NCBI GenBank assembly: GCA_944327245.1
Contig: CALVHD010000003.1
Coordinates: 1 to 64,000, forward strand
Direction: 5' to 3'
Length of the DNA: 64,000 bases
Source of the DNA: Candidatus Gastranaerophilales bacterium
GTDB lineage: Bacteria; Cyanobacteriota; Vampirovibrionia; Gastranaerophilales; Gastranaerophilaceae
Shown: positions 1 to 64,000 of the stretch, in pieces
Layout of the letters: every line of letters begins with the position of its first letter
How positions within the stretch are numbered: position 1 is the stretch's first letter
Made by a program: the position numbers and the translations under genes
Notes under the pieces: generated by a model
The model's input: the letters and a program-made list of their open reading frames with translations, nothing else
What the model was told of the DNA's origin: nothing
Database searches by the model: none

Positions 1-1467
1 GATATGTTTTATTATCATTTAGGTTTGGGGGTCTGGAATGGTGAATACGAAGACCATTCTTACGCTTTTTCTGTTCGTTGTGTTGCAAACATGCCTCAAA
101 GCTGCGCTCAAAAAGCTGGAACTGGGTGCCTGTCTTGTGATGGTAATACTTGCTTATCTTGTGGTACAGGTTATGTATTAAAAAATGGAAAATGCAAATT
201 ATTTGATTGTTCCGGCGATGATTTTATACAAGTTGGAAATCTTTGTGTAACAAAGAAAAATATGGGCGATGGTACAGAGTTAACTATACCGTCTGGAGTT
301 AATGTGGTTAATGCAGGTTCAACATGTAATTCTAGCAGCACAAATAAATGTTGTTGGAGCGGAAATACATCAGGCACGCAATGTGACAACTCGGATAGCA
401 CAAACTATTCAGGTTGCAATAGAACAGTTTGTGACCATTACGCAGCTGATTATTCTTGTAAAAATTTTAATTATGCTGGAAAAACTTGGAGATTGCCTAC
501 ATTAGCCGAAATGAACAATTGGGGTAAAGCTTCAATTGGAAAAGAAACAAATGGACTTCAGTTTTGTGATGGGTATCAAGGTTATATATCAAACTGGTGC
601 AACGATGTATCAAAATGTTCTGGAGCAAATAATAATAATTGTAGCCCTAACGATGTTTGGAGTAGTACACTAAATGGTACAAATAATGCTTATGATTATG
701 GCTTTGGACTAAATACACAAAGTAGCGCTGACAATATTCGTACTAGAGCTTTTTCAACTCGCTGTGTAACAGAAATGCCTTATAGTTGTGAAAGTAAACA
801 TGGTGCTGGGTGTTTAACTTGTAACGGAAGTCAATGTTTAGCTTGTGATACGGATAATGGATATGTTCTTAAAGACGGAAAATGCCAAAGCACATTTTGT
901 AAAGGTGCTGATTTTATGTTAATAGGAAATCTTTGTGTAACAAGAAAAAATATGGGTGATAGCACCACGCTAAAAATACCGTCTGGAGTCAATGTTGTCA
1001 ATGTTTATTCAACTTGTAATTCAAGTAGCTCAAATAGATGTTGTTGGAAAGGTGGAACTTCGGTAGGAGGATGTGATAGTGCAGGGAGTTCATACTCAGG
1101 GTGTTACAGGACAGTTTGCGATTGGTGGGCAGCTGATTATACATGTAACAACTTTAATTATGGAGGAAAAACTTGGAGATTACCTCTTATACCTGAAGCA
1201 AACAACTGGCTAAAATACACAAAGGGTTTGAAAGATAATGGATTGCAACTTTGTGACGGCCTTTCAGGATATGGTTTATCACGATGTGCAGGTTTAGGTT
1301 ATTGTCCAGGAGCTTATCTTAATACCTGTTATGCGTTTGACATCTGGGGAGGAGAATACAATGGTTCATCAAGCTCATATAGTTACTCATTAATGGGTAG
1401 TCAATTAGGTCAAGGAAACAGTACAAGTCCATACGCTTTTACTGTACGTTGTGTAACAGAGCTATAA
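1..1467 (+). CDS. Cysteine-rich repeat surface protein with DUF1566/Fib_succ_major-like modules (5' end outside window)
   Basis: The reading frame is open to the window edge, so the N-terminus is missing. The visible part repeats with a period of about 230 residues. Each unit has a short EGF-like cysteine stretch (GCLSC, CLSCGTGYVLKNGKC; GCLTC, CLACDTDNGYVLKDGKC) followed by a domain containing GNLCVT, KNMGD, IPSGVNVVN, CCW, AADY, GKTWRLP and a closing RCVTE. TWRLP plus VRCV is the signature of the DUF1566/Fibrobacter-major-paralogous type of extracellular C-type-lectin-like fold. Two full modules and the end of a third are present, and the unit is also recognisable at DNA level. It is likely exported and disulfide-bonded; its ligand is unknown. 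A terminator follows directly. Confidence 0.6.
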   Translation, partial: DMFYYHLGLGVWNGEYEDHSYAFSVRCVANMPQSCAQKAGTGCLSCDGNTCLSCGTGYVLKNGKCKLFDCSGDDFIQVGNLCVTKKNMGDGTELTIPSGVNVVNAGSTCNSSSTNKCCWSGNTSGTQCDNSDSTNYSGCNRTVCDHYAADYSCKNFNYAGKTWRLPTLAEMNNWGKASIGKETNGLQFCDGYQGYISNWCNDVSKCSGANNNNCSPNDVWSSTLNGTNNAYDYGFGLNTQSSADNIRTRAFSTRCVTEMPYSCESKHGAGCLTCNGSQCLACDTDNGYVLKDGKCQSTFCKGADFMLIGNLCVTRKNMGDSTTLKIPSGVNVVNVYSTCNSSSSNRCCWKGGTSVGGCDSAGSSYSGCYRTVCDWWAADYTCNNFNYGGKTWRLPLIPEANNWLKYTKGLKDNGLQLCDGLSGYGLSRCAGLGYCPGAYLNTCYAFDIWGGEYNGSSSSYSYSLMGSQLGQGNSTSPYAFTVRCVTEL

Positions 1468-1500
1468 ATCAATTTATGTTATTTTTTGTGTTTTGATAAT

Positions 1501-1531
1501 AGTCTTTTGCTTTCGCAAAAGACTTTTTTTT
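1501..1531 (+). terminator. Rho-independent terminator of the cysteine-rich protein gene
   Basis: A perfect 10-bp stem, AGTCTTTTGC/GCAAAAGACT, with a TTTC loop is followed by a run of T. It lies 34 bp after the stop codon of the surface-protein gene. Confidence 0.85.
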
Positions 1532-1603
1532 AAACATGGCAATTGTCAAGTTGTTTTTTAACTTGTCCTGTCGTCAATTAAGTCATGTGTGTATAAAAAA
1601 ATT

Positions 1604-1673
<70 letters not shown>

Positions 1674-1677
<4 letters not shown>

Positions 1678-1885
1678 AAAATTTTTCCTAATATTATTTA
1701 ATTATCAAGTTTCTGGTATCTCGGGACTTGCGCACCCCCATTTTATCCAAAATGGGTCCCTGCTCCGCCCGAAAATTTTTCCTAATCTTATTTAATTATC
1801 AAGTTTCTGGTATCTCGGGACTTGCGCACCCCCATTTTATCCAAAATGGGTCCCTGCTCCGCCCGAAAATTCTTAATCTTATTTG
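1674..1885. repeat. 94-bp tandem repeat (two copies plus a partial third) abutting tRNA-Pro
   Basis: Copy 1 spans 1674-1767, copy 2 spans 1768-1861, and a shortened third copy starts at 1862. The two full copies differ at about one base (CTAATATTATT versus CTAATCTTATT). Each copy contains an 8-bp hairpin, CCCATTTT/AAAATGGG with an ATCC loop, enclosed by TCGGG/CCCGA. The first copy begins exactly with the tRNA 5' terminus (CCCG on the plus strand). Each unit also carries TCGGGACTTGCGCA, which resembles the tRNA 5' sequence TCGGGACGTAGCGCA. The stretch lies upstream of the tRNA in its direction of transcription. Long open frames running through it are artefacts. Confidence 0.85.
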
Positions 1886-1977
1886 TGCATTTCCTTGTTT
1901 ATAATAACATAAATATATTGAAATGCGCAAAAAAAATTATTTACGTATTTTCTATAAGTACAATAGTCGAGGTAAAT

Positions 1978-3390
1978 GTGAGAATAAATTCAGTAAACAA
2001 CATAAAATTCGGATATGATAAAACATATCATGATCAATTGCATAAGAGATTAGCCGCAAGAAAAAAAGATAAAATATTTGCAGATGAATTATTAAAATTA
2101 GACAGCTATTCCTTACAGCTGGAAGATGAAATAGTTAACATGGAAAAAAGCAAAACTGCTGTTAAGTCTATTGCATACAAAAACCTTATTGCTTGTCTTT
2201 CTGATGTTAAAAATATTATTGCTTTTTATCTGTCCTCTGTGCTTCCTTCTGCAAATTATGCAGACAGCTTGATTGATCAATATTCAAAAGAGGCAGATTT
2301 AGTTCAAGGTAATGCCCAAAAAGCTTGGAGAGAGCTTTTGTGTATGCAATTAAATACGTTTAGCAACAAGCCTTCTGATGTTGAATCCGCAAAAATTGAA
2401 ACTCCGGATGAAAATGAAGATAAGAAATCTTCAACTGAAAATGGAATAGTATTTGAACAGGATACCAAGCCAAAAGCAAAACCTCAAAATAATCTGAAGT
2501 GTCCTGATGTGTTAACCGAGTTTGTTCCTATAGATACAACGCCAAAAGGCTTTTTGGATGTTGCTGGATATGATGATCAAAAAGATGTAATGAAAGAGCA
2601 AATAATTGATTATATAAATAATCCGCAACAGTTGGAGATAGATAAACAAGAATATGGAATATCTTTGCCAAGGGGATATTTGTTTTACGGACCACCCGGA
2701 TGCGGCAAGACATTTTTAACTGAAGCGTTGGCGTCTGAAGCGGGCTTAAAGATGTATAAAATGGATGTTTCCAAAGTCGGCTCTTTATATGTAAATCAAA
2801 CTGCCAATAATATCGAAAAGGCATTTGATTATCTTGCTCGACTTTCAGAGTCTGAAAAAAAGCCGATATTGCTTTTTATGGATGAGGTTGATTCACTGGC
2901 GTCAAAACGTAACGGCGACCCCGGTTCTTCTAGAGAAGATTTAAAAAGTACGACTACAATTCTAAGGCTAATAAACAGTTCAAGAGAAAAAGGTATCATT
3001 GTAATTGCTGCAACTAATCAATATGATTTATTGGATGAAGCTTTTGTATCTCGATTTGATAATCAACAGTATTTTGGTTTGCCTGATAGTCAACAAAGAA
3101 TTGCACTGTTAAAAAATTCTCTTTCAAAAAGAAAAAAAGGAGAGGTTCTTGCTTCTAATGATGATGAAATAAAAAAATTGGCAAGAAGTCTTGAAGGTTA
3201 TTCAAACAGATCAATTGTGTTTATTGTTGATGAAGCTGCAAAAATTGCAAAAAGAAGAAATCGTTCTGATATTTCCGCTGAAGATATCATAGCAGCAGAA
3301 GTTAAGTTAAATTTTGACAAAGTTGATGAAACTAAATATGGCAAAACTGAAACTAAAAAACTCCCAAGAATAGGTTTTTCGAAAGTTTAA
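1978..3390 (+). CDS. Orphan AAA-family ATPase with a novel N-terminal region
   Basis: I start the gene at GTG 1978, preceded by GAGG at good spacing, because the longer frame runs back through the tandem repeat. The 470-residue product has an uncharacterised N-terminal part of about 200 residues, beginning MRINSVNNIKFGY and ending in an acidic, low-complexity linker. A classic AAA module follows: Walker A GPPGCGKT (about 238-245), Walker B LLFMDE (D302, E303), and a VIAATN sensor followed by an SRFD arginine finger (R359). It is closest in style to the FtsH/katanin/spastin clade but has no membrane segment or protease domain. Substrate unknown. Its 3' end overlaps the convergent radical SAM gene by 38 bp. 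Confidence 0.8.
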   Translation: MRINSVNNIKFGYDKTYHDQLHKRLAARKKDKIFADELLKLDSYSLQLEDEIVNMEKSKTAVKSIAYKNLIACLSDVKNIIAFYLSSVLPSANYADSLIDQYSKEADLVQGNAQKAWRELLCMQLNTFSNKPSDVESAKIETPDENEDKKSSTENGIVFEQDTKPKAKPQNNLKCPDVLTEFVPIDTTPKGFLDVAGYDDQKDVMKEQIIDYINNPQQLEIDKQEYGISLPRGYLFYGPPGCGKTFLTEALASEAGLKMYKMDVSKVGSLYVNQTANNIEKAFDYLARLSESEKKPILLFMDEVDSLASKRNGDPGSSREDLKSTTTILRLINSSREKGIIVIAATNQYDLLDEAFVSRFDNQQYFGLPDSQQRIALLKNSLSKRKKGEVLASNDDEIKKLARSLEGYSNRSIVFIVDEAAKIAKRRNRSDISAEDIIAAEVKLNFDKVDETKYGKTETKKLPRIGFSKV

Positions 3391-4309
3391 TTGCTTGTTT
3401 GATTTTTCTTTTGATGATTTTATGGTTGTTTGCCATAAAAAACGGTAGAAAACAAATGTTTGTGAATGTATATAGAAAAGCGGTTAAGTAGTTTTTTGTT
3501 TTTGTAATTTGATTATATTCTTTTGGTTTTGGACAAGTACAAAATTTTTGAGTACAAACTTGTGCTTTTGAATTTAGTTTAAAATTTTTGCTTTTAATGT
3601 TGCCAAGGTAGTTTTTGATGAAAAATCTGGAAGAGTAGCACCTGTATACAGAGCCATCTTCATAAATAACAGCACTGTTTGCTCCTGCTTTGCAGTAGTT
3701 GGCGTATGTTTTTTCTTGTTCTTTTTTATTAAAGTATTTTTGTTCTTTTTTATTATATTTGATATATCTATTTAAAATTCTTACATGTTGAAAATCTACA
3801 TTTGTGTTATATTTTTCAGCCAGTGTTGTAATTTTTTTAATATCAGACTCTTTTTTGTCGGTTAAATTAAATATAGGAATAAGTATAGTTGTTTTAATAT
3901 ATTTTGGTTTGTATTTTAAAAATTGTTCAAGTTTTTCCAATATTTTTTCAAAATTTTTTATTTCGTCAAGATGCAGGCTGATATCAAGTCTGTTTAGGTT
4001 TTCAGATGTAATGTTAAAGATTTTATGATAAATTTCAAGACCAAAAGAAAAATTAGAAATAAGATTAATTTTAAAACCCAAGTTTGATAATTTTTCAACA
4101 ATTTCAAAAAAACGAGGATGCAGTATTGCTTCTCCGCCTGTAATTGTGATTTCAAAATCCCTGTCTATTGTTTTTATGAATTCTAAAAATCCGTTGATTA
4201 CTTCGCTTGTTGCGTGGTTTTTTTCTTCTTGTTCAAATTTACTTTGTGAACAGTAGGCGCAATTTTGATTACATTTTTGGGTTATGATAAAATCTATAAA
4301 TTTTTCCAT
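3353..4309 (-). CDS. Radical SAM protein with extra C-terminal cysteines
   Basis: The protein has 318 residues. The N-terminus carries the radical SAM cluster motif C13-x3-C17-x2-C20 and a GGE-type SAM-binding segment (ITITGGEAILHP). A second cysteine set near the C-terminus (YCKAGANSAV, VYRCYS, VCTQKFCTCPKP) looks like a SPASM or Twitch-type auxiliary cluster region. Such proteins modify peptides, proteins or small molecules. No precursor peptide is obvious next to it, so the substrate cannot be named. It is transcribed alone after the rpsG terminator and converges on the AAA ATPase gene. Confidence 0.75.
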   Translation of the reverse strand: MEKFIDFIITQKCNQNCAYCSQSKFEQEEKNHATSEVINGFLEFIKTIDRDFEITITGGEAILHPRFFEIVEKLSNLGFKINLISNFSFGLEIYHKIFNITSENLNRLDISLHLDEIKNFEKILEKLEQFLKYKPKYIKTTILIPIFNLTDKKESDIKKITTLAEKYNTNVDFQHVRILNRYIKYNKKEQKYFNKKEQEKTYANYCKAGANSAVIYEDGSVYRCYSSRFFIKNYLGNIKSKNFKLNSKAQVCTQKFCTCPKPKEYNQITKTKNYLTAFLYTFTNICFLPFFMANNHKIIKRKIKQAIKLSKNLFLGVF

Positions 4310-4324
4310 ATATTAATTTTACAA

Positions 4325-4366
4325 TAAAAAATCTGTCTTACCTTTTTTTAAAGACAAGACAGATTT
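4325..4366 (-). terminator. Terminator after rpsG
   Basis: An 11-bp stem, AAATCTGTCTT/AAGACAGATTT (4329-4339 and 4356-4366), is followed by a T run on the minus strand. It closes the rpsL-rpsG transcript 18 bp after the rpsG stop. The plus strand also carries T residues after the stem, so it may work both ways. Confidence 0.8.
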
Positions 4367-4384
4367 TTTTTTATTTTAGTTGTA

Positions 4385-4858
4385 TTAATATCTATAGTGA
4401 ACAAATGCTTTGTTTGCTTCAGCCATTTTGTGAGTGTCTTCTTTTTTCTTAACAGCTGAACCTGTAGAATTTGAAGCGTCCATGATTTCGTTAGTTAATT
4501 TTTCAATCATAGATTTACCGCCTCTTTTTCTTGCTGCTTCAATAATCCATTGAGAAGCAAGAGCAGAACCTCTGTCAGGTTTAACATCAATCGGCACTTG
4601 ATATGTTGAACCGCCAATACGACGAGCTTTAACTTCAATTAAAGGTGTAGCATTTGAAAGTGCTTTCTTGAATGTTTCGATAGGATTTTCGGTTTTTGCT
4701 TTTTGTGAAACTTGTTCCATTGTAGTGTAGAAAATTCTTTGAGCTACTGATTTTTTGCCTTTTTTCATTAATCTGTTGATAAATTTGGCAATATCTACAC
4801 TGTTGTATATAGGATCCGGAGCTGGAATGCGTTTAGCCGGTTTTGATCTTCTTGACAT
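4385..4858 (-). CDS. rpsG: 30S ribosomal protein S7
   Basis: This 157-residue protein matches S7 along its whole length. It starts MSRRSKPAKR, contains the conserved RIGGSTYQVP and WIIEAARKR segments, and ends AFVHYRY. S7 binds the 3' major domain of 16S rRNA and starts assembly of the 30S head. It lies 18 bp downstream of rpsL, as expected for the str operon. A terminator follows instead of fusA. Confidence 0.97.
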   Translation of the reverse strand: MSRRSKPAKRIPAPDPIYNSVDIAKFINRLMKKGKKSVAQRIFYTTMEQVSQKAKTENPIETFKKALSNATPLIEVKARRIGGSTYQVPIDVKPDRGSALASQWIIEAARKRGGKSMIEKLTNEIMDASNSTGSAVKKKEDTHKMAEANKAFVHYRY

Positions 4859-4876
4859 TATTTATCTTAACCTTTC

Positions 4877-5257
4877 TTATTTTTTAGCTTTAGCTTTTTT
4901 AGTACCGTATTTAGATCTTGATTGCATTCTGTTTGCAACGCCTTGAGTATCTAAGGTACCTCTGATGATATGATATCTAACACCGGGAAGGTCTTTAACC
5001 CTGCCGCCTCTGATCAGCACAACAGAGTGCTCTTGAAGGTTGTGTCCGATTCCTGGGATGTATGAAGTAACTTCAAATCCGTTTGTTAAACGTACACGAG
5101 CAACTTTTCTCATTGCTGAGTTAGGTTTTTTCGGAGTTGTAGTGTATACTCTAGTGCAAACACCACGTCTTTGCGGACAACCTGTAAGAGCCGGTGAATT
5201 TGTTTTATCTTTAATTTTTTGTCTTTCTCTTTTAATTAATTGATTTATAGTAGGCAT
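4877..5257 (-). CDS. rpsL: 30S ribosomal protein S12
   Basis: This 126-residue S12 starts [14 protein letters not shown] and contains the decoding-site segments [12 protein letters not shown] and [16 protein letters not shown], the positions where streptomycin resistance usually arises. It sits at the 30S subunit interface and monitors codon-anticodon pairing. The start has a strong ribosome site (AAGGGG about 5 nt upstream). It is first in the two-gene rpsL-rpsG unit. Confidence 0.97.
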
Positions 5258-5344
5258 ATTTTCCCCTTAATAATAGTTACTGTACTATATATTTCACTAT
5301 AAACAATGTTTGAAGTCAATATTTTTTTGCTTTTAGTTATTTTA

Positions 5345-5374
5345 TTATTAACTTTTGTAAAAATGTTATATAAT
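5345..5374 (+). promoter_or_regulatory. Sigma-70-like promoter for a predicted leaderless gene
   Basis: TTATTA (5345-5350) and TATAAT (5369-5374) are 18 bp apart. The ATG at 5381 follows the -10 box after only 6 nt, where transcription should start, and no Shine-Dalgarno sequence is present. Confidence 0.5.
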
Positions 5375-5380
5375 TTAATT

Positions 5381-6882
<1,502 letters not shown>

Positions 6883-7353
6883 TTATTGTTTTAAACCGCC
6901 ATGTTCATCAAGGATGATTTCAAACATTGTTTTGTAATTTTCGCAAAGTTCTTCTTCTTTGAAATATAAATGCAATTCTCTTTCAGCACTTTTTTCGCAA
7001 TCTGATGCGTGTACCAAGTTTGTTGTAGAATAAGATGAAAAATCTGCCCTTATTGAGCCTACGTCTGCTTCATCGGGTCTTGTTGAACCTACGATGTGTC
7101 TTACTCCTTTGATTGCATTGTTTCCTTCTATAACCATTGCAACAATAGGTCCTGAGGTAATAAAATTAATTAATTCAGGGTAAAATGATTTTCCGAAATG
7201 TTCTTCATAATGTTTTGCTGCAATTTCCGGTGTAACATTCATCATTTTTAAACCGACTATTTTATAAGATTTATCTTCAAATCTTTGAATAATTCTTCCG
7301 ATTAGTCCTCTTTTTACTCCGTCCGGTTTAACTGCTACAAATGTTCTTTCCAT
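6883..7353 (-). CDS. ndk: Nucleoside diphosphate kinase
   Basis: The protein transfers the gamma phosphate between nucleoside triphosphates and diphosphates through a phosphohistidine. The true start is MERTFVAVKPDGV at 7353, preceded by AGAGGT. The result is a family-typical 156 residues, with catalytic His115 in NLVHASD and the segment GSTRPDEA. It is the first gene of the ndk-tgt pair and has a good promoter upstream. Confidence 0.95.
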   Translation of the reverse strand: MERTFVAVKPDGVKRGLIGRIIQRFEDKSYKIVGLKMMNVTPEIAAKHYEEHFGKSFYPELINFITSGPIVAMVIEGNNAIKGVRHIVGSTRPDEADVGSIRADFSSYSTTNLVHASDCEKSAERELHLYFKEEELCENYKTMFEIILDEHGGLKQ

Positions 7354-7381
7354 AATATTACCTCTTTTCAAATACAAGTTT

Positions 7382-7410
7382 ATTAGAACACAATTGCCAA
7401 ATTAGTGCAA
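7382..7410 (-). promoter_or_regulatory. Promoter of ndk-tgt
   Basis: On the minus strand, TTGCAC (7405-7410) and TCTAAT (7382-7387) are separated by 17 bp. This places transcription start about 20 nt before the ndk ATG and leaves room for the AGAGGT ribosome site. Confidence 0.6.
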
Positions 7411-7522
7411 ATTTATCTTTTTAATTATTTGTATATTATCCAAAAAGTAAATTTTTATTAAAAAATTACTTTTAAAAATTTTTTTTATTATAATTTATTC
7501 AGTGAACTAGTGGAGTATGAGG

Positions 7523-7984
7523 ATGTTTAAGAACAGCAATTCCAATTATTTGCACTCCGGCTTAAAAAACAATCGGAATGCAAGTGAATATTATTCGAAC
7601 GTAAATACGGCTGTTGCTCTTGGCAAGGCACATGTCCCGATAAAGCATAAACAACTTGCTGCGAATTATGTCTTGATAAAGAAAATTTTTGGCAGTTGTG
7701 CTGCTTCTATACCTATAACCAACTCAGATAGGGCAGTTTTAAGCCGTCATGGTTTTTTGCCATTGGAAAATACCACCATTGAACAAATAAACAGACAAAT
7801 TGAACAATTAAAAAACTGGTCTAACAGCGGCGATATTTTACTTGCAACTTATGCAAACGAGCTGTTTGAAATTAGAATTAAAGAGCTTAAATATTTACGC
7901 TTAACAACAACCGCAGGCAGAGGCGTTGAATTTCAAGATGGATATAAAGCATTAGAAAAATATATAGAATATATTGCAAGATAA
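7523..7984 (+). CDS. Hypothetical protein, 153 residues
   Basis: I do not recognise this family. Of two near-adjacent ATGs, the one at 7523 (MFKNSNSNYLHSG) is 7 nt from GGAG, while 7517 is too close. The N-terminus is asparagine-rich and probably disordered. The rest is helical, with a likely amphipathic stretch TTIEQINRQIEQLKNW. No signal peptide or membrane segment is visible. It stands alone between ndk and a small exported protein. Confidence 0.6.
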   Translation: MFKNSNSNYLHSGLKNNRNASEYYSNVNTAVALGKAHVPIKHKQLAANYVLIKKIFGSCAASIPITNSDRAVLSRHGFLPLENTTIEQINRQIEQLKNWSNSGDILLATYANELFEIRIKELKYLRLTTTAGRGVEFQDGYKALEKYIEYIAR

Positions 7985-8079
7985 TTCAAATTTTGTTTGA
8001 TTAATAATTGTTAAGTTATCTATAGCGTATAATGTTGAAATTTTCTTATTTAATGGTATTTTTTTACTAGGAGGTAATT

Positions 8080-8385
8080 ATGATAAGAAAAAGCGCTTTA
8101 TTATTTTTAGGTTTGACGTTGCTTGGCTTTAGTTCTTGCTATGCTTATGATGACGTTAACTCCGAAACCCCCGAGACAAAAGTTAAATATCAACACGAAG
8201 TTAGTGATGATGATTTTAATTTTAGTGACAGCTCAAATTATTTGACTGATGAGCAATTGCAAGAAGCTCAAGAGATTAATGAAATTGATGATAATGCCGG
8301 TTTTTGGGCTAAGATTATCAATTCAAGCCATTTTTCATCAGGTACAGCAACAAAAACTTATATTCCTATAAACAAGGTTCAGTAA
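8080..8385 (+). CDS. Small exported acidic protein
   Basis: The 101-residue product has a clear signal peptide (MIRKSALLFLGLTLLGFSSCYA; the lone Cys is not in a convincing lipobox). An acidic mature region of about 78 residues is rich in Asp, Glu and Ser. The start is fixed by a strong AGGAGGT ribosome site, and a TATAAT at 8028-8033 could be its -10 box. Function unknown. It ends 1 bp from the convergent P-loop gene. Confidence 0.6.
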   Translation: MIRKSALLFLGLTLLGFSSCYAYDDVNSETPETKVKYQHEVSDDDFNFSDSSNYLTDEQLQEAQEINEIDDNAGFWAKIINSSHFSSGTATKTYIPINKVQ

Positions 8386-8386
8386 G

Positions 8387-9067
8387 CTACCAAAGGGCGT
8401 TTGGCATATGCCTGTCAAGAAATTTGACGGGTGTGTTGTCGTATACGCATGATTCAAAATCTTTTTCAAGGGCTTTGTCTACGCTTATTGCAATTATAGG
8501 CAGAGATGTTTTTTTATGAACTTCTTTTAAAATTTCGTAGCCCCTAATAACATCTTCTTTTGTTGTTTCATCTCCCAGATGTGTATTAGAAATTAAGCCT
8601 GTTATTTTTTTCCATGGCTTTTTGTTTTCTCCGCTATTAAATTCAATATATTCTATTATTGAATCTGCATCTTTTGTTTCAAATTTTGATGTATTTACCA
8701 CAAGGTATATTTTGATGTTTTCCTCTTTATCTATATCGTTTAGAATATCAAGAGTGTCTAGTCCTGTAACCCCATAACCCACATCAATAATGACATCGTT
8801 ATTGTTTAATTTTAAGCAGTTTATTTGGTCGTTTGTTACATAGCTGCCTGCCTCGCCCAGACCAAAATAATCAGATTGAAGTATTAAGTTAATTCCGTAA
8901 CTTTTAAGCGTTTTTTCAATTGGGCGCATGCAATAAGCTGGTTCAACAGTATCTAAATCAACAAGCGTGATTGGCTTGTTTTGTTTTGTGTATTCTATTG
9001 CTCTATTTAGTGCATTTTCGCTTTTGCCTGAAGCATAAGCACCTGTATATATTTCAACTGTTCGCAT
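8387..9067 (-). CDS. P-loop ATP-binding protein (MinD/ParA-like)
   Basis: The 226-residue product starts MRTVEIYTGAYASGKSE, a P-loop, followed by VDLDTVEPAY and VIDVGYG, which resemble the ParA/MinD/CobQ-type switch segments. It resembles stand-alone nucleotide-binding proteins annotated in Clostridia. It is the last gene of the flagellar/signalling array, overlapping the response regulator by 14 bp. That is the neighbourhood where flhF/flhG often occur, but the P-loop does not look like a canonical FlhG one, so I do not call it FlhG. Confidence 0.65.
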   Translation of the reverse strand: MRTVEIYTGAYASGKSENALNRAIEYTKQNKPITLVDLDTVEPAYCMRPIEKTLKSYGINLILQSDYFGLGEAGSYVTNDQINCLKLNNNDVIIDVGYGVTGLDTLDILNDIDKEENIKIYLVVNTSKFETKDADSIIEYIEFNSGENKKPWKKITGLISNTHLGDETTKEDVIRGYEILKEVHKKTSLPIIAISVDKALEKDFESCVYDNTPVKFLDRHMPNALW

Positions 9068-10130
9068 TTATTTCTTCCTGATTTTGGGTGTTGTTATTTT
9101 CTTCGTCTTTTTCAAAACTTAGTATTTTTTGTTGTTTTTCATATTCTTCTATTTCTTTTACGGCTTCAGGGAGAATGCTTTTAAATATTTCCACTAAATC
9201 AGGGTCAAATTGTTGTCCTGCACCTTGTTCAATAACTTTTAGGGCTTCTTCGCTGGTTAAACTTTTTCTGTATGCTCTTTTTGATACCATAGAATCGTAA
9301 GCGTCAGCTATAGCTATTATTCTTGAACCAAGCGGAATTTCATCACCTTTTAAGCCATACGGATATCCTCCGCCATTATAGTATTCATGGTGATATTTTA
9401 TTATTTCTGTTATTTCATAAAGTTGTTTAATGTCTTCTAAAATTTTTACACTATAATGAACGTGCATTTTTATTTTTTCGAATTCTTCTTGTGTAAGCTT
9501 TTGGCTTTTGTTAAGAATTTCTTCTGCTACGCCTATCATACCGATATCATGTAATAGTCCTGCTAATTCAATTTGATTCATTTCTATCGGATCCAGTGCA
9601 AGTTTGTTAACCATTTTCATTGAATAATATGCAACTCTGCGGCTTCTGCCCAATGTAAATGAGTCTTTAGCATCAAGCGCTTCTATAATAGCTTTTACTG
9701 TTCCCGAGAATAAATCTTTTAAATCTGTTATCAGATTTTCATTATCTATTTTTAATTGGTAACATTCTAAAGCCGAATCTACAACCATTAGCAATTCGTC
9801 AGGAGTAAAAGGTTTTTTGATGTAGCGATAAATTTTGGCATAATTTATCGCATCAATAAGAATTTTAACATCAGAGTATGCCGTAACTAAAAGGCGCATT
9901 GTTCTTGGCTGCATTTCGTTTACTCTTTTCAGAAATTCAACGCCATCCATTATAGGCATTTTGTGGTCTGATAATATACAGTCAAACTGCTCGGTTTTTA
10001 AAATTTCAAGAGCTTCTATTGCGCTGTGTGCTTTTGTGATATCGTATTTTGAACGAAGTGTTCTGTATAGAAGTGCTAAGTTATCTTCTTCGTCATCTAC
10101 AATAAGGATTTTATACCTCTTTTGCTCCAT
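9054..10130 (-). CDS. Response regulator with HD-GYP c-di-GMP phosphodiesterase domain
   Basis: The protein has 358 residues. Residues 1-120 form a receiver (acidic pair VDDEED, phosphoacceptor Asp55 in SDHKMP, Lys106 in KKPF). A helical linker is followed by an HD-GYP domain with HD at 194-195, HHEYYNGGGYP (GYP at about 255-257) and the closing IADAYD. HD-GYP enzymes break down cyclic di-GMP. It overlaps the histidine kinase gene by 20 bp, which points to a cognate pair. A PilZ protein lies two genes upstream, so production of a c-di-GMP signal readout is local. The C-terminal tail is Asn/Glu-rich and probably disordered. Confidence 0.9.
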   Translation of the reverse strand: MEQKRYKILIVDDEEDNLALLYRTLRSKYDITKAHSAIEALEILKTEQFDCILSDHKMPIMDGVEFLKRVNEMQPRTMRLLVTAYSDVKILIDAINYAKIYRYIKKPFTPDELLMVVDSALECYQLKIDNENLITDLKDLFSGTVKAIIEALDAKDSFTLGRSRRVAYYSMKMVNKLALDPIEMNQIELAGLLHDIGMIGVAEEILNKSQKLTQEEFEKIKMHVHYSVKILEDIKQLYEITEIIKYHHEYYNGGGYPYGLKGDEIPLGSRIIAIADAYDSMVSKRAYRKSLTSEEALKVIEQGAGQQFDPDLVEIFKSILPEAVKEIEEYEKQQKILSFEKDEENNNTQNQEEINANS

Positions 10131-11766
10131 CTTCTACTCCATTTTCATTTCTTAAATCTTGGATAATTTCTTCTTCCATTGTCATTTCTTTTTTGTCATG
10201 GTTTATAGGAAGTGTTATTGTAAATTTTGTACCCTTTCCTACTTTTGAATCTACTTCAATTGTGCCTTTATGATCTTTTATGACTCTATATGAAATACTC
10301 ATGCCAAGACCTGTACCTTTACCTACAGGTTTAGTTGTAAAGAACGGATCAAATACTTTTTTTAGATTTTCTTCAGGAATACCTTCTCCTGTGTCAATAA
10401 ATTCAATTTTAACTTTATTGTGAACTTTGTATGTATTAATTGTGAGTGTTCCTTCGCCTTTTATAGCATCTTGAGCATTATCTAATATATTCATAAATAC
10501 TTGATTTAACTGTCCTCCATATGCTTCGATTTTTGGGACATCGGGTGAATAGTTTTTAATTACGGTAATTCTGTTTTTGTATTTATTGTTTAATATGTTT
10601 AGCGTTGTGTCTATTTCTTTTGGTATATCAAATTGAGTTAAAACCATTTCTTCCATTCTTGAGAAGTTTTTAAGATCCAAAATTATATTTTTTGTTCTTT
10701 GTGTTCCTTCCATGCAGCTTCTTATTAAGTCTTTTACATCTGCTCTCAAAAAGTCTAAATCGATATCTTTTTTAAGTGCTTCTATTTCATCTTTAATGTT
10801 TTGAGGGAAGTTTGCATTATTTTGTTCGTATAAGTCAATTAATTTTAATAAGTCATCTACATAATTTTGTAAAATTATAATGTTGCCATGAATAAAATTA
10901 ACGGGATTATTAATTTCATGGGCAATGCCTGCAACTAATTCACCCAATGAACGCATTTTTTCAGAATGTACCATCATTGCTTGTGTTTCTTGCAGTTTAT
11001 AATTTGCTTCTTCAAGGGCAATTGTTCTTTCTTGGACTTTTAATTCTAAAGATGAATATAGCTCATGTAATTGAAATCCCATTTCATTATATGAATATAT
11101 AAGTTCGTTGATTTCAGTAAAATTAGATTTCTCTATTTTTACGTCAAAATTGCCGTCAGTAATTTCTTTTGCTGCTTTTGAAAGTTTTTCAAGAGGTTTT
11201 GAAATAATACTCGACATCAATATGCTTATTGCAACGCCAATTACGATGAAAATAGTTAAAATATTTACAATCATTCCGAAAAAGTCATTGTAATATATAT
11301 TTAAATCGTTGCCTGTGGGAATTCCGAAATATATTGTGTGACCTTCGATAACTTTAGATAACTTTTGAGTTGTTCTATAGTTGCCGGATTTAAAATTATC
11401 CTGCATTTTTTCTAAATCGTCACCAAGTATTATTTTATTTGTTTTATTATTTTTAACGTAAATGTAAGACAAAAGGTTATCTTTTTTGAATAAGTCTATT
11501 ATATTTTTTGTTGATTCAAAATTTTTATCGTGTTTTTTGGTATCAAAAATAAAGGATTGAATTAATACTGTAGATAGCGAATATCTGAGTTTAAAAATAT
11601 CAGATTCGTATTCGCTTGCTAAATTTTTAATGCTGAAAATTGTATAGAGGGCAAATAAACTCGTTATTATAATGATAACTATGCTCATTAAAATGGCAAA
11701 CCAAATGCTAAGTTTAATGGTTCTGTATTTTTGTAATCCGAATTTTGTTATGTCAAATTTTTTCAT
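10111..11766 (-). CDS. Membrane sensor histidine kinase
   Basis: The 551-residue protein has membrane segments at about 20-43 and 164-187 flanking an extracytoplasmic sensor of about 120 residues. A HAMP domain, a short coiled coil, the phosphoacceptor segment [12 protein letters not shown] (His283), and an HATPase_c domain with [15 protein letters not shown] and GTGLGMSI follow. The HEINNP form is typical of NtrB/ZraS-like kinases. It overlaps both neighbours, so it is likely produced together with the HD-GYP regulator and phosphorylates it. The signal sensed is unknown. Confidence 0.92.
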
Positions 11767-12110
11767 AAATCCTCTGCAATTGGCTCTGATTCTTCTGTTT
11801 GACCTGATAAATCTGAAAAAATACTTGGTATTTCGTATGCCTTTTTTTCTTCTTTTTCTGTTGTTGCAATTATTTCGCTATTGTAGTTGTCTAAAATTTT
11901 ACCTATTACTAAACCTATAAACCAAAAACAAAACGAAGCAGGTAATACTACCTTCAATAGCATTGTTGCGCTGTATAAATCTAAAGTCATATTATTTAAG
12001 AGACATAAAATTGATAGCGCTAAAATTGAAGTTGAGCAAAATAAAGAGGAAAGCATTTTTGAATATTTGGAATTTTTTTCTTTTATTGCTATTGACGTTT
12101 GATTTTGCAT
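11763..12110 (-). CDS. Small two-helix membrane protein
   Basis: The 115-residue product has hydrophobic helices at about 20-40 and 50-72 and an acidic cytoplasmic tail. No family is recognised. It overlaps the histidine kinase start by 4 bp and follows the PilZ gene by 5 bp. It therefore belongs to the same transcript and could be an accessory subunit of the kinase or of the flagellar base; this is inference from position only. Confidence 0.55.
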   Translation of the reverse strand: MQNQTSIAIKEKNSKYSKMLSSLFCSTSILALSILCLLNNMTLDLYSATMLLKVVLPASFCFWFIGLVIGKILDNYNSEIIATTEKEEKKAYEIPSIFSDLSGQTEESEPIAEDL

Positions 12111-12115
12111 ATTTG

Positions 12116-12739
12116 TTATTCGTTTTCTTTGTTTTGTTCTTCCATTTTGATTTTAAATGCATATTGTACAAGAACAATTCTGTCCATGTTTTCAAGATTT
12201 ATAAATTTGCCTGATATTGCATAGCATTTTTCATTATTGTATTCTGTTTCGCTAATTCTTATAGGCTGCATAGCGCACTCTATTTTCATATTGTTGGATA
12301 AAATAATTTCAATATCATAGTGCTTATCTAGTTCAAGTGCATTTGATGATATTATCTTAATTCCGCCTGCTGAAATATCTTCAACATGTTTTATAAAGTC
12401 AGGCGCAAAATCTTTAAATATAACTCTACCTTGATTTAACCCGACACGAGAATATTCTCTTCTTTGAATAATACTGTAATCCGGTACTACTGCAAGAGTT
12501 ATTATATCGTCGTTTATATCAAGAATTACTGTTTCAAAATAAACAAGTCCAATGTCGTTTACACCAAAAACTTCAACGTTTGAGCCGACTGTATAGTCAG
12601 CTAATTCTTTTTTGTCTGACAGGATGAGTTTTGCTTTTATTTTTTCATTATCTGCATCTATTACGTTAAAAGCTCCTGAACTTTTAAAGTTATTGGGTAT
12701 TATTTTGAAATCTTTTGTATTTTCTATTAATTCTTTCAT
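12116..12739 (-). CDS. PilZ-domain c-di-GMP receptor, YcgR-like
   Basis: The 207-residue protein has an N-terminal YcgR-N-like beta domain (about 1-88) and a C-terminal PilZ domain. The two binding motifs are visible: QRREYSR (92-98) and DISAGG (121-126). YcgR-type proteins bind cyclic di-GMP and slow the flagellar motor. It lies 17 bp after flhA, consistent with motor control. Cotranscription with an HD-GYP phosphodiesterase makes a compact signal-and-effector set. Confidence 0.85.
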   Translation of the reverse strand: MKELIENTKDFKIIPNNFKSSGAFNVIDADNEKIKAKLILSDKKELADYTVGSNVEVFGVNDIGLVYFETVILDINDDIITLAVVPDYSIIQRREYSRVGLNQGRVIFKDFAPDFIKHVEDISAGGIKIISSNALELDKHYDIEIILSNNMKIECAMQPIRISETEYNNEKCYAISGKFINLENMDRIVLVQYAFKIKMEEQNKENE

Positions 12740-12756
12740 ACATTATTCCTATTCAA

Positions 12757-14859
12757 TTACAGTGAAGCAGTTTTGATGTTAGCTCTTATTATGCCGACTG
12801 ATTTGGCTTTTACATTGTTTGTTACTTCATTATACGACATAATTGTAATTTGCGGATACGTTCTTTCGATTAATTTTCTAAAAATCAACCTTATGGGTGA
12901 AGAACACAATATTACAGGCTGATTTCCCGTTTGCTGGATTGCTCTTTCAAATTCTGAATTTAGGCTGTCCATTAGTCTTTTTACAAAATCCGGATTTAGT
13001 GTCAAACTTTCTCCATCCGGGTTTATTCCTTTTGCGATTTCTTGTTCAACTTCTTGAGTCATGGTTATTACAAGTAAATCTCCCGTATCTGAAAGATTTT
13101 GTTTGCATATGGTTCTGGCAAGTGCTTGTCTGCATTGCTCTGTTAGGTAGTTGTAATTTTTGTTTATTTTATATTGTAAACTCATTGTTTCAAGTATTGT
13201 TTTTAAATCTCTTATTGAAACTCTTTCTTTTAAAAGATTTTGCATAACTTGCTGCACATCAGCTGTTGTCATTTCTTTCATTAAGTCATTTACATAAGTG
13301 TCGTTGACTTCTTTTTTAAGATTATCGATAAGTTGTTGTACATCTGACCTTGTTAAAATTTCAGAAGCATTTTTCTTGATGATTTCAGTAAGGTGTGTGG
13401 ATATAACAGCACTTGCTGAAACAACTGTGTAGCCGACTGATTCAGCGTATTCTTTGTCTTTTTCAAGTATCCAAATTGCAGGAAGATGAAATGCAGGTTC
13501 TATTGCGCTGATACCTGTAATATTGGGATCATCTTCTCCTCCCATAGAGTTCATTGCAAGGCTTCTGTCAGGATATACTTCACCCGTTTCTATGGTAACG
13601 CCTTTTAACTTGATTTGATATGTATTAGGCGGCAATTGTAGATTATCTCTTACTCTTATTGAGGGCAGAACTATGCCTAAATCAAGAGCGGTTTGACGTC
13701 TTATTTGAGATATTCTATCAAGCAAATCTCCGCCTTTTTCAACATCCAGTAAACTTACTAACCTGTAGCCTATTTCTATTTCAAGTGTTTCGACACTTAG
13801 GAGTTCTAATACACTTTCTCTTGTAGCTTTTTTCTTTTTCTTGCCTAATTTTTCAGCTCTTTTTGCTTCTTTTTGTGCAATTTCGGCTTTTTGTTTTGCT
13901 TCAACACCTTCTTTGTATTTTTTAAAGCTAAAACCTCCTGCAATTGCTGAAATAGTCAAAAAAGGAATGGTTGGCATGCCGGGTACTACGCCCATTACAA
14001 GTAAAAGACCGCTTATTATTCCAAGCACTTTAGGATTTTGAAACATTTCTGTTCTTATATCTTCAGCAAGTGAATTATCTGAGCCTGATGCACGAGAAAT
14101 TATTAAACCTGTGGCAGTTGAAATAATCAAAGCGGGAATTTGAGAAACCAAACCATCCCCTACAGTTAAGATGGTATAAGTTGAAAGGGCTGTCATTGGC
14201 TGCATTTTTAGCTGTACTATACCAATTATCAATCCGCCTACAATGTTGATAACCGTGATTATAATCCCTGCTGTGGCATCTCCTTTGACAAACTTAGAAG
14301 CACCATCCATGGTTCCATAGAAGTCGGCTTCTCTTAATAGGGCTTTTCTTCTTCTTTTTGCTTCATTTTCATCAATTAATCCTGAATTTAGATCAGCATC
14401 AATTGAAAGCTGTTTGCCCGGCATAGCGTCTAATGTAAATCTTGCGCTTACTTCTGCAACCCTGCCTGCGCCGCCTGTTATTACCATAAAGTTGATAATT
14501 ACCAAGATTACAAATATAACTGCGCCGACAACATAGTTGCCGCCTATTACAAATTGCCCGAATGATTCAATTACGGCTCCTGCATTTGCTTCTAATAAAA
14601 TTAATCTTGTAGATGTAACATTAAGTCCTAATCTGAATAAAGTTGCAATTAAAAGAATTGTCGGAAAACTGGAATATTCTAAAGGTTCTTTTGTATAAAG
14701 GCAAACCAATAAAATTAATACGGATAAGGAAATGTTAAGGGTTAATAATAAATCCAATAATTGCGCAGGAATAGGTATTACCATCATTAATACTATGGTA
14801 ACAAGGCCGATAGCCAGAACTATATCATTATTTTTAAGTAAGTCTTTTAATTTCCCCAA
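12757..14859 (-). CDS. flhA: Flagellar export apparatus protein FlhA
   Basis: The 700-residue protein has about eight N-terminal membrane helices, the conserved FHIPEP loop (RFTLDAMPGKQLSIDADL, about residues 145-165) and a large cytoplasmic domain that docks chaperone-substrate complexes. FlhA forms the nonameric ring of the flagellar type III export gate. Its position after flhB is standard. The highly charged linker at about 320-345 (many Lys and Glu) joins membrane and cytoplasmic parts. Confidence 0.97.
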   Translation of the reverse strand: MGKLKDLLKNNDIVLAIGLVTIVLMMVIPIPAQLLDLLLTLNISLSVLILLVCLYTKEPLEYSSFPTILLIATLFRLGLNVTSTRLILLEANAGAVIESFGQFVIGGNYVVGAVIFVILVIINFMVITGGAGRVAEVSARFTLDAMPGKQLSIDADLNSGLIDENEAKRRRKALLREADFYGTMDGASKFVKGDATAGIIITVINIVGGLIIGIVQLKMQPMTALSTYTILTVGDGLVSQIPALIISTATGLIISRASGSDNSLAEDIRTEMFQNPKVLGIISGLLLVMGVVPGMPTIPFLTISAIAGGFSFKKYKEGVEAKQKAEIAQKEAKRAEKLGKKKKKATRESVLELLSVETLEIEIGYRLVSLLDVEKGGDLLDRISQIRRQTALDLGIVLPSIRVRDNLQLPPNTYQIKLKGVTIETGEVYPDRSLAMNSMGGEDDPNITGISAIEPAFHLPAIWILEKDKEYAESVGYTVVSASAVISTHLTEIIKKNASEILTRSDVQQLIDNLKKEVNDTYVNDLMKEMTTADVQQVMQNLLKERVSIRDLKTILETMSLQYKINKNYNYLTEQCRQALARTICKQNLSDTGDLLVITMTQEVEQEIAKGINPDGESLTLNPDFVKRLMDSLNSEFERAIQQTGNQPVILCSSPIRLIFRKLIERTYPQITIMSYNEVTNNVKAKSVGIIRANIKTASL

Positions 14860-14882
14860 AACTATCCTTCAATTCATCCTTT

Positions 14883-15959
14883 TTATCGTCGTTTCTGAGA
14901 ATATACATATTGTAAAATTTCAGCTACGGCAACATATAGTTCTTGTGGTATTATACCATCAATTTCAACTAATTTGTATAAACTTCTTGCAAGAGGTTTA
15001 TTTTCTACAATGGGTACACCATTGTTTTTTGCTATTTCTCTTATTTTAAAAGCAACAAAATCTACCCCTTTAGCAACGACTACAGGAGCCGGAACTTTAA
15101 GCGGATCATACATTAGAGCAACTGCGTAGTGTGTAGGGTTTACAACAACCACATCGGCATCTTTTACTTTTGACATCATTCTTTGCTGTAATATTTTTAT
15201 TTGGAATGAGCGGATTTTTCCTTTTATTTTAGGATCCCCTTCTATGTTTTTCATTTCGTCTTTGACTTCTTGTTTAGACATTTTTATGGATTTATTATAT
15301 TCCCAATCTTGATATTTTTTATCTAAAATTCCTATAATAATCAAAAGAATACAAATAGTTGCAAGCAGTTCAAATATAACAGAACCCATTACAGCTAAGC
15401 CTGTTGAAGGGTCCGCACCAATAAGCGAAAATAATTCTTCTTTTCTTTTTAAAATTACATTAACGCCTGCTAAGGCTACTATTATTGTTTTTACTATTGA
15501 TTTTACCAATTCTACCATTTGTCGGGGTTTAAAAATGTTAATTTTATCAATAAATGCTTTTATTGCATTTGATGGTGAAAGCTTATTGAAATTTGGTTTT
15601 AGAGCTTCTTTTGCAAATAAAGCCCCTGTTTGCAATCTTAGGACAATTATTGCTCCGATGGCTAAAAAAGCGAAAAAAAGCAAGGTTATTTGACAATAAT
15701 CGTTTAAAAAGGGAGCAAGAATTGCTATTGTATCATTATCAGAAATATTTTGCGGTTTTAGATTTGACAGCGTAGATATTAGCATGGTTTTGAGGGCTTC
15801 AAGCATTCTTGGACCCATAGTAAAAATTAGAGCCAATCCGAAAGACAGCACAAGTGAGGATGTAAAATCCTGACTTTTTGATATGTGTCCCCTGTCTCGT
15901 TCTTTCTCTTTCCGCTTGGGGGTCGCTTCTTCGGTTTTTTCGTTTTGTTCGTTTGCCAT
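14883..15959 (-). CDS. flhB: Flagellar export switch protein FlhB
   Basis: The 358-residue protein has a charged N-terminus (EKTEEATPKRKEK), four membrane helices and the self-cleaving motif NPTH at 274-277. Cleavage between Asn and Pro switches export from rod/hook to filament proteins. It is 11 bp downstream of fliR and 23 bp upstream of flhA. Confidence 0.97.
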   Translation of the reverse strand: MANEQNEKTEEATPKRKEKERDRGHISKSQDFTSSLVLSFGLALIFTMGPRMLEALKTMLISTLSNLKPQNISDNDTIAILAPFLNDYCQITLLFFAFLAIGAIIVLRLQTGALFAKEALKPNFNKLSPSNAIKAFIDKINIFKPRQMVELVKSIVKTIIVALAGVNVILKRKEELFSLIGADPSTGLAVMGSVIFELLATICILLIIIGILDKKYQDWEYNKSIKMSKQEVKDEMKNIEGDPKIKGKIRSFQIKILQQRMMSKVKDADVVVVNPTHYAVALMYDPLKVPAPVVVAKGVDFVAFKIREIAKNNGVPIVENKPLARSLYKLVEIDGIIPQELYVAVAEILQYVYSQKRR

Positions 15960-15970
15960 GGTTGTTTATT

Positions 15971-16762
15971 TTACGTAAATAACAGATTGATTGCCTGCAT
16001 GTAGTTTTTAATCATTTCCTGCAGATATGTATTTGTTGCACCTAAAAATGCCAACATTAAAAATATTCCTATATAAATCTTAACAGGTATAGCCACCATA
16101 TATATGTTCATTTGAGGCATCATTTTACTCATTAATCCCAGTAAAATATCGCTTATAAGAAGAACTGAAAAAATTGGAAGCGCTACACCAAACGCTATTT
16201 TAAAAAGCTGAGCAAAAAGACTTAATAAAGCGCTTATTATATTGCTGTCTAAAATCGGAAATACCCCCATAGGAATTGCACTAAAGCTGGAGTTAAGAGC
16301 TATAAAAAGCATTTGATATGCTCCTGTTGCAAGAAAAATTAATGTTGTGAGGTAAATATAAATTTTGGATAGTTCTGTTGAACTTATTCCTGTAGCAGGG
16401 TCTAAGGCTTCAGACATTGATAAACCCATTTGTATGGATAAAATATTTCCTGCCATTCTAACCCCTTCGATAATCAGGTTAGCAACAAAACCTATTAAAT
16501 ATCCGATTAGAAACTCTATTGACATAAGAATAATAAATTCAGGCATGCTATGCGGCATTATAAAATTTTTTGATGCCATTACAAGAGGGTACATTATAAA
16601 AGCAATAGTTGCGCTGAACCAGATTTTTGTCATAACGGGTGCTTGTATGCTTGAAAAAAAGGGTGCGCTTATAATAAGACCTGTTATTCTTGTTAGTACA
16701 AGCATATAAATTACGATATTATATGGTGATAATAAATTTACAAGAGTAGGTACTTGGGTCAT
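15971..16762 (-). CDS. fliR: Flagellar export gate protein FliR
   Basis: This 263-residue, strongly hydrophobic protein has about six membrane helices. It shows FliR landmarks such as GLIISAPFFSS near the N-terminus and GLSMSEALDPATG in the middle. FliR joins FliP and FliQ in the helical core of the export gate. Gaps to fliQ and flhB are 15 and 11 bp. Confidence 0.94.
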   Translation of the reverse strand: MTQVPTLVNLLSPYNIVIYMLVLTRITGLIISAPFFSSIQAPVMTKIWFSATIAFIMYPLVMASKNFIMPHSMPEFIILMSIEFLIGYLIGFVANLIIEGVRMAGNILSIQMGLSMSEALDPATGISSTELSKIYIYLTTLIFLATGAYQMLFIALNSSFSAIPMGVFPILDSNIISALLSLFAQLFKIAFGVALPIFSVLLISDILLGLMSKMMPQMNIYMVAIPVKIYIGIFLMLAFLGATNTYLQEMIKNYMQAINLLFT

Positions 16763-16777
16763 CCTTTTTTATTTTCC

Positions 16778-17047
16778 TTATGAAATAAAGACTTTAATAT
16801 ATTCAAACATTTCTTTGGTTGTTGAAGTAAATATATCAATCATCCACGGCGCCGCTACTATTAGAACCAGAATTGCAGCAAAAATTTTAGGAACAAAAGT
16901 TAGAGTTTGTTCTTGAATTTGTGTTACAGATTGAATAATGCTAATTGCAAGCCCTACTACTATTGCAGATAAGAGTATCGGCGCTGAAATAATCATCATA
17001 AGCATAAGCGCTTTTTGTAATATTGTTAAAAATAAAGCTTCATCCAT
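16778..17047 (-). CDS. fliQ: Flagellar export gate protein FliQ
   Basis: The 89-residue protein has two membrane helices and the typical segment SIIQSVTQIQEQTLTFVPK. The size is exact for the family. It contributes four subunits to the FliPQR export gate. It lies between fliP and fliR with short gaps. Confidence 0.95.
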   Translation of the reverse strand: MDEALFLTILQKALMLMMIISAPILLSAIVVGLAISIIQSVTQIQEQTLTFVPKIFAAILVLIVAAPWMIDIFTSTTKEMFEYIKVFIS

Positions 17048-17058
17048 TTTTCTTATCC

Positions 17059-17832
17059 TTACGTTACAAAACCTTCAATTAAGGATTTGGTTATTAAAAA
17101 CCATCCGTCCACCATTACAAACATTATTAATTTAAACGGCATTGCAATTGTTGTAGGAGGAAGAAACATCATCCCCATTGAAACAAGTACGGATGCTACA
17201 ACTAAATCTATTACAAGAAAAGGTAAAAATATTACAAATCCGATTTTAAAAGCCGTTTTTAATTCCGACAAAACAAAAGACGGAATTAAAACATATGTTG
17301 GCACATCTTTTTTTGTTTTAGGCTTTTCTATTTTAGATAATTTAACAAAAAGAGCAAGCTCTGATTCATGGGTTTGTTTGAACATAAAATCTCTGATTGG
17401 AACCATTGAGTTATCAAGTGCTTGTTGCTGGGTTATAAGATTTTTCATATAGGGCTGGTATGCAGTTTCGTTAATTTTAGATAATGTTGGTGACATTACA
17501 AAAAATGTAAGTATTAATGCTAAGCCAACAATAACTTGATTAGGAGGTAGTGTTGACGTACCAATTGCCTGACGAGTCAGCGAAAGTACTATAACTATTC
17601 GTATAAAAGCCGTGGTCATAATTATAATGCTCGGTGCCAATGTTAGTATAGTGAGCATTATTAGAATTTGTACGCCTTGAGTAAAATCTTGCGGAGTGTT
17701 AATGTTTTTCATTCCCACGCTAATGGTCGGCATTGAAAGTGCTGCGTGCACCTTTAATGCCGAAAATAAATACAATACTAATACTCCCAATATACTTTTT
17801 TTGGCTAATAATTGCCTGAATTTAGATAACAT
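17059..17832 (-). CDS. fliP: Flagellar export gate protein FliP
   Basis: The 257-residue protein has an N-terminal signal peptide (ending near KVHAALS), as is normal for FliP. The conserved segments PSIIIMTTAFIRIVIVLSL and GMMFLPPTTIAMPFK are present. Five FliP subunits form the base of the export gate. It starts 34 bp after the accA stop with no visible terminator between them, so flagellar export genes appear to be read from the acc promoter. Confidence 0.96.
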   Translation of the reverse strand: MLSKFRQLLAKKSILGVLVLYLFSALKVHAALSMPTISVGMKNINTPQDFTQGVQILIMLTILTLAPSIIIMTTAFIRIVIVLSLTRQAIGTSTLPPNQVIVGLALILTFFVMSPTLSKINETAYQPYMKNLITQQQALDNSMVPIRDFMFKQTHESELALFVKLSKIEKPKTKKDVPTYVLIPSFVLSELKTAFKIGFVIFLPFLVIDLVVASVLVSMGMMFLPPTTIAMPFKLIMFVMVDGWFLITKSLIEGFVT

Positions 17833-17866
17833 TTTTCTTCCATCTTATAATTGTAAATTTTGATTT

Positions 17867-18838
17867 TTATTGAACAAAAACACCCATGTGTCTGAATTTA
17901 GAGTATCTTTGAGCTTTAAGTTCTTCTTTGGTAAGATTTTCATATTCTTTTAAGGAATTAATTAATGCGGTTTTTAAATTTCTCGCCATTTCTTCGGCGT
18001 TATAATGTGCACCGCCTATCGGCTCTTTAACAATTTCATCAATTATTCCGTATTTTAGAAGATCTTCACCTGTAATCTTGAGTGAGTCTGTGGCAATTTT
18101 TGCCATTGATGCATCTTTCCATAATATTGAAGCACATCCTTCAGGGGATATTACAGTGTAGTATGCATGTTCTAATATCATAACCTTATTTGCTACGGCT
18201 AAACCTAAAGCACCGCCTGAACAGCCTTCGCCGGTTATTACGGCTATTATTGGAACATCCAATTTTGCCATTTCTTTCAAGTTTGTTGCAATTGCTTCGC
18301 CTTGACCCATTTCTTCTGCTTTCATTCCGGGGTATGCGCCCATAGTGTCAACAAGAGTTATGATGGGTAAATCAAAACGATTGGCATGTTCAAAAAGTCT
18401 AAGTGCCTTTCTGTATCCTTGAGGTTGCGGCATGCCAAAATTGCATTCAAGATTTTCTTTTGTAGATTTACCTTTCATGGTTCCTATTAGCATTACGGCT
18501 TTACCGTCAATTTTGGCAATTCCGCCTGCAATAGCTTTATCGTCATAGCCGTGTCTGTCTCCGTGCAGTTCTATAAAATCTTCACACATAAAATGAACGT
18601 AATCCATAAAGTTTGGTCTTTGAGGATGACGTGCTATTTGAAGTTTTTGATACGGTTCCAGTTTTTCATACAATTCTTTTTTATACACTTTTGTTTGTTC
18701 TTCCAATTTTTCAATCTCGCTGTCATAATTTATATTTGCATCTAAGCTGGTTTTTTTTAGTTCTTCAATTTTATCCTGCATTTTATAAATGGGTTTTTCA
18801 AAGTCTAAAATTTGAACTTTTTTGTTTGTGTCATTCAT
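17867..18838 (-). CDS. accA: Acetyl-CoA carboxylase carboxyltransferase, alpha subunit
   Basis: With AccD this protein transfers the carboxyl group from biotin to acetyl-CoA to make malonyl-CoA, the committed step of fatty acid synthesis. I choose ATG 18838 (MNDTNKKVQ, AAGGA 8 nt upstream) over a longer frame that overlaps accD, giving 323 residues. Typical segments are RHPQRPNFMDYV, GDRHGYDDKAI, TGEGCSGGALGL and VISPEGCASILWKD. It lies 10 bp after accD and is followed by fliP. Confidence 0.95.
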   Translation of the reverse strand: MNDTNKKVQILDFEKPIYKMQDKIEELKKTSLDANINYDSEIEKLEEQTKVYKKELYEKLEPYQKLQIARHPQRPNFMDYVHFMCEDFIELHGDRHGYDDKAIAGGIAKIDGKAVMLIGTMKGKSTKENLECNFGMPQPQGYRKALRLFEHANRFDLPIITLVDTMGAYPGMKAEEMGQGEAIATNLKEMAKLDVPIIAVITGEGCSGGALGLAVANKVMILEHAYYTVISPEGCASILWKDASMAKIATDSLKITGEDLLKYGIIDEIVKEPIGGAHYNAEEMARNLKTALINSLKEYENLTKEELKAQRYSKFRHMGVFVQ

Positions 18839-18848
18839 GTTTTTTTCC

Positions 18849-19715
18849 TTATTTTTTGGTATGTAGGGCAATAAGCTTAGATAATTTTTCTTTCATGTCT
18901 TTGCGCTCTACTATGAAGTCAATTTGTCCGTATTTTAACAGATATTCTGCAGTCTGAAAATCTGCAGGAAGTTTTTGCCTTATGGTTTGTTCAATTACTC
19001 TTCTTCCGGCAAAGCCTATTCTAGCTCCTTTTTCGGCTATTATAATATCTCCGATTGTACCGAATGAAGCAGTAACACCGCCAAAAGTCGGCTCACACAA
19101 TACGGTAATGTATAGCAGTTTTGCTTCATTTAATTTTGCAACTGCACAGCTTGTTTTTGCCATTTGCATTAAACTGAGCGCACTTTCTTGCATACGAGCC
19201 CCGCCTGATGAAGTAAATACAACGGACGGAAGTCTGTGTTCAAGAGCATATTCTAGTATTCTTGTGATTTTTTCGCCCACAACAGAACCCATAGAACCAC
19301 CCATATATTCAAAATCCATCACTGCAATTGCAGTTTTTTGACCGTCTATCAGGCATGTACCGGTAACAACCGCTTCATCTAACCCTGATTTTGCTTTAGC
19401 TGATTCTTGACGAGCTTTATATGATTGAGTATCAACAAATTCCAGCGGATCGCAAGGTTTGATGTTTGCAAACATTTCTTCAAAGCTGTTTTCGTCGGCA
19501 ATTAGTTTAATTCTGTCTTTAGCTCCTATTCTAAAGTGATAATCGCAATTAGGACAAACCATCAGGTTATTTTCTAAATCTTTTTTAGGCAGCTGGCTGG
19601 AGCAGTTATAACATAATGTCCAGAGTTTTCCTATAGAATCGTCAATATGTACATCATTATCACGAGCAGCAATTTGCTGTATTTTTCTTTTATTAAACCA
19701 ATCGGTTAAAGTCAT
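18849..19715 (-). CDS. accD: Acetyl-CoA carboxylase carboxyltransferase, beta subunit
   Basis: The gene starts at ATG 19715 (MTLTDWFNKRK), preceded by GAGG; an upstream in-frame TTG is unlikely. The 288-residue protein has the N-terminal four-cysteine zinc ribbon (C35, C38, C54, C57), then the crotonase-fold segments FEYMGGSMGSVVGEK and SGGARMQE. It partners with AccA. The accBC genes sit apart at 23.8-25.7 kb. It is first in the long flagellar array. Confidence 0.95.
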   Translation of the reverse strand: MTLTDWFNKRKIQQIAARDNDVHIDDSIGKLWTLCYNCSSQLPKKDLENNLMVCPNCDYHFRIGAKDRIKLIADENSFEEMFANIKPCDPLEFVDTQSYKARQESAKAKSGLDEAVVTGTCLIDGQKTAIAVMDFEYMGGSMGSVVGEKITRILEYALEHRLPSVVFTSSGGARMQESALSLMQMAKTSCAVAKLNEAKLLYITVLCEPTFGGVTASFGTIGDIIIAEKGARIGFAGRRVIEQTIRQKLPADFQTAEYLLKYGQIDFIVERKDMKEKLSKLIALHTKK

Positions 19716-19747
19716 ATATAATATCCTCACCAAGTAATTTACTTGTA

Positions 19748-19777
19748 ATTATATAATAAAATTTTAAATCAATACAA
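19748..19777 (-). promoter_or_regulatory. Promoter of accD and the downstream flagellar array
   Basis: On the minus strand, TTGTAT (19772-19777) is followed after 18 bp by TATAAT (19748-19753). The start would fall about 26 nt before the accD ATG, with the GAGG ribosome site in between. It is divergent from the rsgA promoter and within 5 bp of it. Confidence 0.6.
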
Positions 19778-19781
19778 ATCA

Positions 19782-19810
19782 TTGCTAAACGTAAATTTTT
19801 TAACTATTAT
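19782..19810 (+). promoter_or_regulatory. Promoter of rsgA, predicted to give a leaderless mRNA
   Basis: TTGCTA (19782-19787) and TATTAT (19805-19810) are spaced by 17 bp. The rsgA ATG begins 6 nt after the -10 box, so transcription should start at or next to the A of ATG. No Shine-Dalgarno sequence is present. Confidence 0.6.
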
Positions 19811-19816
19811 TAAACT

Positions 19817-20821
19817 ATGCAAGCACAGGTATACAAAATACATTCGGATTTTTATTATGTTAAGAATTTTAAACATGATGTATTTGTTTGCAAATTAAGA
19901 GAAATTTTAAAAAAACAAAAAATCGATATTGTGGTTGGGGATTTTGTTGAATTAAGCGAAGATAGAAATTTTATTGTTTCAAGATTGGAGCGTAAAAATT
20001 CGCTTTTAAGGCCAAAAGTTGCAAATATCGATTGCATGCTTGTGGTTTGTTCTATTAGGGAGCCGGAGCTTGATTTAGTTCAGTTAAATCGTTATTTGGC
20101 TTATTTAAAATATAACAATATTAATTGTGCAATTTGTATTAACAAGGAAGATTTAGAAGAAAACTTAGATACCAAAAAACAAGAAATTAAGGCGATTTAT
20201 GAAAAATTAAATTATAAAATATTTTTTATCAGTGCAAAAAATAAGCTTGATTTAGATGATTTAAAAGATTTTATAAAAGGCAAATTGATTGCTTTATGCG
20301 GTTTGTCGGGAGTCGGTAAATCAACTTTGTTAAACAGTTTAAATCCTGATATTTCTCTTAGGACAAACAAGGTTTCGCTAAAAACGCAAAGAGGATGTCA
20401 TACAACAAGGCATTGTGAAATTATTGAATTTGGTGAATTTAAAATTATGGACACTCCGGGGTTTTCAAATTTGAAATTTGATTTTTTACTGCCTGAAAAA
20501 ATTATAGACTTATTTGAAGATATAAAATTGTATTCAGGTAAGTGCAAATATGCGAATTGCCTGCATAATGTTTGTCAAGAGGGTATCTGTTCTATTTTTG
20601 ATAATTTAGATAAAATCGATAAATCAAGATATGAAAGTTATTTGTTGTTTTTAAACGAAGCTCTTCAATATCGTGAACTTATTTCAAAAAGAAGTATAAA
20701 AGAAGAAAGCTTAAACAAAAAAATAGGCAACAGGACGGGTTTAAAAATTTCCAAAAGAAAAAGGGCAGTTTCAAGAAATACTGAAAAACAAAAAATAAAA
20801 GGTGAAAACAATGAAAATTGA
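19817..20821 (+). CDS. rsgA: Ribosome small-subunit biogenesis GTPase RsgA
   Basis: The circularly permuted GTPase order is visible: NKED (G4) at 109-112, then GLSGVGKST (G1) at 162-170, then DTPG (G3) at 212-215. An N-terminal OB-fold and a C-terminal zinc site (C243, C248, H250, C253 or C258) complete the protein. RsgA helps 16S maturation at the decoding site. The 334-residue protein ends in a very basic tail. It appears leaderless and overlaps ispA by 11 bp. Confidence 0.95.
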   Translation: MQAQVYKIHSDFYYVKNFKHDVFVCKLREILKKQKIDIVVGDFVELSEDRNFIVSRLERKNSLLRPKVANIDCMLVVCSIREPELDLVQLNRYLAYLKYNNINCAICINKEDLEENLDTKKQEIKAIYEKLNYKIFFISAKNKLDLDDLKDFIKGKLIALCGLSGVGKSTLLNSLNPDISLRTNKVSLKTQRGCHTTRHCEIIEFGEFKIMDTPGFSNLKFDFLLPEKIIDLFEDIKLYSGKCKYANCLHNVCQEGICSIFDNLDKIDKSRYESYLLFLNEALQYRELISKRSIKEESLNKKIGNRTGLKISKRKRAVSRNTEKQKIKGENNEN

Positions 20822-21698
20822 CGAGTATAAAATTTTAATTCAAGAAAGTCTGAAAAAATATTTTGATGAGTATTCAAGAAATTCTTCATACTCATCTGAA
20901 ATATGGGAGTCTATGGCATATACCACTCTTTTAGGCGGAAAGCGCCTAAGAGCAGTTATGTGTCTTGAAATTGCAAAACTTTTTGGCGCTGATATTAATG
21001 ATGTCATGCCTTTAGCATGCTCTTTAGAAATAATGCATGCTTACAGTTTAATTCATGACGATTTGCCATCGATGGATAATGACGATATTAGAAGAGGTAA
21101 ACCTTCTAATCATAAGGTTTTTGGTGAGGCTATCGCAACTTTAGCAGGAGATGCTTTAATTTCTTTTGGTGCACAGTTGATAATCGATAAAATGCCTAAA
21201 TATATTTCACCTGAATGTACTTTGGATATAGTGAGAGATTATTTGTTATGCGCCGGAGCAAAAGGCATTGTTGCAGGTCAATGCGCCGATATTAAAGCAG
21301 AAAACAAACAAATCAACATTGAAAATTTGAAATATATCCACAAATATAAAACGGGGGCGCTTTTTAAATGTGCGATATTAATGGGGGGTAAATTTGCAAA
21401 AGTTAATAAAGAAATATTAACAAAATTAGCATTATATGCGGACAATTTCGGAGTTTTGTTTCAAGTTTACGATGATATCATCGATTGTATTTTAACTACG
21501 GATGAATTGGGCAAAACCGCAGGAAAAGACAAGCTTGAAAATAAAATGACATATGTTAGTGTATATGGATTGGATAAGGCGAAAAATATTTTTTATAGCC
21601 TGGTTGATGAAAATTATGCTATACTTGAAGAACTTAATATCAAATCTGAAGTATTTGATGAGATATACGGCATGCTAATTAAAAAGGTAAAAAAATAG
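20811..21698 (+). CDS. ispA: Polyprenyl (farnesyl) diphosphate synthase
   Basis: The gene starts at ATG 20811 (MKIDEYKIL) with GGTG upstream. The 295-residue protein joins isopentenyl diphosphate to allylic primers. It carries the first Asp-rich motif in HDDLPSMDNDD (83-92) followed by RRGKPSNHK, and the second, DDIID, at 221-225. The two residues between Asp pairs in the first motif (DDLPSMD) fit bacterial farnesyl/geranyl-type enzymes; exact chain length cannot be read. It is coupled to rsgA and to the DUF212 gene by overlaps. Confidence 0.9.
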   Translation: MKIDEYKILIQESLKKYFDEYSRNSSYSSEIWESMAYTTLLGGKRLRAVMCLEIAKLFGADINDVMPLACSLEIMHAYSLIHDDLPSMDNDDIRRGKPSNHKVFGEAIATLAGDALISFGAQLIIDKMPKYISPECTLDIVRDYLLCAGAKGIVAGQCADIKAENKQINIENLKYIHKYKTGALFKCAILMGGKFAKVNKEILTKLALYADNFGVLFQVYDDIIDCILTTDELGKTAGKDKLENKMTYVSVYGLDKAKNIFYSLVDENYAILEELNIKSEVFDEIYGMLIKKVKK

Positions 21699-22180
21699 TG
21701 GGAGAATTTCAATTTTATAATACAGGTTATGAGGCTTTGGCAAGCGGACTTTTATCTGCTTCTATTGCGCAATTTATTAAAGTAATTACATATTTGTGTA
21801 CTCACAAAAAAATAAATTTCAAGATTTTTACAACGACCGGAGGCATGCCAAGTTCTCACACTGCCGGAGTAATAGCGTTATCTACCTCTGTTGCTTTGAT
21901 TGACGGCATAGATTCTTTAATTTTTGCAGTTTCTCTTGGATTTTCTTTGGTAATTATGCAAGATGCTGCAGGTTTAAGGCGCGCAGCAGGCAAGACCGCT
22001 GCAACGCTAAACCGTCTTGTAGATGAATTTGTTCAAAAAAATCAGGAAGTTAAGCCTTATGCAGCACTAAAGGAGCTTTTAGGACATACTCCTTTGGAAG
22101 TTTTTTGCGGCATGCTTTTGGGAATTTTTATTCCTTTTGTGATTCATAACTTTAGGTTAATAACAGCTTATTTTATATAA
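21698..22180 (+). CDS. DUF212 (YuiD-like) divergent PAP2 membrane protein
   Basis: The 160-residue membrane protein has the DUF212 hallmarks: TTGGMPSSHTA near residue 48, QDAAGLRRAAGKTA in the middle, and GHTPLEVFCGMLLG near the end. The family is distantly related to PAP2 phosphatases and common in Cyanobacteria, plants and Firmicutes. A role in polyprenyl-phosphate handling fits its coupling to ispA (TAGTG overlap, GTG start) but is inferred. Confidence 0.85.
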   Translation: MGEFQFYNTGYEALASGLLSASIAQFIKVITYLCTHKKINFKIFTTTGGMPSSHTAGVIALSTSVALIDGIDSLIFAVSLGFSLVIMQDAAGLRRAAGKTAATLNRLVDEFVQKNQEVKPYAALKELLGHTPLEVFCGMLLGIFIPFVIHNFRLITAYFI

Positions 22181-22184
22181 TTAT

Positions 22185-22352
22185 TTATACGCTTCTTTTT
22201 AAAATTTGAGATAGCGTGGCATCTTTTCTTATTCTGTCTTTTACTCTTTGTTTTGAATCAGATAATTTGAAAAAATCATCATTAAATTTGCACAAACCTA
22301 TGGCTGATGTTTCGTCATCATTGAAGCTGAAAAGTTTTTTAATTATATCCAT
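22185..22352 (-). CDS. Small hypothetical protein, 55 residues
   Basis: The start ATG at 22352 is preceded by GAGG at good spacing, preferable to the ATG 15 bp upstream. The product MDIIKKLFSFNDDETSAIGL... ends ...SQILKRSV and is charged and soluble. No family is recognised. It converges on the DUF212 gene with a 4-bp gap. The ribosome site and composition support a real gene. Confidence 0.5.
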   Translation of the reverse strand: MDIIKKLFSFNDDETSAIGLCKFNDDFFKLSDSKQRVKDRIRKDATLSQILKRSV

Positions 22353-22464
22353 TTTAACCTCGTTCATAATCTTTATTTAATAATTTATTTTGATTAGTCA
22401 AATTAATTATAAATTTTTTTTGTTGGTTTTTGCTCCTTAATTTTGTTATGGTTTAATAATAAAT

Positions 22465-23211
22465 ATGGACAATGTTTTAAATGAAACTTATACAAAAGAG
22501 CAGTATGAAAGTTTTTTCGATGAAATTTCATATGATGAAATAATGACTAATTTAAAAAACGAAAATACTGATGATTTTAAAAAAATTTTTTCCATAATTA
22601 ATCTTTCAGAATTTTTATCTGAAAATGATTTTATTATATTTATTAATCATTTAACTAATCATACAACTCCTATAAGAGAAGTTGTTGCATATAAACTTGA
22701 AGAATTTACTAAAGATTACAAGGGCTATTTTCTTAATGAATTTTCAAAAAATAAACTCTTAGATGGAATAATTGATATTAATCCTAATATTTCAAGAGCT
22801 GTTTGCAATGTAATTAATTTAATTAACGAATTGAAACCTGATTTTGAGACAGAAATAATTAAAAGAATAGATGAATTATTGTTCAAAATAAAAGAATACC
22901 AAAATTCCACAGGTGATTTATTTGATAATGATAAAAAAAATCGCAAAAACCATGCCAAAAATAAAAAATTGTTTTCTCTTTATTGGTACTTAGAGGCTCT
23001 TTCTGTTTGTGCAAGTAATAAAAATTATGAAAAAATTATTGAAATATTAAAAAATACAATAAAATTTTGTGATTATACAATTAGAGAAAAAACAGCTAAA
23101 ATCCTTATAAAAATAGATAATGCACCAATTGAATTATTACAAATCGCAAAAAAAGACCAAAATTTTTATGTAAAAAATCAAGTTTATGATAAAATTAACT
23201 TTGAAGACTAG
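22465..23211 (+). CDS. HEAT-like alpha-helical repeat protein
   Basis: The 248-residue, all-helical, acidic N-terminal protein has HEAT-like pairs such as TTPIREVVAYKLEEF, NPNISRAVCNVINLI and CDYTIREKTAKILIKI. It lacks a signal peptide. No Shine-Dalgarno is seen. TTGCTC (22430-22435) and TTTAAT (22452-22457) form a promoter whose -10 box ends 7 nt before the ATG, so it may be leaderless. It lies 17 bp ahead of efp and could share its transcript. Confidence 0.65.
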   Translation: MDNVLNETYTKEQYESFFDEISYDEIMTNLKNENTDDFKKIFSIINLSEFLSENDFIIFINHLTNHTTPIREVVAYKLEEFTKDYKGYFLNEFSKNKLLDGIIDINPNISRAVCNVINLINELKPDFETEIIKRIDELLFKIKEYQNSTGDLFDNDKKNRKNHAKNKKLFSLYWYLEALSVCASNKNYEKIIEILKNTIKFCDYTIREKTAKILIKIDNAPIELLQIAKKDQNFYVKNQVYDKINFED

Positions 23212-23228
23212 ATTAACAGGAATGATAT

Positions 23229-23786
23229 ATGATTTCAGTAAACGATTTAAAAACAGGTTTGACATTAGATATTGATAACGGGCTTTGGTCTGTTGTTGAG
23301 TTTTTACATGTTAAACCCGGAAAAGGTGCTGCTTTTGTAAGAACTAAGCTAAAAAATGTCGAAACAGGACAAGTTGTTGAAAAAACATTCAGAGCGGGTG
23401 AAAAAGTTGCAAAAGCAATGTTAGACAGACGTGAAATGCAATATTTATATAAAGAAGGTTCTGATTTAGTAATGATGGACCTTGAAACATATGAACAATT
23501 ACCTGTACCGGTTGACAGAGTCGGCGATGGAATTAAATATTTAAAAGAAAACATGACTGTTCAAATATTAATGCATGATTCAAAAATTATCGGTATTGAT
23601 TTACCTAATTTTGTTGAGTTGGAAGTTATCGATACACCTCCGGCTGAAAAGGGTAATACTGCTCAAGGCGGCTCTAAACCTGCAACATTGGATGGCGGTG
23701 CGGTTGTTAATGTTCCTTTCTTCATTCAAGTTGGAGATGTATTAAGAATTGACACAAGAACTAATGAATATCTAGACAGAGTGTAA
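23229..23786 (+). CDS. efp: Translation elongation factor P
   Basis: The 185-residue protein has all three EF-P beta-barrel domains. It starts [18 protein letters not shown], has the loop KPGKGAAF with Lys32 at the tip position, and the C-terminal segment [16 protein letters not shown] rescues ribosomes stalled at proline runs. The lysine at the tip resembles the modified class, but no epmA/epmB or ymfI neighbour is visible. It leads the efp-accB-accC-cca cluster. Confidence 0.95.
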
Positions 23787-23797
23787 GGATACCAAAG

Positions 23798-24256
23798 ATG
23801 AAATATGAAATAGATTATATTGAAAAAATTGCTAAAGTTATTAAAGAAAACCAGTTAACGGAAATTATTTTAGAAGACGGTGAACAAGCTATTACAGTTA
23901 GAAAAGAAGCTGTATATATGCAAGGAGCTGCTCCTGTTCCCGTAAATACGGTTGCTGCCGTACAAAATAATTCAGCTCAAGCTGCTGCGTCAAAAGAAGA
24001 AAAACAAGCAGACAAACCTAAAGGTAGTGCAATTACTTCTCCTATGGTGGGTGCTTTTTATGCTGCTCCTGCTCCGGGCGCAAAACCTTTTGTTAAGGTT
24101 GGCGATGTTGTAAGTGCCGGTCAAGTTGTTTGTATCGTGGAAGCGATGAAATTGATGAATGAAATTGAGTCTGAAGTTTCCGGTAAAATTACGCAAATTT
24201 GCGTTGAAGATGGTCAAAGTGTTGAATATGGCCAAGTATTGATGTATGTTGAATAA
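23798..24256 (+). CDS. accB: Biotin carboxyl carrier protein
   Basis: The 152-residue protein has an N-terminal helical domain, an Ala/Pro/Gln linker (about 42-75) and a biotinyl domain with EAMKLMNE, biotin on Lys118. It carries the carboxyl group between AccC and AccAD. It lies 11 bp after efp, a common pairing. A terminator-like hairpin separates it from accC. Confidence 0.96.
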
Positions 24257-24270
24257 AAGGGAATTTATAC

Positions 24271-24300
24271 AAAGCAAAAGCGTTAAGCTTTTGCTTTTTT
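24271..24300 (+). terminator. Hairpin with T-tract between accB and accC (attenuator or partial terminator)
   Basis: A perfect 11-bp stem, AAAGCAAAAGC/GCTTTTGCTTT (24271-24281, 24287-24297), has a 5-nt loop and runs into six T. It is 15 nt after the accB stop and 14 nt before the accC start. No promoter is visible in the space left for accC, so partial read-through is the simplest reading. Confidence 0.75.
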
Positions 24301-24314
24301 AAGGTTATATAAGT

Positions 24315-25682
24315 ATGTTTAAAAAAGTATTAATAGCAAATAGAGGCGAGATTGCCGTTCGTATCATCAGGGCATGTAGAGAGTTGGGAATAGCTACCGT
24401 TGCCGTATATTCACAAGCTGATGCACAAAGCTTACATGTTTCATTGGCTGATGAAGCTTATTGTATTGGTCCAGCTCAAAGTGCAAAAAGTTATCTTCAT
24501 ATTCCGGCGTTAATTTCGGTTGCTCTGACATCCGGAGCAGATGCAATTCATCCGGGGTATGGTTTTTTATCTGAAAGAGCCGATTTTGTTGATATATGTG
24601 AAGAACATCATATTAAATTTATCGGGCCGAGCGCAAGCGCAATGATGAAAATGGGTGATAAAGCAAATGCCAGAGCAACAATGGAAGCTAATGGTGTTCC
24701 AATCACTCCTGGACTTGGAATTGTCGATAATACAGACACAATAAGAGAATTTGTTAAAAAAGTAGGCTATCCTATTATCATAAAAGCAACTGCAGGCGGC
24801 GGCGGAAAAGGTATGAGAATTGTAAGAAAGGACGAAGAATTAGATGATGCATTTAATTTATGTCGTTCTGAAGCGCAAAGCGCCTTTGCTAACCCTGAAG
24901 TTTATGTTGAAAAATTTATCGAAAACCCAAGACATATTGAGGTTCAGATTTTAGCCGATAGCTATGGAAATGTAATTCATCTCGGTGAAAGAGATTGTTC
25001 TGTTCAAAGACGTAATCAAAAACTTTTAGAAGAAGCGCCTTCTGTTGCAATTTCAGATGACATTAGAAAAAAAATGGGGCAAGCTGCTATTAATGCTGCT
25101 AAATCAATTAACTATGAAGGAACAGGTACAATTGAATTCTTGTTGGATGAATCTGATCCAAAGAATAAAAAATTCTATTTTATGGAAATGAATACAAGGG
25201 TTCAAGTAGAACATTGCGTAACAGAAATGATTTCTAACGTTGATATTGTTAAAGAACAGATTAAAGTTGCTCAAGGTGAGAAACTTTCTTATACGCAAGA
25301 TGATATAAAATTAGTCGGACATGCAATTGAATGCCGCATTAATGCTGAAGATTACGAAAAATGCTTCATGCCTTGTCCGGGAACTATCGAAGGGTATATT
25401 GCTCCGGGAGGTTTTGGTACAAGAGTTGATTCACATGCTTATACCGGTTATAAAATTCCTCCTTATTATGATTCTTTGGTAGGCAAAGTAATATGCTGGG
25501 GCAGGGATAGAGATGAAGCAATTAAACGTATGTTAAGAGCATTAAATGATTATGTTATTACCGGTGTTAAAACAACAATCGGTTTCCATAAAAAAATTCT
25601 TAACAACTATAATTTTATTTCAGGTGATTTTAACACAAGCTTTATTGAAAAAAATTATCCAGAGGTTTTGTCCAAAAAATAA
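24315..25682 (+). CDS. accC: Biotin carboxylase
   Basis: This 455-residue ATP-grasp enzyme carboxylates biotin on AccB. Clear landmarks are MFKKVLIANRGEIAVR, HPGYGFLSE, KATAGGGGKGMR (ATP lid), EKFIENPRHIEVQ, the active-site EMNTRVQVEH and RINAED. Length is standard. It follows the hairpin with AAGG 10 nt upstream of the ATG. Confidence 0.97.
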   Translation: MFKKVLIANRGEIAVRIIRACRELGIATVAVYSQADAQSLHVSLADEAYCIGPAQSAKSYLHIPALISVALTSGADAIHPGYGFLSERADFVDICEEHHIKFIGPSASAMMKMGDKANARATMEANGVPITPGLGIVDNTDTIREFVKKVGYPIIIKATAGGGGKGMRIVRKDEELDDAFNLCRSEAQSAFANPEVYVEKFIENPRHIEVQILADSYGNVIHLGERDCSVQRRNQKLLEEAPSVAISDDIRKKMGQAAINAAKSINYEGTGTIEFLLDESDPKNKKFYFMEMNTRVQVEHCVTEMISNVDIVKEQIKVAQGEKLSYTQDDIKLVGHAIECRINAEDYEKCFMPCPGTIEGYIAPGGFGTRVDSHAYTGYKIPPYYDSLVGKVICWGRDRDEAIKRMLRALNDYVITGVKTTIGFHKKILNNYNFISGDFNTSFIEKNYPEVLSKK

Positions 25683-25690
25683 GGAAAAAA

Positions 25691-26821
25691 ATGCAGTTTA
25701 ATTTTAATAAAAAAACTGAAAATTTCTTAAAATTAATCTTAAAAAATGCCCTAAATCAAAAGATTAGGGTGTTTTTTGTCGGTGGTGCAGTTAGAGATAA
25801 TCTTTTAGGATTTGAAATTAAAGATGTTGATATCATTATTTTGGGCAATGCTTTAGAATTTTGTTCCAAAATACCTGAGTTAAAAGTTAAATCTGTTCAT
25901 CAAGAATTTTATACGGTAAAAGTGGATTATGAAGGTGAAATTTTTGATATAGCTTCAACAAGGGTCGAAGAATATCCTTATAGCGGTTGTTTGCCTGTTG
26001 TAACAAAGATTGGTGTTCAAATTGACAAAGATGTTATAAGACGAGATTTTACGGTTAATTCCATGTATTGTGAACTAAATCTGATTGAAAATAAAATTAC
26101 ATATAAATTGATAGATTTGGTAAATGGTGTCGAAGATATAAAAAATAAACAACTTAAAGTATTGCACGAAAAAAGCTATATTGATGATCCAACAAGAATT
26201 ATAAGGGGTTTAGGGTTTAAATATCGTTTTGATTTCGATTTTTCAATTAAAGATAAGAGCTTAATAGAAAATTATTTAAAAAATCCTAATAGAACTAATA
26301 TGTCATTTTCAAGAGTAGGTGAAGTTTTTAAAAAAGTTTTTTGTCTTAATTGTGCAATTGATTTATTTTCTGAAGTTATTGAAAAAAAATATTATAGAAT
26401 TTTATCTGATAATATCAGTAGTGTTGATTTGCATAGAGTGAAAAAAATTATATCTGATTTTTCCTTAGATAAATTGCAAATTGCTGAGTTTTTGTTTGCC
26501 ATTATTGAAGATAAAACCGTTGAAACGGTAAAGACAGATTCTTTATTGCAATTATTGAAGATATTTTCAAAATATAAAAGAGAAAATTTAGCCTATTATT
26601 TCTATAAGACAGACGATGCCAATGTATTAGAGTACTTAAAAGCAAGTAAAATCAGTCTTAATATATCAGGTGATGATTTAATTGCTTTAGGTTATAAAAA
26701 GGGTAAATTGTTTTCTGAAATTTTGAATGCTTTATTATTGCAGAAGTTAAAATATCCCCTCAAATTCCCTGATAAAGAGGCTGAAGAGGCATTTATTTTA
26801 AGTACTTTCCCATTAAATTAA
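25691..26821 (+). CDS. cca: CCA tRNA nucleotidyltransferase / poly(A) polymerase family
   Basis: The 376-residue class II nucleotidyltransferase carries FFVGGAVRDNLLG, the metal-binding pair KDVDIIILG, and RRDFTVNSMY. An RNA-binding segment with DDPTRIIRGLGFKYRF follows. It would add CCA to tRNA 3' ends; the two tRNA genes here lack encoded CCA, which fits. CCA-adding and A-adding enzymes cannot be separated with certainty from sequence alone. It is 8 bp after accC. Confidence 0.85.
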   Translation: MQFNFNKKTENFLKLILKNALNQKIRVFFVGGAVRDNLLGFEIKDVDIIILGNALEFCSKIPELKVKSVHQEFYTVKVDYEGEIFDIASTRVEEYPYSGCLPVVTKIGVQIDKDVIRRDFTVNSMYCELNLIENKITYKLIDLVNGVEDIKNKQLKVLHEKSYIDDPTRIIRGLGFKYRFDFDFSIKDKSLIENYLKNPNRTNMSFSRVGEVFKKVFCLNCAIDLFSEVIEKKYYRILSDNISSVDLHRVKKIISDFSLDKLQIAEFLFAIIEDKTVETVKTDSLLQLLKIFSKYKRENLAYYFYKTDDANVLEYLKASKISLNISGDDLIALGYKKGKLFSEILNALLLQKLKYPLKFPDKEAEEAFILSTFPLN

Positions 26822-26911
26822 ATTTGTAACTAAAATTTGAATTTTTTACATTTCTTAATTTTTCAATTCTTGAAAACGATTGTAAAACCTACATTTTATT
26901 TTTTATAAATA

Positions 26912-26940
26912 TTAACTTTGTAAAAAAGACCTCTTATACT
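26912..26940 (+). promoter_or_regulatory. Sigma-70-type promoter of flagellin
   Basis: TTAACT (26912-26917) and TATACT (26935-26940) are spaced 17 bp. Transcription would begin near 26947 and leave a leader of about 90 nt before the flagellin ATG. I see no acceptable sigma-28 sequence (TAAA-N15-CGATA) in this interval. Confidence 0.5.
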
Positions 26941-27035
26941 GTTAGACTTTTTTAAATTTGGTGCATTGTTTTCTTGTAACTAAATTTAATAAGCACAAGG
27001 ATGTATTACTAAGGCTTTATGAAAGGAGCTCATTT

Positions 27036-27935
27036 ATGTCAGTAGTTATTAACACTAACGTGGATTCAATTAAAATCCAAGGACTTTTAACAAAGTCAAC
27101 AAACGGTCTTTCTCAAGCAATGGAAAGATTATCATCAGGTTTAAAAGTAAATTCAGCAAAAGATGATGCTGCAGGTACCGTTATTTCTGCTCGTATGCAA
27201 GTTCAATTAGACGGCAACAAAGTTGCTCAAAATAACGTACAAAACGGTAATGCAATGTTATCAACAGCTGAAGGTAATCTTGATGTTATTCAAGATAATA
27301 TATCTAGAATTCGTGATTTGACTCTGCAAGCTAAAAACGGTACTTATTCAGCTGAAGAAATTCAAGCTATGCAAGATGAAGTTTCTGAACGTATTGCTGA
27401 AATCGATAGAATTTCAACTTCATCAAAATATTCTTCATTATCATTATTTAATGACGCTAATTTACAAGCAGACGGTGTAACTTTCCAAGTTGGTGCTGAT
27501 TATACCGAAAACAACACAATTGCAGCAGATGCTTCAATTTTCCAAAAAGTTACATTCTCATCTTTAACAGGAATGACAGCAGGATTTGATTTAACAGGTA
27601 TGAATCATGACGCTGCAACACCGGCAGGCCCTGATACACCGGAAAAACCTGCAGCAGGTTCATTTGCTGAAGCTGTTAAAAACCTTGATGCTGCAATTGA
27701 TAATATTACAGCAAGAAAATCTCAAATAGGTTCAGCTCAAAACCGCCTAGAATCAGCTCTTGATACCCTAACAACTCAATATGAAAACTTATCAAGCGCT
27801 AAATCAATAATCACAGATGCTGATGTTGCTTCTGAAGCTTCAAACTTTACTCAACAACAAATACTTCAACAAGTATCAACATCATTGTTAGCTCAAGCAA
27901 ATCAAGCACCATCAATCGCATTAAGCTTAGTATAA
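27036..27935 (+). CDS. fliC: Flagellin
   Basis: The gene starts at ATG 27036 (MSVVINTNVDSIK) with a strong GAAAGGAGC site; a longer frame lacks support. The 299-residue flagellin keeps the D0/D1 halves: LTKSTNGLSQAMERLSSGLK and AKDDAAGT at the N-terminus, and the coiled C-terminus ending NQAPSIALSLV. The middle is short, with a Pro/Ala/Asp linker (about 186-208), so outer domains D2/D3 are nearly absent. It is monocistronic, with its own promoter and terminator. Confidence 0.96.
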   Translation: MSVVINTNVDSIKIQGLLTKSTNGLSQAMERLSSGLKVNSAKDDAAGTVISARMQVQLDGNKVAQNNVQNGNAMLSTAEGNLDVIQDNISRIRDLTLQAKNGTYSAEEIQAMQDEVSERIAEIDRISTSSKYSSLSLFNDANLQADGVTFQVGADYTENNTIAADASIFQKVTFSSLTGMTAGFDLTGMNHDAATPAGPDTPEKPAAGSFAEAVKNLDAAIDNITARKSQIGSAQNRLESALDTLTTQYENLSSAKSIITDADVASEASNFTQQQILQQVSTSLLAQANQAPSIALSLV

Positions 27936-27960
27936 TAAATAATTATATAAATAATTATTT

Positions 27961-27988
27961 ACCTCCGGATTTTTATTCGGAGGTTTTT
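27961..27988 (+). terminator. Terminator of flagellin, overlapping the end of rnhB
   Basis: The stem ACCTCCG/CGGAGGT (27961-27967, 27978-27984) is followed by T residues on the plus strand. The rnhB stop codon (27973-27975) lies in the loop, so its final codons form part of the structure. Confidence 0.75.
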
Positions 27989-28599
27989 ATTATGTTTTTT
28001 AAAAATGATAATCTATGGTATTTTGTTACTCCATATTGTTGTATGGCCTTAATATGAGCTTTTGTCAGGTAGCCTTTATTTTTTATCCAGTCGTATTGAG
28101 GATATTCAAGATGAATTTTGTCCATGTATTTATCTCTTGAAACTTTTGCCAGAATGCTTGCTGCAGCAATTGAAGCAGATTTAGAATCTCCTTTTATTAT
28201 AAATTTTTGTTTGTGGTTAAAGTTGTTTATTAATTTATTACCATCGATTAGTGTTAGGGTATTATCGGCGTTTAATTGTTGAATTACATCAGATACCGCA
28301 TAGTTCATTGCTAATAGGGAAGCTTGCAGAATATTAATTTTTTCAATTTTTTCTACGGCAACTGCTTTTATAGACCAAATTGAATTTTTTTTAATGACAT
28401 CATAGAGCATTTCTCTTTTTTTTGGAGTAAGCTTTTTTGAATCATTTAAATTACTAAAAAGTTTTTTATCAATATTTTTATTAAAGCATACTGCTGCAGC
28501 CCAAACTCCTCCTGCGGCAGGGCCCCTGCCTGCTTCGTCTGTGCCTATGATATAATTAACATTGTTTAAAAGACGTTCATTATTATCAAAATCAAACAT
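27973..28599 (-). CDS. rnhB: Ribonuclease HII
   Basis: The gene starts at ATG 28599 (MFDFDNNERL); an upstream TTG is less likely. The 208-residue enzyme cuts RNA in RNA/DNA hybrids, including single ribonucleotides. Catalytic acidic residues are seen in GTDEAGRGPAAGG, in LIDGN, and in the later KGDSKSASIAAASILAKVSRDKYM segment. It overlaps the rbgA stop by 8 bp, as in many genomes where ylqF and rnhB pair. Confidence 0.94.
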   Translation of the reverse strand: MFDFDNNERLLNNVNYIIGTDEAGRGPAAGGVWAAAVCFNKNIDKKLFSNLNDSKKLTPKKREMLYDVIKKNSIWSIKAVAVEKIEKINILQASLLAMNYAVSDVIQQLNADNTLTLIDGNKLINNFNHKQKFIIKGDSKSASIAAASILAKVSRDKYMDKIHLEYPQYDWIKNKGYLTKAHIKAIQQYGVTKYHRLSFLKNIIKTSE

Positions 28600-29449
28600 T
28601 GTCGTATTCTTCAATTCTTTCTAAGGTAAAATTTCCGATTTTTCCATCTCTGAATGTTGAAAGTAATATTAAAGAGGCTCTTTTAATATCGGGTATTGAA
28701 TTTTTCAAAATCCAATTTTTTTTAAGAGCAATTGAATTAAGATTTATTTCTTCGTTTTCTAAAAAACCGTAATATTTTCTGATTTCTTTATTGTAGTATT
28801 TTAGAAGAATTTCTATTAATCCGTTAGCGACATATTCGCTGTCATATGCATTTTCACCTATTGAATTAACACATGCCAATTTAAGAGCTTGAAATTGGTC
28901 ATCTTGGATTGTCGGAATAATTCCTGGTGTATCCAGTAGTTCAATTTTTTCATTAATTCTCACCCATTGTTGTTGTCTTGTCACACCTGCTTTTGCACCC
29001 GTTTTGGTTTTTGCTCTTTTAACTAAACGATTAATTGTGCTTGATTTTCCGACATTTGGCATTCCTATAACCATTGTTCTTGTGGGACGGGGCAGCAATC
29101 CCTTTTCGGTCCTTTTTTGCATAATTTCTTTAGACAAATTTACTACTTCTGAAATTATTATATTTGTGTCGTTTTTGTTTAATAAGTTTGTAGGTATAAC
29201 TTTACAGTTTGTTTTTTTGTGTAAAAAATCTGCCCAAAGTTTTGTATATTTGCTATCTGCAACATCTGTTTTGTTCATTAAAATTAATCTTGGTTTATTT
29301 GGGCAAAGTTCGGCTGTGTTCTTGTACCAGCTGGAATATGGAATTCTTGCATCCAATAATTCGATAATAACATCAACAAGATTTAATTTTTCTTTAAGTT
29401 GTTTTTGGGCTTTTGCAATATGCCCGGGGTACCAATGAATGTGACTCAT
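28592..29449 (-). CDS. rbgA: Ribosome biogenesis GTPase YlqF/RbgA
   Basis: The 285-residue circularly permuted GTPase has the N-terminal HWYPGHIAKAQKQL signature, NKTD (59-62) before the P-loop GMPNVGKSS (129-137), and DTPG afterwards. It matures the 50S subunit late in assembly. The order rplS-rbgA-rnhB is conserved in many bacteria. Confidence 0.95.
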   Translation of the reverse strand: MSHIHWYPGHIAKAQKQLKEKLNLVDVIIELLDARIPYSSWYKNTAELCPNKPRLILMNKTDVADSKYTKLWADFLHKKTNCKVIPTNLLNKNDTNIIISEVVNLSKEIMQKRTEKGLLPRPTRTMVIGMPNVGKSSTINRLVKRAKTKTGAKAGVTRQQQWVRINEKIELLDTPGIIPTIQDDQFQALKLACVNSIGENAYDSEYVANGLIEILLKYYNKEIRKYYGFLENEEINLNSIALKKNWILKNSIPDIKRASLILLSTFRDGKIGNFTLERIEEYDNV

Positions 29450-29468
29450 AATATACCTTTATATTAAT

Positions 29469-29508
29469 AATGCCTTGAATATGCTATTATTGCAAAATTC
29501 AAGGCATT
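29469..29508. promoter_or_regulatory. Perfect 12-bp inverted repeat between rplS and rbgA
   Basis: AATGCCTTGAAT (29469-29480) and ATTCAAGGCATT (29497-29508) can form a stable hairpin with a 16-nt loop. Neither side has a convincing T-tract. It could be a factor-assisted terminator, an RNA processing or stability element, or an operator for rbgA, whose start lies 20 bp beyond. Confidence 0.45.
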
Positions 29509-29529
29509 ACGAAAATTCTTTTGAAAAAA

Positions 29530-29883
29530 TTATCTTTTTTCCATTTTTTCTCTAATACGTGTAGCTTTGCCTGAACGTTCTCTTAAGTAGTATAATTTTG
29601 ATCTTCTTACATCACCTTTTCTCAAAACTTGAATTTTTTCAATTCTTGGAGAGTAAATTGCAAATACACGTTCTACGCCAACACCTTGAAAAACTTTTCT
29701 AACAGTGATAGTTTTATTGATTGAACTGCCGTGTTTTTTAATAACGGTGCCTTCAAATGCTTGAGTTCTTTCTTTGTTTCCTTCGATAATTCTAACGAAA
29801 ACTTTAACTGTATCACCAGGGTTGATTTCAGGCATTTCTTTTTGCGTATATTCTTTTTCTAATTCATCAATGATGGGATTCAT
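29530..29883 (-). CDS. rplS: 50S ribosomal protein L19
   Basis: The gene starts at MNPIIDELEKEYTQ (29883), preceded by AAGGA; the longer frame adds 18 unsupported residues. The 117-residue protein carries GDTVKVFVRIIEGNKERTQ, FEGTVIKKHG and the C-terminal RRSKLYYLRERSGKATRI. L19 lies at the subunit interface. It heads the rplS-rbgA-rnhB group. Confidence 0.96.
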   Translation of the reverse strand: MNPIIDELEKEYTQKEMPEINPGDTVKVFVRIIEGNKERTQAFEGTVIKKHGSSINKTITVRKVFQGVGVERVFAIYSPRIEKIQVLRKGDVRRSKLYYLRERSGKATRIREKMEKR

Positions 29884-30023
29884 TTTTTTGTCCTTTTTTG
29901 TTAGTTGTTCTAGCATATTCCATAATATATTAAACAAAAATATTAAACAAGTACTTTAGGTAAAGATTTATTAACAAAACTTATTTTTATATTATATTAT
30001 TTTATTTTATAATACTGTTTGAA

Positions 30024-31838
30024 ATGAAAAGTAAATGTATCACTATTTGTGTTTTATTTTTAATATTTTGTGTTTATGTGGTTCAAACTTCTTGTAAAAT
30101 GCATCCATTTAAACACAGAATAATAAAAGTAATTGAGGCAGATGAATTTTATATTGATATAAATGACAATAATGTAATTGATTATGATGAACATTTCAAA
30201 TTAAAAGATGTTATTTCTTATAAACCATATAAAAACAAGAATACGGAATATACCGCTAATATGCTTGGTTTACAGTTAGATGAGTTTTTAAAAGACGGAT
30301 ATTTGGCAAGAAATTGGGCGGTTAAAAATTTATCTGATAAATATGTGTATATTACTTCTGATTTAGTTGAATTTAACCCTCAAAAACCAATAAGGTATGT
30401 AAAAATTAGTTTTGATAATACGGATTTAGGCGAGTTTCTTTTAAAATCAGGTCTTGCTTATTTATATAAAGAATCTTCTGACGTAAATTATTTGCAATTG
30501 TTTAATTTAAAGCAGAGTAAATTAAATGCAAAAGAAATTTCTAAAATCGGTTTTTATATAGTTAATTTGAAAAATGATGTTGTTCATAAATTAAAATGCA
30601 AATATGCTTCTTTGATTTTTAATGCAGAAATAATTTCAAAAAAATCTTTAAATAATCATAAATATTGTTCAATTTGCTTTTTGAATAAATTTAATCAAAC
30701 TTTTGAAATTTTAAAATCAAACTCAATTTATTCAAAATCTTTAAATAAACAGTTTGGCAATATTCAATTGTTTTTGATTAATCCTTTTGAATATTCTAAG
30801 CCGAATAAAGGCTGTAAAACATCTTTTTGTAAAGCTCTTGTAAAAGAGATAAATAACGCTGAAAATTCGATTGATATAGCAATATATGGTTTTGGTGAAC
30901 AAGATGAAATATATAATGCTTTGTTGAATGCTAAAAAGAGAAATATTAAAATTAGAAGCGTTGTTGATTATTCAAAAAATATGGATAAACTTTATCCTAA
31001 TACAAAAAGATTTATTGAAGATTTTAATTCTAAAACTGATAAAAACGAAGTTTTGATGCATAATAAATTCTTTATTTTTGATGATAAGAAAGTTTTGTCC
31101 GGTTCGGCTAATATTTCATCCACAGATAGCGGGGGATATAATGCAAATATTGCGGTTTTGATTAATTCAGAACAATTAGCATTGATATATAAAAATGAAT
31201 TTGAAAAAATGTATAATTCTAAATTTTCTATTTCTAAAGAAAAGTCCAAAAACCCTCTTGTTTATCTTGATGACACAACTATTGGCGTTTATTTTTCTCC
31301 TCAAGATAATATTTTAGAGAATTTATTACTTCCTGAAATCAAAAAAGCAAAATCAGAAATATTTGTTTCTATTTTTTATTTAACCGATAAAAGATTAATT
31401 AATGAATTAATAAATGCAAAAAACAGAAACGTTAATGTCATGGTTATGATGGACAGTGTTGCTGCAACAAATTTTAAAGATAGGGTAAATTTTTTAAGGA
31501 ATAATTCAATTCCTGTTGCTGTTGAGGATTGGGGCGGTAAAAATCATGAAAAAACTTTGGTTATCGATTCAAAAGTTTTAATCTTGGGAAGTTGTAATTT
31601 TTCAAAAAGCGGATTTATGAAAAATGATGAAAATATGATAAAAATTGTAAATTCCAAGATAGCTTCTTTTTATCGTGATTATTTTTTATTTTTATTTAAC
31701 TCTATAGATAAAAAATTTTTATACAGCATTCCAAGGGCAGAGGGATTTGAATCTAAAAATTCTTGTTTTGACGGAATTGACAATAATTACGATGGCAAAA
31801 CAGATAGTGAAGATTTGGCTTGTAAGGTTTCTAAATAA
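30024..31838 (+). CDS. Exported phospholipase D-superfamily protein with TNase-like N-terminal and MopE-like C-terminal parts
   Basis: The 604-residue protein begins with a hydrophobic export signal. Residues about 30-190 resemble a degenerate staphylococcal-nuclease (TNase) fold (RIIKVIEADEFYIDI, then DLGEFLLKSGLAYLY). A small cysteine pair region follows (CKYAS, YCSIC). Two PLD catalytic motifs are intact: H346-N-K with SGSANIS, and H508-E-K with LGSCNFS. The end carries CFDGIDNNYDGKTD, the MopE-like metal-binding repeat. Bacterial PLD-fold proteins of this type include nucleases and lipases. Secreted DNA degradation or uptake is possible but unproven. The -10 box TATAAT ends 10 nt before the ATG. 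Confidence 0.75.
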   Translation: MKSKCITICVLFLIFCVYVVQTSCKMHPFKHRIIKVIEADEFYIDINDNNVIDYDEHFKLKDVISYKPYKNKNTEYTANMLGLQLDEFLKDGYLARNWAVKNLSDKYVYITSDLVEFNPQKPIRYVKISFDNTDLGEFLLKSGLAYLYKESSDVNYLQLFNLKQSKLNAKEISKIGFYIVNLKNDVVHKLKCKYASLIFNAEIISKKSLNNHKYCSICFLNKFNQTFEILKSNSIYSKSLNKQFGNIQLFLINPFEYSKPNKGCKTSFCKALVKEINNAENSIDIAIYGFGEQDEIYNALLNAKKRNIKIRSVVDYSKNMDKLYPNTKRFIEDFNSKTDKNEVLMHNKFFIFDDKKVLSGSANISSTDSGGYNANIAVLINSEQLALIYKNEFEKMYNSKFSISKEKSKNPLVYLDDTTIGVYFSPQDNILENLLLPEIKKAKSEIFVSIFYLTDKRLINELINAKNRNVNVMVMMDSVAATNFKDRVNFLRNNSIPVAVEDWGGKNHEKTLVIDSKVLILGSCNFSKSGFMKNDENMIKIVNSKIASFYRDYFLFLFNSIDKKFLYSIPRAEGFESKNSCFDGIDNNYDGKTDSEDLACKVSK

Positions 31839-31916
31839 CTCTTTTGTTAAGTTATTTGCATTACGTTTATTGTTTTTGATATTATGTTGTATATAAGTAA
31901 CGCAAAAGGAATTAAA

Positions 31917-32021
31917 ATGGAATTTTTTAGAAGACACAGGAAAATCATAGTAATTATTTTGACCGTTTTTTTGGTTGCTTGGATGGTTGGAATAGGTGCT
32001 TTTTTGAGCGTTATATTGTAA
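31917..32021 (+). CDS. 34-residue single-span membrane peptide
   Basis: This short ORF begins at 31917 with AAGGA 6 nt upstream. The product starts MEFFRRHRKIIVIILTVF, then a hydrophobic helix ending FLSVIL. A basic N-terminus followed by one membrane helix gives a clear inside-positive topology. It ends 10 bp before the M23 peptidase ATG, so the two are probably cotranscribed. It resembles the N-terminal anchors of SurA/PrsA-like folding factors, but no such domain follows. Confidence 0.6.
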   Translation: MEFFRRHRKIIVIILTVFLVAWMVGIGAFLSVIL

Positions 32022-32031
32022 ATCGTTAAAT

Positions 32032-33195
32032 ATGAATTATAAATCAGTTAAGAAAAGTAAAATAATTATATTGATTGTATGCTTTGTTATTTTCGTTTTT
32101 GCTGAAAATAAGGCATTTTGTGCTGCTCCAAAGTTAAATGAGCAAAAAAATCAAATTGAAGTAAAAAGAGGCCATGCAAAAAAAGAAATTCATAAATTAA
32201 AGCTTCTTGAAAAAATTGAAACTAACAGATTATACCGAAATCAGCAAAAGTTGGAATATACTCAATACAGCTTGCATAAAAGTCAAAAACAATATAATGA
32301 TGCTAAAAATGAAGTAGATAATTTGGAAAAAAAATTAGATAAGCTTTTAGTTGAAAACAAGCGTCATCAGGCATATACTTCAAAAAGATTGATTCAAATA
32401 TTTAAACACAAAAGAAATAATTACATTGATTTTCTGTTAAATTCTGAAGATATTAATGCCTTTTTAGACAGGTTGTATTTTGAAAATATAGTAATTTCAT
32501 ATGATAAAAAGCGTCTTGAAGAAACCAGAATGGTAGCAAAAGAAATACTCGCGGTTAAAGCAAGAATTGAAATGCAAAAAAGAAATCTTGAATCTTCAAT
32601 TGCAAGCATAAACAGACAGCAAGAAGATATTCAAGACGCAATTTCCAAAAATGAAAAATTGATTGAAAAATTAAAAACAGATAGGGCAACTTGGGAAAGA
32701 GCAGAAAAGGATTTGGCCCGTCAATCAAGAGCTATTAGCCAAATGATTAACCAAGAAACCAAGAAAAATCAAAAAGAAGGTAAAAGCGTTGTCGTTACTG
32801 GCGGTTTCACACGTCCTGTATCAGGCAGAATAACTTCACCTTTTGGCTGGAGAATGCACCCTATATTTAAAAGAAAAATTTTCCATTCAGGTGTTGATAT
32901 AGGTGCTGCATATGGTACTCCAATTCATGCTGCTAACTCAGGCAGAGTTATATTTGTCGGCTGGTATAGCGGATATGGAAGAGTTGTTATTATAAACCAT
33001 GGTAACATTAACGGTGTTCCTACAACAACATTATATGCTCATATGTCTGTTGCTGTTGTTAAACAGGGCGCAAGTGTTGCAAAAGGGTCAGTAATTGGTA
33101 AAGTTGGCACAACAGGTTATTCAACTGGTCCTCATTTGCATTTTGAAGTACGGCAAAAGGGTAATCCTGTAAATCCATTAAATTTCATAAGATAG
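32032..33195 (+). CDS. M23 metallopeptidase with N-terminal coiled coil (EnvC-like)
   Basis: The 387-residue protein has a signal peptide (about 1-34), a long coiled coil (about 35-245) and a C-terminal LytM/M23 domain. The active-site zinc residues are present: H285 in HSGVDI, and H368 and H370 in HLHFEV. EnvC/NlpD-type proteins either cut peptidoglycan cross-links or activate amidases at the septum. Here all catalytic residues are kept, so direct endopeptidase activity is plausible. It lies upstream of the LptD-like gene in an envelope cluster. Confidence 0.9.
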   Translation: MNYKSVKKSKIIILIVCFVIFVFAENKAFCAAPKLNEQKNQIEVKRGHAKKEIHKLKLLEKIETNRLYRNQQKLEYTQYSLHKSQKQYNDAKNEVDNLEKKLDKLLVENKRHQAYTSKRLIQIFKHKRNNYIDFLLNSEDINAFLDRLYFENIVISYDKKRLEETRMVAKEILAVKARIEMQKRNLESSIASINRQQEDIQDAISKNEKLIEKLKTDRATWERAEKDLARQSRAISQMINQETKKNQKEGKSVVVTGGFTRPVSGRITSPFGWRMHPIFKRKIFHSGVDIGAAYGTPIHAANSGRVIFVGWYSGYGRVVIINHGNINGVPTTTLYAHMSVAVVKQGASVAKGSVIGKVGTTGYSTGPHLHFEVRQKGNPVNPLNFIR

Positions 33196-33255
33196 TTTGT
33201 ATATGAATTATTTTTGGTGTAAATTAGTTATATAAAACTGGTTTGAGGGTTTAAT

Positions 33256-35316
33256 TTGTTTAATTCCATAAAGAGGTTTATAACATATACAAATTTTGCT
33301 CTGCTGCTTGTCATATTGCAGCTTAATCATCAGGCTATGGCGCAATATGATGTTGTTAATGCAAGAACTGTTTCTAATGAGAACATACAAGAGGATTATA
33401 AAGAAGACGATGTAAAAACATTTAATGATCCCGATTTGCCGAATTTTTCTCAAGACGGCAGTGTTAGTTCTTTACTTGAAAAAAAGATAAACTCTTTTAT
33501 GGATAAAAGGCGCAACAAAAAAGTAAAAGAAAATACAGACATTGTCTCTGAAGATATTAATGAAGATGGCGTATCTACAAAATCTTCAAATGATGGGCCA
33601 ATTCAAGCTGATATAAATAAAACGGCAATAAAAAAACAAGCAGATAGACTAGAACCTGTTGAAGAAAAAAATAAATTTCAAATTAATGCAGATGAAATAA
33701 CATACGATGATGATGAAGGTAATGTATATGCAAAAGGACATGTTGAAATTATCGCAAAATCTCAAGGAGTTGTTTTAAAAGCAGATGAAGCAGTTTTAGA
33801 CAAACCTTCTCAAACAATAAAACTAACCGATAATGTTAAAATCTTGAAAGATGGAACGGAAATGTCTGGAGAATATATGCTCATTGATTTAAATGAGCAA
33901 AATATTCTTATGGATAATCCTACAATGAAAGCCTATTCTTTTTTAATTAATGCTCAAGAAGGGTATTTAATTGCCAATGATATTCAGATGTTAAACGGTA
34001 CAATTAAAAGTTCGGATCAAAAAGATATAGTGCTTCAAACAAGCGGGTTTATGAGATACGATAATATTGCTTGGGATGCTTATCATAGTAAAGATATAAT
34101 TAGAGAATCTTCTGATGTTTCAAGGAAACAAGTTTATAAAATTGATGCAAAAGAAATTGTCATAACAAGCTATAAAGATCATAATTCTGTTTTTTTGAAG
34201 AATTCTGATATATTTTATGGTAAACATAGGATAATAAAAAATTCTGATATAGAAATACTATCAGATAAAAAAAATCAAGTTGTTGAAACTAATTCTCCAG
34301 AAGGCGGTACCATGAGAGCCTTTGGTACATATATTGGTTATGGCTTTGTACATAAATTGCCCAAGGGTCAAATTTTAAAACTAATGCCTGCACTTGTATA
34401 TGGCGATAGCAATATAGGGGTTGGTTTGGTTGCAAGGCATAGATCTAAAAATAGTATGTTAGAGGCAGGGTATGCAACTGCAACAACAAATTTGGTTGCA
34501 CGCGGTAAATACAAGTTTAGTGATGCCTTATCGCTGAATTATGGTAGAAATGCTTATATTCCTGAGGGTTTCATGGGTGCAAGGCGTTCTGGGTATTCTG
34601 CTCAATTGCAATATGAAAAATCATATTTGGTAAATGATTTGGATTTAGCATTTAATCATGGATTTTATGCCGGTATATTCAGTGATTACCAAAAGCATGA
34701 CCAAGAAAAAGCTTATGCAACAACAAGATTTAGATATATGGCTGAGCTAAATAAAGAATTGTTTAGTTATAACAATAAAGAACAAGAAATGGGCTTAAGA
34801 TTAAATCTTTTGTCGCAAGCGCAAGCTACTGTGTATGGTTCCGGTCAAACAGTCGGGGTTGCTCGTATTGGTCCTATTGTTACGACAAAATTAAAATCAT
34901 GGGAATCAAGTCTGGGGTATTTAATTGCCGGTGTACACGGAGATAGCCCATTTATCTTTGATAAATATCGTTATGGCAAACATTCAATCATGATAAATGA
35001 AAAATTCAATATCAATAATAAGTTTGCAATCGGTTATAGAGCAACAGTTACGCCGCTAAAGGATAATTATGAAAACGATTTTTTAACAGAATCACGTTTT
35101 TATGTAATTTTTGGACCACAGGATTTAAAAATGATTTTATCTTATGACTTTGTAAGAGATATTGCACACTTTGATTTTATGTTCTTGTTGGGTACAGAAT
35201 CTGCTAAAATAAACTTTGATAAATTAACAACTAAGAATATTGACTCCAGAGAACAAAAGAGAGATTTTTACAGAAATGCAAAAAGAGTCAAAATAGAAGA
35301 ACCTGAAAATATTTAG
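33256..35316 (+). CDS. LptD/OstA-like outer membrane LPS transport protein
   Basis: I use the TTG at 33256: GAGGG lies 6 nt upstream and the frame gives a clean signal peptide ending AMA-QYD. A charged, low-complexity region (about 30-140) precedes an OstA/LptA-like domain (FQINADEITYDDDEG, VYAKGHVEI, about 141-250). A long strand-rich C-terminal half (about 340-640) suits an outer-membrane barrel. I see no cysteine in its 686 residues, whereas proteobacterial LptD needs disulfides. Together with kdsB it argues for Kdo-containing LPS. Confidence 0.8.
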   Translation: MFNSIKRFITYTNFALLLVILQLNHQAMAQYDVVNARTVSNENIQEDYKEDDVKTFNDPDLPNFSQDGSVSSLLEKKINSFMDKRRNKKVKENTDIVSEDINEDGVSTKSSNDGPIQADINKTAIKKQADRLEPVEEKNKFQINADEITYDDDEGNVYAKGHVEIIAKSQGVVLKADEAVLDKPSQTIKLTDNVKILKDGTEMSGEYMLIDLNEQNILMDNPTMKAYSFLINAQEGYLIANDIQMLNGTIKSSDQKDIVLQTSGFMRYDNIAWDAYHSKDIIRESSDVSRKQVYKIDAKEIVITSYKDHNSVFLKNSDIFYGKHRIIKNSDIEILSDKKNQVVETNSPEGGTMRAFGTYIGYGFVHKLPKGQILKLMPALVYGDSNIGVGLVARHRSKNSMLEAGYATATTNLVARGKYKFSDALSLNYGRNAYIPEGFMGARRSGYSAQLQYEKSYLVNDLDLAFNHGFYAGIFSDYQKHDQEKAYATTRFRYMAELNKELFSYNNKEQEMGLRLNLLSQAQATVYGSGQTVGVARIGPIVTTKLKSWESSLGYLIAGVHGDSPFIFDKYRYGKHSIMINEKFNINNKFAIGYRATVTPLKDNYENDFLTESRFYVIFGPQDLKMILSYDFVRDIAHFDFMFLLGTESAKINFDKLTTKNIDSREQKRDFYRNAKRVKIEEPENI

Positions 35317-36041
35317 CCTTCTATTATTTTCTTAAATTTTTCAAAATCTTCTATTGTGTCTATGCCGGTAGGATTTAGCGTAGTAACTGCTACTTTTATT
35401 TTCATACCGTTATAAAGTGCTCTTAATTGTTCAAGACTTTCTTGCTGTTCAATAGGAGCCTGGTTTAGTTGCGTCATTTTAATTAAAGATTCTTTTTTAT
35501 ATCCGTATATCCCAATATGCGCATAATATGGCGAATGGTTTTTATTTCTTGCATACGGTATCGGACATCTTGAAAAATATAGTGCATTAAAATCTTTGTC
35601 AAAAACGCATTTAACACAATTTGGATTGTTTATTTGATTTTCGTCTGTAATTTCTCTAACTAAAGTGGAAATGTCTGTGTTATTGTCTTTTGTTAGGGTG
35701 TTTATTGCTAAATCTATTACTTCAGGAGTAATTTGTGGTTCATCTCCTTGTAAATTTAAGATGTTGTCAAAATTATCATGTCTTAGGGCAACTTCTGCAA
35801 TTCTATCTGAGCCACATTTGTGGTCAACTTTTGTCATTTCGCATTTTGCGCCAAAATTTTCTGCTGCTTTTTTAATTCTTTCATCATCTGTTGCAATTAT
35901 TACTTCATTTGCAAGTTTTGATTGAGATGCTGCCTCATAAACATACTGGATTATGGGTTTATTTTTAACCTCTAATAATGGTTTTGCAGGTAATCTTGTT
36001 GAAGCATATCTTGCTGGAATTATAATTGCTGTTTTTGACAT
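35313..36041 (-). CDS. kdsB: 3-deoxy-manno-octulosonate (Kdo) cytidylyltransferase
   Basis: The 242-residue enzyme activates Kdo as CMP-Kdo for lipid A-core assembly. Recognisable segments are IIPARYASTRLPAKPL (about 7-22), EVIIATDDERI, CGSDRIAEV and NLQGDEP. It overlaps the end of the LptD-like gene by 4 bp on the opposite strand and follows the TPR gene by 14 bp. No kdsA or waaA is visible here. Confidence 0.95.
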   Translation of the reverse strand: MSKTAIIIPARYASTRLPAKPLLEVKNKPIIQYVYEAASQSKLANEVIIATDDERIKKAAENFGAKCEMTKVDHKCGSDRIAEVALRHDNFDNILNLQGDEPQITPEVIDLAINTLTKDNNTDISTLVREITDENQINNPNCVKCVFDKDFNALYFSRCPIPYARNKNHSPYYAHIGIYGYKKESLIKMTQLNQAPIEQQESLEQLRALYNGMKIKVAVTTLNPTGIDTIEDFEKFKKIIEG

Positions 36042-36055
36042 TTTTTACTTTCTTT

Positions 36056-38134
36056 CTAATAATATTTTTCGCCTAGCGATATAACCTTTTTTTGAATTTC
36101 CTGGATTAATTCTTTTTCATCTGGTTCGATTGATAAAAATCTTTCCCAAGCGACAAGCGCACTTCTTTCATCGCCTATTTTTTCATATTCTTTACCTAAT
36201 TGATAATAAGCCATGTAGTAACTTGGGTCAATATCTATTGCTTTTTGTAAATCAATTATGCTTGCGGCATTTCTATCCATAGCGTCATATACAAGCGCTC
36301 TGTAGTAGTATATTTGGGCATTTTTAGGATAATATTTTATGCCGTTATCAAGAATATTTAGTGCTTCAAGATATTTTTTTGTTTCATATTTTGAATAAGC
36401 ATTGTTTAAGATTTTTGTTATTATTTTTTGATTTACAAAAGAAAGAAGCGTTACTGCTTTTGTATTTTCTTTGTTTAGGTTGATTGATTTTATTAAATTT
36501 GCTTTTGCTGTTTCAAGGCTGTTTAATTCTAAATATACAAGTCCTAAATTATAGTATATATCTGAATTGGTTGCATCTTTTTTGAGGGCTTCTTTATAGT
36601 ATTTTATGGCGCTTGTCGGCTCGCCCATTTGTCGGTATGTATTTGCTATGGCGCAATAAATGGCTGAATTTTTAGGGTTTTGAGCCATATATTTATCTAT
36701 GATTTTTTTATATTCTTGATATTTTTTAGCATCTTTTTCAATTGCTTTTTTTCTTTCTGATGCAATTGCTCTTTGTTCGTATTCTTTTTGTTTTGCTTCT
36801 TGTTGTTTTTTAAGTTCTTGTTGTTTTTTAAGTTCTTGTTGTCTTTTTGCTTCTTGTTGTTTTTTTAATTCTTGTTGTTTTTTAAGTTCTTGTTGTTTTT
36901 TAAGTTCTTGTTGTTTTTTAAGTTCTTGTTGTTGATTTTTTGAAACAATTTCATTTTGTTTTTGTTCATATTTATTTTGAGCAATTATTGTTGGTTTTGT
37001 TTTTGGTTCTTTTTTTTGCTGCGCAAGCAGTTTTTCTTTTTCAATTTCTGAAACATAATTTCTAAAAGTCTTTGCACCTTCTAAATCATTCATTTTTTCT
37101 AGAAATTCTGCAAAGGCAATTATATCATTGTTGATTAGAACATAGTTTTTGTTTTCTATAGAGTTGATTTTTGTTACTATTTTATCGGGCGAAATCTTGT
37201 TTTTGTAGATTTTATATATACCGTATTTTGCTTCTAAAGAATTAGGATAGTCTTCTAAAACAGATATGTATTCTTTACTTGCACCTAACAAGTTTCCTTT
37301 ATCAGATAATAATTCAGCTTTTGTTAGTCTAATTTGAGAATCTGTTGAGTTTTCTTTTAATATTGAATTATATACGTTTATTGCATCATCTGGACAATTT
37401 AAATTATAATAGAGGCTGCCCAGTTGATATTTAAGAAAAATGTCATTCGGGTTTAGTATAATTGCTTTATTGTATGCAACAATAGAGTCTTGTGTTTTAC
37501 CTGTTTTAAGATAGATAATACCTAGAATTTCATAAAGGTTATTTGCTTCATATTTGCTTTTAGGTGTTATATTATTTTGTACAATGTTTTCTATTGTATT
37601 TAAAATGTTGCTATCGTTTGTTTTTTGAGCTAAGTCTTTTAAATATTCAATGCCTAATATATTTTTATTTTCTTTTAAGTATAGTTTTGCAAGTTTAAAT
37701 AATGCACTTTGGTTATCGGGGTTATTTTCCAGAGATAATTTGTAATAATATGCAATTTTTTTTGATGGCTGCATTGATTTTTTTGCAATATCACCTAAAA
37801 GTTCGTAGCAAATGCTTAATTCATAACCTTCTTCTATTAAAGAGTTCAACTCCCAAACAGCGCAGTTGAATTTTTGTTGAGTAATTAATCTTTGTACGTC
37901 ATTTAATCTTGTGAATTGTGAGTAATCAATTTTATTTTGTTTTATGTATTTATCCAGTTTTTGTTTAGTTTTTGAATATTGAGTGGAATTTTTGTCTTTT
38001 ATTAAAGATAATTCGGTTCTCAAAATATCTAATTCATTTGTTTTTTGGCTGTTTGAAAAAACAGGACAACATAGAGCCAGATGAATTATAAAAGCCGTTA
38101 ATACTATTTTTTTGATTTTTTTAAAAAAATACAA
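36056..38134 (-). CDS. TPR protein with Lys/Gln hexapeptide repeats
   Basis: The 692-residue protein is read from TTG 38134, with GAGGT 7 nt upstream and a following signal peptide or anchor (MYFFKKIKKIVLTAFIIHLALCC-like). It contains TPR arrays at about 110-320 and 480-680, separated by a charged coiled region (about 395-460) of repeated KKQQEL units. TPR arrays bind partner proteins; the partner is unknown. A similar TPR gene is divergently transcribed next to it. Confidence 0.8.
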   Translation of the reverse strand: MYFFKKIKKIVLTAFIIHLALCCPVFSNSQKTNELDILRTELSLIKDKNSTQYSKTKQKLDKYIKQNKIDYSQFTRLNDVQRLITQQKFNCAVWELNSLIEEGYELSICYELLGDIAKKSMQPSKKIAYYYKLSLENNPDNQSALFKLAKLYLKENKNILGIEYLKDLAQKTNDSNILNTIENIVQNNITPKSKYEANNLYEILGIIYLKTGKTQDSIVAYNKAIILNPNDIFLKYQLGSLYYNLNCPDDAINVYNSILKENSTDSQIRLTKAELLSDKGNLLGASKEYISVLEDYPNSLEAKYGIYKIYKNKISPDKIVTKINSIENKNYVLINNDIIAFAEFLEKMNDLEGAKTFRNYVSEIEKEKLLAQQKKEPKTKPTIIAQNKYEQKQNEIVSKNQQQELKKQQELKKQQELKKQQELKKQQEAKRQQELKKQQELKKQQEAKQKEYEQRAIASERKKAIEKDAKKYQEYKKIIDKYMAQNPKNSAIYCAIANTYRQMGEPTSAIKYYKEALKKDATNSDIYYNLGLVYLELNSLETAKANLIKSINLNKENTKAVTLLSFVNQKIITKILNNAYSKYETKKYLEALNILDNGIKYYPKNAQIYYYRALVYDAMDRNAASIIDLQKAIDIDPSYYMAYYQLGKEYEKIGDERSALVAWERFLSIEPDEKELIQEIQKKVISLGEKYY
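36795..36935. repeat. 18-bp tandem repeat inside the TPR gene
   Basis: About eight near-identical copies of an 18-bp unit (TTCTTGTTGTTTTTTAAG on the plus strand) encode KKQQEL or KRQQEA-like hexapeptides. The period is a multiple of three, so gain or loss of copies would change length but not frame. Confidence 0.8.
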
Positions 38135-38259
38135 AAATTCTACCTCGCAAAGTCATGACTATTTTAATATAAAATCAACTTAAAGAAAATAAACACTAGT
38201 ATATTTTTTACATTTATATAGTTGCAATTTATTTTAATCAGTTTAATAATAGAATTACT

Positions 38260-40101
38260 ATGAAAAATAAAAATAAGAAAATTTTATCTTTAATATGTTT
38301 TTTGTCTTTTGCATTGGTGATTTCTCCTTCAGATGCCAAGATGAGCACAAAGTCCAATCAATTGTATTCAAATGCTTTATTGCAAGAGCAAGACGGAAAT
38401 TATCAGCAAGCTCTTAATTATATTCAAAAAGCGCTTCAATATTCGCCTGATGATGCAGTTTTAAATATTAAGCTTGCAGGTATTCAAGAAAACCTTGGAA
38501 ATTATCCTGAAGCGATAGAAGCATATAAAAAAGCAATTAATTTGCGACCAAATGACGGTTTTTTGTATATCAGCCTTGCAAATTTGTATTTAAATCAGTA
38601 TGATTATCAAAATGCTCTTTTAAATTACGAAAAAGCTCAAACATTGATTCCTGATTATAAGTATAATTATATAAATATTGCAAATGCAAAATATCTTTTA
38701 AAAGATTCCCAAGGTGCAATTAAGTCATATCAGGATTTTCTTTCTGCTTACCCTAATGATTTAGAAGGTCAATGTGCGATTGCAAACATATATCTTGAAG
38801 AAAAAGATTATCAAAAATCTATTGAAAATTTTGCTCTTGCACTAAGAAATAATCCAAAAGAATTTAGAGATTATTCTAATTATGGGCTTGCGTTGATGAG
38901 AAGCGGCGATTATCCCAAGGCAGAAATTGCATTTAATAGCGCTGTGGGGATAAATAAAAACGATTCAATGAGTTATGCAAATCTTGCGGTAGTTCAAATG
39001 AAACAAGATAAGCTTGATGAAGCGCTGGTGTCTTTTAAAAATGCGCTAAGTTTGGATAATGATTTAAATGCAGTTAGATATGATTATGCGCAATTATTAG
39101 CAAAAAAGAACAAATTTCCGCAAGCTATCGAACAATATGAATTATTTATTAAAGAATATCCTGCACAAATGGCAGCTTACATTTCTCTTTCAGATATTTA
39201 TGCAAAACAAAATGATTACAACGGCGCAATTGATGTTTTAAATAGTGCCCTAAAGGTAAATCCTCAGGATAATTCAATAAAATTGCAGTTGGCTAAAATG
39301 TATCAAAATAATGCCGAATTTAGCGATGCAATTAAGTATTATAATGAAATATTGGCACAAGATAAAACAAATGCTACAGCATTATATAATAAGGCAGTTG
39401 TTGACAGTGAAATTGGACAATATCAAGAAGCTTCAGATATTTATAACGAGCTTTTAAAAATGGATGAAGCGGTGCTTGCCAAAGATAAAATATATTTAGC
39501 TGATATTCAAAATGATGTAATCGATAATCAAATTAAGATGGCGCAAGATTTATACAATAAAGGCGAATATAAAAAAGCTAAGTCTATTTATGAAAAATTG
39601 CTTGAACAAAGAAAAGAAGATTACAGGATTTACATTGGATTGGCTGATACTTCTTTAGCTCTTAATATGCATACTTATGCAAAAAATTATTATGAACTTG
39701 CTATTCAAATGGATAATACAAATCAAGACGCTTTAATACATTATGCTCAAGTTCTTTATGAACTAAAAGATTATGATACGGCTTTAATTGTATTGGATAA
39801 AGCTATCGAAAATGACTCTAAAGACGATAAACTGTATTATAATAAAGCTCTAATTGAATATGAAAAAGAAAAATATGATTTAGCCGATAGCGATATAAAA
39901 AAGGCTCTTTTAATTAATAATAATGACAGCGATTACAATTATCTTCAAGGGATGATTTTAGAAGCCTTAAATAATAATCAGGGCGCAATTTTTGCTTATG
40001 AAAAGTATATTGAATTATCTGATGATGAAGATACAAAAACAAAAGTTCAGTTGAGAGTTAAAAAATTATACGATAGTGTTGTCAATGAAAAAGCTGAGTA
40101 G
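38260..40101 (+). CDS. Exported TPR-repeat protein
   Basis: The 613-residue protein has a signal peptide (about 1-26, LVISPSDA-K) and roughly fifteen TPR units, for example NYQQALNYIQKALQYSPDD and YPEAIEAYKKAINLRPNDG. It would act as a scaffold in the periplasm or at the envelope. A promoter-like TTGCAA/TAATAA pair lies 10 nt before the ATG. It overlaps the following small exported gene by 17 bp and is divergent from the other TPR gene. Confidence 0.82.
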   Translation: MKNKNKKILSLICFLSFALVISPSDAKMSTKSNQLYSNALLQEQDGNYQQALNYIQKALQYSPDDAVLNIKLAGIQENLGNYPEAIEAYKKAINLRPNDGFLYISLANLYLNQYDYQNALLNYEKAQTLIPDYKYNYINIANAKYLLKDSQGAIKSYQDFLSAYPNDLEGQCAIANIYLEEKDYQKSIENFALALRNNPKEFRDYSNYGLALMRSGDYPKAEIAFNSAVGINKNDSMSYANLAVVQMKQDKLDEALVSFKNALSLDNDLNAVRYDYAQLLAKKNKFPQAIEQYELFIKEYPAQMAAYISLSDIYAKQNDYNGAIDVLNSALKVNPQDNSIKLQLAKMYQNNAEFSDAIKYYNEILAQDKTNATALYNKAVVDSEIGQYQEASDIYNELLKMDEAVLAKDKIYLADIQNDVIDNQIKMAQDLYNKGEYKKAKSIYEKLLEQRKEDYRIYIGLADTSLALNMHTYAKNYYELAIQMDNTNQDALIHYAQVLYELKDYDTALIVLDKAIENDSKDDKLYYNKALIEYEKEKYDLADSDIKKALLINNNDSDYNYLQGMILEALNNNQGAIFAYEKYIELSDDEDTKTKVQLRVKKLYDSVVNEKAE

Positions 40102-40516
40102 TTTATTATTAGTTATTTTGCTGTTGTTTTTCGCTCAAAGCGTTTTTGCTTGGCAAAAAAAACAAAAACCCTCCTTATATATAACAGCACAAAGCCCTTT
40201 TGAACAAAAGGGTTACGAAACCCAAATTCAATCTGATAGTGTATTTAAGCTAAATTCAAGAATATATTTTTTGATTTATCATCCGCAGGGGTTTAAATCG
40301 GATTATTTAAAATATCAAATTATTAAACAGGACGATAATGCTTTTGTTGGAGGATATACAAGAATTAGAAATAAAACTGTGAGAATAAAAAATAAGAACT
40401 ATTATTGCGACTATTTTGTCTTATCTGAAGCAGGCAAATATTATCTTCAGATATTTGATATAACAGATTTGAATACCGAGCTTGCAATTGGCGGTTTTAG
40501 GGTTTTAGATGAATAA
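40085..40516 (+). CDS. Hypothetical exported protein
   Basis: The gene starts at ATG 40085 (MKKLSSLLLVILLLFFAQSVFA), a classic signal peptide; a GTG 9 bp upstream would shift it. The mature part of about 120 residues is strand-rich and basic with no recognised domain. It overlaps the TPR stop and the next gene start, so it is probably part of a three-gene operon. Confidence 0.65.
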   Translation: MKKLSSLLLVILLLFFAQSVFAWQKKQKPSLYITAQSPFEQKGYETQIQSDSVFKLNSRIYFLIYHPQGFKSDYLKYQIIKQDDNAFVGGYTRIRNKTVRIKNKNYYCDYFVLSEAGKYYLQIFDITDLNTELAIGGFRVLDE

Positions 40517-40967
40517 TAAAATTAGAAAAATTAAAAATTTTATCGAAGATTGTATCTTTGAGCTATATAGTAAAATTTTTTCTTCAAGGTATGTTTTAAA
40601 AGGAAAATGCAAAAAGTGCGGAAATTGCTGTAGAAATATACTTTTTAGCACAAAAGACGGATATGTAAAATCAAAAAAAATATTCGAGGATATGCAGAAA
40701 AAGTATAGATATTATAGAAATTTTAGGATTTCCGGAGTAATTGAAAATAAACAAGATTTTCAAAATGGTGCTTTAACTTTTGAATGTAAATTTATTTCAA
40801 AAAACAACAAATGTCTTATTTATCCTATAAGACCCATATTTTGCAGAAAATATCCGGATATTAACCCTGAACTTATTTATGGTGGAGTTGAAATGCTTGA
40901 TGAGTGCGGATTTTATTTTGATGTAAATAAAAAATTCTGCGAATATTTAAAAAATATGGAGAATTAA
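40509..40967 (+). CDS. YkgJ-family cysteine cluster protein
   Basis: The 152-residue protein shows the family motif C34-x2-C37-x2-C40-C41 (CKKCGNCC) and later CKF, CLIYPIRPIFCRKYPD and CGFYF. The family is thought to bind zinc or an iron-sulfur cluster; its function is not established. It overlaps the preceding exported gene by 8 bp and ends in a convergent palindrome with dapL. Confidence 0.8.
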   Translation: MNNKIRKIKNFIEDCIFELYSKIFSSRYVLKGKCKKCGNCCRNILFSTKDGYVKSKKIFEDMQKKYRYYRNFRISGVIENKQDFQNGALTFECKFISKNNKCLIYPIRPIFCRKYPDINPELIYGGVEMLDECGFYFDVNKKFCEYLKNMEN

Positions 40968-40979
40968 TTCTCCATATTT
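40952..40979. terminator. 28-bp perfect palindrome at a convergent gene pair
   Basis: Every base from 40952 to 40979 pairs with its partner around the 40965/40966 centre (AATATGGAGAATT/AATTCTCCATATT core). It contains the stop codon of the cysteine-cluster gene and touches the dapL stop. It could end or stabilise both transcripts, although T-tracts are short. Confidence 0.55.
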
Positions 40980-42171
40980 ATTGATATTTAATTCCTGCTT
41001 CTTTAAATCTTTTGAATACTTCTTGGAGCTTCAAAATCGGTTGTACCAATGAAACCCTGAAATGATCATCGCTCATTTGCCCAAAAGCGCTTCCGGGTGT
41101 TATCAATACTCCTGTTTTATCTAAAACATATTTGCAAAATTCCATAGAAGAATTAAAGTTTGATGGGATTTTTATCCAAAAATACATAGTAGCATCTGAT
41201 CTTGGAGCATAAAAACCAAGCTCTTTAAATCCTTGAGCAACAATTTCTCTTCTTGCATCATATTTATCCATTATTCCTTTAACATAGTCTTGAGGCATAG
41301 TTAACGCTGCAATACAAGCATCTTGAACTATTGTTGATGTTCCGTAGTCTATGTTTGATTTCATAGAATATAAATTTGTTATAAATTCTTCTTTACCTAC
41401 AGCAAAACCGCATCTCCAGCCTGCCATGTTAAATGTTTTGGTGAATGAGTGAAATTCAATTGCTATATCTTTAGCACCGTCAATATTAAAAATTGAATAA
41501 GGTCTGTAGTTTGAAAAGCAAACTTCGCCGTATGCTAAATCAGACACAAGCAAAATGTTATATTCTCTGCAGAAGTTTACTACATCAGCTAAAAAGCTTT
41601 TTGGTGCAACTGCTCCTGTTGGGTTATTGGGATAATTTATAAAAAACATTTTAGCCTTTTTTGCAATTTCGGTCGGAATTTCATTTAAGTCAATTAAAAA
41701 TCTGTTTTCTTCTTTTAAATTCACAAAAAACGGCTTACCGCCAGCAATTAGCGTACCTCTGCACAAAACAGGGTAATATGGGTCAGGAATAATGTTTATA
41801 TCATCAGGGTTTGTGTATGCCATTGCAATATTTGCCAAGCCCTCTTTTTCACCGATTAATGTTTGAACTTCTCTATCAGGGTCAATTTCTACAAAATATC
41901 TTCTTTTCATCCAGTCGGCAATTGCTTTTCTTAGTTCAGGTTTACCTCGAAAGTTCGGATAGCCGTGATTTATTGGGTTTTGAATAGCTTCAAGAGCAAC
42001 TCTGACAACCGGATCGGGTGTTGCGCCATCAGGGTTTCCGATAGAAATATCTATTACATCAACACCTTTTTTTATAGCTTGATGTTTTAAGTCCGCCAAT
42101 TGTGCAAAGATATATTTTGGCATGTCTGTTATTCTGTTTGCAGGTGTAATGTTGAATTGTTTTGTTTCCAT
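40978..42171 (-). CDS. dapL: LL-diaminopimelate aminotransferase
   Basis: The gene starts at METKQFNITPAN (42171), with GAAAGGG upstream; the longer frame would begin inside the rpsP terminator. The 397-residue PLP enzyme has IGNPDGATP, INYPNNPTGAV and the PLP lysine K245 in SFTKTFNMAGWR. It resembles DapL enzymes, which make LL-diaminopimelate in one step and are found in Cyanobacteria, plants and Chlamydiae. A related alanine-type aminotransferase cannot be fully excluded. Confidence 0.82.
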   Translation of the reverse strand: METKQFNITPANRITDMPKYIFAQLADLKHQAIKKGVDVIDISIGNPDGATPDPVVRVALEAIQNPINHGYPNFRGKPELRKAIADWMKRRYFVEIDPDREVQTLIGEKEGLANIAMAYTNPDDINIIPDPYYPVLCRGTLIAGGKPFFVNLKEENRFLIDLNEIPTEIAKKAKMFFINYPNNPTGAVAPKSFLADVVNFCREYNILLVSDLAYGEVCFSNYRPYSIFNIDGAKDIAIEFHSFTKTFNMAGWRCGFAVGKEEFITNLYSMKSNIDYGTSTIVQDACIAALTMPQDYVKGIMDKYDARREIVAQGFKELGFYAPRSDATMYFWIKIPSNFNSSMEFCKYVLDKTGVLITPGSAFGQMSDDHFRVSLVQPILKLQEVFKRFKEAGIKYQ

Positions 42172-42195
42172 CTTTTTCCCTTTCGCTAAATTCTT

Positions 42196-42229
42196 ATAAA
42201 AAAAGAGCCTCAAATCAATGAGGCTCTTT
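42196..42229 (-). terminator. Terminator of rpsP
   Basis: An 11-bp stem, AAAGAGCCTCA/TGAGGCTCTTT (42202-42212, 42219-42229), is followed on the minus strand by a run of seven T. It lies between rpsP and dapL. Confidence 0.88.
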
Positions 42230-42247
42230 GAGTGTTTTAATCTCTTA

Positions 42248-42613
42248 TTATGCCTCAGACGCAGCAGGAGCTTCCGCTTCTTGGGCGGCTGCAGCGGCTT
42301 GGGCAGCTTTTTCTTCTTCTAATTTAGCTTGAGCTTTTTTAGATAGTTTTGTTTTTTCAGATTTTTTATAATTTAAAGTACCATCTTCATTTGCATTGTT
42401 GATAAGGTACATAACTGTTTCTGTTGCTTGAGCGCCTTGAGATAATCTTGTTTTTGCTCTTTCAACATTTAATTTCATTTCTTTTGTTTTAGGATTATAA
42501 AATCCTAATTCTTCAATAGGAGCGCCTTCACGTTTGCAGCGGCTGTCTATTGCGATTATTCTGTAGCTAGGGTTCTTTTTGTATCCTAGTCTTTTAAGTC
42601 TGATTTTAATCAC
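42248..42613 (-). CDS. rpsP: 30S ribosomal protein S16
   Basis: The gene starts at GTG 42613, with AAGGA upstream. Residues 1-80 are standard S16 (MIKIRLKRLGYKKNPSYRI, GFYNP). A C-terminal extension of about 40 residues is Lys- then Ala/Glu-rich and probably disordered. S16 binds 16S rRNA early. It is transcribed alone here, without rimM or trmD. Confidence 0.95.
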   Translation of the reverse strand: MIKIRLKRLGYKKNPSYRIIAIDSRCKREGAPIEELGFYNPKTKEMKLNVERAKTRLSQGAQATETVMYLINNANEDGTLNYKKSEKTKLSKKAQAKLEEEKAAQAAAAAQEAEAPAASEA

Positions 42614-42696
42614 TTTATTAAATTCCTTTTATATGTACTGTCTTATCTCTATAAAACTATAAACATATTTATTTTGCAAGTATAACAAAAAGTTAT

Positions 42697-42726
42697 TTGT
42701 TAAATAATTTAATAATATGTTATATT
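42697..42726 (+). promoter_or_regulatory. Promoter of the TrpD-like gene, predicted leaderless
   Basis: TTGTTA (42697-42702) and TATATT (42721-42726) are separated by 18 bp. The ATG at 42733 is 6 nt after the -10 box and no ribosome site is present. Confidence 0.58.
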
Positions 42727-42732
42727 GATTAT

Positions 42733-43746
42733 ATGATTAAAGATTTAATAAATAAATTAATCTTGAATAAAGATTTGGATGAAATTGAAACAAAAGAGGC
42801 GTTTGACGAAATTTTTTCAGGTTTGGCGGATGAAATTACCGTTTCTTCTTTTATTACTGCGCTAAAAATGAAAAATGAAACCATGGATGAAATTTCTTCT
42901 GCTATTGTATCAGCCAGAGAATCGGTTAATAAAATTAGTCTTAGCGGTGATGTAAATAATTTTTTTGAAAGTGTTTTTTTGGCTCCGGATGACGGCTATT
43001 TTGATATAAAACTAGTTGTTGATTTAATTTGCGCTGCAAATTCATTAGGAGCTTTAAGATATTCTTTTAACAATTGTTTTAAGAAAAATAAGTCCTTTGA
43101 ACTTTTAAAGCTTATGGGGGTCAGGTTTGATAACCAAAATAATGCAATAAGAAATTTTGAAAGGTTAAATTTTGGTTATTTTGAGCTGCCAAGTGATGAA
43201 AAATATTACAAATATACAAATTCAATATCAAGAAGTCTTGAATTTGATAATATTTTAAATATTTTAGATAAAATGTTAAATCCTTATTGTGCAAAAAATC
43301 AAATTATAGGCTTGTGTGATAAAACAAAAGTCGAACTGTTTGCTAATATGGCTCTTAGACTAAATAATTCAAATACTATGGTTTTGAGCGCGGATAATTT
43401 TTTCCCTTATGTTTCAACACAAGGTGAGACATACGTTGCAGAGGCTTGGAAAAATAAAATTTTTACATATGTTTTGACACCTGATTTATTGGGATTTAGC
43501 GAGCATTCAATTAAAGATTTAATTTGTCCTGATTACGAAACAAATGCTTCAGATATTGTTTTGTTGCTTCAAAATAAACTTCAAGGTGCAAAAAAAGATT
43601 GTGTGATTTTAAATGCTGCTTTAGCTTTATATATTTCAAAGAAAGCAAATTCAATTATGGATGGTCTTGAATTGGCTAAAAAAACAATTAATGAAGGTGT
43701 TGCGTTTGATAAATTTATACAAATAAAAAATACATATAACGAATGA
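42733..43746 (+). CDS. Degenerate TrpD-like (glycosyltransferase family 3) protein
   Basis: The 337-residue protein aligns in outline with anthranilate phosphoribosyltransferase. The N-terminal helical domain (IKDLINKLILNKDLDEIE, SSFITALKMKNETMDEI) is clear, and so is the C-terminal end (VLTPDLLGF, NAALALYISKKANSIMDG). The catalytic signatures are absent: no GTGGD loop, no KHGN, no SGS. Phosphoribosyl transfer is therefore unlikely. TrpD2/YbiB-type nucleic-acid-binding homologues are a possible analogy. No tryptophan genes are nearby. It is predicted to be leaderless. Confidence 0.75.
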   Translation: MIKDLINKLILNKDLDEIETKEAFDEIFSGLADEITVSSFITALKMKNETMDEISSAIVSARESVNKISLSGDVNNFFESVFLAPDDGYFDIKLVVDLICAANSLGALRYSFNNCFKKNKSFELLKLMGVRFDNQNNAIRNFERLNFGYFELPSDEKYYKYTNSISRSLEFDNILNILDKMLNPYCAKNQIIGLCDKTKVELFANMALRLNNSNTMVLSADNFFPYVSTQGETYVAEAWKNKIFTYVLTPDLLGFSEHSIKDLICPDYETNASDIVLLLQNKLQGAKKDCVILNAALALYISKKANSIMDGLELAKKTINEGVAFDKFIQIKNTYNE

Positions 43747-43760
43747 TTTTATAAAAATAT

Positions 43761-43789
43761 TTGAACGTAAATTAAATTGAAATTATAAT
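43761..43789 (+). promoter_or_regulatory. Promoter of the putative outer-membrane protein gene
   Basis: TTGAAC (43761-43766) and a perfect TATAAT (43784-43789) have the ideal 17-bp spacing. Transcription should begin about 5 nt before the ATG at 43801, leaving no room for a ribosome site. Confidence 0.7.
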
Positions 43790-43800
43790 ATTATTCTGGT

Positions 43801-44547
43801 ATGAGAAAAATTTATACATGTTTAATATTTTGTTTTTTGGCTTTTGTTAGTCATCCTTGTTTTGCAAAATCTCAACAGGAGGAATATCAAAATGATACAT
43901 TGTATTCTCAGGAATATTTTGATTATTTAATAGAATGTGCTTCTTGCGATTACCAAAAAGAACAGGAAAAACAAAAACAAAAAGAAAAAGATGAAATAAC
44001 ATTGTCTGATGAGTCAATTTCTCAAGACGAAACCCAAGAACAGGATTATATTTCTGATAATTATGAACCTTTTAAATTAAAAATAGAAAATTATGATGTT
44101 GGTAAATATTCTGAAACTTATATAAAAGAAAATAGCAAGACTTTAATTCCTGTTGGTGACAGATTTAGTTTTATGCAAGATACTTTGCAATATAGAAATA
44201 AATACAATAGCAATGATTATCGAATTTTGGCAGGTGCCGAATATAAAATTAACAGGTTTTTAAATCTAACGAGCGGACTCGAAACAAATTATCGAGGATA
44301 TGACCAAAATCCTACATCTAGAAAACTTTATTTTACGCCTGTTATAAAAATCGGTGATAAGTTATCTATAAGTTTTCACAATAAGTTTGATACTTCAACA
44401 CATTCTCAAGACCATGACATTGGTTTAAGCGTTTCACCTTTTAAATCTAAAGCTTTAGACTTTGGTGTATATGCTGGTTCTACTCAGCAGCAGGGCGGTG
44501 CGCACAGCGAGAGTATAAATTTTTCAACTAATTTTTATTTCTTTTAG
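43801..44547 (+). CDS. Putative outer-membrane beta-barrel protein
   Basis: The 248-residue protein has a signal peptide ending CFA-K. An acidic Gln/Glu/Lys-rich region (about 24-85) and about eight alternating strands from residue 100 onward follow. The end NFSTNFYFF, with an aromatic last residue, is typical of outer-membrane barrels. A CxxC pair (ECASC) sits near residue 40. No family is recognised. Its last 4 bp overlap the convergent gene. Confidence 0.65.
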   Translation: MRKIYTCLIFCFLAFVSHPCFAKSQQEEYQNDTLYSQEYFDYLIECASCDYQKEQEKQKQKEKDEITLSDESISQDETQEQDYISDNYEPFKLKIENYDVGKYSETYIKENSKTLIPVGDRFSFMQDTLQYRNKYNSNDYRILAGAEYKINRFLNLTSGLETNYRGYDQNPTSRKLYFTPVIKIGDKLSISFHNKFDTSTHSQDHDIGLSVSPFKSKALDFGVYAGSTQQQGGAHSESINFSTNFYFF

Positions 44548-45047
44548 TATAAGAAGTTTTTATTGTATTGAGAAAGCATTTCAAGACTTGCCATTAAAGC
44601 TTGGTTTGTTGAATTGTAACCTGATGAGCCGTTTGATTGTGCTTGTATGTTTGCAAGTTCTCTGCTTAAACCTTCAAGTTTTTTCAACATTTCTTCGTTG
44701 TTTGAGTTAAGCTGTATTTTTTGCTCTAGTGTGTCTTCAATTTTTGCAAGCAATGAGTCAAAATTTTGATTTTCATCAACCTTGATACCTATCTTTTGCG
44801 CCAGCTCTTTTGCTTTTTCAAAAAGAGGGTCTTTTTGAGAGTTTTGATTTAAGTTTTCTTGTGAGCTTTTTTGTGTGTCTTGAGTTTTCTTTTGTTGAAT
44901 AAGCTTTTTACCTTCTGCTTCAGTAATATTTGGATCGTATGCAATTCCAAGTTTTTCTAACTCTGCTTTTGTTGCAGAGGTTAATTTTTGATTGTACGCT
45001 CCGTATGATGAAGCACCCATAGCCAAATTTATAGAACTTATTGTCAT
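44544..45047 (-). CDS. Hypothetical coiled-coil protein, 167 residues
   Basis: The protein starts MTISSINLAMGASSYG and has a Gln/Lys/Ser-rich linker (about 52-75). A C-terminal coiled coil (DSLLAKIEDTLEQKIQLNS, LKKLEGLSRELANIQ) follows. The short Ser/Gly-rich N-terminus is reminiscent of proteins common in Gastranaerophilales. No signal peptide, no recognised domain. Flagellar hook-length or chaperone roles were considered but nothing supports them directly. Confidence 0.55.
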   Translation of the reverse strand: MTISSINLAMGASSYGAYNQKLTSATKAELEKLGIAYDPNITEAEGKKLIQQKKTQDTQKSSQENLNQNSQKDPLFEKAKELAQKIGIKVDENQNFDSLLAKIEDTLEQKIQLNSNNEEMLKKLEGLSRELANIQAQSNGSSGYNSTNQALMASLEMLSQYNKNFLY

Positions 45048-45170
45048 TTTTATCCCTTTTCCTAATTTAATTAAACTAACCTTAAAGTCAACCTTCTTAG
45101 TTAGTTTTTCGGCATTTTTTTTAAAAAAATAAGAAAAATTTGTTTTTTTGTAATAAAAATTTACAATAAA

Positions 45171-47036
45171 TTATATTTTATGAAAAATTATAAACGCGTA
45201 GTCGCTGTCGGTGGATGATATTGCTCTTATTATGTTTTTTGAATTGTTTTTAATTTCATAATAATCGTTATCAATTTTTTTGTATTCTATTATTTTGCTG
45301 CAGTAAAAATTATTTTCCAGTAGTGTTAAAAATTCATATAAGGTTTTTGATTTTAGCGCTTCAAAGAGCATTTTTGATTGATTTTTTGGTATTTCTGAGG
45401 TTGCAGGATTGATTTTTCTCAGTTTTGGCGAGTATTTATTTGTTTGCGCTATTTTATCTATTGTGTTTATGGTAAGCGGTTTTGAGTTTAGTTTATCAAC
45501 AACAAGAATAATTCTTCCTTCAGGGTTCAATTTTTCAATACATTCTTCAATAAAATATTTTGTCAGGTATTCATTTCCCCTGCGATTTGTCAAATAATCG
45601 CAAAGAAGATAAAATATATTATTTTTATTTATAGTTTTTGTGTTTTTATTGATAAGCTCTTTTATAAAGGAATTTTTCGTGTTTTTTTGAAGCATTGAAT
45701 AATCAAAATTAAAAAAAGTTAAATCTTTATAATAAAGTCTTGCGTAATTGCCTAAATACGGCATAATTATTAAGTCTTGTTTGTTTATTTCTTGGTTTTT
45801 GATAAACATGTTGAAAGCATTTATGGTTGCGTATTTTTTATTTATTGTAATGTTAAAGGAGTTAATCTCAGGATTGATAAATTGTATTGTCAATATACAA
45901 AATATAACTATAGACTGAATTACAGTATCTTTTATGCTGAATATGCCGTATCCTAGCAGTATTATGCAGGTTATAAAAAATTGAGTGCAATATATCGGAT
46001 TAACGTCTATAGTTTCGTAGATATTTAAAAATAAAATTAAACTCAAATTTATAATTGCACAAAGAAAAAGAATTCTTAGGCGGTAGTCTTTTTTGTATGC
46101 TTTTATTGTAAAAATTATTGCAATTAATATCGGTAAAATTGAACTGTAAAACAGCGTGATTAAAATCTTAATTGTATTTATATTTTTTATATCTGTATTT
46201 AAAAAGAAGCTATACAGCATTCCAAGAGTGCTTTTGGTTTGCATTTCAGGGGCAAGAAAGCTTAAATAGGGGCTTATATATTCATTTATCAATAAACCGA
46301 GAGAATATAAATTTAGTCCGATTCCTTCATTGTTTAATGAAATCGGCATCTTATTGATTATTGCATATTGAATGATTGTGATTGGAAAAATTATAACAAA
46401 AGCGATGATTGAATTAAATCCGAGTCTTGTTATTATTTTTTTAATAAAATATCTTTTTTCGCTAATAAAATATAAAACAGCAAATTCGCTTGCCACATAA
46501 AGCGTGTTAAGCGGATTTATTAATATGAATGCGCAGTTAAATATGTTTAGTTGTTTGAAATGTTTTTTATTTGGTTTTTTAATGAAATCAATAAGAGAAT
46601 TTATTAAACAACTTCCTATTAAAAAATCAATGCAATAAGGAGCAATCAGATTGCTGTAATATAGGTAAAAGTGATTGACTGCCAAAAATAATGCAAGAAA
46701 AATTCCTAATTTTCTTCCCTGTAATTTTTTTCCTATATTTATTAAAACAAATATATTTATAAATCCTATAATTGCACTAAAAGTTCGAATAAATATTTCG
46801 TTTTTAGAAATAAGCATTATAAAATGGAGGATAAAATAATAAGCAGGCGAAAAATAATCCATTATTGCACAATTTTTTATTATTCCGAAAGGAAAGCCTG
46901 ATGAGGCTATAGACAGACTTTTGAAGTCAATGTCATTTATTCCTGCAGATGAAAAAATATAACCGAATCTAACCAGTGCAAATATTATGAAAAGTACAAT
47001 ATATAGAATATATTTTGATTTTTCATTAATTTTCAT
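45171..47036 (-). CDS. Multi-span membrane glycosyltransferase, GT39/RgtA-like
   Basis: The 621-residue protein has roughly ten to twelve membrane helices in the first 400 residues. A DPM-type layout is visible: an early acidic pair in the first loop (INDID), then YFSPAYYFILHF and repeated aromatic-rich loops. A soluble C-terminal domain of about 200 residues follows. GT-C enzymes use polyprenyl-linked sugars to modify proteins or LPS at the outer face of the inner membrane. The sugar and acceptor are unknown. Confidence 0.7.
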   Translation of the reverse strand: MKINEKSKYILYIVLFIIFALVRFGYIFSSAGINDIDFKSLSIASSGFPFGIIKNCAIMDYFSPAYYFILHFIMLISKNEIFIRTFSAIIGFINIFVLINIGKKLQGRKLGIFLALFLAVNHFYLYYSNLIAPYCIDFLIGSCLINSLIDFIKKPNKKHFKQLNIFNCAFILINPLNTLYVASEFAVLYFISEKRYFIKKIITRLGFNSIIAFVIIFPITIIQYAIINKMPISLNNEGIGLNLYSLGLLINEYISPYLSFLAPEMQTKSTLGMLYSFFLNTDIKNINTIKILITLFYSSILPILIAIIFTIKAYKKDYRLRILFLCAIINLSLILFLNIYETIDVNPIYCTQFFITCIILLGYGIFSIKDTVIQSIVIFCILTIQFINPEINSFNITINKKYATINAFNMFIKNQEINKQDLIIMPYLGNYARLYYKDLTFFNFDYSMLQKNTKNSFIKELINKNTKTINKNNIFYLLCDYLTNRRGNEYLTKYFIEECIEKLNPEGRIILVVDKLNSKPLTINTIDKIAQTNKYSPKLRKINPATSEIPKNQSKMLFEALKSKTLYEFLTLLENNFYCSKIIEYKKIDNDYYEIKNNSKNIIRAISSTDSDYAFIIFHKI

Positions 47037-47074
47037 ATTTTAAGTATATATGAATACTTTTAAAATGCCAAATA

Positions 47075-47515
47075 TTATGCCGCGGAGTTATTTTTTATTA
47101 TTTGCACGCCTACGTTGTCCTCGTCATACCAAACTGAATCACCGAGAGAGTCTGATGAATAAATAATTTGTTCCTTTGTTTGCGGATCATTTATGATTAA
47201 TATATCATAGCCGCTTAACCAAGGGTTTGCATATACTTTTGATGAGTCCCCATGACCTATTTCTTTGCCTTTGATTTTCCCTTGAACTATGAAATCCATA
47301 TTTTGAAACATATCAATTGCGTCTTTTGGGGTTAAAATTTCTTTTATTTCTTTTGGAAGTGTTTGATATTTTTTTATATATTTAGCTTTTGCACTAAAAG
47401 TTACGCTGTCTTGCTTGATAGGTAACGGTTTGTCGTTTGGCTCATCCACTGTTTTTTTAGTTCTTGTTTTAAGTACACCAATACTACCCAAATAGCCTAT
47501 TTGCGGAACTCTCAT
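47075..47515 (-). CDS. Hypothetical protein with VTFSAK-type N-terminal motif
   Basis: The 146-residue protein starts MRVPQIGYLGSIGVL and carries QDSVTFSAKAKYIKKY at about 35-50. Such a motif is, to my knowledge, frequent in proteins of gut Gastranaerophilales and supports the lineage assignment. The rest is a small domain with DIDMFQNMDFIVQ-like helices and a strand-rich end (GYDILIINDPQTKEQIIYS). Function unknown. No typical signal peptide. Confidence 0.55.
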   Translation of the reverse strand: MRVPQIGYLGSIGVLKTRTKKTVDEPNDKPLPIKQDSVTFSAKAKYIKKYQTLPKEIKEILTPKDAIDMFQNMDFIVQGKIKGKEIGHGDSSKVYANPWLSGYDILIINDPQTKEQIIYSSDSLGDSVWYDEDNVGVQIIKNNSAA

Positions 47516-47683
47516 TTTATCAACCCTTTTCTTTTACAACACAACTTACATATTTATTTTATCAAATTTTTACAAAAAAATCTATAATGTATTTAAACTA
47601 TTACAAAACTAAATATAGTATTAAATACACTCTTTATAGCCTTTTTGACTGTTTGTTTTTTGTTTTTGTGTTTTAATTTTTGT

Positions 47684-48823
47684 ATGAAGTTTCTACATCT
47701 TTCTGATTTGCATATAGGAAAAAAAGTAAACGGTATTTCAATGCTTGATGAACAACGATTTGTTCTTGAAAGTGCTATTAAGTTAATTAAAGATGAGAAG
47801 ATATCTTTTGTTTTAATAGCAGGCGATGTTTTTGATAGAGCAATTCCATCTGTCGAGGCTATGGAACTTTTTGATTATTTTTTGCTTCAATTAAATAAGT
47901 TGGAAATTAAGACTTATATTATTTCAGGTAATCATGACAACATGGATAGATTGTCATACTTGTCTGATTTATTACATAAATCAAATATTTATATTTCAAA
48001 ACCATATACAGGTAAAATTGAATGTTATACTACAGATGATATCAACATTTATCTTATGCCATATTTGTATCCAATGTTGGTTAGAAAATATCATTCTAAT
48101 TGTAAGATTTCAAATTATTCAGATGCAATAGAAATAGTTATTAAAGATTTAAAATTAAACTCAAAAAAAATAAATATTTTGATTGCACATCAATTTGTTG
48201 TATCTTCTAAAAAGCCTATTTTGTCTGAAAGTGAACAAAAAAGTGCCGGCGGTGTTGATGAAATTAATTATAAAATATTTAAAAAATTTGATTATGTTGC
48301 TCTGGGGCATCTTCATTGCCCTCAGAAAGTCGGAGTTGACAAAATTCGCTACGGAGGTTCGATTTTAAAATATTCTTTTAGTGAAATTAACCAGAAAAAG
48401 AGTTTTTGTGTTGTAGATGTTCAATCAAAAGACAATATAAAAATTAGTCTGTTTCCAATTTTTCAAAGACATGATATGAAAGAATACCGCGGATATATTT
48501 CTGAATTTTTAAACAAAGATTTTTATTCAAAAATTAATACAGATGATTATATTCATTTTACTTTATTGGATGAAAATGTTATAGATGCAAAATCAAAGTT
48601 ATCATTGGTTTACCCTAATATCATGCTATTAGATTTTGATAATAGTTTTACTAAAAAATTAAACGACGATTTCAAGGTTAATTTAAAAGAGCAAAAAACT
48701 CTTGTTGAACATTTTTATGATTTTTATTCGACTCAATTTGAAAATAAGCCGGATGATATCAAAAAGAAAATAGTAATTGATGTATATAATTCAATTTTAA
48801 AGGAGGATGAATGCGCCCTTTAA
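47684..48823 (+). CDS. sbcD: Exonuclease subunit SbcD (Mre11-like)
   Basis: The gene starts at MKFLHLSDLHIGKK (47684). The 379-residue protein has the calcineurin-like nuclease motifs: SDLHIG, AGDVFDR, SGNHDN, LIAHQF and ALGHLHCPQ. With SbcC it processes hairpins and blocked DNA ends. It overlaps sbcC by 13 bp, and the sbcC ribosome site (GGAGG) lies within its last codons. No ribosome site is visible for sbcD itself. Confidence 0.95.
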   Translation: MKFLHLSDLHIGKKVNGISMLDEQRFVLESAIKLIKDEKISFVLIAGDVFDRAIPSVEAMELFDYFLLQLNKLEIKTYIISGNHDNMDRLSYLSDLLHKSNIYISKPYTGKIECYTTDDINIYLMPYLYPMLVRKYHSNCKISNYSDAIEIVIKDLKLNSKKINILIAHQFVVSSKKPILSESEQKSAGGVDEINYKIFKKFDYVALGHLHCPQKVGVDKIRYGGSILKYSFSEINQKKSFCVVDVQSKDNIKISLFPIFQRHDMKEYRGYISEFLNKDFYSKINTDDYIHFTLLDENVIDAKSKLSLVYPNIMLLDFDNSFTKKLNDDFKVNLKEQKTLVEHFYDFYSTQFENKPDDIKKKIVIDVYNSILKEDECAL

Positions 48824-51345
48824 AATTGACACTACAGGCTTTTGGAGCTTATCCTGAACGTATTGAAATTCCTTTTGAAAAACTTGGATCTAATAACATT
48901 TATTTGATATATGGACCTACAGGTTCAGGAAAAACTACTATATTTGATGCAATTTCATATGCTTTATTTTCTTTGCCTTCAGGTCAATATAGGAAAAATC
49001 AAAACTTAAGAAGTCATTATATCGGGGATGATATTGAAACTTTAGTTCAGCTTGAATTTTTGTACAATGGGGAAAAATATTGTGTTTTTAGAACTATTAA
49101 AGTTAATAAGGATAAAATTAAAACCAGTTCTTTGATTAATTTGCCCAATTCAAAGGTAATTATAGGTAATAAAGAAACAGACGAATATATATTAAATCTT
49201 CTTGGAATAAATGCTTCGCAGTTTAGTCAGATTGCTCTTTTGGCGCAAGGCGAATTTATGAAACTTTTAAATTCTGATACAAAAACAAGAAGCGAAATAT
49301 TTAGAAATATTTTTAAAACATTTGATTATAAGTTATTTCAAGAAAAATTAAAGTTTTTAGCTGCTTCTTATCATAAATCTTATGATGAGCAAAAAAATTC
49401 TATAATTCAATATTGTCAACAGGTTGAGTCTGAAAATGAAGATATTTTAAATTATTCTAAAAACTATCAGAGTGCTAAAAATATTGTTGAATTTGACGAT
49501 TTTTTAAATTTGATTAAAGAACAAAATGCTTCAGATAAAAAAGAACTTTCTATTTTGAAAACTTCTTTAGACGAAATAAATGACAAAATAATTGAATATG
49601 AAAAATCTTTGCAATTAGAATTAAATAAGCAAAAATTAATTCAAAATCAAAAAAATTTAATCAAAAATTTTGAAACACAAAAAGAATCTTATGAAAAAAT
49701 TAAAATAGAATATAATAAATTACCCGAAAAAGAAAATATCGAAAAAGATTTAATTTTAAAAATTGAAAAATCAAAACAGGATTACGAAAATTCTATTTTA
49801 ATTAAAGAATTAAAAGAAAATAATAAAAAATATTTTATAAATTTAAAAGATTTAGAAGAAAAATTAAATGAAAATAATAAAAAAATTGATGATTTAAAAA
49901 ACAATTATTTAAAATTTATTTTAAATCAATATTTTGATTTTGATGAAAAATTGAAAAATTCTCAAAGCGAACTTTTAAAATTGCAAAAAGAATTTAATAA
50001 TTTAAACGAATTACACAATTTTGAATATAATAGGTATATTGCTTCTCAAGCGGGGATTTTAGCTTCCGAGCTCAAAGAACATATGCCTTGTCCTGTATGC
50101 GGTTCAAAAGAACACCCAAATATTGCCAAATTGCCAAATGAAATAGTTTCAAAAGATGAACTTGATGAAATTAAAAAAAATTTAGAAAAAAAATCTGAAA
50201 AATTGGCAGAAAAATCAAGAGAATGTTCTTTGATTAACGAAAAAAAAGAACAGAAACTTTTGGAATTTAAAAATGAGAAAAAAAGGTTAAAAATTGAAAT
50301 TCTTTTTGAAAAATCTGAAGTAAAAAATATTGATTATTTGTCTGAAATTGAAAAATCGGAAATATTAAAAGAAAAAAATACTAAAGATATTGATTTAATC
50401 AAATTGGAAATAGAAAAAAATAATACTAAAATTACAACATTAAACAAAAATCAGACCGATTTTGATGTTGATGAAAATTTAAAAATTTATGAAAATTTAA
50501 AAATTCAAAAAGATATAATCACTGCTGAAATTAAATCAACAAAAGAAGCATTTGAAAAAGAAAGCACATTATTTTCTGAGTTGGGTGCAAAATTAGAAGT
50601 TATAAATAAACAAATTGAAGATTATTCAAAAATTAAAACTTTTTCAAAAGATGAGCTTGAAGAATGTATTTTCAAAAATAATATGAAAAAAAATGAATTA
50701 ACAAAAAGATTTAATTTTATAAATTCAAGATTTTCAATAAATGAAAAACTTTTAGTAAAACTGGTTGATTGTTATAAAAAATATAATGAAATTGAATCAA
50801 CATATCTTGAATATGATATTTTATCAAAATGCGCCAATGGAGATATCAAAGGAAAACAAAAAATTGAATTTGAACAGTATATCCAAGCATATTATCTTGA
50901 TTTAGTCTTATTTGAAGCAAATAAAAGATTGCAGGTTATGACTAAAAATCAGTTTATGTTGTTAAGAAAAAAAGATTTTACTTCTATTCAATCAAAAGAA
51001 AGCCTTGAATTGGAAGTTATGGATTTTCATACTTGCAAAAAAAGAAGCACAAAAACTCTATCCGGCGGCGAAAGTTTTATGGCGGCTTTGAGTTTAGCTT
51101 TGGGTTTATCGGACTGCATTAGCGGTTATTCGAACGTGTCAATTGACGCAATGTTTATTGATGAGGGCTTTGGATCTTTAGATTTTGAAACTTTGCAAAA
51201 TGCTATGGATGTTATTGTAGATTTAACTTCATCAAATAAATTAGTCGGAATAATTTCTCATGTTGACGATTTGAAAAACAGAATACAAAACCAAATTTTA
51301 ACATATAAATCAGACCATGGCTCTAAAATTGAAATAAATTTTTAG
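48811..51345 (+). CDS. sbcC: Exonuclease subunit SbcC (Rad50-like ATPase)
   Basis: The 844-residue SMC-like protein has Walker A GPTGSGKTT (35-43), long coiled-coil arms, a zinc hook CPVC at 427-430, the ABC signature LSGGESFMAALSLALG and Walker B IDEGFGSLD. It is somewhat shorter than the 1,000-residue enterobacterial form because the coils are shorter. It is coupled to sbcD. Confidence 0.95.
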   Translation: MRPLKLTLQAFGAYPERIEIPFEKLGSNNIYLIYGPTGSGKTTIFDAISYALFSLPSGQYRKNQNLRSHYIGDDIETLVQLEFLYNGEKYCVFRTIKVNKDKIKTSSLINLPNSKVIIGNKETDEYILNLLGINASQFSQIALLAQGEFMKLLNSDTKTRSEIFRNIFKTFDYKLFQEKLKFLAASYHKSYDEQKNSIIQYCQQVESENEDILNYSKNYQSAKNIVEFDDFLNLIKEQNASDKKELSILKTSLDEINDKIIEYEKSLQLELNKQKLIQNQKNLIKNFETQKESYEKIKIEYNKLPEKENIEKDLILKIEKSKQDYENSILIKELKENNKKYFINLKDLEEKLNENNKKIDDLKNNYLKFILNQYFDFDEKLKNSQSELLKLQKEFNNLNELHNFEYNRYIASQAGILASELKEHMPCPVCGSKEHPNIAKLPNEIVSKDELDEIKKNLEKKSEKLAEKSRECSLINEKKEQKLLEFKNEKKRLKIEILFEKSEVKNIDYLSEIEKSEILKEKNTKDIDLIKLEIEKNNTKITTLNKNQTDFDVDENLKIYENLKIQKDIITAEIKSTKEAFEKESTLFSELGAKLEVINKQIEDYSKIKTFSKDELEECIFKNNMKKNELTKRFNFINSRFSINEKLLVKLVDCYKKYNEIESTYLEYDILSKCANGDIKGKQKIEFEQYIQAYYLDLVLFEANKRLQVMTKNQFMLLRKKDFTSIQSKESLELEVMDFHTCKKRSTKTLSGGESFMAALSLALGLSDCISGYSNVSIDAMFIDEGFGSLDFETLQNAMDVIVDLTSSNKLVGIISHVDDLKNRIQNQILTYKSDHGSKIEINF

Positions 51346-51384
51346 TTTTTCTTTATGATAAAATGTTATTATCTGGAGGAAGAA

Positions 51385-52608
51385 ATGAAAAATATTAAAA
51401 AAATAACTGATGATTTATATTATATCGGCTGTAACGATAGAAGAATAGCTTTGTTTGAAAATGTGTATCCGGTAGATGACGGCGTTTCATATAATACATA
51501 TTTTTTAGATGATGAAAAAACGGTCTTGTTTGACACTATCGATAAGCATACTGCTGAACAGTTTTTTGAAAATTTAGAATATCTGCTAAAAGACAGAAAG
51601 CTGGACTATTTATTCTTGCATCATCTTGAACCTGATCATGGTGCGTTAATTAAAGAAGTTATTGAGAAGTACCCTTGTGTTAAGATTGTCGCAAATGCAA
51701 AAATAAAACAAATGTTATATCAATTTTTTGAATTTGATAAAGATATAGAATCAAATTTTCATATTGTAAAAGAAGGGGATACAATAAAAACAGGTAAACA
51801 CGAGTTCACCTTTTTAATGGCTCCAATGGTTCATTGGCCCGAAGTTATGGTTAGTTATGATAAAAAAGATTGTATCTTGTTTTCTGCTGATGCTTTTGGT
51901 TCTTTTGGGGCATTAAGCGGAAATATTTTTGATGATGAAGTTAATTTTTTGGAAAAATTACCTGAATATAGAAGATATTATTCAAATATTGTGGGTAAAT
52001 ACGGCGCACAAGTTAATATGCTTTTGAACAAGGCAAAAAATCTTGAAATCGAAATGATTTGTCCTTTGCATGGACTAATTATAAAGAAACATATTGCAAG
52101 AATGTTTGAAAAATATATTCTTTGGGCAAATTATATTCCGGAAGAAAAATCTGTTTTAATTGTTTATGCAAGTGTCTATGGAGGCACGCAAAATGCAGCT
52201 GAAGTGCTAAGTTATAAACTTTCAGATTTGGGTGTAAAAAATATGAAAGTTTATGATGTTTCTAAAACTCACAGATCTTATATTTTATCTGACGCTTTTA
52301 AATATTCTCATATTGTTATAGCTTCAACTACATACAACAACGGAATATTTGTAAATATGGAACATTTTATATCTGATATTGTTAAGCACAATCTCCAAAA
52401 TCGTACTTATGCAATTATTGAAAACGGCTCTTGGGCTTGCAATTGTGGATGCTCCATTAAAGATAAATTATCTGAATTGAAAGGAAGCAATTTCATCGAA
52501 GAGAAATTAACAATTAAATCATCTATTAAAAAAGCTCAAGAAACCGAGGTTATTGAACTTGCAAAAGCTATAAAAACAAGTTTAGATGATTTGATTAGTA
52601 AAAAATAA
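51385..52608 (+). CDS. Flavodiiron protein (A-type flavoprotein)
   Basis: The gene starts at MKNIKKITDDLYYIG (51385), with GGAGGAAG upstream. The 407-residue protein joins a beta-lactamase-like diiron domain with all ligands visible (H80-x-E82-x-D84-H85, then H in MVHWPE, D in FSADAFG, H in CPLHGL) to a C-terminal flavodoxin domain (VYASVYGGTQNA). It reduces oxygen to water or nitric oxide to nitrous oxide, protecting anaerobes. Its electron donor, usually a rubredoxin, is not encoded here. Confidence 0.93.
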   Translation: MKNIKKITDDLYYIGCNDRRIALFENVYPVDDGVSYNTYFLDDEKTVLFDTIDKHTAEQFFENLEYLLKDRKLDYLFLHHLEPDHGALIKEVIEKYPCVKIVANAKIKQMLYQFFEFDKDIESNFHIVKEGDTIKTGKHEFTFLMAPMVHWPEVMVSYDKKDCILFSADAFGSFGALSGNIFDDEVNFLEKLPEYRRYYSNIVGKYGAQVNMLLNKAKNLEIEMICPLHGLIIKKHIARMFEKYILWANYIPEEKSVLIVYASVYGGTQNAAEVLSYKLSDLGVKNMKVYDVSKTHRSYILSDAFKYSHIVIASTTYNNGIFVNMEHFISDIVKHNLQNRTYAIIENGSWACNCGCSIKDKLSELKGSNFIEEKLTIKSSIKKAQETEVIELAKAIKTSLDDLISKK

Positions 52609-52617
52609 TTTAAAATT

Positions 52618-52644
52618 TTAAAAGCCCTTTAAAAGGGCTTTTAA
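52618..52644. terminator. Bidirectional terminator between flavodiiron and acyl-CoA ligase genes
   Basis: AGCCCTTT (52623-52630) pairs with AAAGGGCT (52632-52639), flanked by A and T tracts on both sides. It fits termination in both directions at this convergent pair. Confidence 0.78.
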
Positions 52645-52645
52645 A

Positions 52646-54304
52646 TTATACAGGTTGTGCAACTTTTTCTTTTTTTCTTGATATTTTTGATATGCCCGTT
52701 CTTGGCAGCGGTGTTCTTGTAACAATAATTAAATTTGGACGCTTATAACTAGATAATTCTAAAGATAACTTTTTAACTTCGGCTCTTATGATGTTGTTTA
52801 ATTCTTTGTCATCGGGATATTTTTCAACAATTTCTTTTTTTGGATAAATTTTAACGGCAATTTCCTCTGTTCCTTGTTTTGAGCCTGTTTTAATAACGTC
52901 AGAATATACAAGCGTTTCTTCAATTAAAGGACTTTTTGCTAAAACTGCCTCAACTTCTTCAGGAAAAACTTTTTTACCACCTGATAGTACAATCATGTTT
53001 TTAATTCTTCCTGTGATATAAATGTAGCCATGGGAGTCAATTTTTGCTATATCTCCTGTTCTGAGCCATCCGTCTTCCATGATTGCTTCTTTTGTTAATT
53101 CTGGTTTGTTATAGTATCCTTTCATGATATTATCGCCAAGCATTTGCAGCTCATGGGTTTCTTTATCAATTCTGACTTTAACATTGCTGATTGGTCTGCC
53201 AACTGAACCCAGTTTTCTGTGTTTTTCTGTGTTCATTGTAATAATAGGGCTTGCTTCTGATAATCCGTATACTTCATATATACTTATGCCAACGGCTTCA
53301 AAGAATTTTGCAACCTCAATATCCAAAGGAGCTCCGCCTGACATAAAACCTTTAAATTTGCCGCCGAATTTTCTTTTGATTTCGCTAAACATAATTTTTG
53401 AAAGCCATCTTGTTTTTGCAGCCCTTGCAATTTTGAATTTAATATCAAACCATAGTTTTTTAAATGGGCTATATTGCCTTATTTCAGATTCAAGCGTTGT
53501 TTTCATAAGTTTTAAAAACGCAGGAACGGCAACCATAAATGTAATTTTCTTTTCCTGCATTATTTGGAAAATATCTTTTGGTTTTAAGCTGTTTGAATAA
53601 TATATTGATGCACCTTTGTTTAAAAAAGACATAAAACCAACAGAGATTTCAAAAAGATGATTCATAGGAAGAATAGAAAGCATTGAGTCTTCTGAATTAA
53701 AATCAAAACATTTTCCAACTGCAATAACTTGAGACAAAATATTGCGATAGGTTATTTCAACTCCCTTAGGATTTCCTGTTGTGCCAGATGTATAGACAAT
53801 TAGAGCTGTCTTATCAAGGCTTCTGTGGCGCCATCTTTTATCCGGCATATCTTCAAGAGTATGTAAGTTAACATAGTTTTTATTTGCACCTTTGCCGTCT
53901 ATTATAATTATGTGTTCAATAGACGAAATCATTTCTTTTAATTTAATTGCATCGCTTAAATGTGAGCTTGATACTAAAATTGCTCTTGGCATACAGTCTG
54001 ACAGGATATGATTAAGTTCATGGATTGTCAGTTTAATATCTAATGGAACGCTAACTACGCCTGATAATACATTTGCAAATAATGTTGCACCTAATTCCGG
54101 CATTGATTCAGACAAAATCGCAACTTTATCACCTTTTTTTAATCCTATGTCTATCATATAGCTTGCTAATTTTCTTGATAGAATGCTCAAACCTTTAAAG
54201 GTCATTTCATTCCAGCCTAAGTTAGAACGTATTCCAAGGGCGATATGATCTTCCAGTTCCTTTGTTCTTTTTTCGATAAAAGATAATAAATTTGTTGTTT
54301 CCAT
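52646..54304 (-). CDS. AMP-dependent fatty acyl-CoA (or acyl-ACP) ligase
   Basis: The 552-residue ANL-family enzyme carries the P-loop YTSGTTGNPK (171-180), YEVYGLSEASP, WLRTGDIAKID, GRIKNMIVLSGGKKVFPEEVE and a C-terminal lysine segment TGISKISRKK. It activates a carboxylic acid, most likely a long-chain fatty acid, with ATP. Substrate length cannot be read. It is a single-gene unit divergent from the DUF151 gene. Confidence 0.88.
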   Translation of the reverse strand: METTNLLSFIEKRTKELEDHIALGIRSNLGWNEMTFKGLSILSRKLASYMIDIGLKKGDKVAILSESMPELGATLFANVLSGVVSVPLDIKLTIHELNHILSDCMPRAILVSSSHLSDAIKLKEMISSIEHIIIIDGKGANKNYVNLHTLEDMPDKRWRHRSLDKTALIVYTSGTTGNPKGVEITYRNILSQVIAVGKCFDFNSEDSMLSILPMNHLFEISVGFMSFLNKGASIYYSNSLKPKDIFQIMQEKKITFMVAVPAFLKLMKTTLESEIRQYSPFKKLWFDIKFKIARAAKTRWLSKIMFSEIKRKFGGKFKGFMSGGAPLDIEVAKFFEAVGISIYEVYGLSEASPIITMNTEKHRKLGSVGRPISNVKVRIDKETHELQMLGDNIMKGYYNKPELTKEAIMEDGWLRTGDIAKIDSHGYIYITGRIKNMIVLSGGKKVFPEEVEAVLAKSPLIEETLVYSDVIKTGSKQGTEEIAVKIYPKKEIVEKYPDDKELNNIIRAEVKKLSLELSSYKRPNLIIVTRTPLPRTGISKISRKKEKVAQPV

Positions 54305-54404
54305 ATGCTTTTTTATTATTCTCCCCTATAATAAAGTGTTAAATATATTATATCTTAATTTTTAAAAAATAGTCTAAATATTTGTAAATTTATCTTTTTT
54401 TTAA

Positions 54405-54413
54405 TGTTATAAT
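54405..54413 (+). promoter_or_regulatory. Extended -10 promoter of the DUF151 gene
   Basis: TG-T-TATAAT (54405-54413) is a perfect extended -10 element. A TTGTAA at 54382-54387 is too far (20 bp) to be an ideal -35 box. The mRNA would carry the AAAGGAG ribosome site at 54424-54430. Confidence 0.6.
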
Positions 54414-54440
54414 TCTTATACTTTAAAGGAGAAATTATTA

Positions 54441-54953
54441 ATGATTGAAATGAGAGTCATGGGTATTGCGCTGGATACTCGTTCAGGTTCACCCATTGTT
54501 GTTTTAAATGATTTAAATAACAGAAAGGCTTTGCCAATTTGGATTGGTTCGGCTGAAGCAAGCGCAATAATCAGAAAAATTGAAAATATTCCGTCTTCTC
54601 GTCCTATGACCCATGACTTATTTTTAGATATTGCAAAACAGTCTGAATTTTTGATAACAAAAGTTGAAATTAACGATGTTGATGATCAGACTTATTTTTC
54701 AACAATTTATATGTATAATGAAAATTTACAAAAAGAACTGCAAATTGATTCAAGACCTTCTGATGCAATTGCAATTGCGCTAAGGGCTGATGTTCCTATA
54801 TTTGTCAGCTCCGCTGTTTTAGCGGCAGGTTCTGTATCAACTGATGTTGAAAAGGACGAACAAGAAGCTCAAGAATTTAAGAATTTTATTCAAGATATCA
54901 AACCTTCTGATTTTGAGAAATTATTGAAAAAGAATTTTGAGTCCGACCAATAG
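54441..54953 (+). CDS. Bifunctional nuclease family protein (DUF151)
   Basis: The 170-residue protein shows the DUF151 core: GIALDTRSGSPIVVL, LPIWIGSAEASAI, RPMTHDL and SRPSDAIAIALR. Characterised members in plants and Mycobacterium are described as nucleases or regulators; the activity here is inferred from family only. The start has an AAAGGAG site. A short acidic tail follows residue 130. Confidence 0.85.
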   Translation: MIEMRVMGIALDTRSGSPIVVLNDLNNRKALPIWIGSAEASAIIRKIENIPSSRPMTHDLFLDIAKQSEFLITKVEINDVDDQTYFSTIYMYNENLQKELQIDSRPSDAIAIALRADVPIFVSSAVLAAGSVSTDVEKDEQEAQEFKNFIQDIKPSDFEKLLKKNFESDQ

Positions 54954-55093
54954 ATTCCATCTGGTGTCATTAAAGGTAAGAAGCTGTCTTAAATATTTTC
55001 TTTTAATTGCTTTTAGGCCTATTGAATAAAATGTTGTATTATTTTTATTTTCCATGGTATCTTATTAATGTAAAATTTAAAAAAGGCAAAAAA

Positions 55094-55306
55094 ATGGACA
55101 AAGTAACAAAAGACATGGGTATAATGGATATTGTAACGGCACATCCTGAGACTTTAGAAGTATTTGCTCAATATAATATGGGTTGTATTGGCTGTGCTGC
55201 TGCTCGTTTTGAAAATTTGGAAGCCGGTGCTAAGGTTCATGGAATTGATCCGGATGAAATGGTTGAAGCTATGAATCAAGTTATTCAAAAAAGTGCTGGA
55301 CAATAA
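55094..55306 (+). CDS. DUF1858 hybrid-cluster-protein-associated redox disulfide protein
   Basis: The gene starts at MDKVTKDMG (55094), with AAAGG upstream; the longer frame adds a false hydrophobic segment. The 70-residue protein contains the motif C31-x2-C34 (GCIGCAAARFE) and the VHGID segment of this small domain family. Members are often linked to hybrid-cluster proteins and nitrosative stress in anaerobes. Here the flavodiiron gene is the nearest functional relative, 2.5 kb away. Confidence 0.83.
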   Translation: MDKVTKDMGIMDIVTAHPETLEVFAQYNMGCIGCAAARFENLEAGAKVHGIDPDEMVEAMNQVIQKSAGQ

Positions 55307-55363
55307 TTTTTTTTCATAGTATTATGGCTAGGCACGGTTTGCGTGTTTGAAAATTAAATGTTT

Positions 55364-55450
55364 GCCCTGGTGGTGGAATCGGTAGACACGTCGGACTTAA
55401 AATCCGATGAGGCTAATAACTTCGTGCCAGTTCAAGTCTGGCCCAGGGCA
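55364..55450 (+). tRNA. tRNA-Leu (anticodon TAA)
   Basis: The 87-nt gene has acceptor stem GCCCTGG/CCAGGGC, anticodon stem TCGGA/TCCGA around loop CTTAAAA (anticodon TAA), a long variable arm typical of Leu, and T arm GTTCAAGTC. It reads UUA/UUG, codons common in this AT-rich DNA. No CCA is encoded. Confidence 0.94.
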
Positions 55451-55456
55451 TTTTTA

Positions 55457-55484
55457 AAATCTCGCTTTAATGCGAGATTTTTTT
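55457..55484 (+). terminator. Terminator of tRNA-Leu
   Basis: A 9-bp stem, AAATCTCGC/GCGAGATTT, with a 6-nt loop is followed by a T run. It begins 7 nt after the tRNA. Confidence 0.87.
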
Positions 55485-55899
55485 GTGAGTATTCTATTGA
55501 CTAATTAACCTAAATAAAAAAAATAGTTATAATTATATTTATAATCATGCTTTAAATTATATTGATATGCACAAATAAGAAAAAATAGTCAATTTATGTT
55601 AAGAAATGTAAATTCAAATGTAATCAAAAATTAACAATGTTCAGTATCTTTACTTAAATAATTATTCAAATTTACCTTCTAAACCAAATAATGTAAGACA
55701 AACAATAAAAAAAATGTTACTATAGCTAAGCAGTGTTCAAGTGAACAACAAAACATAAAATAAAATAAATATAAAATAAATAAAATAAAACATTCGTAAC
55801 AAATTTTAAAAATTAACAACAAATATGGCAATTATTTTAGAAAAAAATCTTTTATAAATATATAGGTAATAGTGTGTAAAATGTTATTGGAGGAAATCA
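55485..55899 (+). other. 415-bp AT-rich intergenic region upstream of the HEAT-repeat gene
   Basis: No ORF or RNA gene was found. A -10-like TACTAT (55718-55723) with a weak -35 (TAAGAC, 18 bp upstream) precedes a 14-nt palindrome TGTTCA-AG-TGAACA at 55734-55747. The palindrome lies just after the predicted start and is operator-like. An A-rich stretch of repeated AAAATA units (about 55755-55795) follows. The next gene has a good GGAGG site. Confidence 0.5.
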
Positions 55900-56754
55900 A
55901 TGACAATTAGTGTGAACAATCGCAAAAAATCAAGTAAAAAATCTTTTGATGAATTGGTTAATGATTTAAAAACTTCTAATTCTGAAAAAGTTAGATATAA
56001 CGCCGCAAGAATATTGGGCGAAATGGGTGATTTTAATGCTGTTGAACCTTTAATTGACGTTTTGAAAAATGATAAAAACGGTTCTGTTCGTTTATATGCA
56101 GCTCGTGCATTAGGTGAACTTGGTGATACTACTGCAACAGAACCTCTTATTGAATCACTTAGATTGGACAGAAATGTTGATGTTCGTGTTCGTGCAGCTC
56201 GCGCTTTGGGTCGTCTTGGCGGTGAAATTGTTGTAGAACCTCTTGTTGAAGCTTTAAACGATGAAAATCCTCAAGTTTGTATTACCGCAACTGAAGCTTT
56301 GATTGAAATTGGTGACGTTGCAACAGATGCGCTTATTGCTTCACTTGATCATGAAAAAGTTAATGTTCGCTGTGATGCAACTCGTGCATTAGGTGAAATC
56401 GGTAATCCAAAGTGTGTTGATAAAATTATCAATATGTTAAAAGATGAATGGGTTAATGTTAGAATTTATGCTGTTACTTCATTAGGCAAATTAAACGACA
56501 GAAAAGCAGTTCCCGGATTAATCGAAGTTATGAAGAATGAAAAAGAAAACGATTTGGTTAGAGCCGGCGCTGCAGCTGCACTTGGTGTTTTGCGTGATCA
56601 AAGAGCTTTGCTTCCTTTGAGAGAATTAATCATCAATGCAGAAGAATTGGGTGAACTTGAAGATACAGCCTTAAAATCATTCAAAAAGATTATGGCTGCT
56701 AATTGGGAAGCTATGCAAGGCAGTCAATCAGTTAAAAAGCCAAGCTTCTTTTAA
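55900..56754 (+). CDS. HEAT-repeat protein, PBS-lyase type
   Basis: The 284-residue protein consists of about seven 31-residue HEAT units, for example RYNAARILGEMGDFNAVEP and RLYAARALGELGDTTATEP. This repeat type is best known from phycobilin lyases of Cyanobacteria, but it is also a general protein-binding scaffold, and no phycobilisome genes are present. It has a TTGGAGG ribosome site, a long AT-rich leader and its own terminator. Confidence 0.85.
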   Translation: MTISVNNRKKSSKKSFDELVNDLKTSNSEKVRYNAARILGEMGDFNAVEPLIDVLKNDKNGSVRLYAARALGELGDTTATEPLIESLRLDRNVDVRVRAARALGRLGGEIVVEPLVEALNDENPQVCITATEALIEIGDVATDALIASLDHEKVNVRCDATRALGEIGNPKCVDKIINMLKDEWVNVRIYAVTSLGKLNDRKAVPGLIEVMKNEKENDLVRAGAAAALGVLRDQRALLPLRELIINAEELGELEDTALKSFKKIMAANWEAMQGSQSVKKPSFF

Positions 56755-56772
56755 TAATACAAAAATTTAATT

Positions 56773-56802
56773 AAAAAAGCCCTGAATGTTCAGGGCTTTT
56801 TT
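56773..56802 (+). terminator. Terminator of the HEAT-repeat gene
   Basis: A 13-bp perfect stem (AAAAAAGCCCTGA/TCAGGGCTTTTTT) with an ATGT loop and flanking A/T tracts can act for both this gene and the convergent small membrane protein gene. Confidence 0.88.
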
Positions 56803-56820
56803 GTTATTAAGCTAATTTTA

Positions 56821-57108
56821 TTAAATTCTGTTGTGCCAAACTCCGCCTTGTCTGTCTATAATTGCATCATAGAATGACCATAGTCTAAATACGCCTGTAA
56901 GACCTAAAACAGCGTGAGTTATATTTTTTTCAGCAGTTTGTCCGTTGATTGCTTGACCAATTCCGGGCCATACCAACAATGAACATAATGACGCGCCGAC
57001 ACTTCTTGCTGATACGTGTCCATCTGTGCCATGGGTTCCTGCTGCTAACACGGGGGTAGCCATTGTTAATAGCGCCATAAGTGCCATAATTGATAAAATC
57101 TTTTTCAT
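56821..57108 (-). CDS. Small exported or membrane protein
   Basis: The 95-residue protein starts with a signal peptide (MKKILSIMALMALLTMATPVLA-A) behind a strong AAGGAGGAAAG site. Mature segments VGASLCSLLVWPGIGQAI and HAVLGLTGVFRLWSFYDAI could form two short membrane helices. No family recognised. It follows pepA by 17 bp, so it may share its transcript. Confidence 0.6.
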   Translation of the reverse strand: MKKILSIMALMALLTMATPVLAAGTHGTDGHVSARSVGASLCSLLVWPGIGQAINGQTAEKNITHAVLGLTGVFRLWSFYDAIIDRQGGVWHNRI

Positions 57109-57125
57109 ACTTTCCTCCTTTTTAG

Positions 57126-58613
57126 CTATGATAACATATAATTGATTAACGTTCTAATCATTACGCCTGTCGGGCCTTGTAAGGTTTCTTTATTGGATTT
57201 ATCTAAATATGCAGTGCCTGCAATATCTAAATGCAGCCAAGCATTTGATTTGGTAAAATTAGATAAAAACCATGCTGCTGTAGATGTTCCTGCTTGTCTG
57301 CCGCCTGTGTTTTTCATATCTGCAATATTTGATTTTAAATTGTCTTTTAATTCATCTAATATTGGCATTTGCCATGTATTTTCAGCTGATTTTTTTGATG
57401 CTTCAATGAATTTATTTATCTGTTCTTGATTGTTTCCCATAACTCCTGTTATATTATTTCCTAATGATACAATAACAGCGCCTGTAAGGGTTGCAATATC
57501 AATTACCTCATCAACATTTAATTTATCGCAATAAGATAATGCGTCTGCAAGGGTTAATCTTCCTTCTGCATCAGTGTTATCAACTTCAATCGTTTTTCCG
57601 TTCATAGCGGTTAATATATCACCTTGTTTGTATGCTGAACCTGATGTCATATTTTCGCATAATGCGCAAACTGCGTGTAATTCAATGTCACTATTTAGTT
57701 TTGCCATTGCTTGAATTATCCCAAGAACGCTTGCCGCTCCTGTCATATCGTCTTTCATAGTTAACATTGATGTGGCGGGTTTGATATTCATTCCGCCGGC
57801 ATCAAACGTTATTCCTTTACCTATTAGTGCAATTTTTTTTCTTGGTGTGCATTTTGGCTTATATGTCAGATGAACAAATTTGGGTTCATGTATACTTCCT
57901 TGACTCACTGCTAAAAATGCATTCATGTTTAGTTCTTTTATTTGATTTTTATCATAAATTTTTGCTTCTAATTTATGTTCTTTTGCAATTTGTGCTGCAA
58001 TGTTTGCAATATATTCCGGAGTTGCAACTTGAGCTTGTTCATTAACTAAATCTTTTGTAAATTTCATTGCAAAAGATGTATATGCGCCTATTTCTGCTGC
58101 ACGTTCCAATTCTTGTGAAAAGTTATCGTTTAGTAATTCTATTGTTTCAATTTTATTTTTTTTGCTAGATAAGTATTTATCAAATTCATATAAGCCGATT
58201 CTTGCTGCGCATAGAGTTATTTTTGCAGAGTCTTCTTTGTTGAAATTTGCTAAAATATTGTTGCATTCACTTGTATTTTCAATTAATTCAAAGGCAATTG
58301 AGTTATTTTTTGTTATAGATTTAGCAATTCTTGCGGCATTTGCAATAATTTGAGAGAATTTTTTTCTTGTGAGGTTTTCTTTTTTGCCAAGACCTGCCAA
58401 AAGTACTTTTGTTTGTTCATTTATTGCATATTTAAAGGTTTCCATAAATTCACCTTTAAATATTTTGTAGTTTTCTATTTGTTTATTTAATTCGTTATTT
58501 GAGAGTTTGTTTAAGTAATTTAATAATTTACTGTCAGTTTTATAATCTTCCCAAACGAAACAAACAACCGTATCTGCTGTAAATTCTTCTGTTTTTTTAG
58601 TTAAAAATTTCAT
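57126..58613 (-). CDS. pepA: Leucyl aminopeptidase (M17)
   Basis: The 495-residue enzyme has the M17 metal-binding segments: GKGITFDAGGMNIKP, KDDMTGAASVLG and NTDAEGRLTLADAL, as well as DIATLTGA. It removes N-terminal amino acids from peptides and works as a hexamer. Some PepA proteins also bind DNA at recombination sites. It follows trmFO by 4 bp. Confidence 0.95.
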   Translation of the reverse strand: MKFLTKKTEEFTADTVVCFVWEDYKTDSKLLNYLNKLSNNELNKQIENYKIFKGEFMETFKYAINEQTKVLLAGLGKKENLTRKKFSQIIANAARIAKSITKNNSIAFELIENTSECNNILANFNKEDSAKITLCAARIGLYEFDKYLSSKKNKIETIELLNDNFSQELERAAEIGAYTSFAMKFTKDLVNEQAQVATPEYIANIAAQIAKEHKLEAKIYDKNQIKELNMNAFLAVSQGSIHEPKFVHLTYKPKCTPRKKIALIGKGITFDAGGMNIKPATSMLTMKDDMTGAASVLGIIQAMAKLNSDIELHAVCALCENMTSGSAYKQGDILTAMNGKTIEVDNTDAEGRLTLADALSYCDKLNVDEVIDIATLTGAVIVSLGNNITGVMGNNQEQINKFIEASKKSAENTWQMPILDELKDNLKSNIADMKNTGGRQAGTSTAAWFLSNFTKSNAWLHLDIAGTAYLDKSNKETLQGPTGVMIRTLINYMLS

Positions 58614-58617
58614 AATA

Positions 58618-59949
58618 TTATTCTCCCATAATATTTTTTATTTTTTCTATTTCATTTATGGCTCTTTTTGAGCGTAATTCATTTTTGTATTTTTTGTCTT
58701 TTAGTTTTCTTTTATCGCCTTCTATTTCTTTTGTTATCCCCCAGTTGGAATTTATTGGCTGAAATTTTTTATGACCTTCAAATGTAATATAATCAATAAG
58801 CGCACCGAGCATTGTTGTGTTGTTCAGTTCAATTAAGGGCTTTTGTTTGATAAATCTGTCCATATTTATTGCGGCAAATAATCCCGTGGAAATGCTTTCG
58901 CAATATCCTTCCACTCCTGTAATTTGACCTGCAAAGAATAGATTTTTATATTTTTTTGTTTGAAGATATTTGTTTAGAATTTTTGGCGAATTAATAAATG
59001 TGTTTGCATGCATTACCCCGTATCTTGTAATTATTGCATTTTCCAAAGGCGGTATGCTTTGTATTAATTTTTTTTGTTCGCCCCATTTTAAATTTGTTTG
59101 AAAACCTACTAAATTATATAGATTTGCCATTTTGTCGTCTTGTCTTAGCTGTACTACAGCATAAAATTGATTTTTTTTGAATTGCGTTTCGATTCTTTTG
59201 TCAAAAAGCCCTACAGGTTTCATTGGTCCAAATCTTAGAGTATCTTTTCCTCTGGATGCCATTACTTCTATCGGCATACATCCTTCAAAGTAGCTTGCTT
59301 CAAATTCTTTTAACGGGGCTCTTTCTGCATTAATCAAAATATCGTAGAAATTTTCATATTCTTCTTTTGTCATAGGACAATTGATGAAGTCGGCTTCCCC
59401 TTTGTCCCATCTTGATGCGTAAAAGGCTTTATTAAAATCAATAGAGTCTTTTTCGATAATTGGCGCTATTGCATCATAAAAATGAAAATCTTCTTCGCCG
59501 AATTCTTCTTTAATATTACATGCCAGTTCTTTTGCGCTCAGAGGCCCTGTTGCTATGATAGTCGGTATAGATGGGTCAATTTTTTCATATTTTTCATTAA
59601 TTTGCGTAATATTGTTAAAGGAATTAATTATTTTTTTAATTTCCCTGCAAAAACCAAATCTATCAATAGACAGTGAGTTTCCCGAGGGGACTTTATTTTT
59701 TATTGCTGTTGGAAATAAAACCGAGCCTAAAATTATTGCTTCTTGTTTTAGTAAGCCTGAGGCAGATAAAATATCTGAAGAACCCAGAGAGTTTGAACAT
59801 ACAAATTCTGCAGGGTAATCTGTTGTATGAGCTCCTGTTTGGTATTTTGGGCGCATTTCGTACAGTTCAATATCGTATCCTTTTTTGGCTAAATATATAG
59901 CAGCTTCGCTGCCTGCCAATCCTGCCCCTATTACTCTGATTTTATTCAT
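58618..59949 (-). CDS. trmFO: Methylenetetrahydrofolate-tRNA (uracil-54) methyltransferase TrmFO
   Basis: The start ATG at 59949 gives MNKIRVIGAGLAGSEAA, the FAD-binding motif. The 443-residue enzyme methylates U54 in the T loop with folate as methyl donor. Other landmarks are YEMRP, EFVCSNSLGS, SRWDKGEADFINCPM and GQITGVEGYCESI. The -10 box TATAAT is 6 nt before the ATG, so it looks leaderless. It pairs with pepA. Confidence 0.93.
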   Translation of the reverse strand: MNKIRVIGAGLAGSEAAIYLAKKGYDIELYEMRPKYQTGAHTTDYPAEFVCSNSLGSSDILSASGLLKQEAIILGSVLFPTAIKNKVPSGNSLSIDRFGFCREIKKIINSFNNITQINEKYEKIDPSIPTIIATGPLSAKELACNIKEEFGEEDFHFYDAIAPIIEKDSIDFNKAFYASRWDKGEADFINCPMTKEEYENFYDILINAERAPLKEFEASYFEGCMPIEVMASRGKDTLRFGPMKPVGLFDKRIETQFKKNQFYAVVQLRQDDKMANLYNLVGFQTNLKWGEQKKLIQSIPPLENAIITRYGVMHANTFINSPKILNKYLQTKKYKNLFFAGQITGVEGYCESISTGLFAAINMDRFIKQKPLIELNNTTMLGALIDYITFEGHKKFQPINSNWGITKEIEGDKRKLKDKKYKNELRSKRAINEIEKIKNIMGE

Positions 59950-60005
59950 AAAATTATTATACATTAAATAAAATAAAAGTTTTCTTAATATAATTTAATC
60001 TTTTC

Positions 60006-60032
60006 TAAAGAAAATGGTTTTTGTGTCGATAG
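60006..60032 (+). promoter_or_regulatory. Sigma-28 (FliA)-like promoter
   Basis: TAAAGAAA (60006-60013), an 11-bp spacer, and GTCGATAG (60025-60032) match the flagellar consensus TAAAGTTT-N11-GCCGATAA at 12 of 16 positions with exact spacing. It reads toward the 47-codon ORF at 60062. Confidence 0.55.
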
Positions 60033-60061
60033 AATAAATAAGAGTAAAATTCGGGTGGCAC

Positions 60062-60205
60062 ATGTTTAATTTATCTAAAAATGCTAAAAATAAAATCTCT
60101 GCTTGTGAAATAATAGAAAAAGCCATGCTCAAAAGAAGAAGGCTTTCTGTTAGTGCCATTATTAATGTTTCATCCGATAGTCAAAGAATTAGATTGGTTA
60201 AATAG
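60062..60205 (+). CDS. Small basic protein of 47 residues behind a sigma-28-like promoter
   Basis: The ORF starts at ATG 60062, with GGTGG close upstream. The sequence begins MFNLSKNAKNKISACEII, contains the basic run LKRRR, and ends RIRLVK. It has no signal peptide or membrane helix. It is too short and lacks FlgM hallmarks, so I do not call it the anti-sigma factor. It converges with the DivIC-like gene with a 1-bp gap. Its promoter ties it tentatively to the flagellar regulon. Confidence 0.45.
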   Translation: MFNLSKNAKNKISACEIIEKAMLKRRRLSVSAIINVSSDSQRIRLVK

Positions 60206-60206
60206 A

Positions 60207-60656
60207 TTATTCAGGCGTTTTTTCGCTGGAGATATCTTTATTGAATTTTGATGAAAATGTTTCTAAAAATTTAACAAATTTGTTGTTTGGAATATTTTCC
60301 GTTGTTTTGGTTTCTTCGTTTTGTTGATTAATTATTATCAATACTTCGTCTTTTGCCGCCATTTTTAGATTGTTTCTTGCAATAGATTCGACTTTATACA
60401 TAGATGAAAAATTTTTTATTTCATTTTTCAGGTGTTTGTTTCTTTCTTCGGCTTGAGCTTTAAGTTCTTGGGCCTTAATTATTTTTGTTTGATATACAAC
60501 AATTTTTGCTAAGTTTAGAAGAGCGCTATAGCTAATTTGACAAACACATAACAACAGAACTATCGTTAGAAAAGAATGATAAAACCTGATTTTTCTGATT
60601 TTTTTCTTCTGCTGCTTTTGTACCCTTGACTTTAAATTCATGTAATTACTGCTCAT
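60207..60656 (-). CDS. DivIC/FtsB-like septum formation protein
   Basis: The 149-residue protein has a basic cytoplasmic N-terminus, one membrane helix (about 27-47) and a coiled coil (about 50-85). The family segment SIARNNLKMAAKDEVLII is followed by a disordered tail. FtsB/DivIC proteins join FtsL and FtsQ/DivIB at the division site. The -10 box TAGAAT ends 6 nt before the ATG, so it is another leaderless candidate. Confidence 0.82.
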   Translation of the reverse strand: MSSNYMNLKSRVQKQQKKKIRKIRFYHSFLTIVLLLCVCQISYSALLNLAKIVVYQTKIIKAQELKAQAEERNKHLKNEIKNFSSMYKVESIARNNLKMAAKDEVLIIINQQNEETKTTENIPNNKFVKFLETFSSKFNKDISSEKTPE

Positions 60657-60692
60657 AAATTAATTCTAACCTAAATTTGTATTTTTACATAA

Positions 60693-61628
60693 TTATAGCT
60701 CAAATTCGTAACAATATTTTGCAACTTTTTGTTTTTTTTGATTGAGTTTGTATTCAATTGGTTCATAATTAAGCCATTTTAATTTGTTTAAGATATCAAG
60801 GGTTATTAATTTTCTTGCTTCATTGTTATTTTGTGTCATTTTAACTAATAAAATTTCATCTTTTTCTAAATTGTAAACTATTACAAAACCGCCTGCACCC
60901 ACTTTTGAAAAAAGTTTCCCTTTTGAAAACTGTATTATTTCGCTGTCAAACCTGTTATATCCTCCGAAAATATTTGGATATTTTAGTATAGAATTTAGTA
61001 TGGGCTTAAATTTTTCATCTTTAATTAAATTAAAATATGATTTTATTATGTTTTCCGCACTAATTGCCCACAGAGGCGTTCCACAGCCATCATAGCTTAA
61101 TTCTCCACATTTTGTTTTAGATAGTTTTTCTTGTTTTTGTTTGATTAATTGTTGTATGGGATGGTCTTCGTTTGTATAGTTTTTTAAACTATAATTTTTG
61201 TATTTGCACATAAATAGCATCATTATGTGTTTTGCAGAGCAATTATTTTGGAGTTTGGTTTTTTTGCCTTTGAAATGTCGTAAATCAAGAGGCTTAGATG
61301 GCTCTATATCTAAATCTTTAATTTTGATATCGTGTTTTTTTAAAAGATTTTTTAAAATTTTAATATGTTCAGCGCTCCCTGCGTGTGATGCGCAAAAAAT
61401 CGCCAGTTCTTTTTGAGTGAAGTTGTAATCATTAATAATGTTGCAATCGCACATTATCGACGCTTGCAACGGTTTTGCAAGAGATCGCATGTAAAATTTT
61501 GTTTTTTTATCTAAACCGATTTCTTTAAAAATTTCTTTTTTATTTGCCAGATATACACTGCCGTAGTAAATTGCGTCGGTATAACTGTTTCTTTTTGTTG
61601 TAAGAAGTATTTCTGCGTTGTTTTTCAT
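60693..61628 (-). CDS. L-asparaginase, rhizobial type II (PF06089) family
   Basis: The 311-residue protein has RSLAKPLQASIM, FTQKELAIFCASHAGS, NNCSAKHIMMLF and DGCGTPLWAIS, the pattern of the ReAV-type asparaginases, which are unrelated to the classic bacterial type. It would release ammonia from asparagine. It is unusually lysine-rich. It overlaps the MshEN-like gene stop and start by a base, so the two are translationally coupled. Confidence 0.85.
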   Translation of the reverse strand: MKNNAEILLTTKRNSYTDAIYYGSVYLANKKEIFKEIGLDKKTKFYMRSLAKPLQASIMCDCNIINDYNFTQKELAIFCASHAGSAEHIKILKNLLKKHDIKIKDLDIEPSKPLDLRHFKGKKTKLQNNCSAKHIMMLFMCKYKNYSLKNYTNEDHPIQQLIKQKQEKLSKTKCGELSYDGCGTPLWAISAENIIKSYFNLIKDEKFKPILNSILKYPNIFGGYNRFDSEIIQFSKGKLFSKVGAGGFVIVYNLEKDEILLVKMTQNNNEARKLITLDILNKLKWLNYEPIEYKLNQKKQKVAKYCYEFEL

Positions 61629-62374
61629 TAAAGATTAAGTAATTTTTTTAAACGTTTCTTCATTATAATGTTTTCATTTTCAAGACGTGTGATTTCTCGC
61701 TGCATTCTTGCGATTTGGTCTTCACTTTGGGCGCCTTCAGGAAGTTTAACGGATGTTAAACCAATACCAAAAGAAAGATGTTTTCTTGCTTCGTCTTTTA
61801 GCAGCAGCAAACTGTCAAGACCTTTGTCTGTAATGAAACCCATTTTGATAAGAATGCTTGCCATTTTAATATGGCGTCCTTCATCGTTTAATTTTTTTTG
61901 ATAGCGAATAGCCTGTTCTAATTGTATTGTGTTGATTTTGCCTATTCTTTTTAGAAACTCACCTGTTTTAATTTTTCCTGCTATAAATTGTGCAACCGCA
62001 ATGTTTTTGTTGGTTAAGTAATCTTCAATTTGTAAAAATTCAAGTTCATTTAGCCGGCAAAAAATTTTGGCGCTGTCTGCAAGTGTCCAGTTGTTTTTTA
62101 TTGTAATTTCAAATATGTTGTTTTGTTCCGAGAGGTCTTGCATGAAAATATAATATCCTTCTGAAAGCCTCAGATTTCTTTCTTGGAGTTCTTGTTTGCC
62201 TTTGAAAGTTAATTTTGGACACATATATTGAAAAAGGTCGTCAACTTCTACAAGTTGTGAAAACTCGTCCAGTTTTTTTCTTAAATCTTCAAGTATTTCT
62301 TTTGTAATAACTTGCTTAACCCATATAGGAAGATTTTTTATATTCTGTATAAATAAATCTGAAGTTTTTTGCAT
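61628..62374 (-). CDS. MshEN/GspE-N-like regulatory protein without ATPase domain
   Basis: The 248-residue protein has helical N-terminal segments. A region at about 135-195 (FLKRIGKINTIQLEQAI, MASILIKMGFITDKGLDSL) resembles the GspE N-terminal or MshEN fold, some members of which bind c-di-GMP. A C-terminal coiled coil (QMQREITRLENENIIMKK-like) follows. No ATPase domain is attached. It could be an adaptor or a c-di-GMP reader; both are inference. Confidence 0.6.
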   Translation of the reverse strand: MQKTSDLFIQNIKNLPIWVKQVITKEILEDLRKKLDEFSQLVEVDDLFQYMCPKLTFKGKQELQERNLRLSEGYYIFMQDLSEQNNIFEITIKNNWTLADSAKIFCRLNELEFLQIEDYLTNKNIAVAQFIAGKIKTGEFLKRIGKINTIQLEQAIRYQKKLNDEGRHIKMASILIKMGFITDKGLDSLLLLKDEARKHLSFGIGLTSVKLPEGAQSEDQIARMQREITRLENENIIMKKRLKKLLNL

Positions 62375-62393
62375 TAATCTACCCTTTTTCTAC

Positions 62394-62421
62394 ATTATAT
62401 ATAATATGGTTTTTTTTACAA
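62394..62421 (-). promoter_or_regulatory. Promoter of the MshEN-like and asparaginase genes
   Basis: On the minus strand, TTGTAA (62416-62421) and TATAAT (62394-62399) are 16 bp apart. The mRNA start would lie about 13 nt before the ATG, which is preceded by GGG. Confidence 0.6.
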
Positions 62422-62438
62422 ATACATTATATAATTTA

Positions 62439-62466
62439 TTGTGTCATATGTGAAATAAGTTATATT
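62439..62466 (+). promoter_or_regulatory. Promoter of flaG-fliS-fliT-like genes
   Basis: TTGTGT (62439-62444) and TATATT (62461-62466) are separated by 16 bp, upstream of the flaG-like ATG at 62487. No sigma-28 motif was seen here. Confidence 0.45.
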
Positions 62467-62486
62467 TGTTTACGAAAGTATTTGCT

Positions 62487-62906
62487 ATGGGCTTAGATGG
62501 AATTTCAATTAATCAATTAAGAACTGTTCAAGAATTTAATTCGTCTGAATTGAATAACGTTAATAATTTGAATTCATTGCAAAATGTTAAAGTTGTTGAT
62601 GGTTTATCTGAGGGACAAAAAGTAGACCCTGACAAGGAAAACGGGTCTGATGATTATCAAGGTTCTTTTGATGGTGAGAAATCTGATAATGATACTCAAG
62701 AAAATGACGATAGTGCCGATGTAATTAAATATGATTTGTCGCAAACTGATAAATATGTATTAAAAATAAATGATGATACAAATGATATATTGATAATGGA
62801 AAAAGAAACTAATACAATAGTAGATAAGATAAACGCAAAAGAATTATCAAAATTAGTTCATTATCTTGCAAATTCTCAAGGTGCCATTGTAAATAGGAAA
62901 TTTTAA
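62487..62906 (+). CDS. flaG: FlaG-like flagellar protein
   Basis: The gene starts at ATG 62487 (MGLDGISINQLR). The 139-residue protein has an acidic Asp/Glu/Ser-rich middle (about 45-80). A C-terminal FlaG-type domain (DKYVLKINDDTNDILI, EKETNTIVDKINAKEL) follows. FlaG proteins affect filament length; the mechanism is poorly known. It is directly followed by fliS, 1 bp apart. Confidence 0.75.
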   Translation: MGLDGISINQLRTVQEFNSSELNNVNNLNSLQNVKVVDGLSEGQKVDPDKENGSDDYQGSFDGEKSDNDTQENDDSADVIKYDLSQTDKYVLKINDDTNDILIMEKETNTIVDKINAKELSKLVHYLANSQGAIVNRKF

Positions 62907-62907
62907 A

Positions 62908-63384
62908 ATGAACCAGTATGTTAAACAATATCAAAAATCGAATATTGAAACTGCCTCTCGTGAGCAAATTTTAATAATGCTGTATGATGGTGCAATACAG
63001 TTTTTAAATAAAGCTAAAGTTGCAATGCAAAATAAACAAGTAGAACAAACCCACAATAATCTTATGGGAGCTCAAAATATAATTCAGGAGTTTATAAACT
63101 CAATGGATAGAGAGGTTGCTCCTCAATTGGCAGAAAATTTGATAAGCTTGTACGAATATTTTATCAGAAGACTTGTTTATGCTAATGTAAAAAAGCAAAT
63201 TGAGCCAATTGATGAAGTTTTAAAATATTTAAAAAGTTTAAAAGCAACTTGGGAAAAGGCAATTGAGCTTGCTCAAAAAGAACAGGTGCAAGAATTAAAA
63301 GATTCTTCAATTGACTATTATGATGCTTCAGATGATGATGAAGAAGACGAAGACGATGAAGAGGATGAAGAGGATGAAGATTAA
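62908..63384 (+). CDS. fliS: Flagellin export chaperone FliS
   Basis: The 158-residue protein matches FliS (LIMLYDGAIQFLNKAK, IQEFINSMD, LYEYFIRRL) over its first 125 residues. FliS holds flagellin unfolded until export. A C-terminal tail of about 22 residues is almost only Asp and Glu, an unusual addition. It overlaps the following chaperone-like gene by a base. Confidence 0.93.
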   Translation: MNQYVKQYQKSNIETASREQILIMLYDGAIQFLNKAKVAMQNKQVEQTHNNLMGAQNIIQEFINSMDREVAPQLAENLISLYEYFIRRLVYANVKKQIEPIDEVLKYLKSLKATWEKAIELAQKEQVQELKDSSIDYYDASDDDEEDEDDEEDEEDED

Positions 63385-63764
63385 TGTTGAGCATTAATGA
63401 TTATAATCATCTTAAGCTCTTGTATGATGAATTTTTAAAAAAAAATTTGTATATTAAAGAAATAATTAATCAAGGGCTTTGGGATAATTTAGAAAATGCC
63501 ATTAAGGAAAAAGAAGCTCTGATGCGTCAAATTATCTTTTTTGAAAAACCGAGATTAAAAGAAATTAAAGATAATGATGAATTAAACAAAAAACGCCTAA
63601 AATTAATCGAGCTTGAAAAAGAAAATATTGCATTAGTTGTTCAAAAGCGAAACATTATAGAACAAGATTTAAAAAAAACAAAAAAAGCCAAAAAAATATT
63701 GAATGCATATGAACCTGTTTCAAGAAATGCAAAATCTACTTTTGAAGTAACCCAAGATGATTAA
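63384..63764 (+). CDS. FliT/FlgN-like flagellar chaperone candidate
   Basis: The 126-residue, all-helical, Lys/Glu-rich protein lies directly after fliS, where fliT is normally found. No sequence motif is strong, which is normal for this fast-evolving family. Heptad patterning (WDNLENAIKEKEALMRQI) supports a helical hairpin. A FliD chaperone role is inferred from position. Confidence 0.6.
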   Translation: MLSINDYNHLKLLYDEFLKKNLYIKEIINQGLWDNLENAIKEKEALMRQIIFFEKPRLKEIKDNDELNKKRLKLIELEKENIALVVQKRNIIEQDLKKTKKAKKILNAYEPVSRNAKSTFEVTQDD

Positions 63765-64000
63765 CTATTTTCTCAGGTTTTTATAGCTGAATTTTATATA
63801 TATAATTATTCCAATCAAAATCCATATTGGGAACATAATTGCGCTGGATGTGAGTTCTTTTAGAGAATAAACCATTAAACCCGTGCATGATATTATTCCT
63901 AAGATTGGAAATAAAGGTACAAAAGGTACCTTAAATGGTCTTTTTAAATCCGGTTCTGTTTTTCTTAATATTATTACTGCAACGCATATTGCAATAAAAG
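63765..64000 (-). CDS. Amino acid permease, APC/CAT family (3' end of gene only)
   Basis: The frame is open from the right window edge to a TAG at 63765. It encodes the C-terminal 78 residues of a cationic-amino-acid-transporter-like permease: RKTEPDLKRPFKVP, then VPLFPILGIISC and a final membrane helix (WILIGIIIYIKFSY). The loop RKTEPDLKRPFKVP is typical of CAT-type APC transporters. The N-terminal part lies outside the window. It abuts the FliT-like stop codon. Confidence 0.78.
   Translation of the reverse strand, partial: FIAICVAVIILRKTEPDLKRPFKVPFVPLFPILGIISCTGLMVYSLKELTSSAIMFPIWILIGIIIYIKFSYKNLRK

Follow-up and report, generated by a model that had tools for sequence, protein, structure and literature searches.

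Candidate leaderless genes with a -10 box six nucleotides before the ATG in a Gastranaerophilales genome

Does the ATG of rsgA, which follows a promoter-like array at a distance of only six nucleotides, also mark the first nucleotide of its mRNA, and is this arrangement shared by other genes of the same bacterium? The original prediction, made on a window of 64,000 nucleotides (the whole stretch of DNA that was analysed), proposed such a leaderless class at six loci, beside genes with good ribosome-binding sites. The array before rsgA is as it was described, with TTGCTA, 17 bp, TATTAT, 6 nt and ATG, and it is the sole exact match to this pattern in the genome. In sigma-70 geometry, a distance of six nucleotides between hexamer and ATG makes the first base of this codon the +1 nucleotide. 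Searches with trmFO assign the window to the Gastranaerophilales, a non-photosynthetic gut lineage of Cyanobacteriota; the source genome has 1.70 Mb in 45 contigs, with 30% GC.

Over 1.55 Mb of this genome we called 1474 genes with a home-made caller that uses a codon-pair model and coding potential only. The caller favours ATG and ignores the upstream sequence when choosing starts, so that start choice is independent of any promoter or Shine-Dalgarno (SD) site. A TATAAT-like box was defined as TAxxxT (TANNNT) with at most one mismatch. SD sites were found at 52% of genes, compared with 9% in shifted control windows. A search for the SSU rRNA (16S, carrying the anti-SD) gave no match in the source genome and 20 genomes of its genus; several of these 21 assemblies are rated 99% complete, and the gene may be unbinned.

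Among genes with upstream gaps of at least 25 nt, the box was found 6 nt before the ATG in 82 of the 387 without SD, where 7.8 were expected by chance, versus 4 of the 401 with SD (Fisher p = 2e-22). Measured against neighbouring spacings, the peak at 6 nt had a Poisson p of 2e-53 and that at 7 nt a p of 2e-7. The comparison with shuffled upstream sequence, proposed along with the original prediction as its check, left the peak in place: operon-first ATG genes without SD had 46 boxes at 6 nt in 270 genes, versus a mean of 5.8 and a maximum of 9 in 30 dinucleotide shuffles, and 18 boxes at 7 nt versus a shuffled mean of 5.4. Operon-first genes with SD were at chance level (4/304 at 6 nt, 4.2 expected). 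The coexistence of two initiation modes, also predicted, was thus borne out, with the -10/N6/ATG class confined to genes without SD.

The same spacing was enriched in tandem genes separated by 30-80 nt (26/162, 2.6 expected) and in short-gap genes without SD (14/201, 1.8 expected), which suggests that these boxes may be internal promoters. Internal in-frame ATGs gave no peak (47 of 8461 with a box at 6 nt, inside the range of neighbouring spacings), and GTG or TTG starts without SD had the box at 6 nt in 2 of 80 cases, a count to be read with the ATG preference of the caller in mind. When genes were re-started at an alternative in-frame ATG, boxes at exactly 6 nt were again in excess (20 versus about 5). 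Net of background, we count about 85 genes with the box at 6 nt and 18 with it at 7 nt, plus 15 whose box precedes such an alternative ATG. The predicted leaderless genes are therefore estimated at roughly 115-120 of 1474, about 8% or some 1 in 12, next to an SD class of about half of the genes. Since about 1 in 10 of the 6-nt boxes is expected by chance, the leaderless status of single genes is unproven. A secondary peak at 11-12 nt was considered as a class with 5-nt leaders and rejected: more than half of the boxes at 11 nt (16 of 29) reflect, in a shifted register, an extended -10 (TATGnTATAAT or TATAGTATAAT) in genes that also have a box at 6 nt.

The sites in the window are collected in Table 1. 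Those before the ATGs at 5381, 42733, 59949 and 60656 are present as described. At 22465 the hexamer is found at its predicted spacing, and it is the weakest box, outside TANNNT. A leader of 4-5 nt had been predicted for the genes at 43801 and 30024; for the latter the position of the box does imply about 4 nt, if this box is used. For 43801 the TATAAT at 11 nt is real, but a second box at 6 nt had been overlooked, and a zero-nucleotide leader is possible. Protein family searches matched RsgA, TrmFO and the TrpD-like (glycosyltransferase-3), DivIC/FtsB-like and PLD-like proteins, and gave no match for the proteins at 5306/5381, 22465 and 43801. The coding-only caller missed the predicted leaderless start at 5381, 59949, 60656 and 43801.

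Table 1. Predicted promoter elements and associated genes in the window.
Feature	Position	Strand	Remarks
TAAAAT, further candidate class member	4316..4321	-	6 nt before ATG 4309
-10 TATAAT, hypothetical protein	5369..5374	+	6 nt before ATG 5381; alternative in-frame start
-35 TTGCTA of rsgA	19782..19787	+	17 bp upstream of -10; TTG and 17-bp spacer in several diverged orthologues
-10 TATTAT of rsgA	19805..19810	+	6 nt before ATG 19817; same spacing in orthologues of 53-66% identity
rsgA, ribosome small subunit-dependent GTPase A, predicted leaderless	19817..20821	+	TIGR00157 5.5e-60, PF03193 2.3e-51
Weak -10-like TTTAAT	22452..22457	+	7 nt before ATG 22465, TATGG ahead; fails TANNNT
Box of candidate member with 7-nt spacing	29924..29929	-	before ATG 29916
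TATAAT, PLD-like protein	30008..30013	+	10 nt before ATG 30024
-10 TATATT, TrpD-like protein	42721..42726	+	6 nt before ATG 42733
TATTAT	43789..43794	+	6 nt before ATG 43801; overlaps TATAAT at 11 nt
TATACT, further candidate class member	47043..47048	-	6 nt before ATG 47036
trmFO	58618..59949	-	TIGR00137 9e-166; true start 59949, not longest-ORF start 59964
-10 TATAAT of trmFO	59956..59961	-	6 nt before ATG 59949; spacing kept in 18 orthologues
-10 TAGAAT, DivIC/FtsB-like protein	60663..60668	-	6 nt before ATG 60656

For motif tests we used the 95 genes with a box at 6 nt and the 28 with a box at 7 nt. The 95 show TTG at -34/-32 and TATGn ahead of the box. Of the 95, 28 have a -35 TTG separated from the box by 16-18 bp, versus 45 of 671 other starts (p = 1.4e-9), and 27 have an extended -10 (TGn), versus 30 of 463 comparison starts (p = 1e-8). 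Pyrimidines occupy -1 in 90 of the 95 (95%) and in 26 of the 28, versus 234 of 463 other no-SD starts (p = 4e-18 and 6e-6, respectively). The spacing of the box, the -35, the extended -10 and the pyrimidine at -1 together make the A of the ATG the predicted transcription start, and the initiator signature (-1 pyrimidine, +1 A) with the -35 and the extended -10 supports reading the box as a promoter, not as a translation enhancer.

Orthologues of rsgA and trmFO point in the same direction. Most of the 30 rsgA orthologues (48-66% identity) have a box 6-10 nt before the ATG; several of those at 53-66% identity keep the whole TTG/17 bp/-10/6 nt/ATG array, and three are SD-led. In seven (L144, L146, L153, L159, L160, L164 and L165) the box is 9-10 nt before the ATG, which would imply leaders of 3-4 nt. 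The trmFO orthologues, whose counts are linked by descent and are not independent events, comprise 17 with the box at 6 nt and no SD, one with the box at 6 nt and an SD, nine with the box elsewhere and an SD, and three with the box elsewhere and no SD. An SD accompanies 9 of the 10 boxes that are 17 nt or further from the ATG on its upstream side; two other orthologues have the box at 10 nt and no SD. In the 18 relatives with exactly 6 nt, spacer and flanks vary. The alignments thus support the view that orthologues hold the exact spacing amid divergence and probably acquire an SD as the spacing lengthens. In another Gastranaerophilales set (L040, L042-L044, L046-L056, L059), trmFO has an apparent TTG start (ATTTTG) after a GAGGAG-like site and apparently lies within the operon of an upstream gene.

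The trmFO promoter, ATGTATAATAATTTT (59949-59964, minus strand), translates in frame as MYNNF, so that annotation by the longest ORF would give the protein a false N-terminus. The upstream frame has stops or lacks an ATG in relatives (e.g. L022, L023).

Could these observations be explained otherwise? TATAAT-like hexamers are common in such an AT-rich genome, about 2% of starts having one at any given offset in the shuffles, and matches picked by eye might owe their spacing to chance. The tenfold excess at one offset, its absence from the controls and its conservation among relatives make this extremely improbable; chance matching is already refuted for the class and may still account for individual weak sites like that at 22465. 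The AT richness also allows the box to be regarded as an AT-rich translation-enhancing element, acting through S1 or in the non-SD initiation of Bacteroidetes type, with transcription starting further upstream, and upstream AT biases that cannot simply be assigned to promoters have been described in some phyla (Nakagawa 2017, PMC5397173). The class does not fit the Bacteroidetes type, an AT-rich upstream signal without promoter architecture. Its single fixed spacing of 6, less often 7 nt, TANNNT core, well-placed -35, extended -10 and pyrimidine at -1, and the trmFO box that shifts away where an SD leader appears, leave the enhancer reading improbable.

It could further be argued that the promoters are real and the ATG at +1 is no start, translation beginning further downstream, at a codon that has a leader of its own. 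An A at +1 may have TG after it by chance, and alternative in-frame starts exist in a minority of the class. Against this, intergenic non-start ATGs rise only slightly at 6 nt (58 of 2826, versus about 44), and orthologues retain the ATG, which agrees with the N-terminus of the RsgA and TrmFO proteins; this makes a downstream start very improbable.

We consider it highly probable that the genes with -10/N6/ATG are leaderless, with a primary-sigma promoter positioned to start transcription at the A of the ATG. The phased promoter, its exclusivity towards SD, its conservation and its spread are read from sequence, and from them we infer the actual 5ʹ ends and a leaderless ribosome pathway. The promoter would consist of a -35 TTGnnn, about 17 bp and a TATAAT-type -10, often extended by TGn, with a pyrimidine preferred at -1. 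As the A of the ATG would be +1, the mRNA would begin at AUG, with no SD, and translation would presumably proceed by direct binding of the 70S ribosome (or 30S-tRNA) to the 5ʹ-terminal AUG. This mode would serve about 8% of genes, mostly the first in their transcription units, and these are probably not highly expressed, judging from codon bias and family content.

Sampled members of the class include CoaE, NAD kinase, Maf, UPF0102, a MutS2-like protein, an MgsA/RarA-like ATPase, U32 peptidases and homoserine dehydrogenase, among others; among the SD-first genes are EF-G, ribosomal protein S20, ferritin, PPDK and a pyruvate:ferredoxin oxidoreductase subunit. Not one of 80 predicted leaderless genes ranked in the highest tenth of the codon score, versus 17% of SD-first genes (p = 1e-7), with a small circularity in that the score was built from five abundant-protein genes chosen within the SD-first sample. 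One gene of the class (L098:15668-16621) has a match to LdpA_C (Light dependent period A), a family of the cyanobacterial clock input; its host is a non-photosynthetic gut bacterium. At two places in the source genome (G000; C4 49660-50476 and C26 1018-5205) both genes of a divergent pair belong to the class, with back-to-back putative promoters in gaps of 61 and 120 nt.

The spread among relatives was followed by the ratio of TATAAT-N6-ATG to TATAAT-N9-ATG, with some of the sums taken from a chosen subset of the genomes listed and copied by hand. The ratio was about 2.0 in the source family (46 genomes among those listed), 1.5 in another family of the same class, 2.2-4 in some other Cyanobacteriota families without PF00124 reaction-centre genes and 2.2 in the non-photosynthetic family f6; in the larger photosynthetic families it was 0.97-1.2, with no detectable signal. 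An f6 genome of 51% GC (G018) had five boxes at 6 nt, two at 7 nt and almost none at other spacings, and a non-photosynthetic genome of 22% GC (G047) showed a broad weak rise at 6-9 nt. The sole photosynthetic genome profiled gene by gene (G022) gave no 6-nt peak. Leaderless expression may be old and conserved in non-photosynthetic Cyanobacteriota, retained at particular housekeeping genes of modest expression, rsgA and trmFO among them; as a conserved class it would be largely missing from the photosynthetic lineages. Orthologous promoters would switch between leaderless and SD-led forms as a leader of 10-20 nt is gained or lost. We put this forward tentatively, at somewhat less than an even chance.

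Our literature search, itself incomplete, found no report of leaderless genes in Melainabacteria/Gastranaerophilales, and an earlier computational prediction is possible. The analysis would place an uncultured gut lineage among the bacteria that have leaderless genes as a genome-wide class, and because this well-sampled family holds leaderless and SD-led orthologues side by side, the switch between them can be studied. For annotation, it matters that predicted leaderless starts escape coding-only calling and that a portion of the trmFO promoter can pass for an N-terminal extension.

The class is of a kind known in bacteria, in a lineage new for it. In Zheng 2011 (PMC3160421), TA-led genes are reported in 207 of 953 bacterial genomes, as widespread and not dominant, with shares of about 20% in Actinobacteria and about 40% in Deinococcus-Thermus; Cyanobacteria are missing from the TA-led groups listed there, and Gastranaerophilales are not named in the sections consulted. 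The genes described here resemble the TA-led genes of that survey in having a TA-like signal some 10 bp ahead of the start codon and no SD, in standing side by side with SD-led genes, in orthologues that change to SD and, as in its low-GC genomes, in a TAtAAT with an upstream TG peak; their box is phased and above background, with TANNNT, initiator context and -35 at starts that lack SD. In the same phylum, Synechocystis 6714 has 48 leaderless mRNAs, whose transcripts map at the start codon or within the preceding 10 nt, of which 6 are common to strain 6803 (PMC5386190), whereas here the spacing at trmFO and rsgA is held family-wide. As in Actinobacteria and Deinococcus-Thermus, the class is genome-wide, with the putative promoter fused to the start codon; unlike the shares given for those phyla, it comprises about 8% of genes, at 30% GC and beside a strong SD class.
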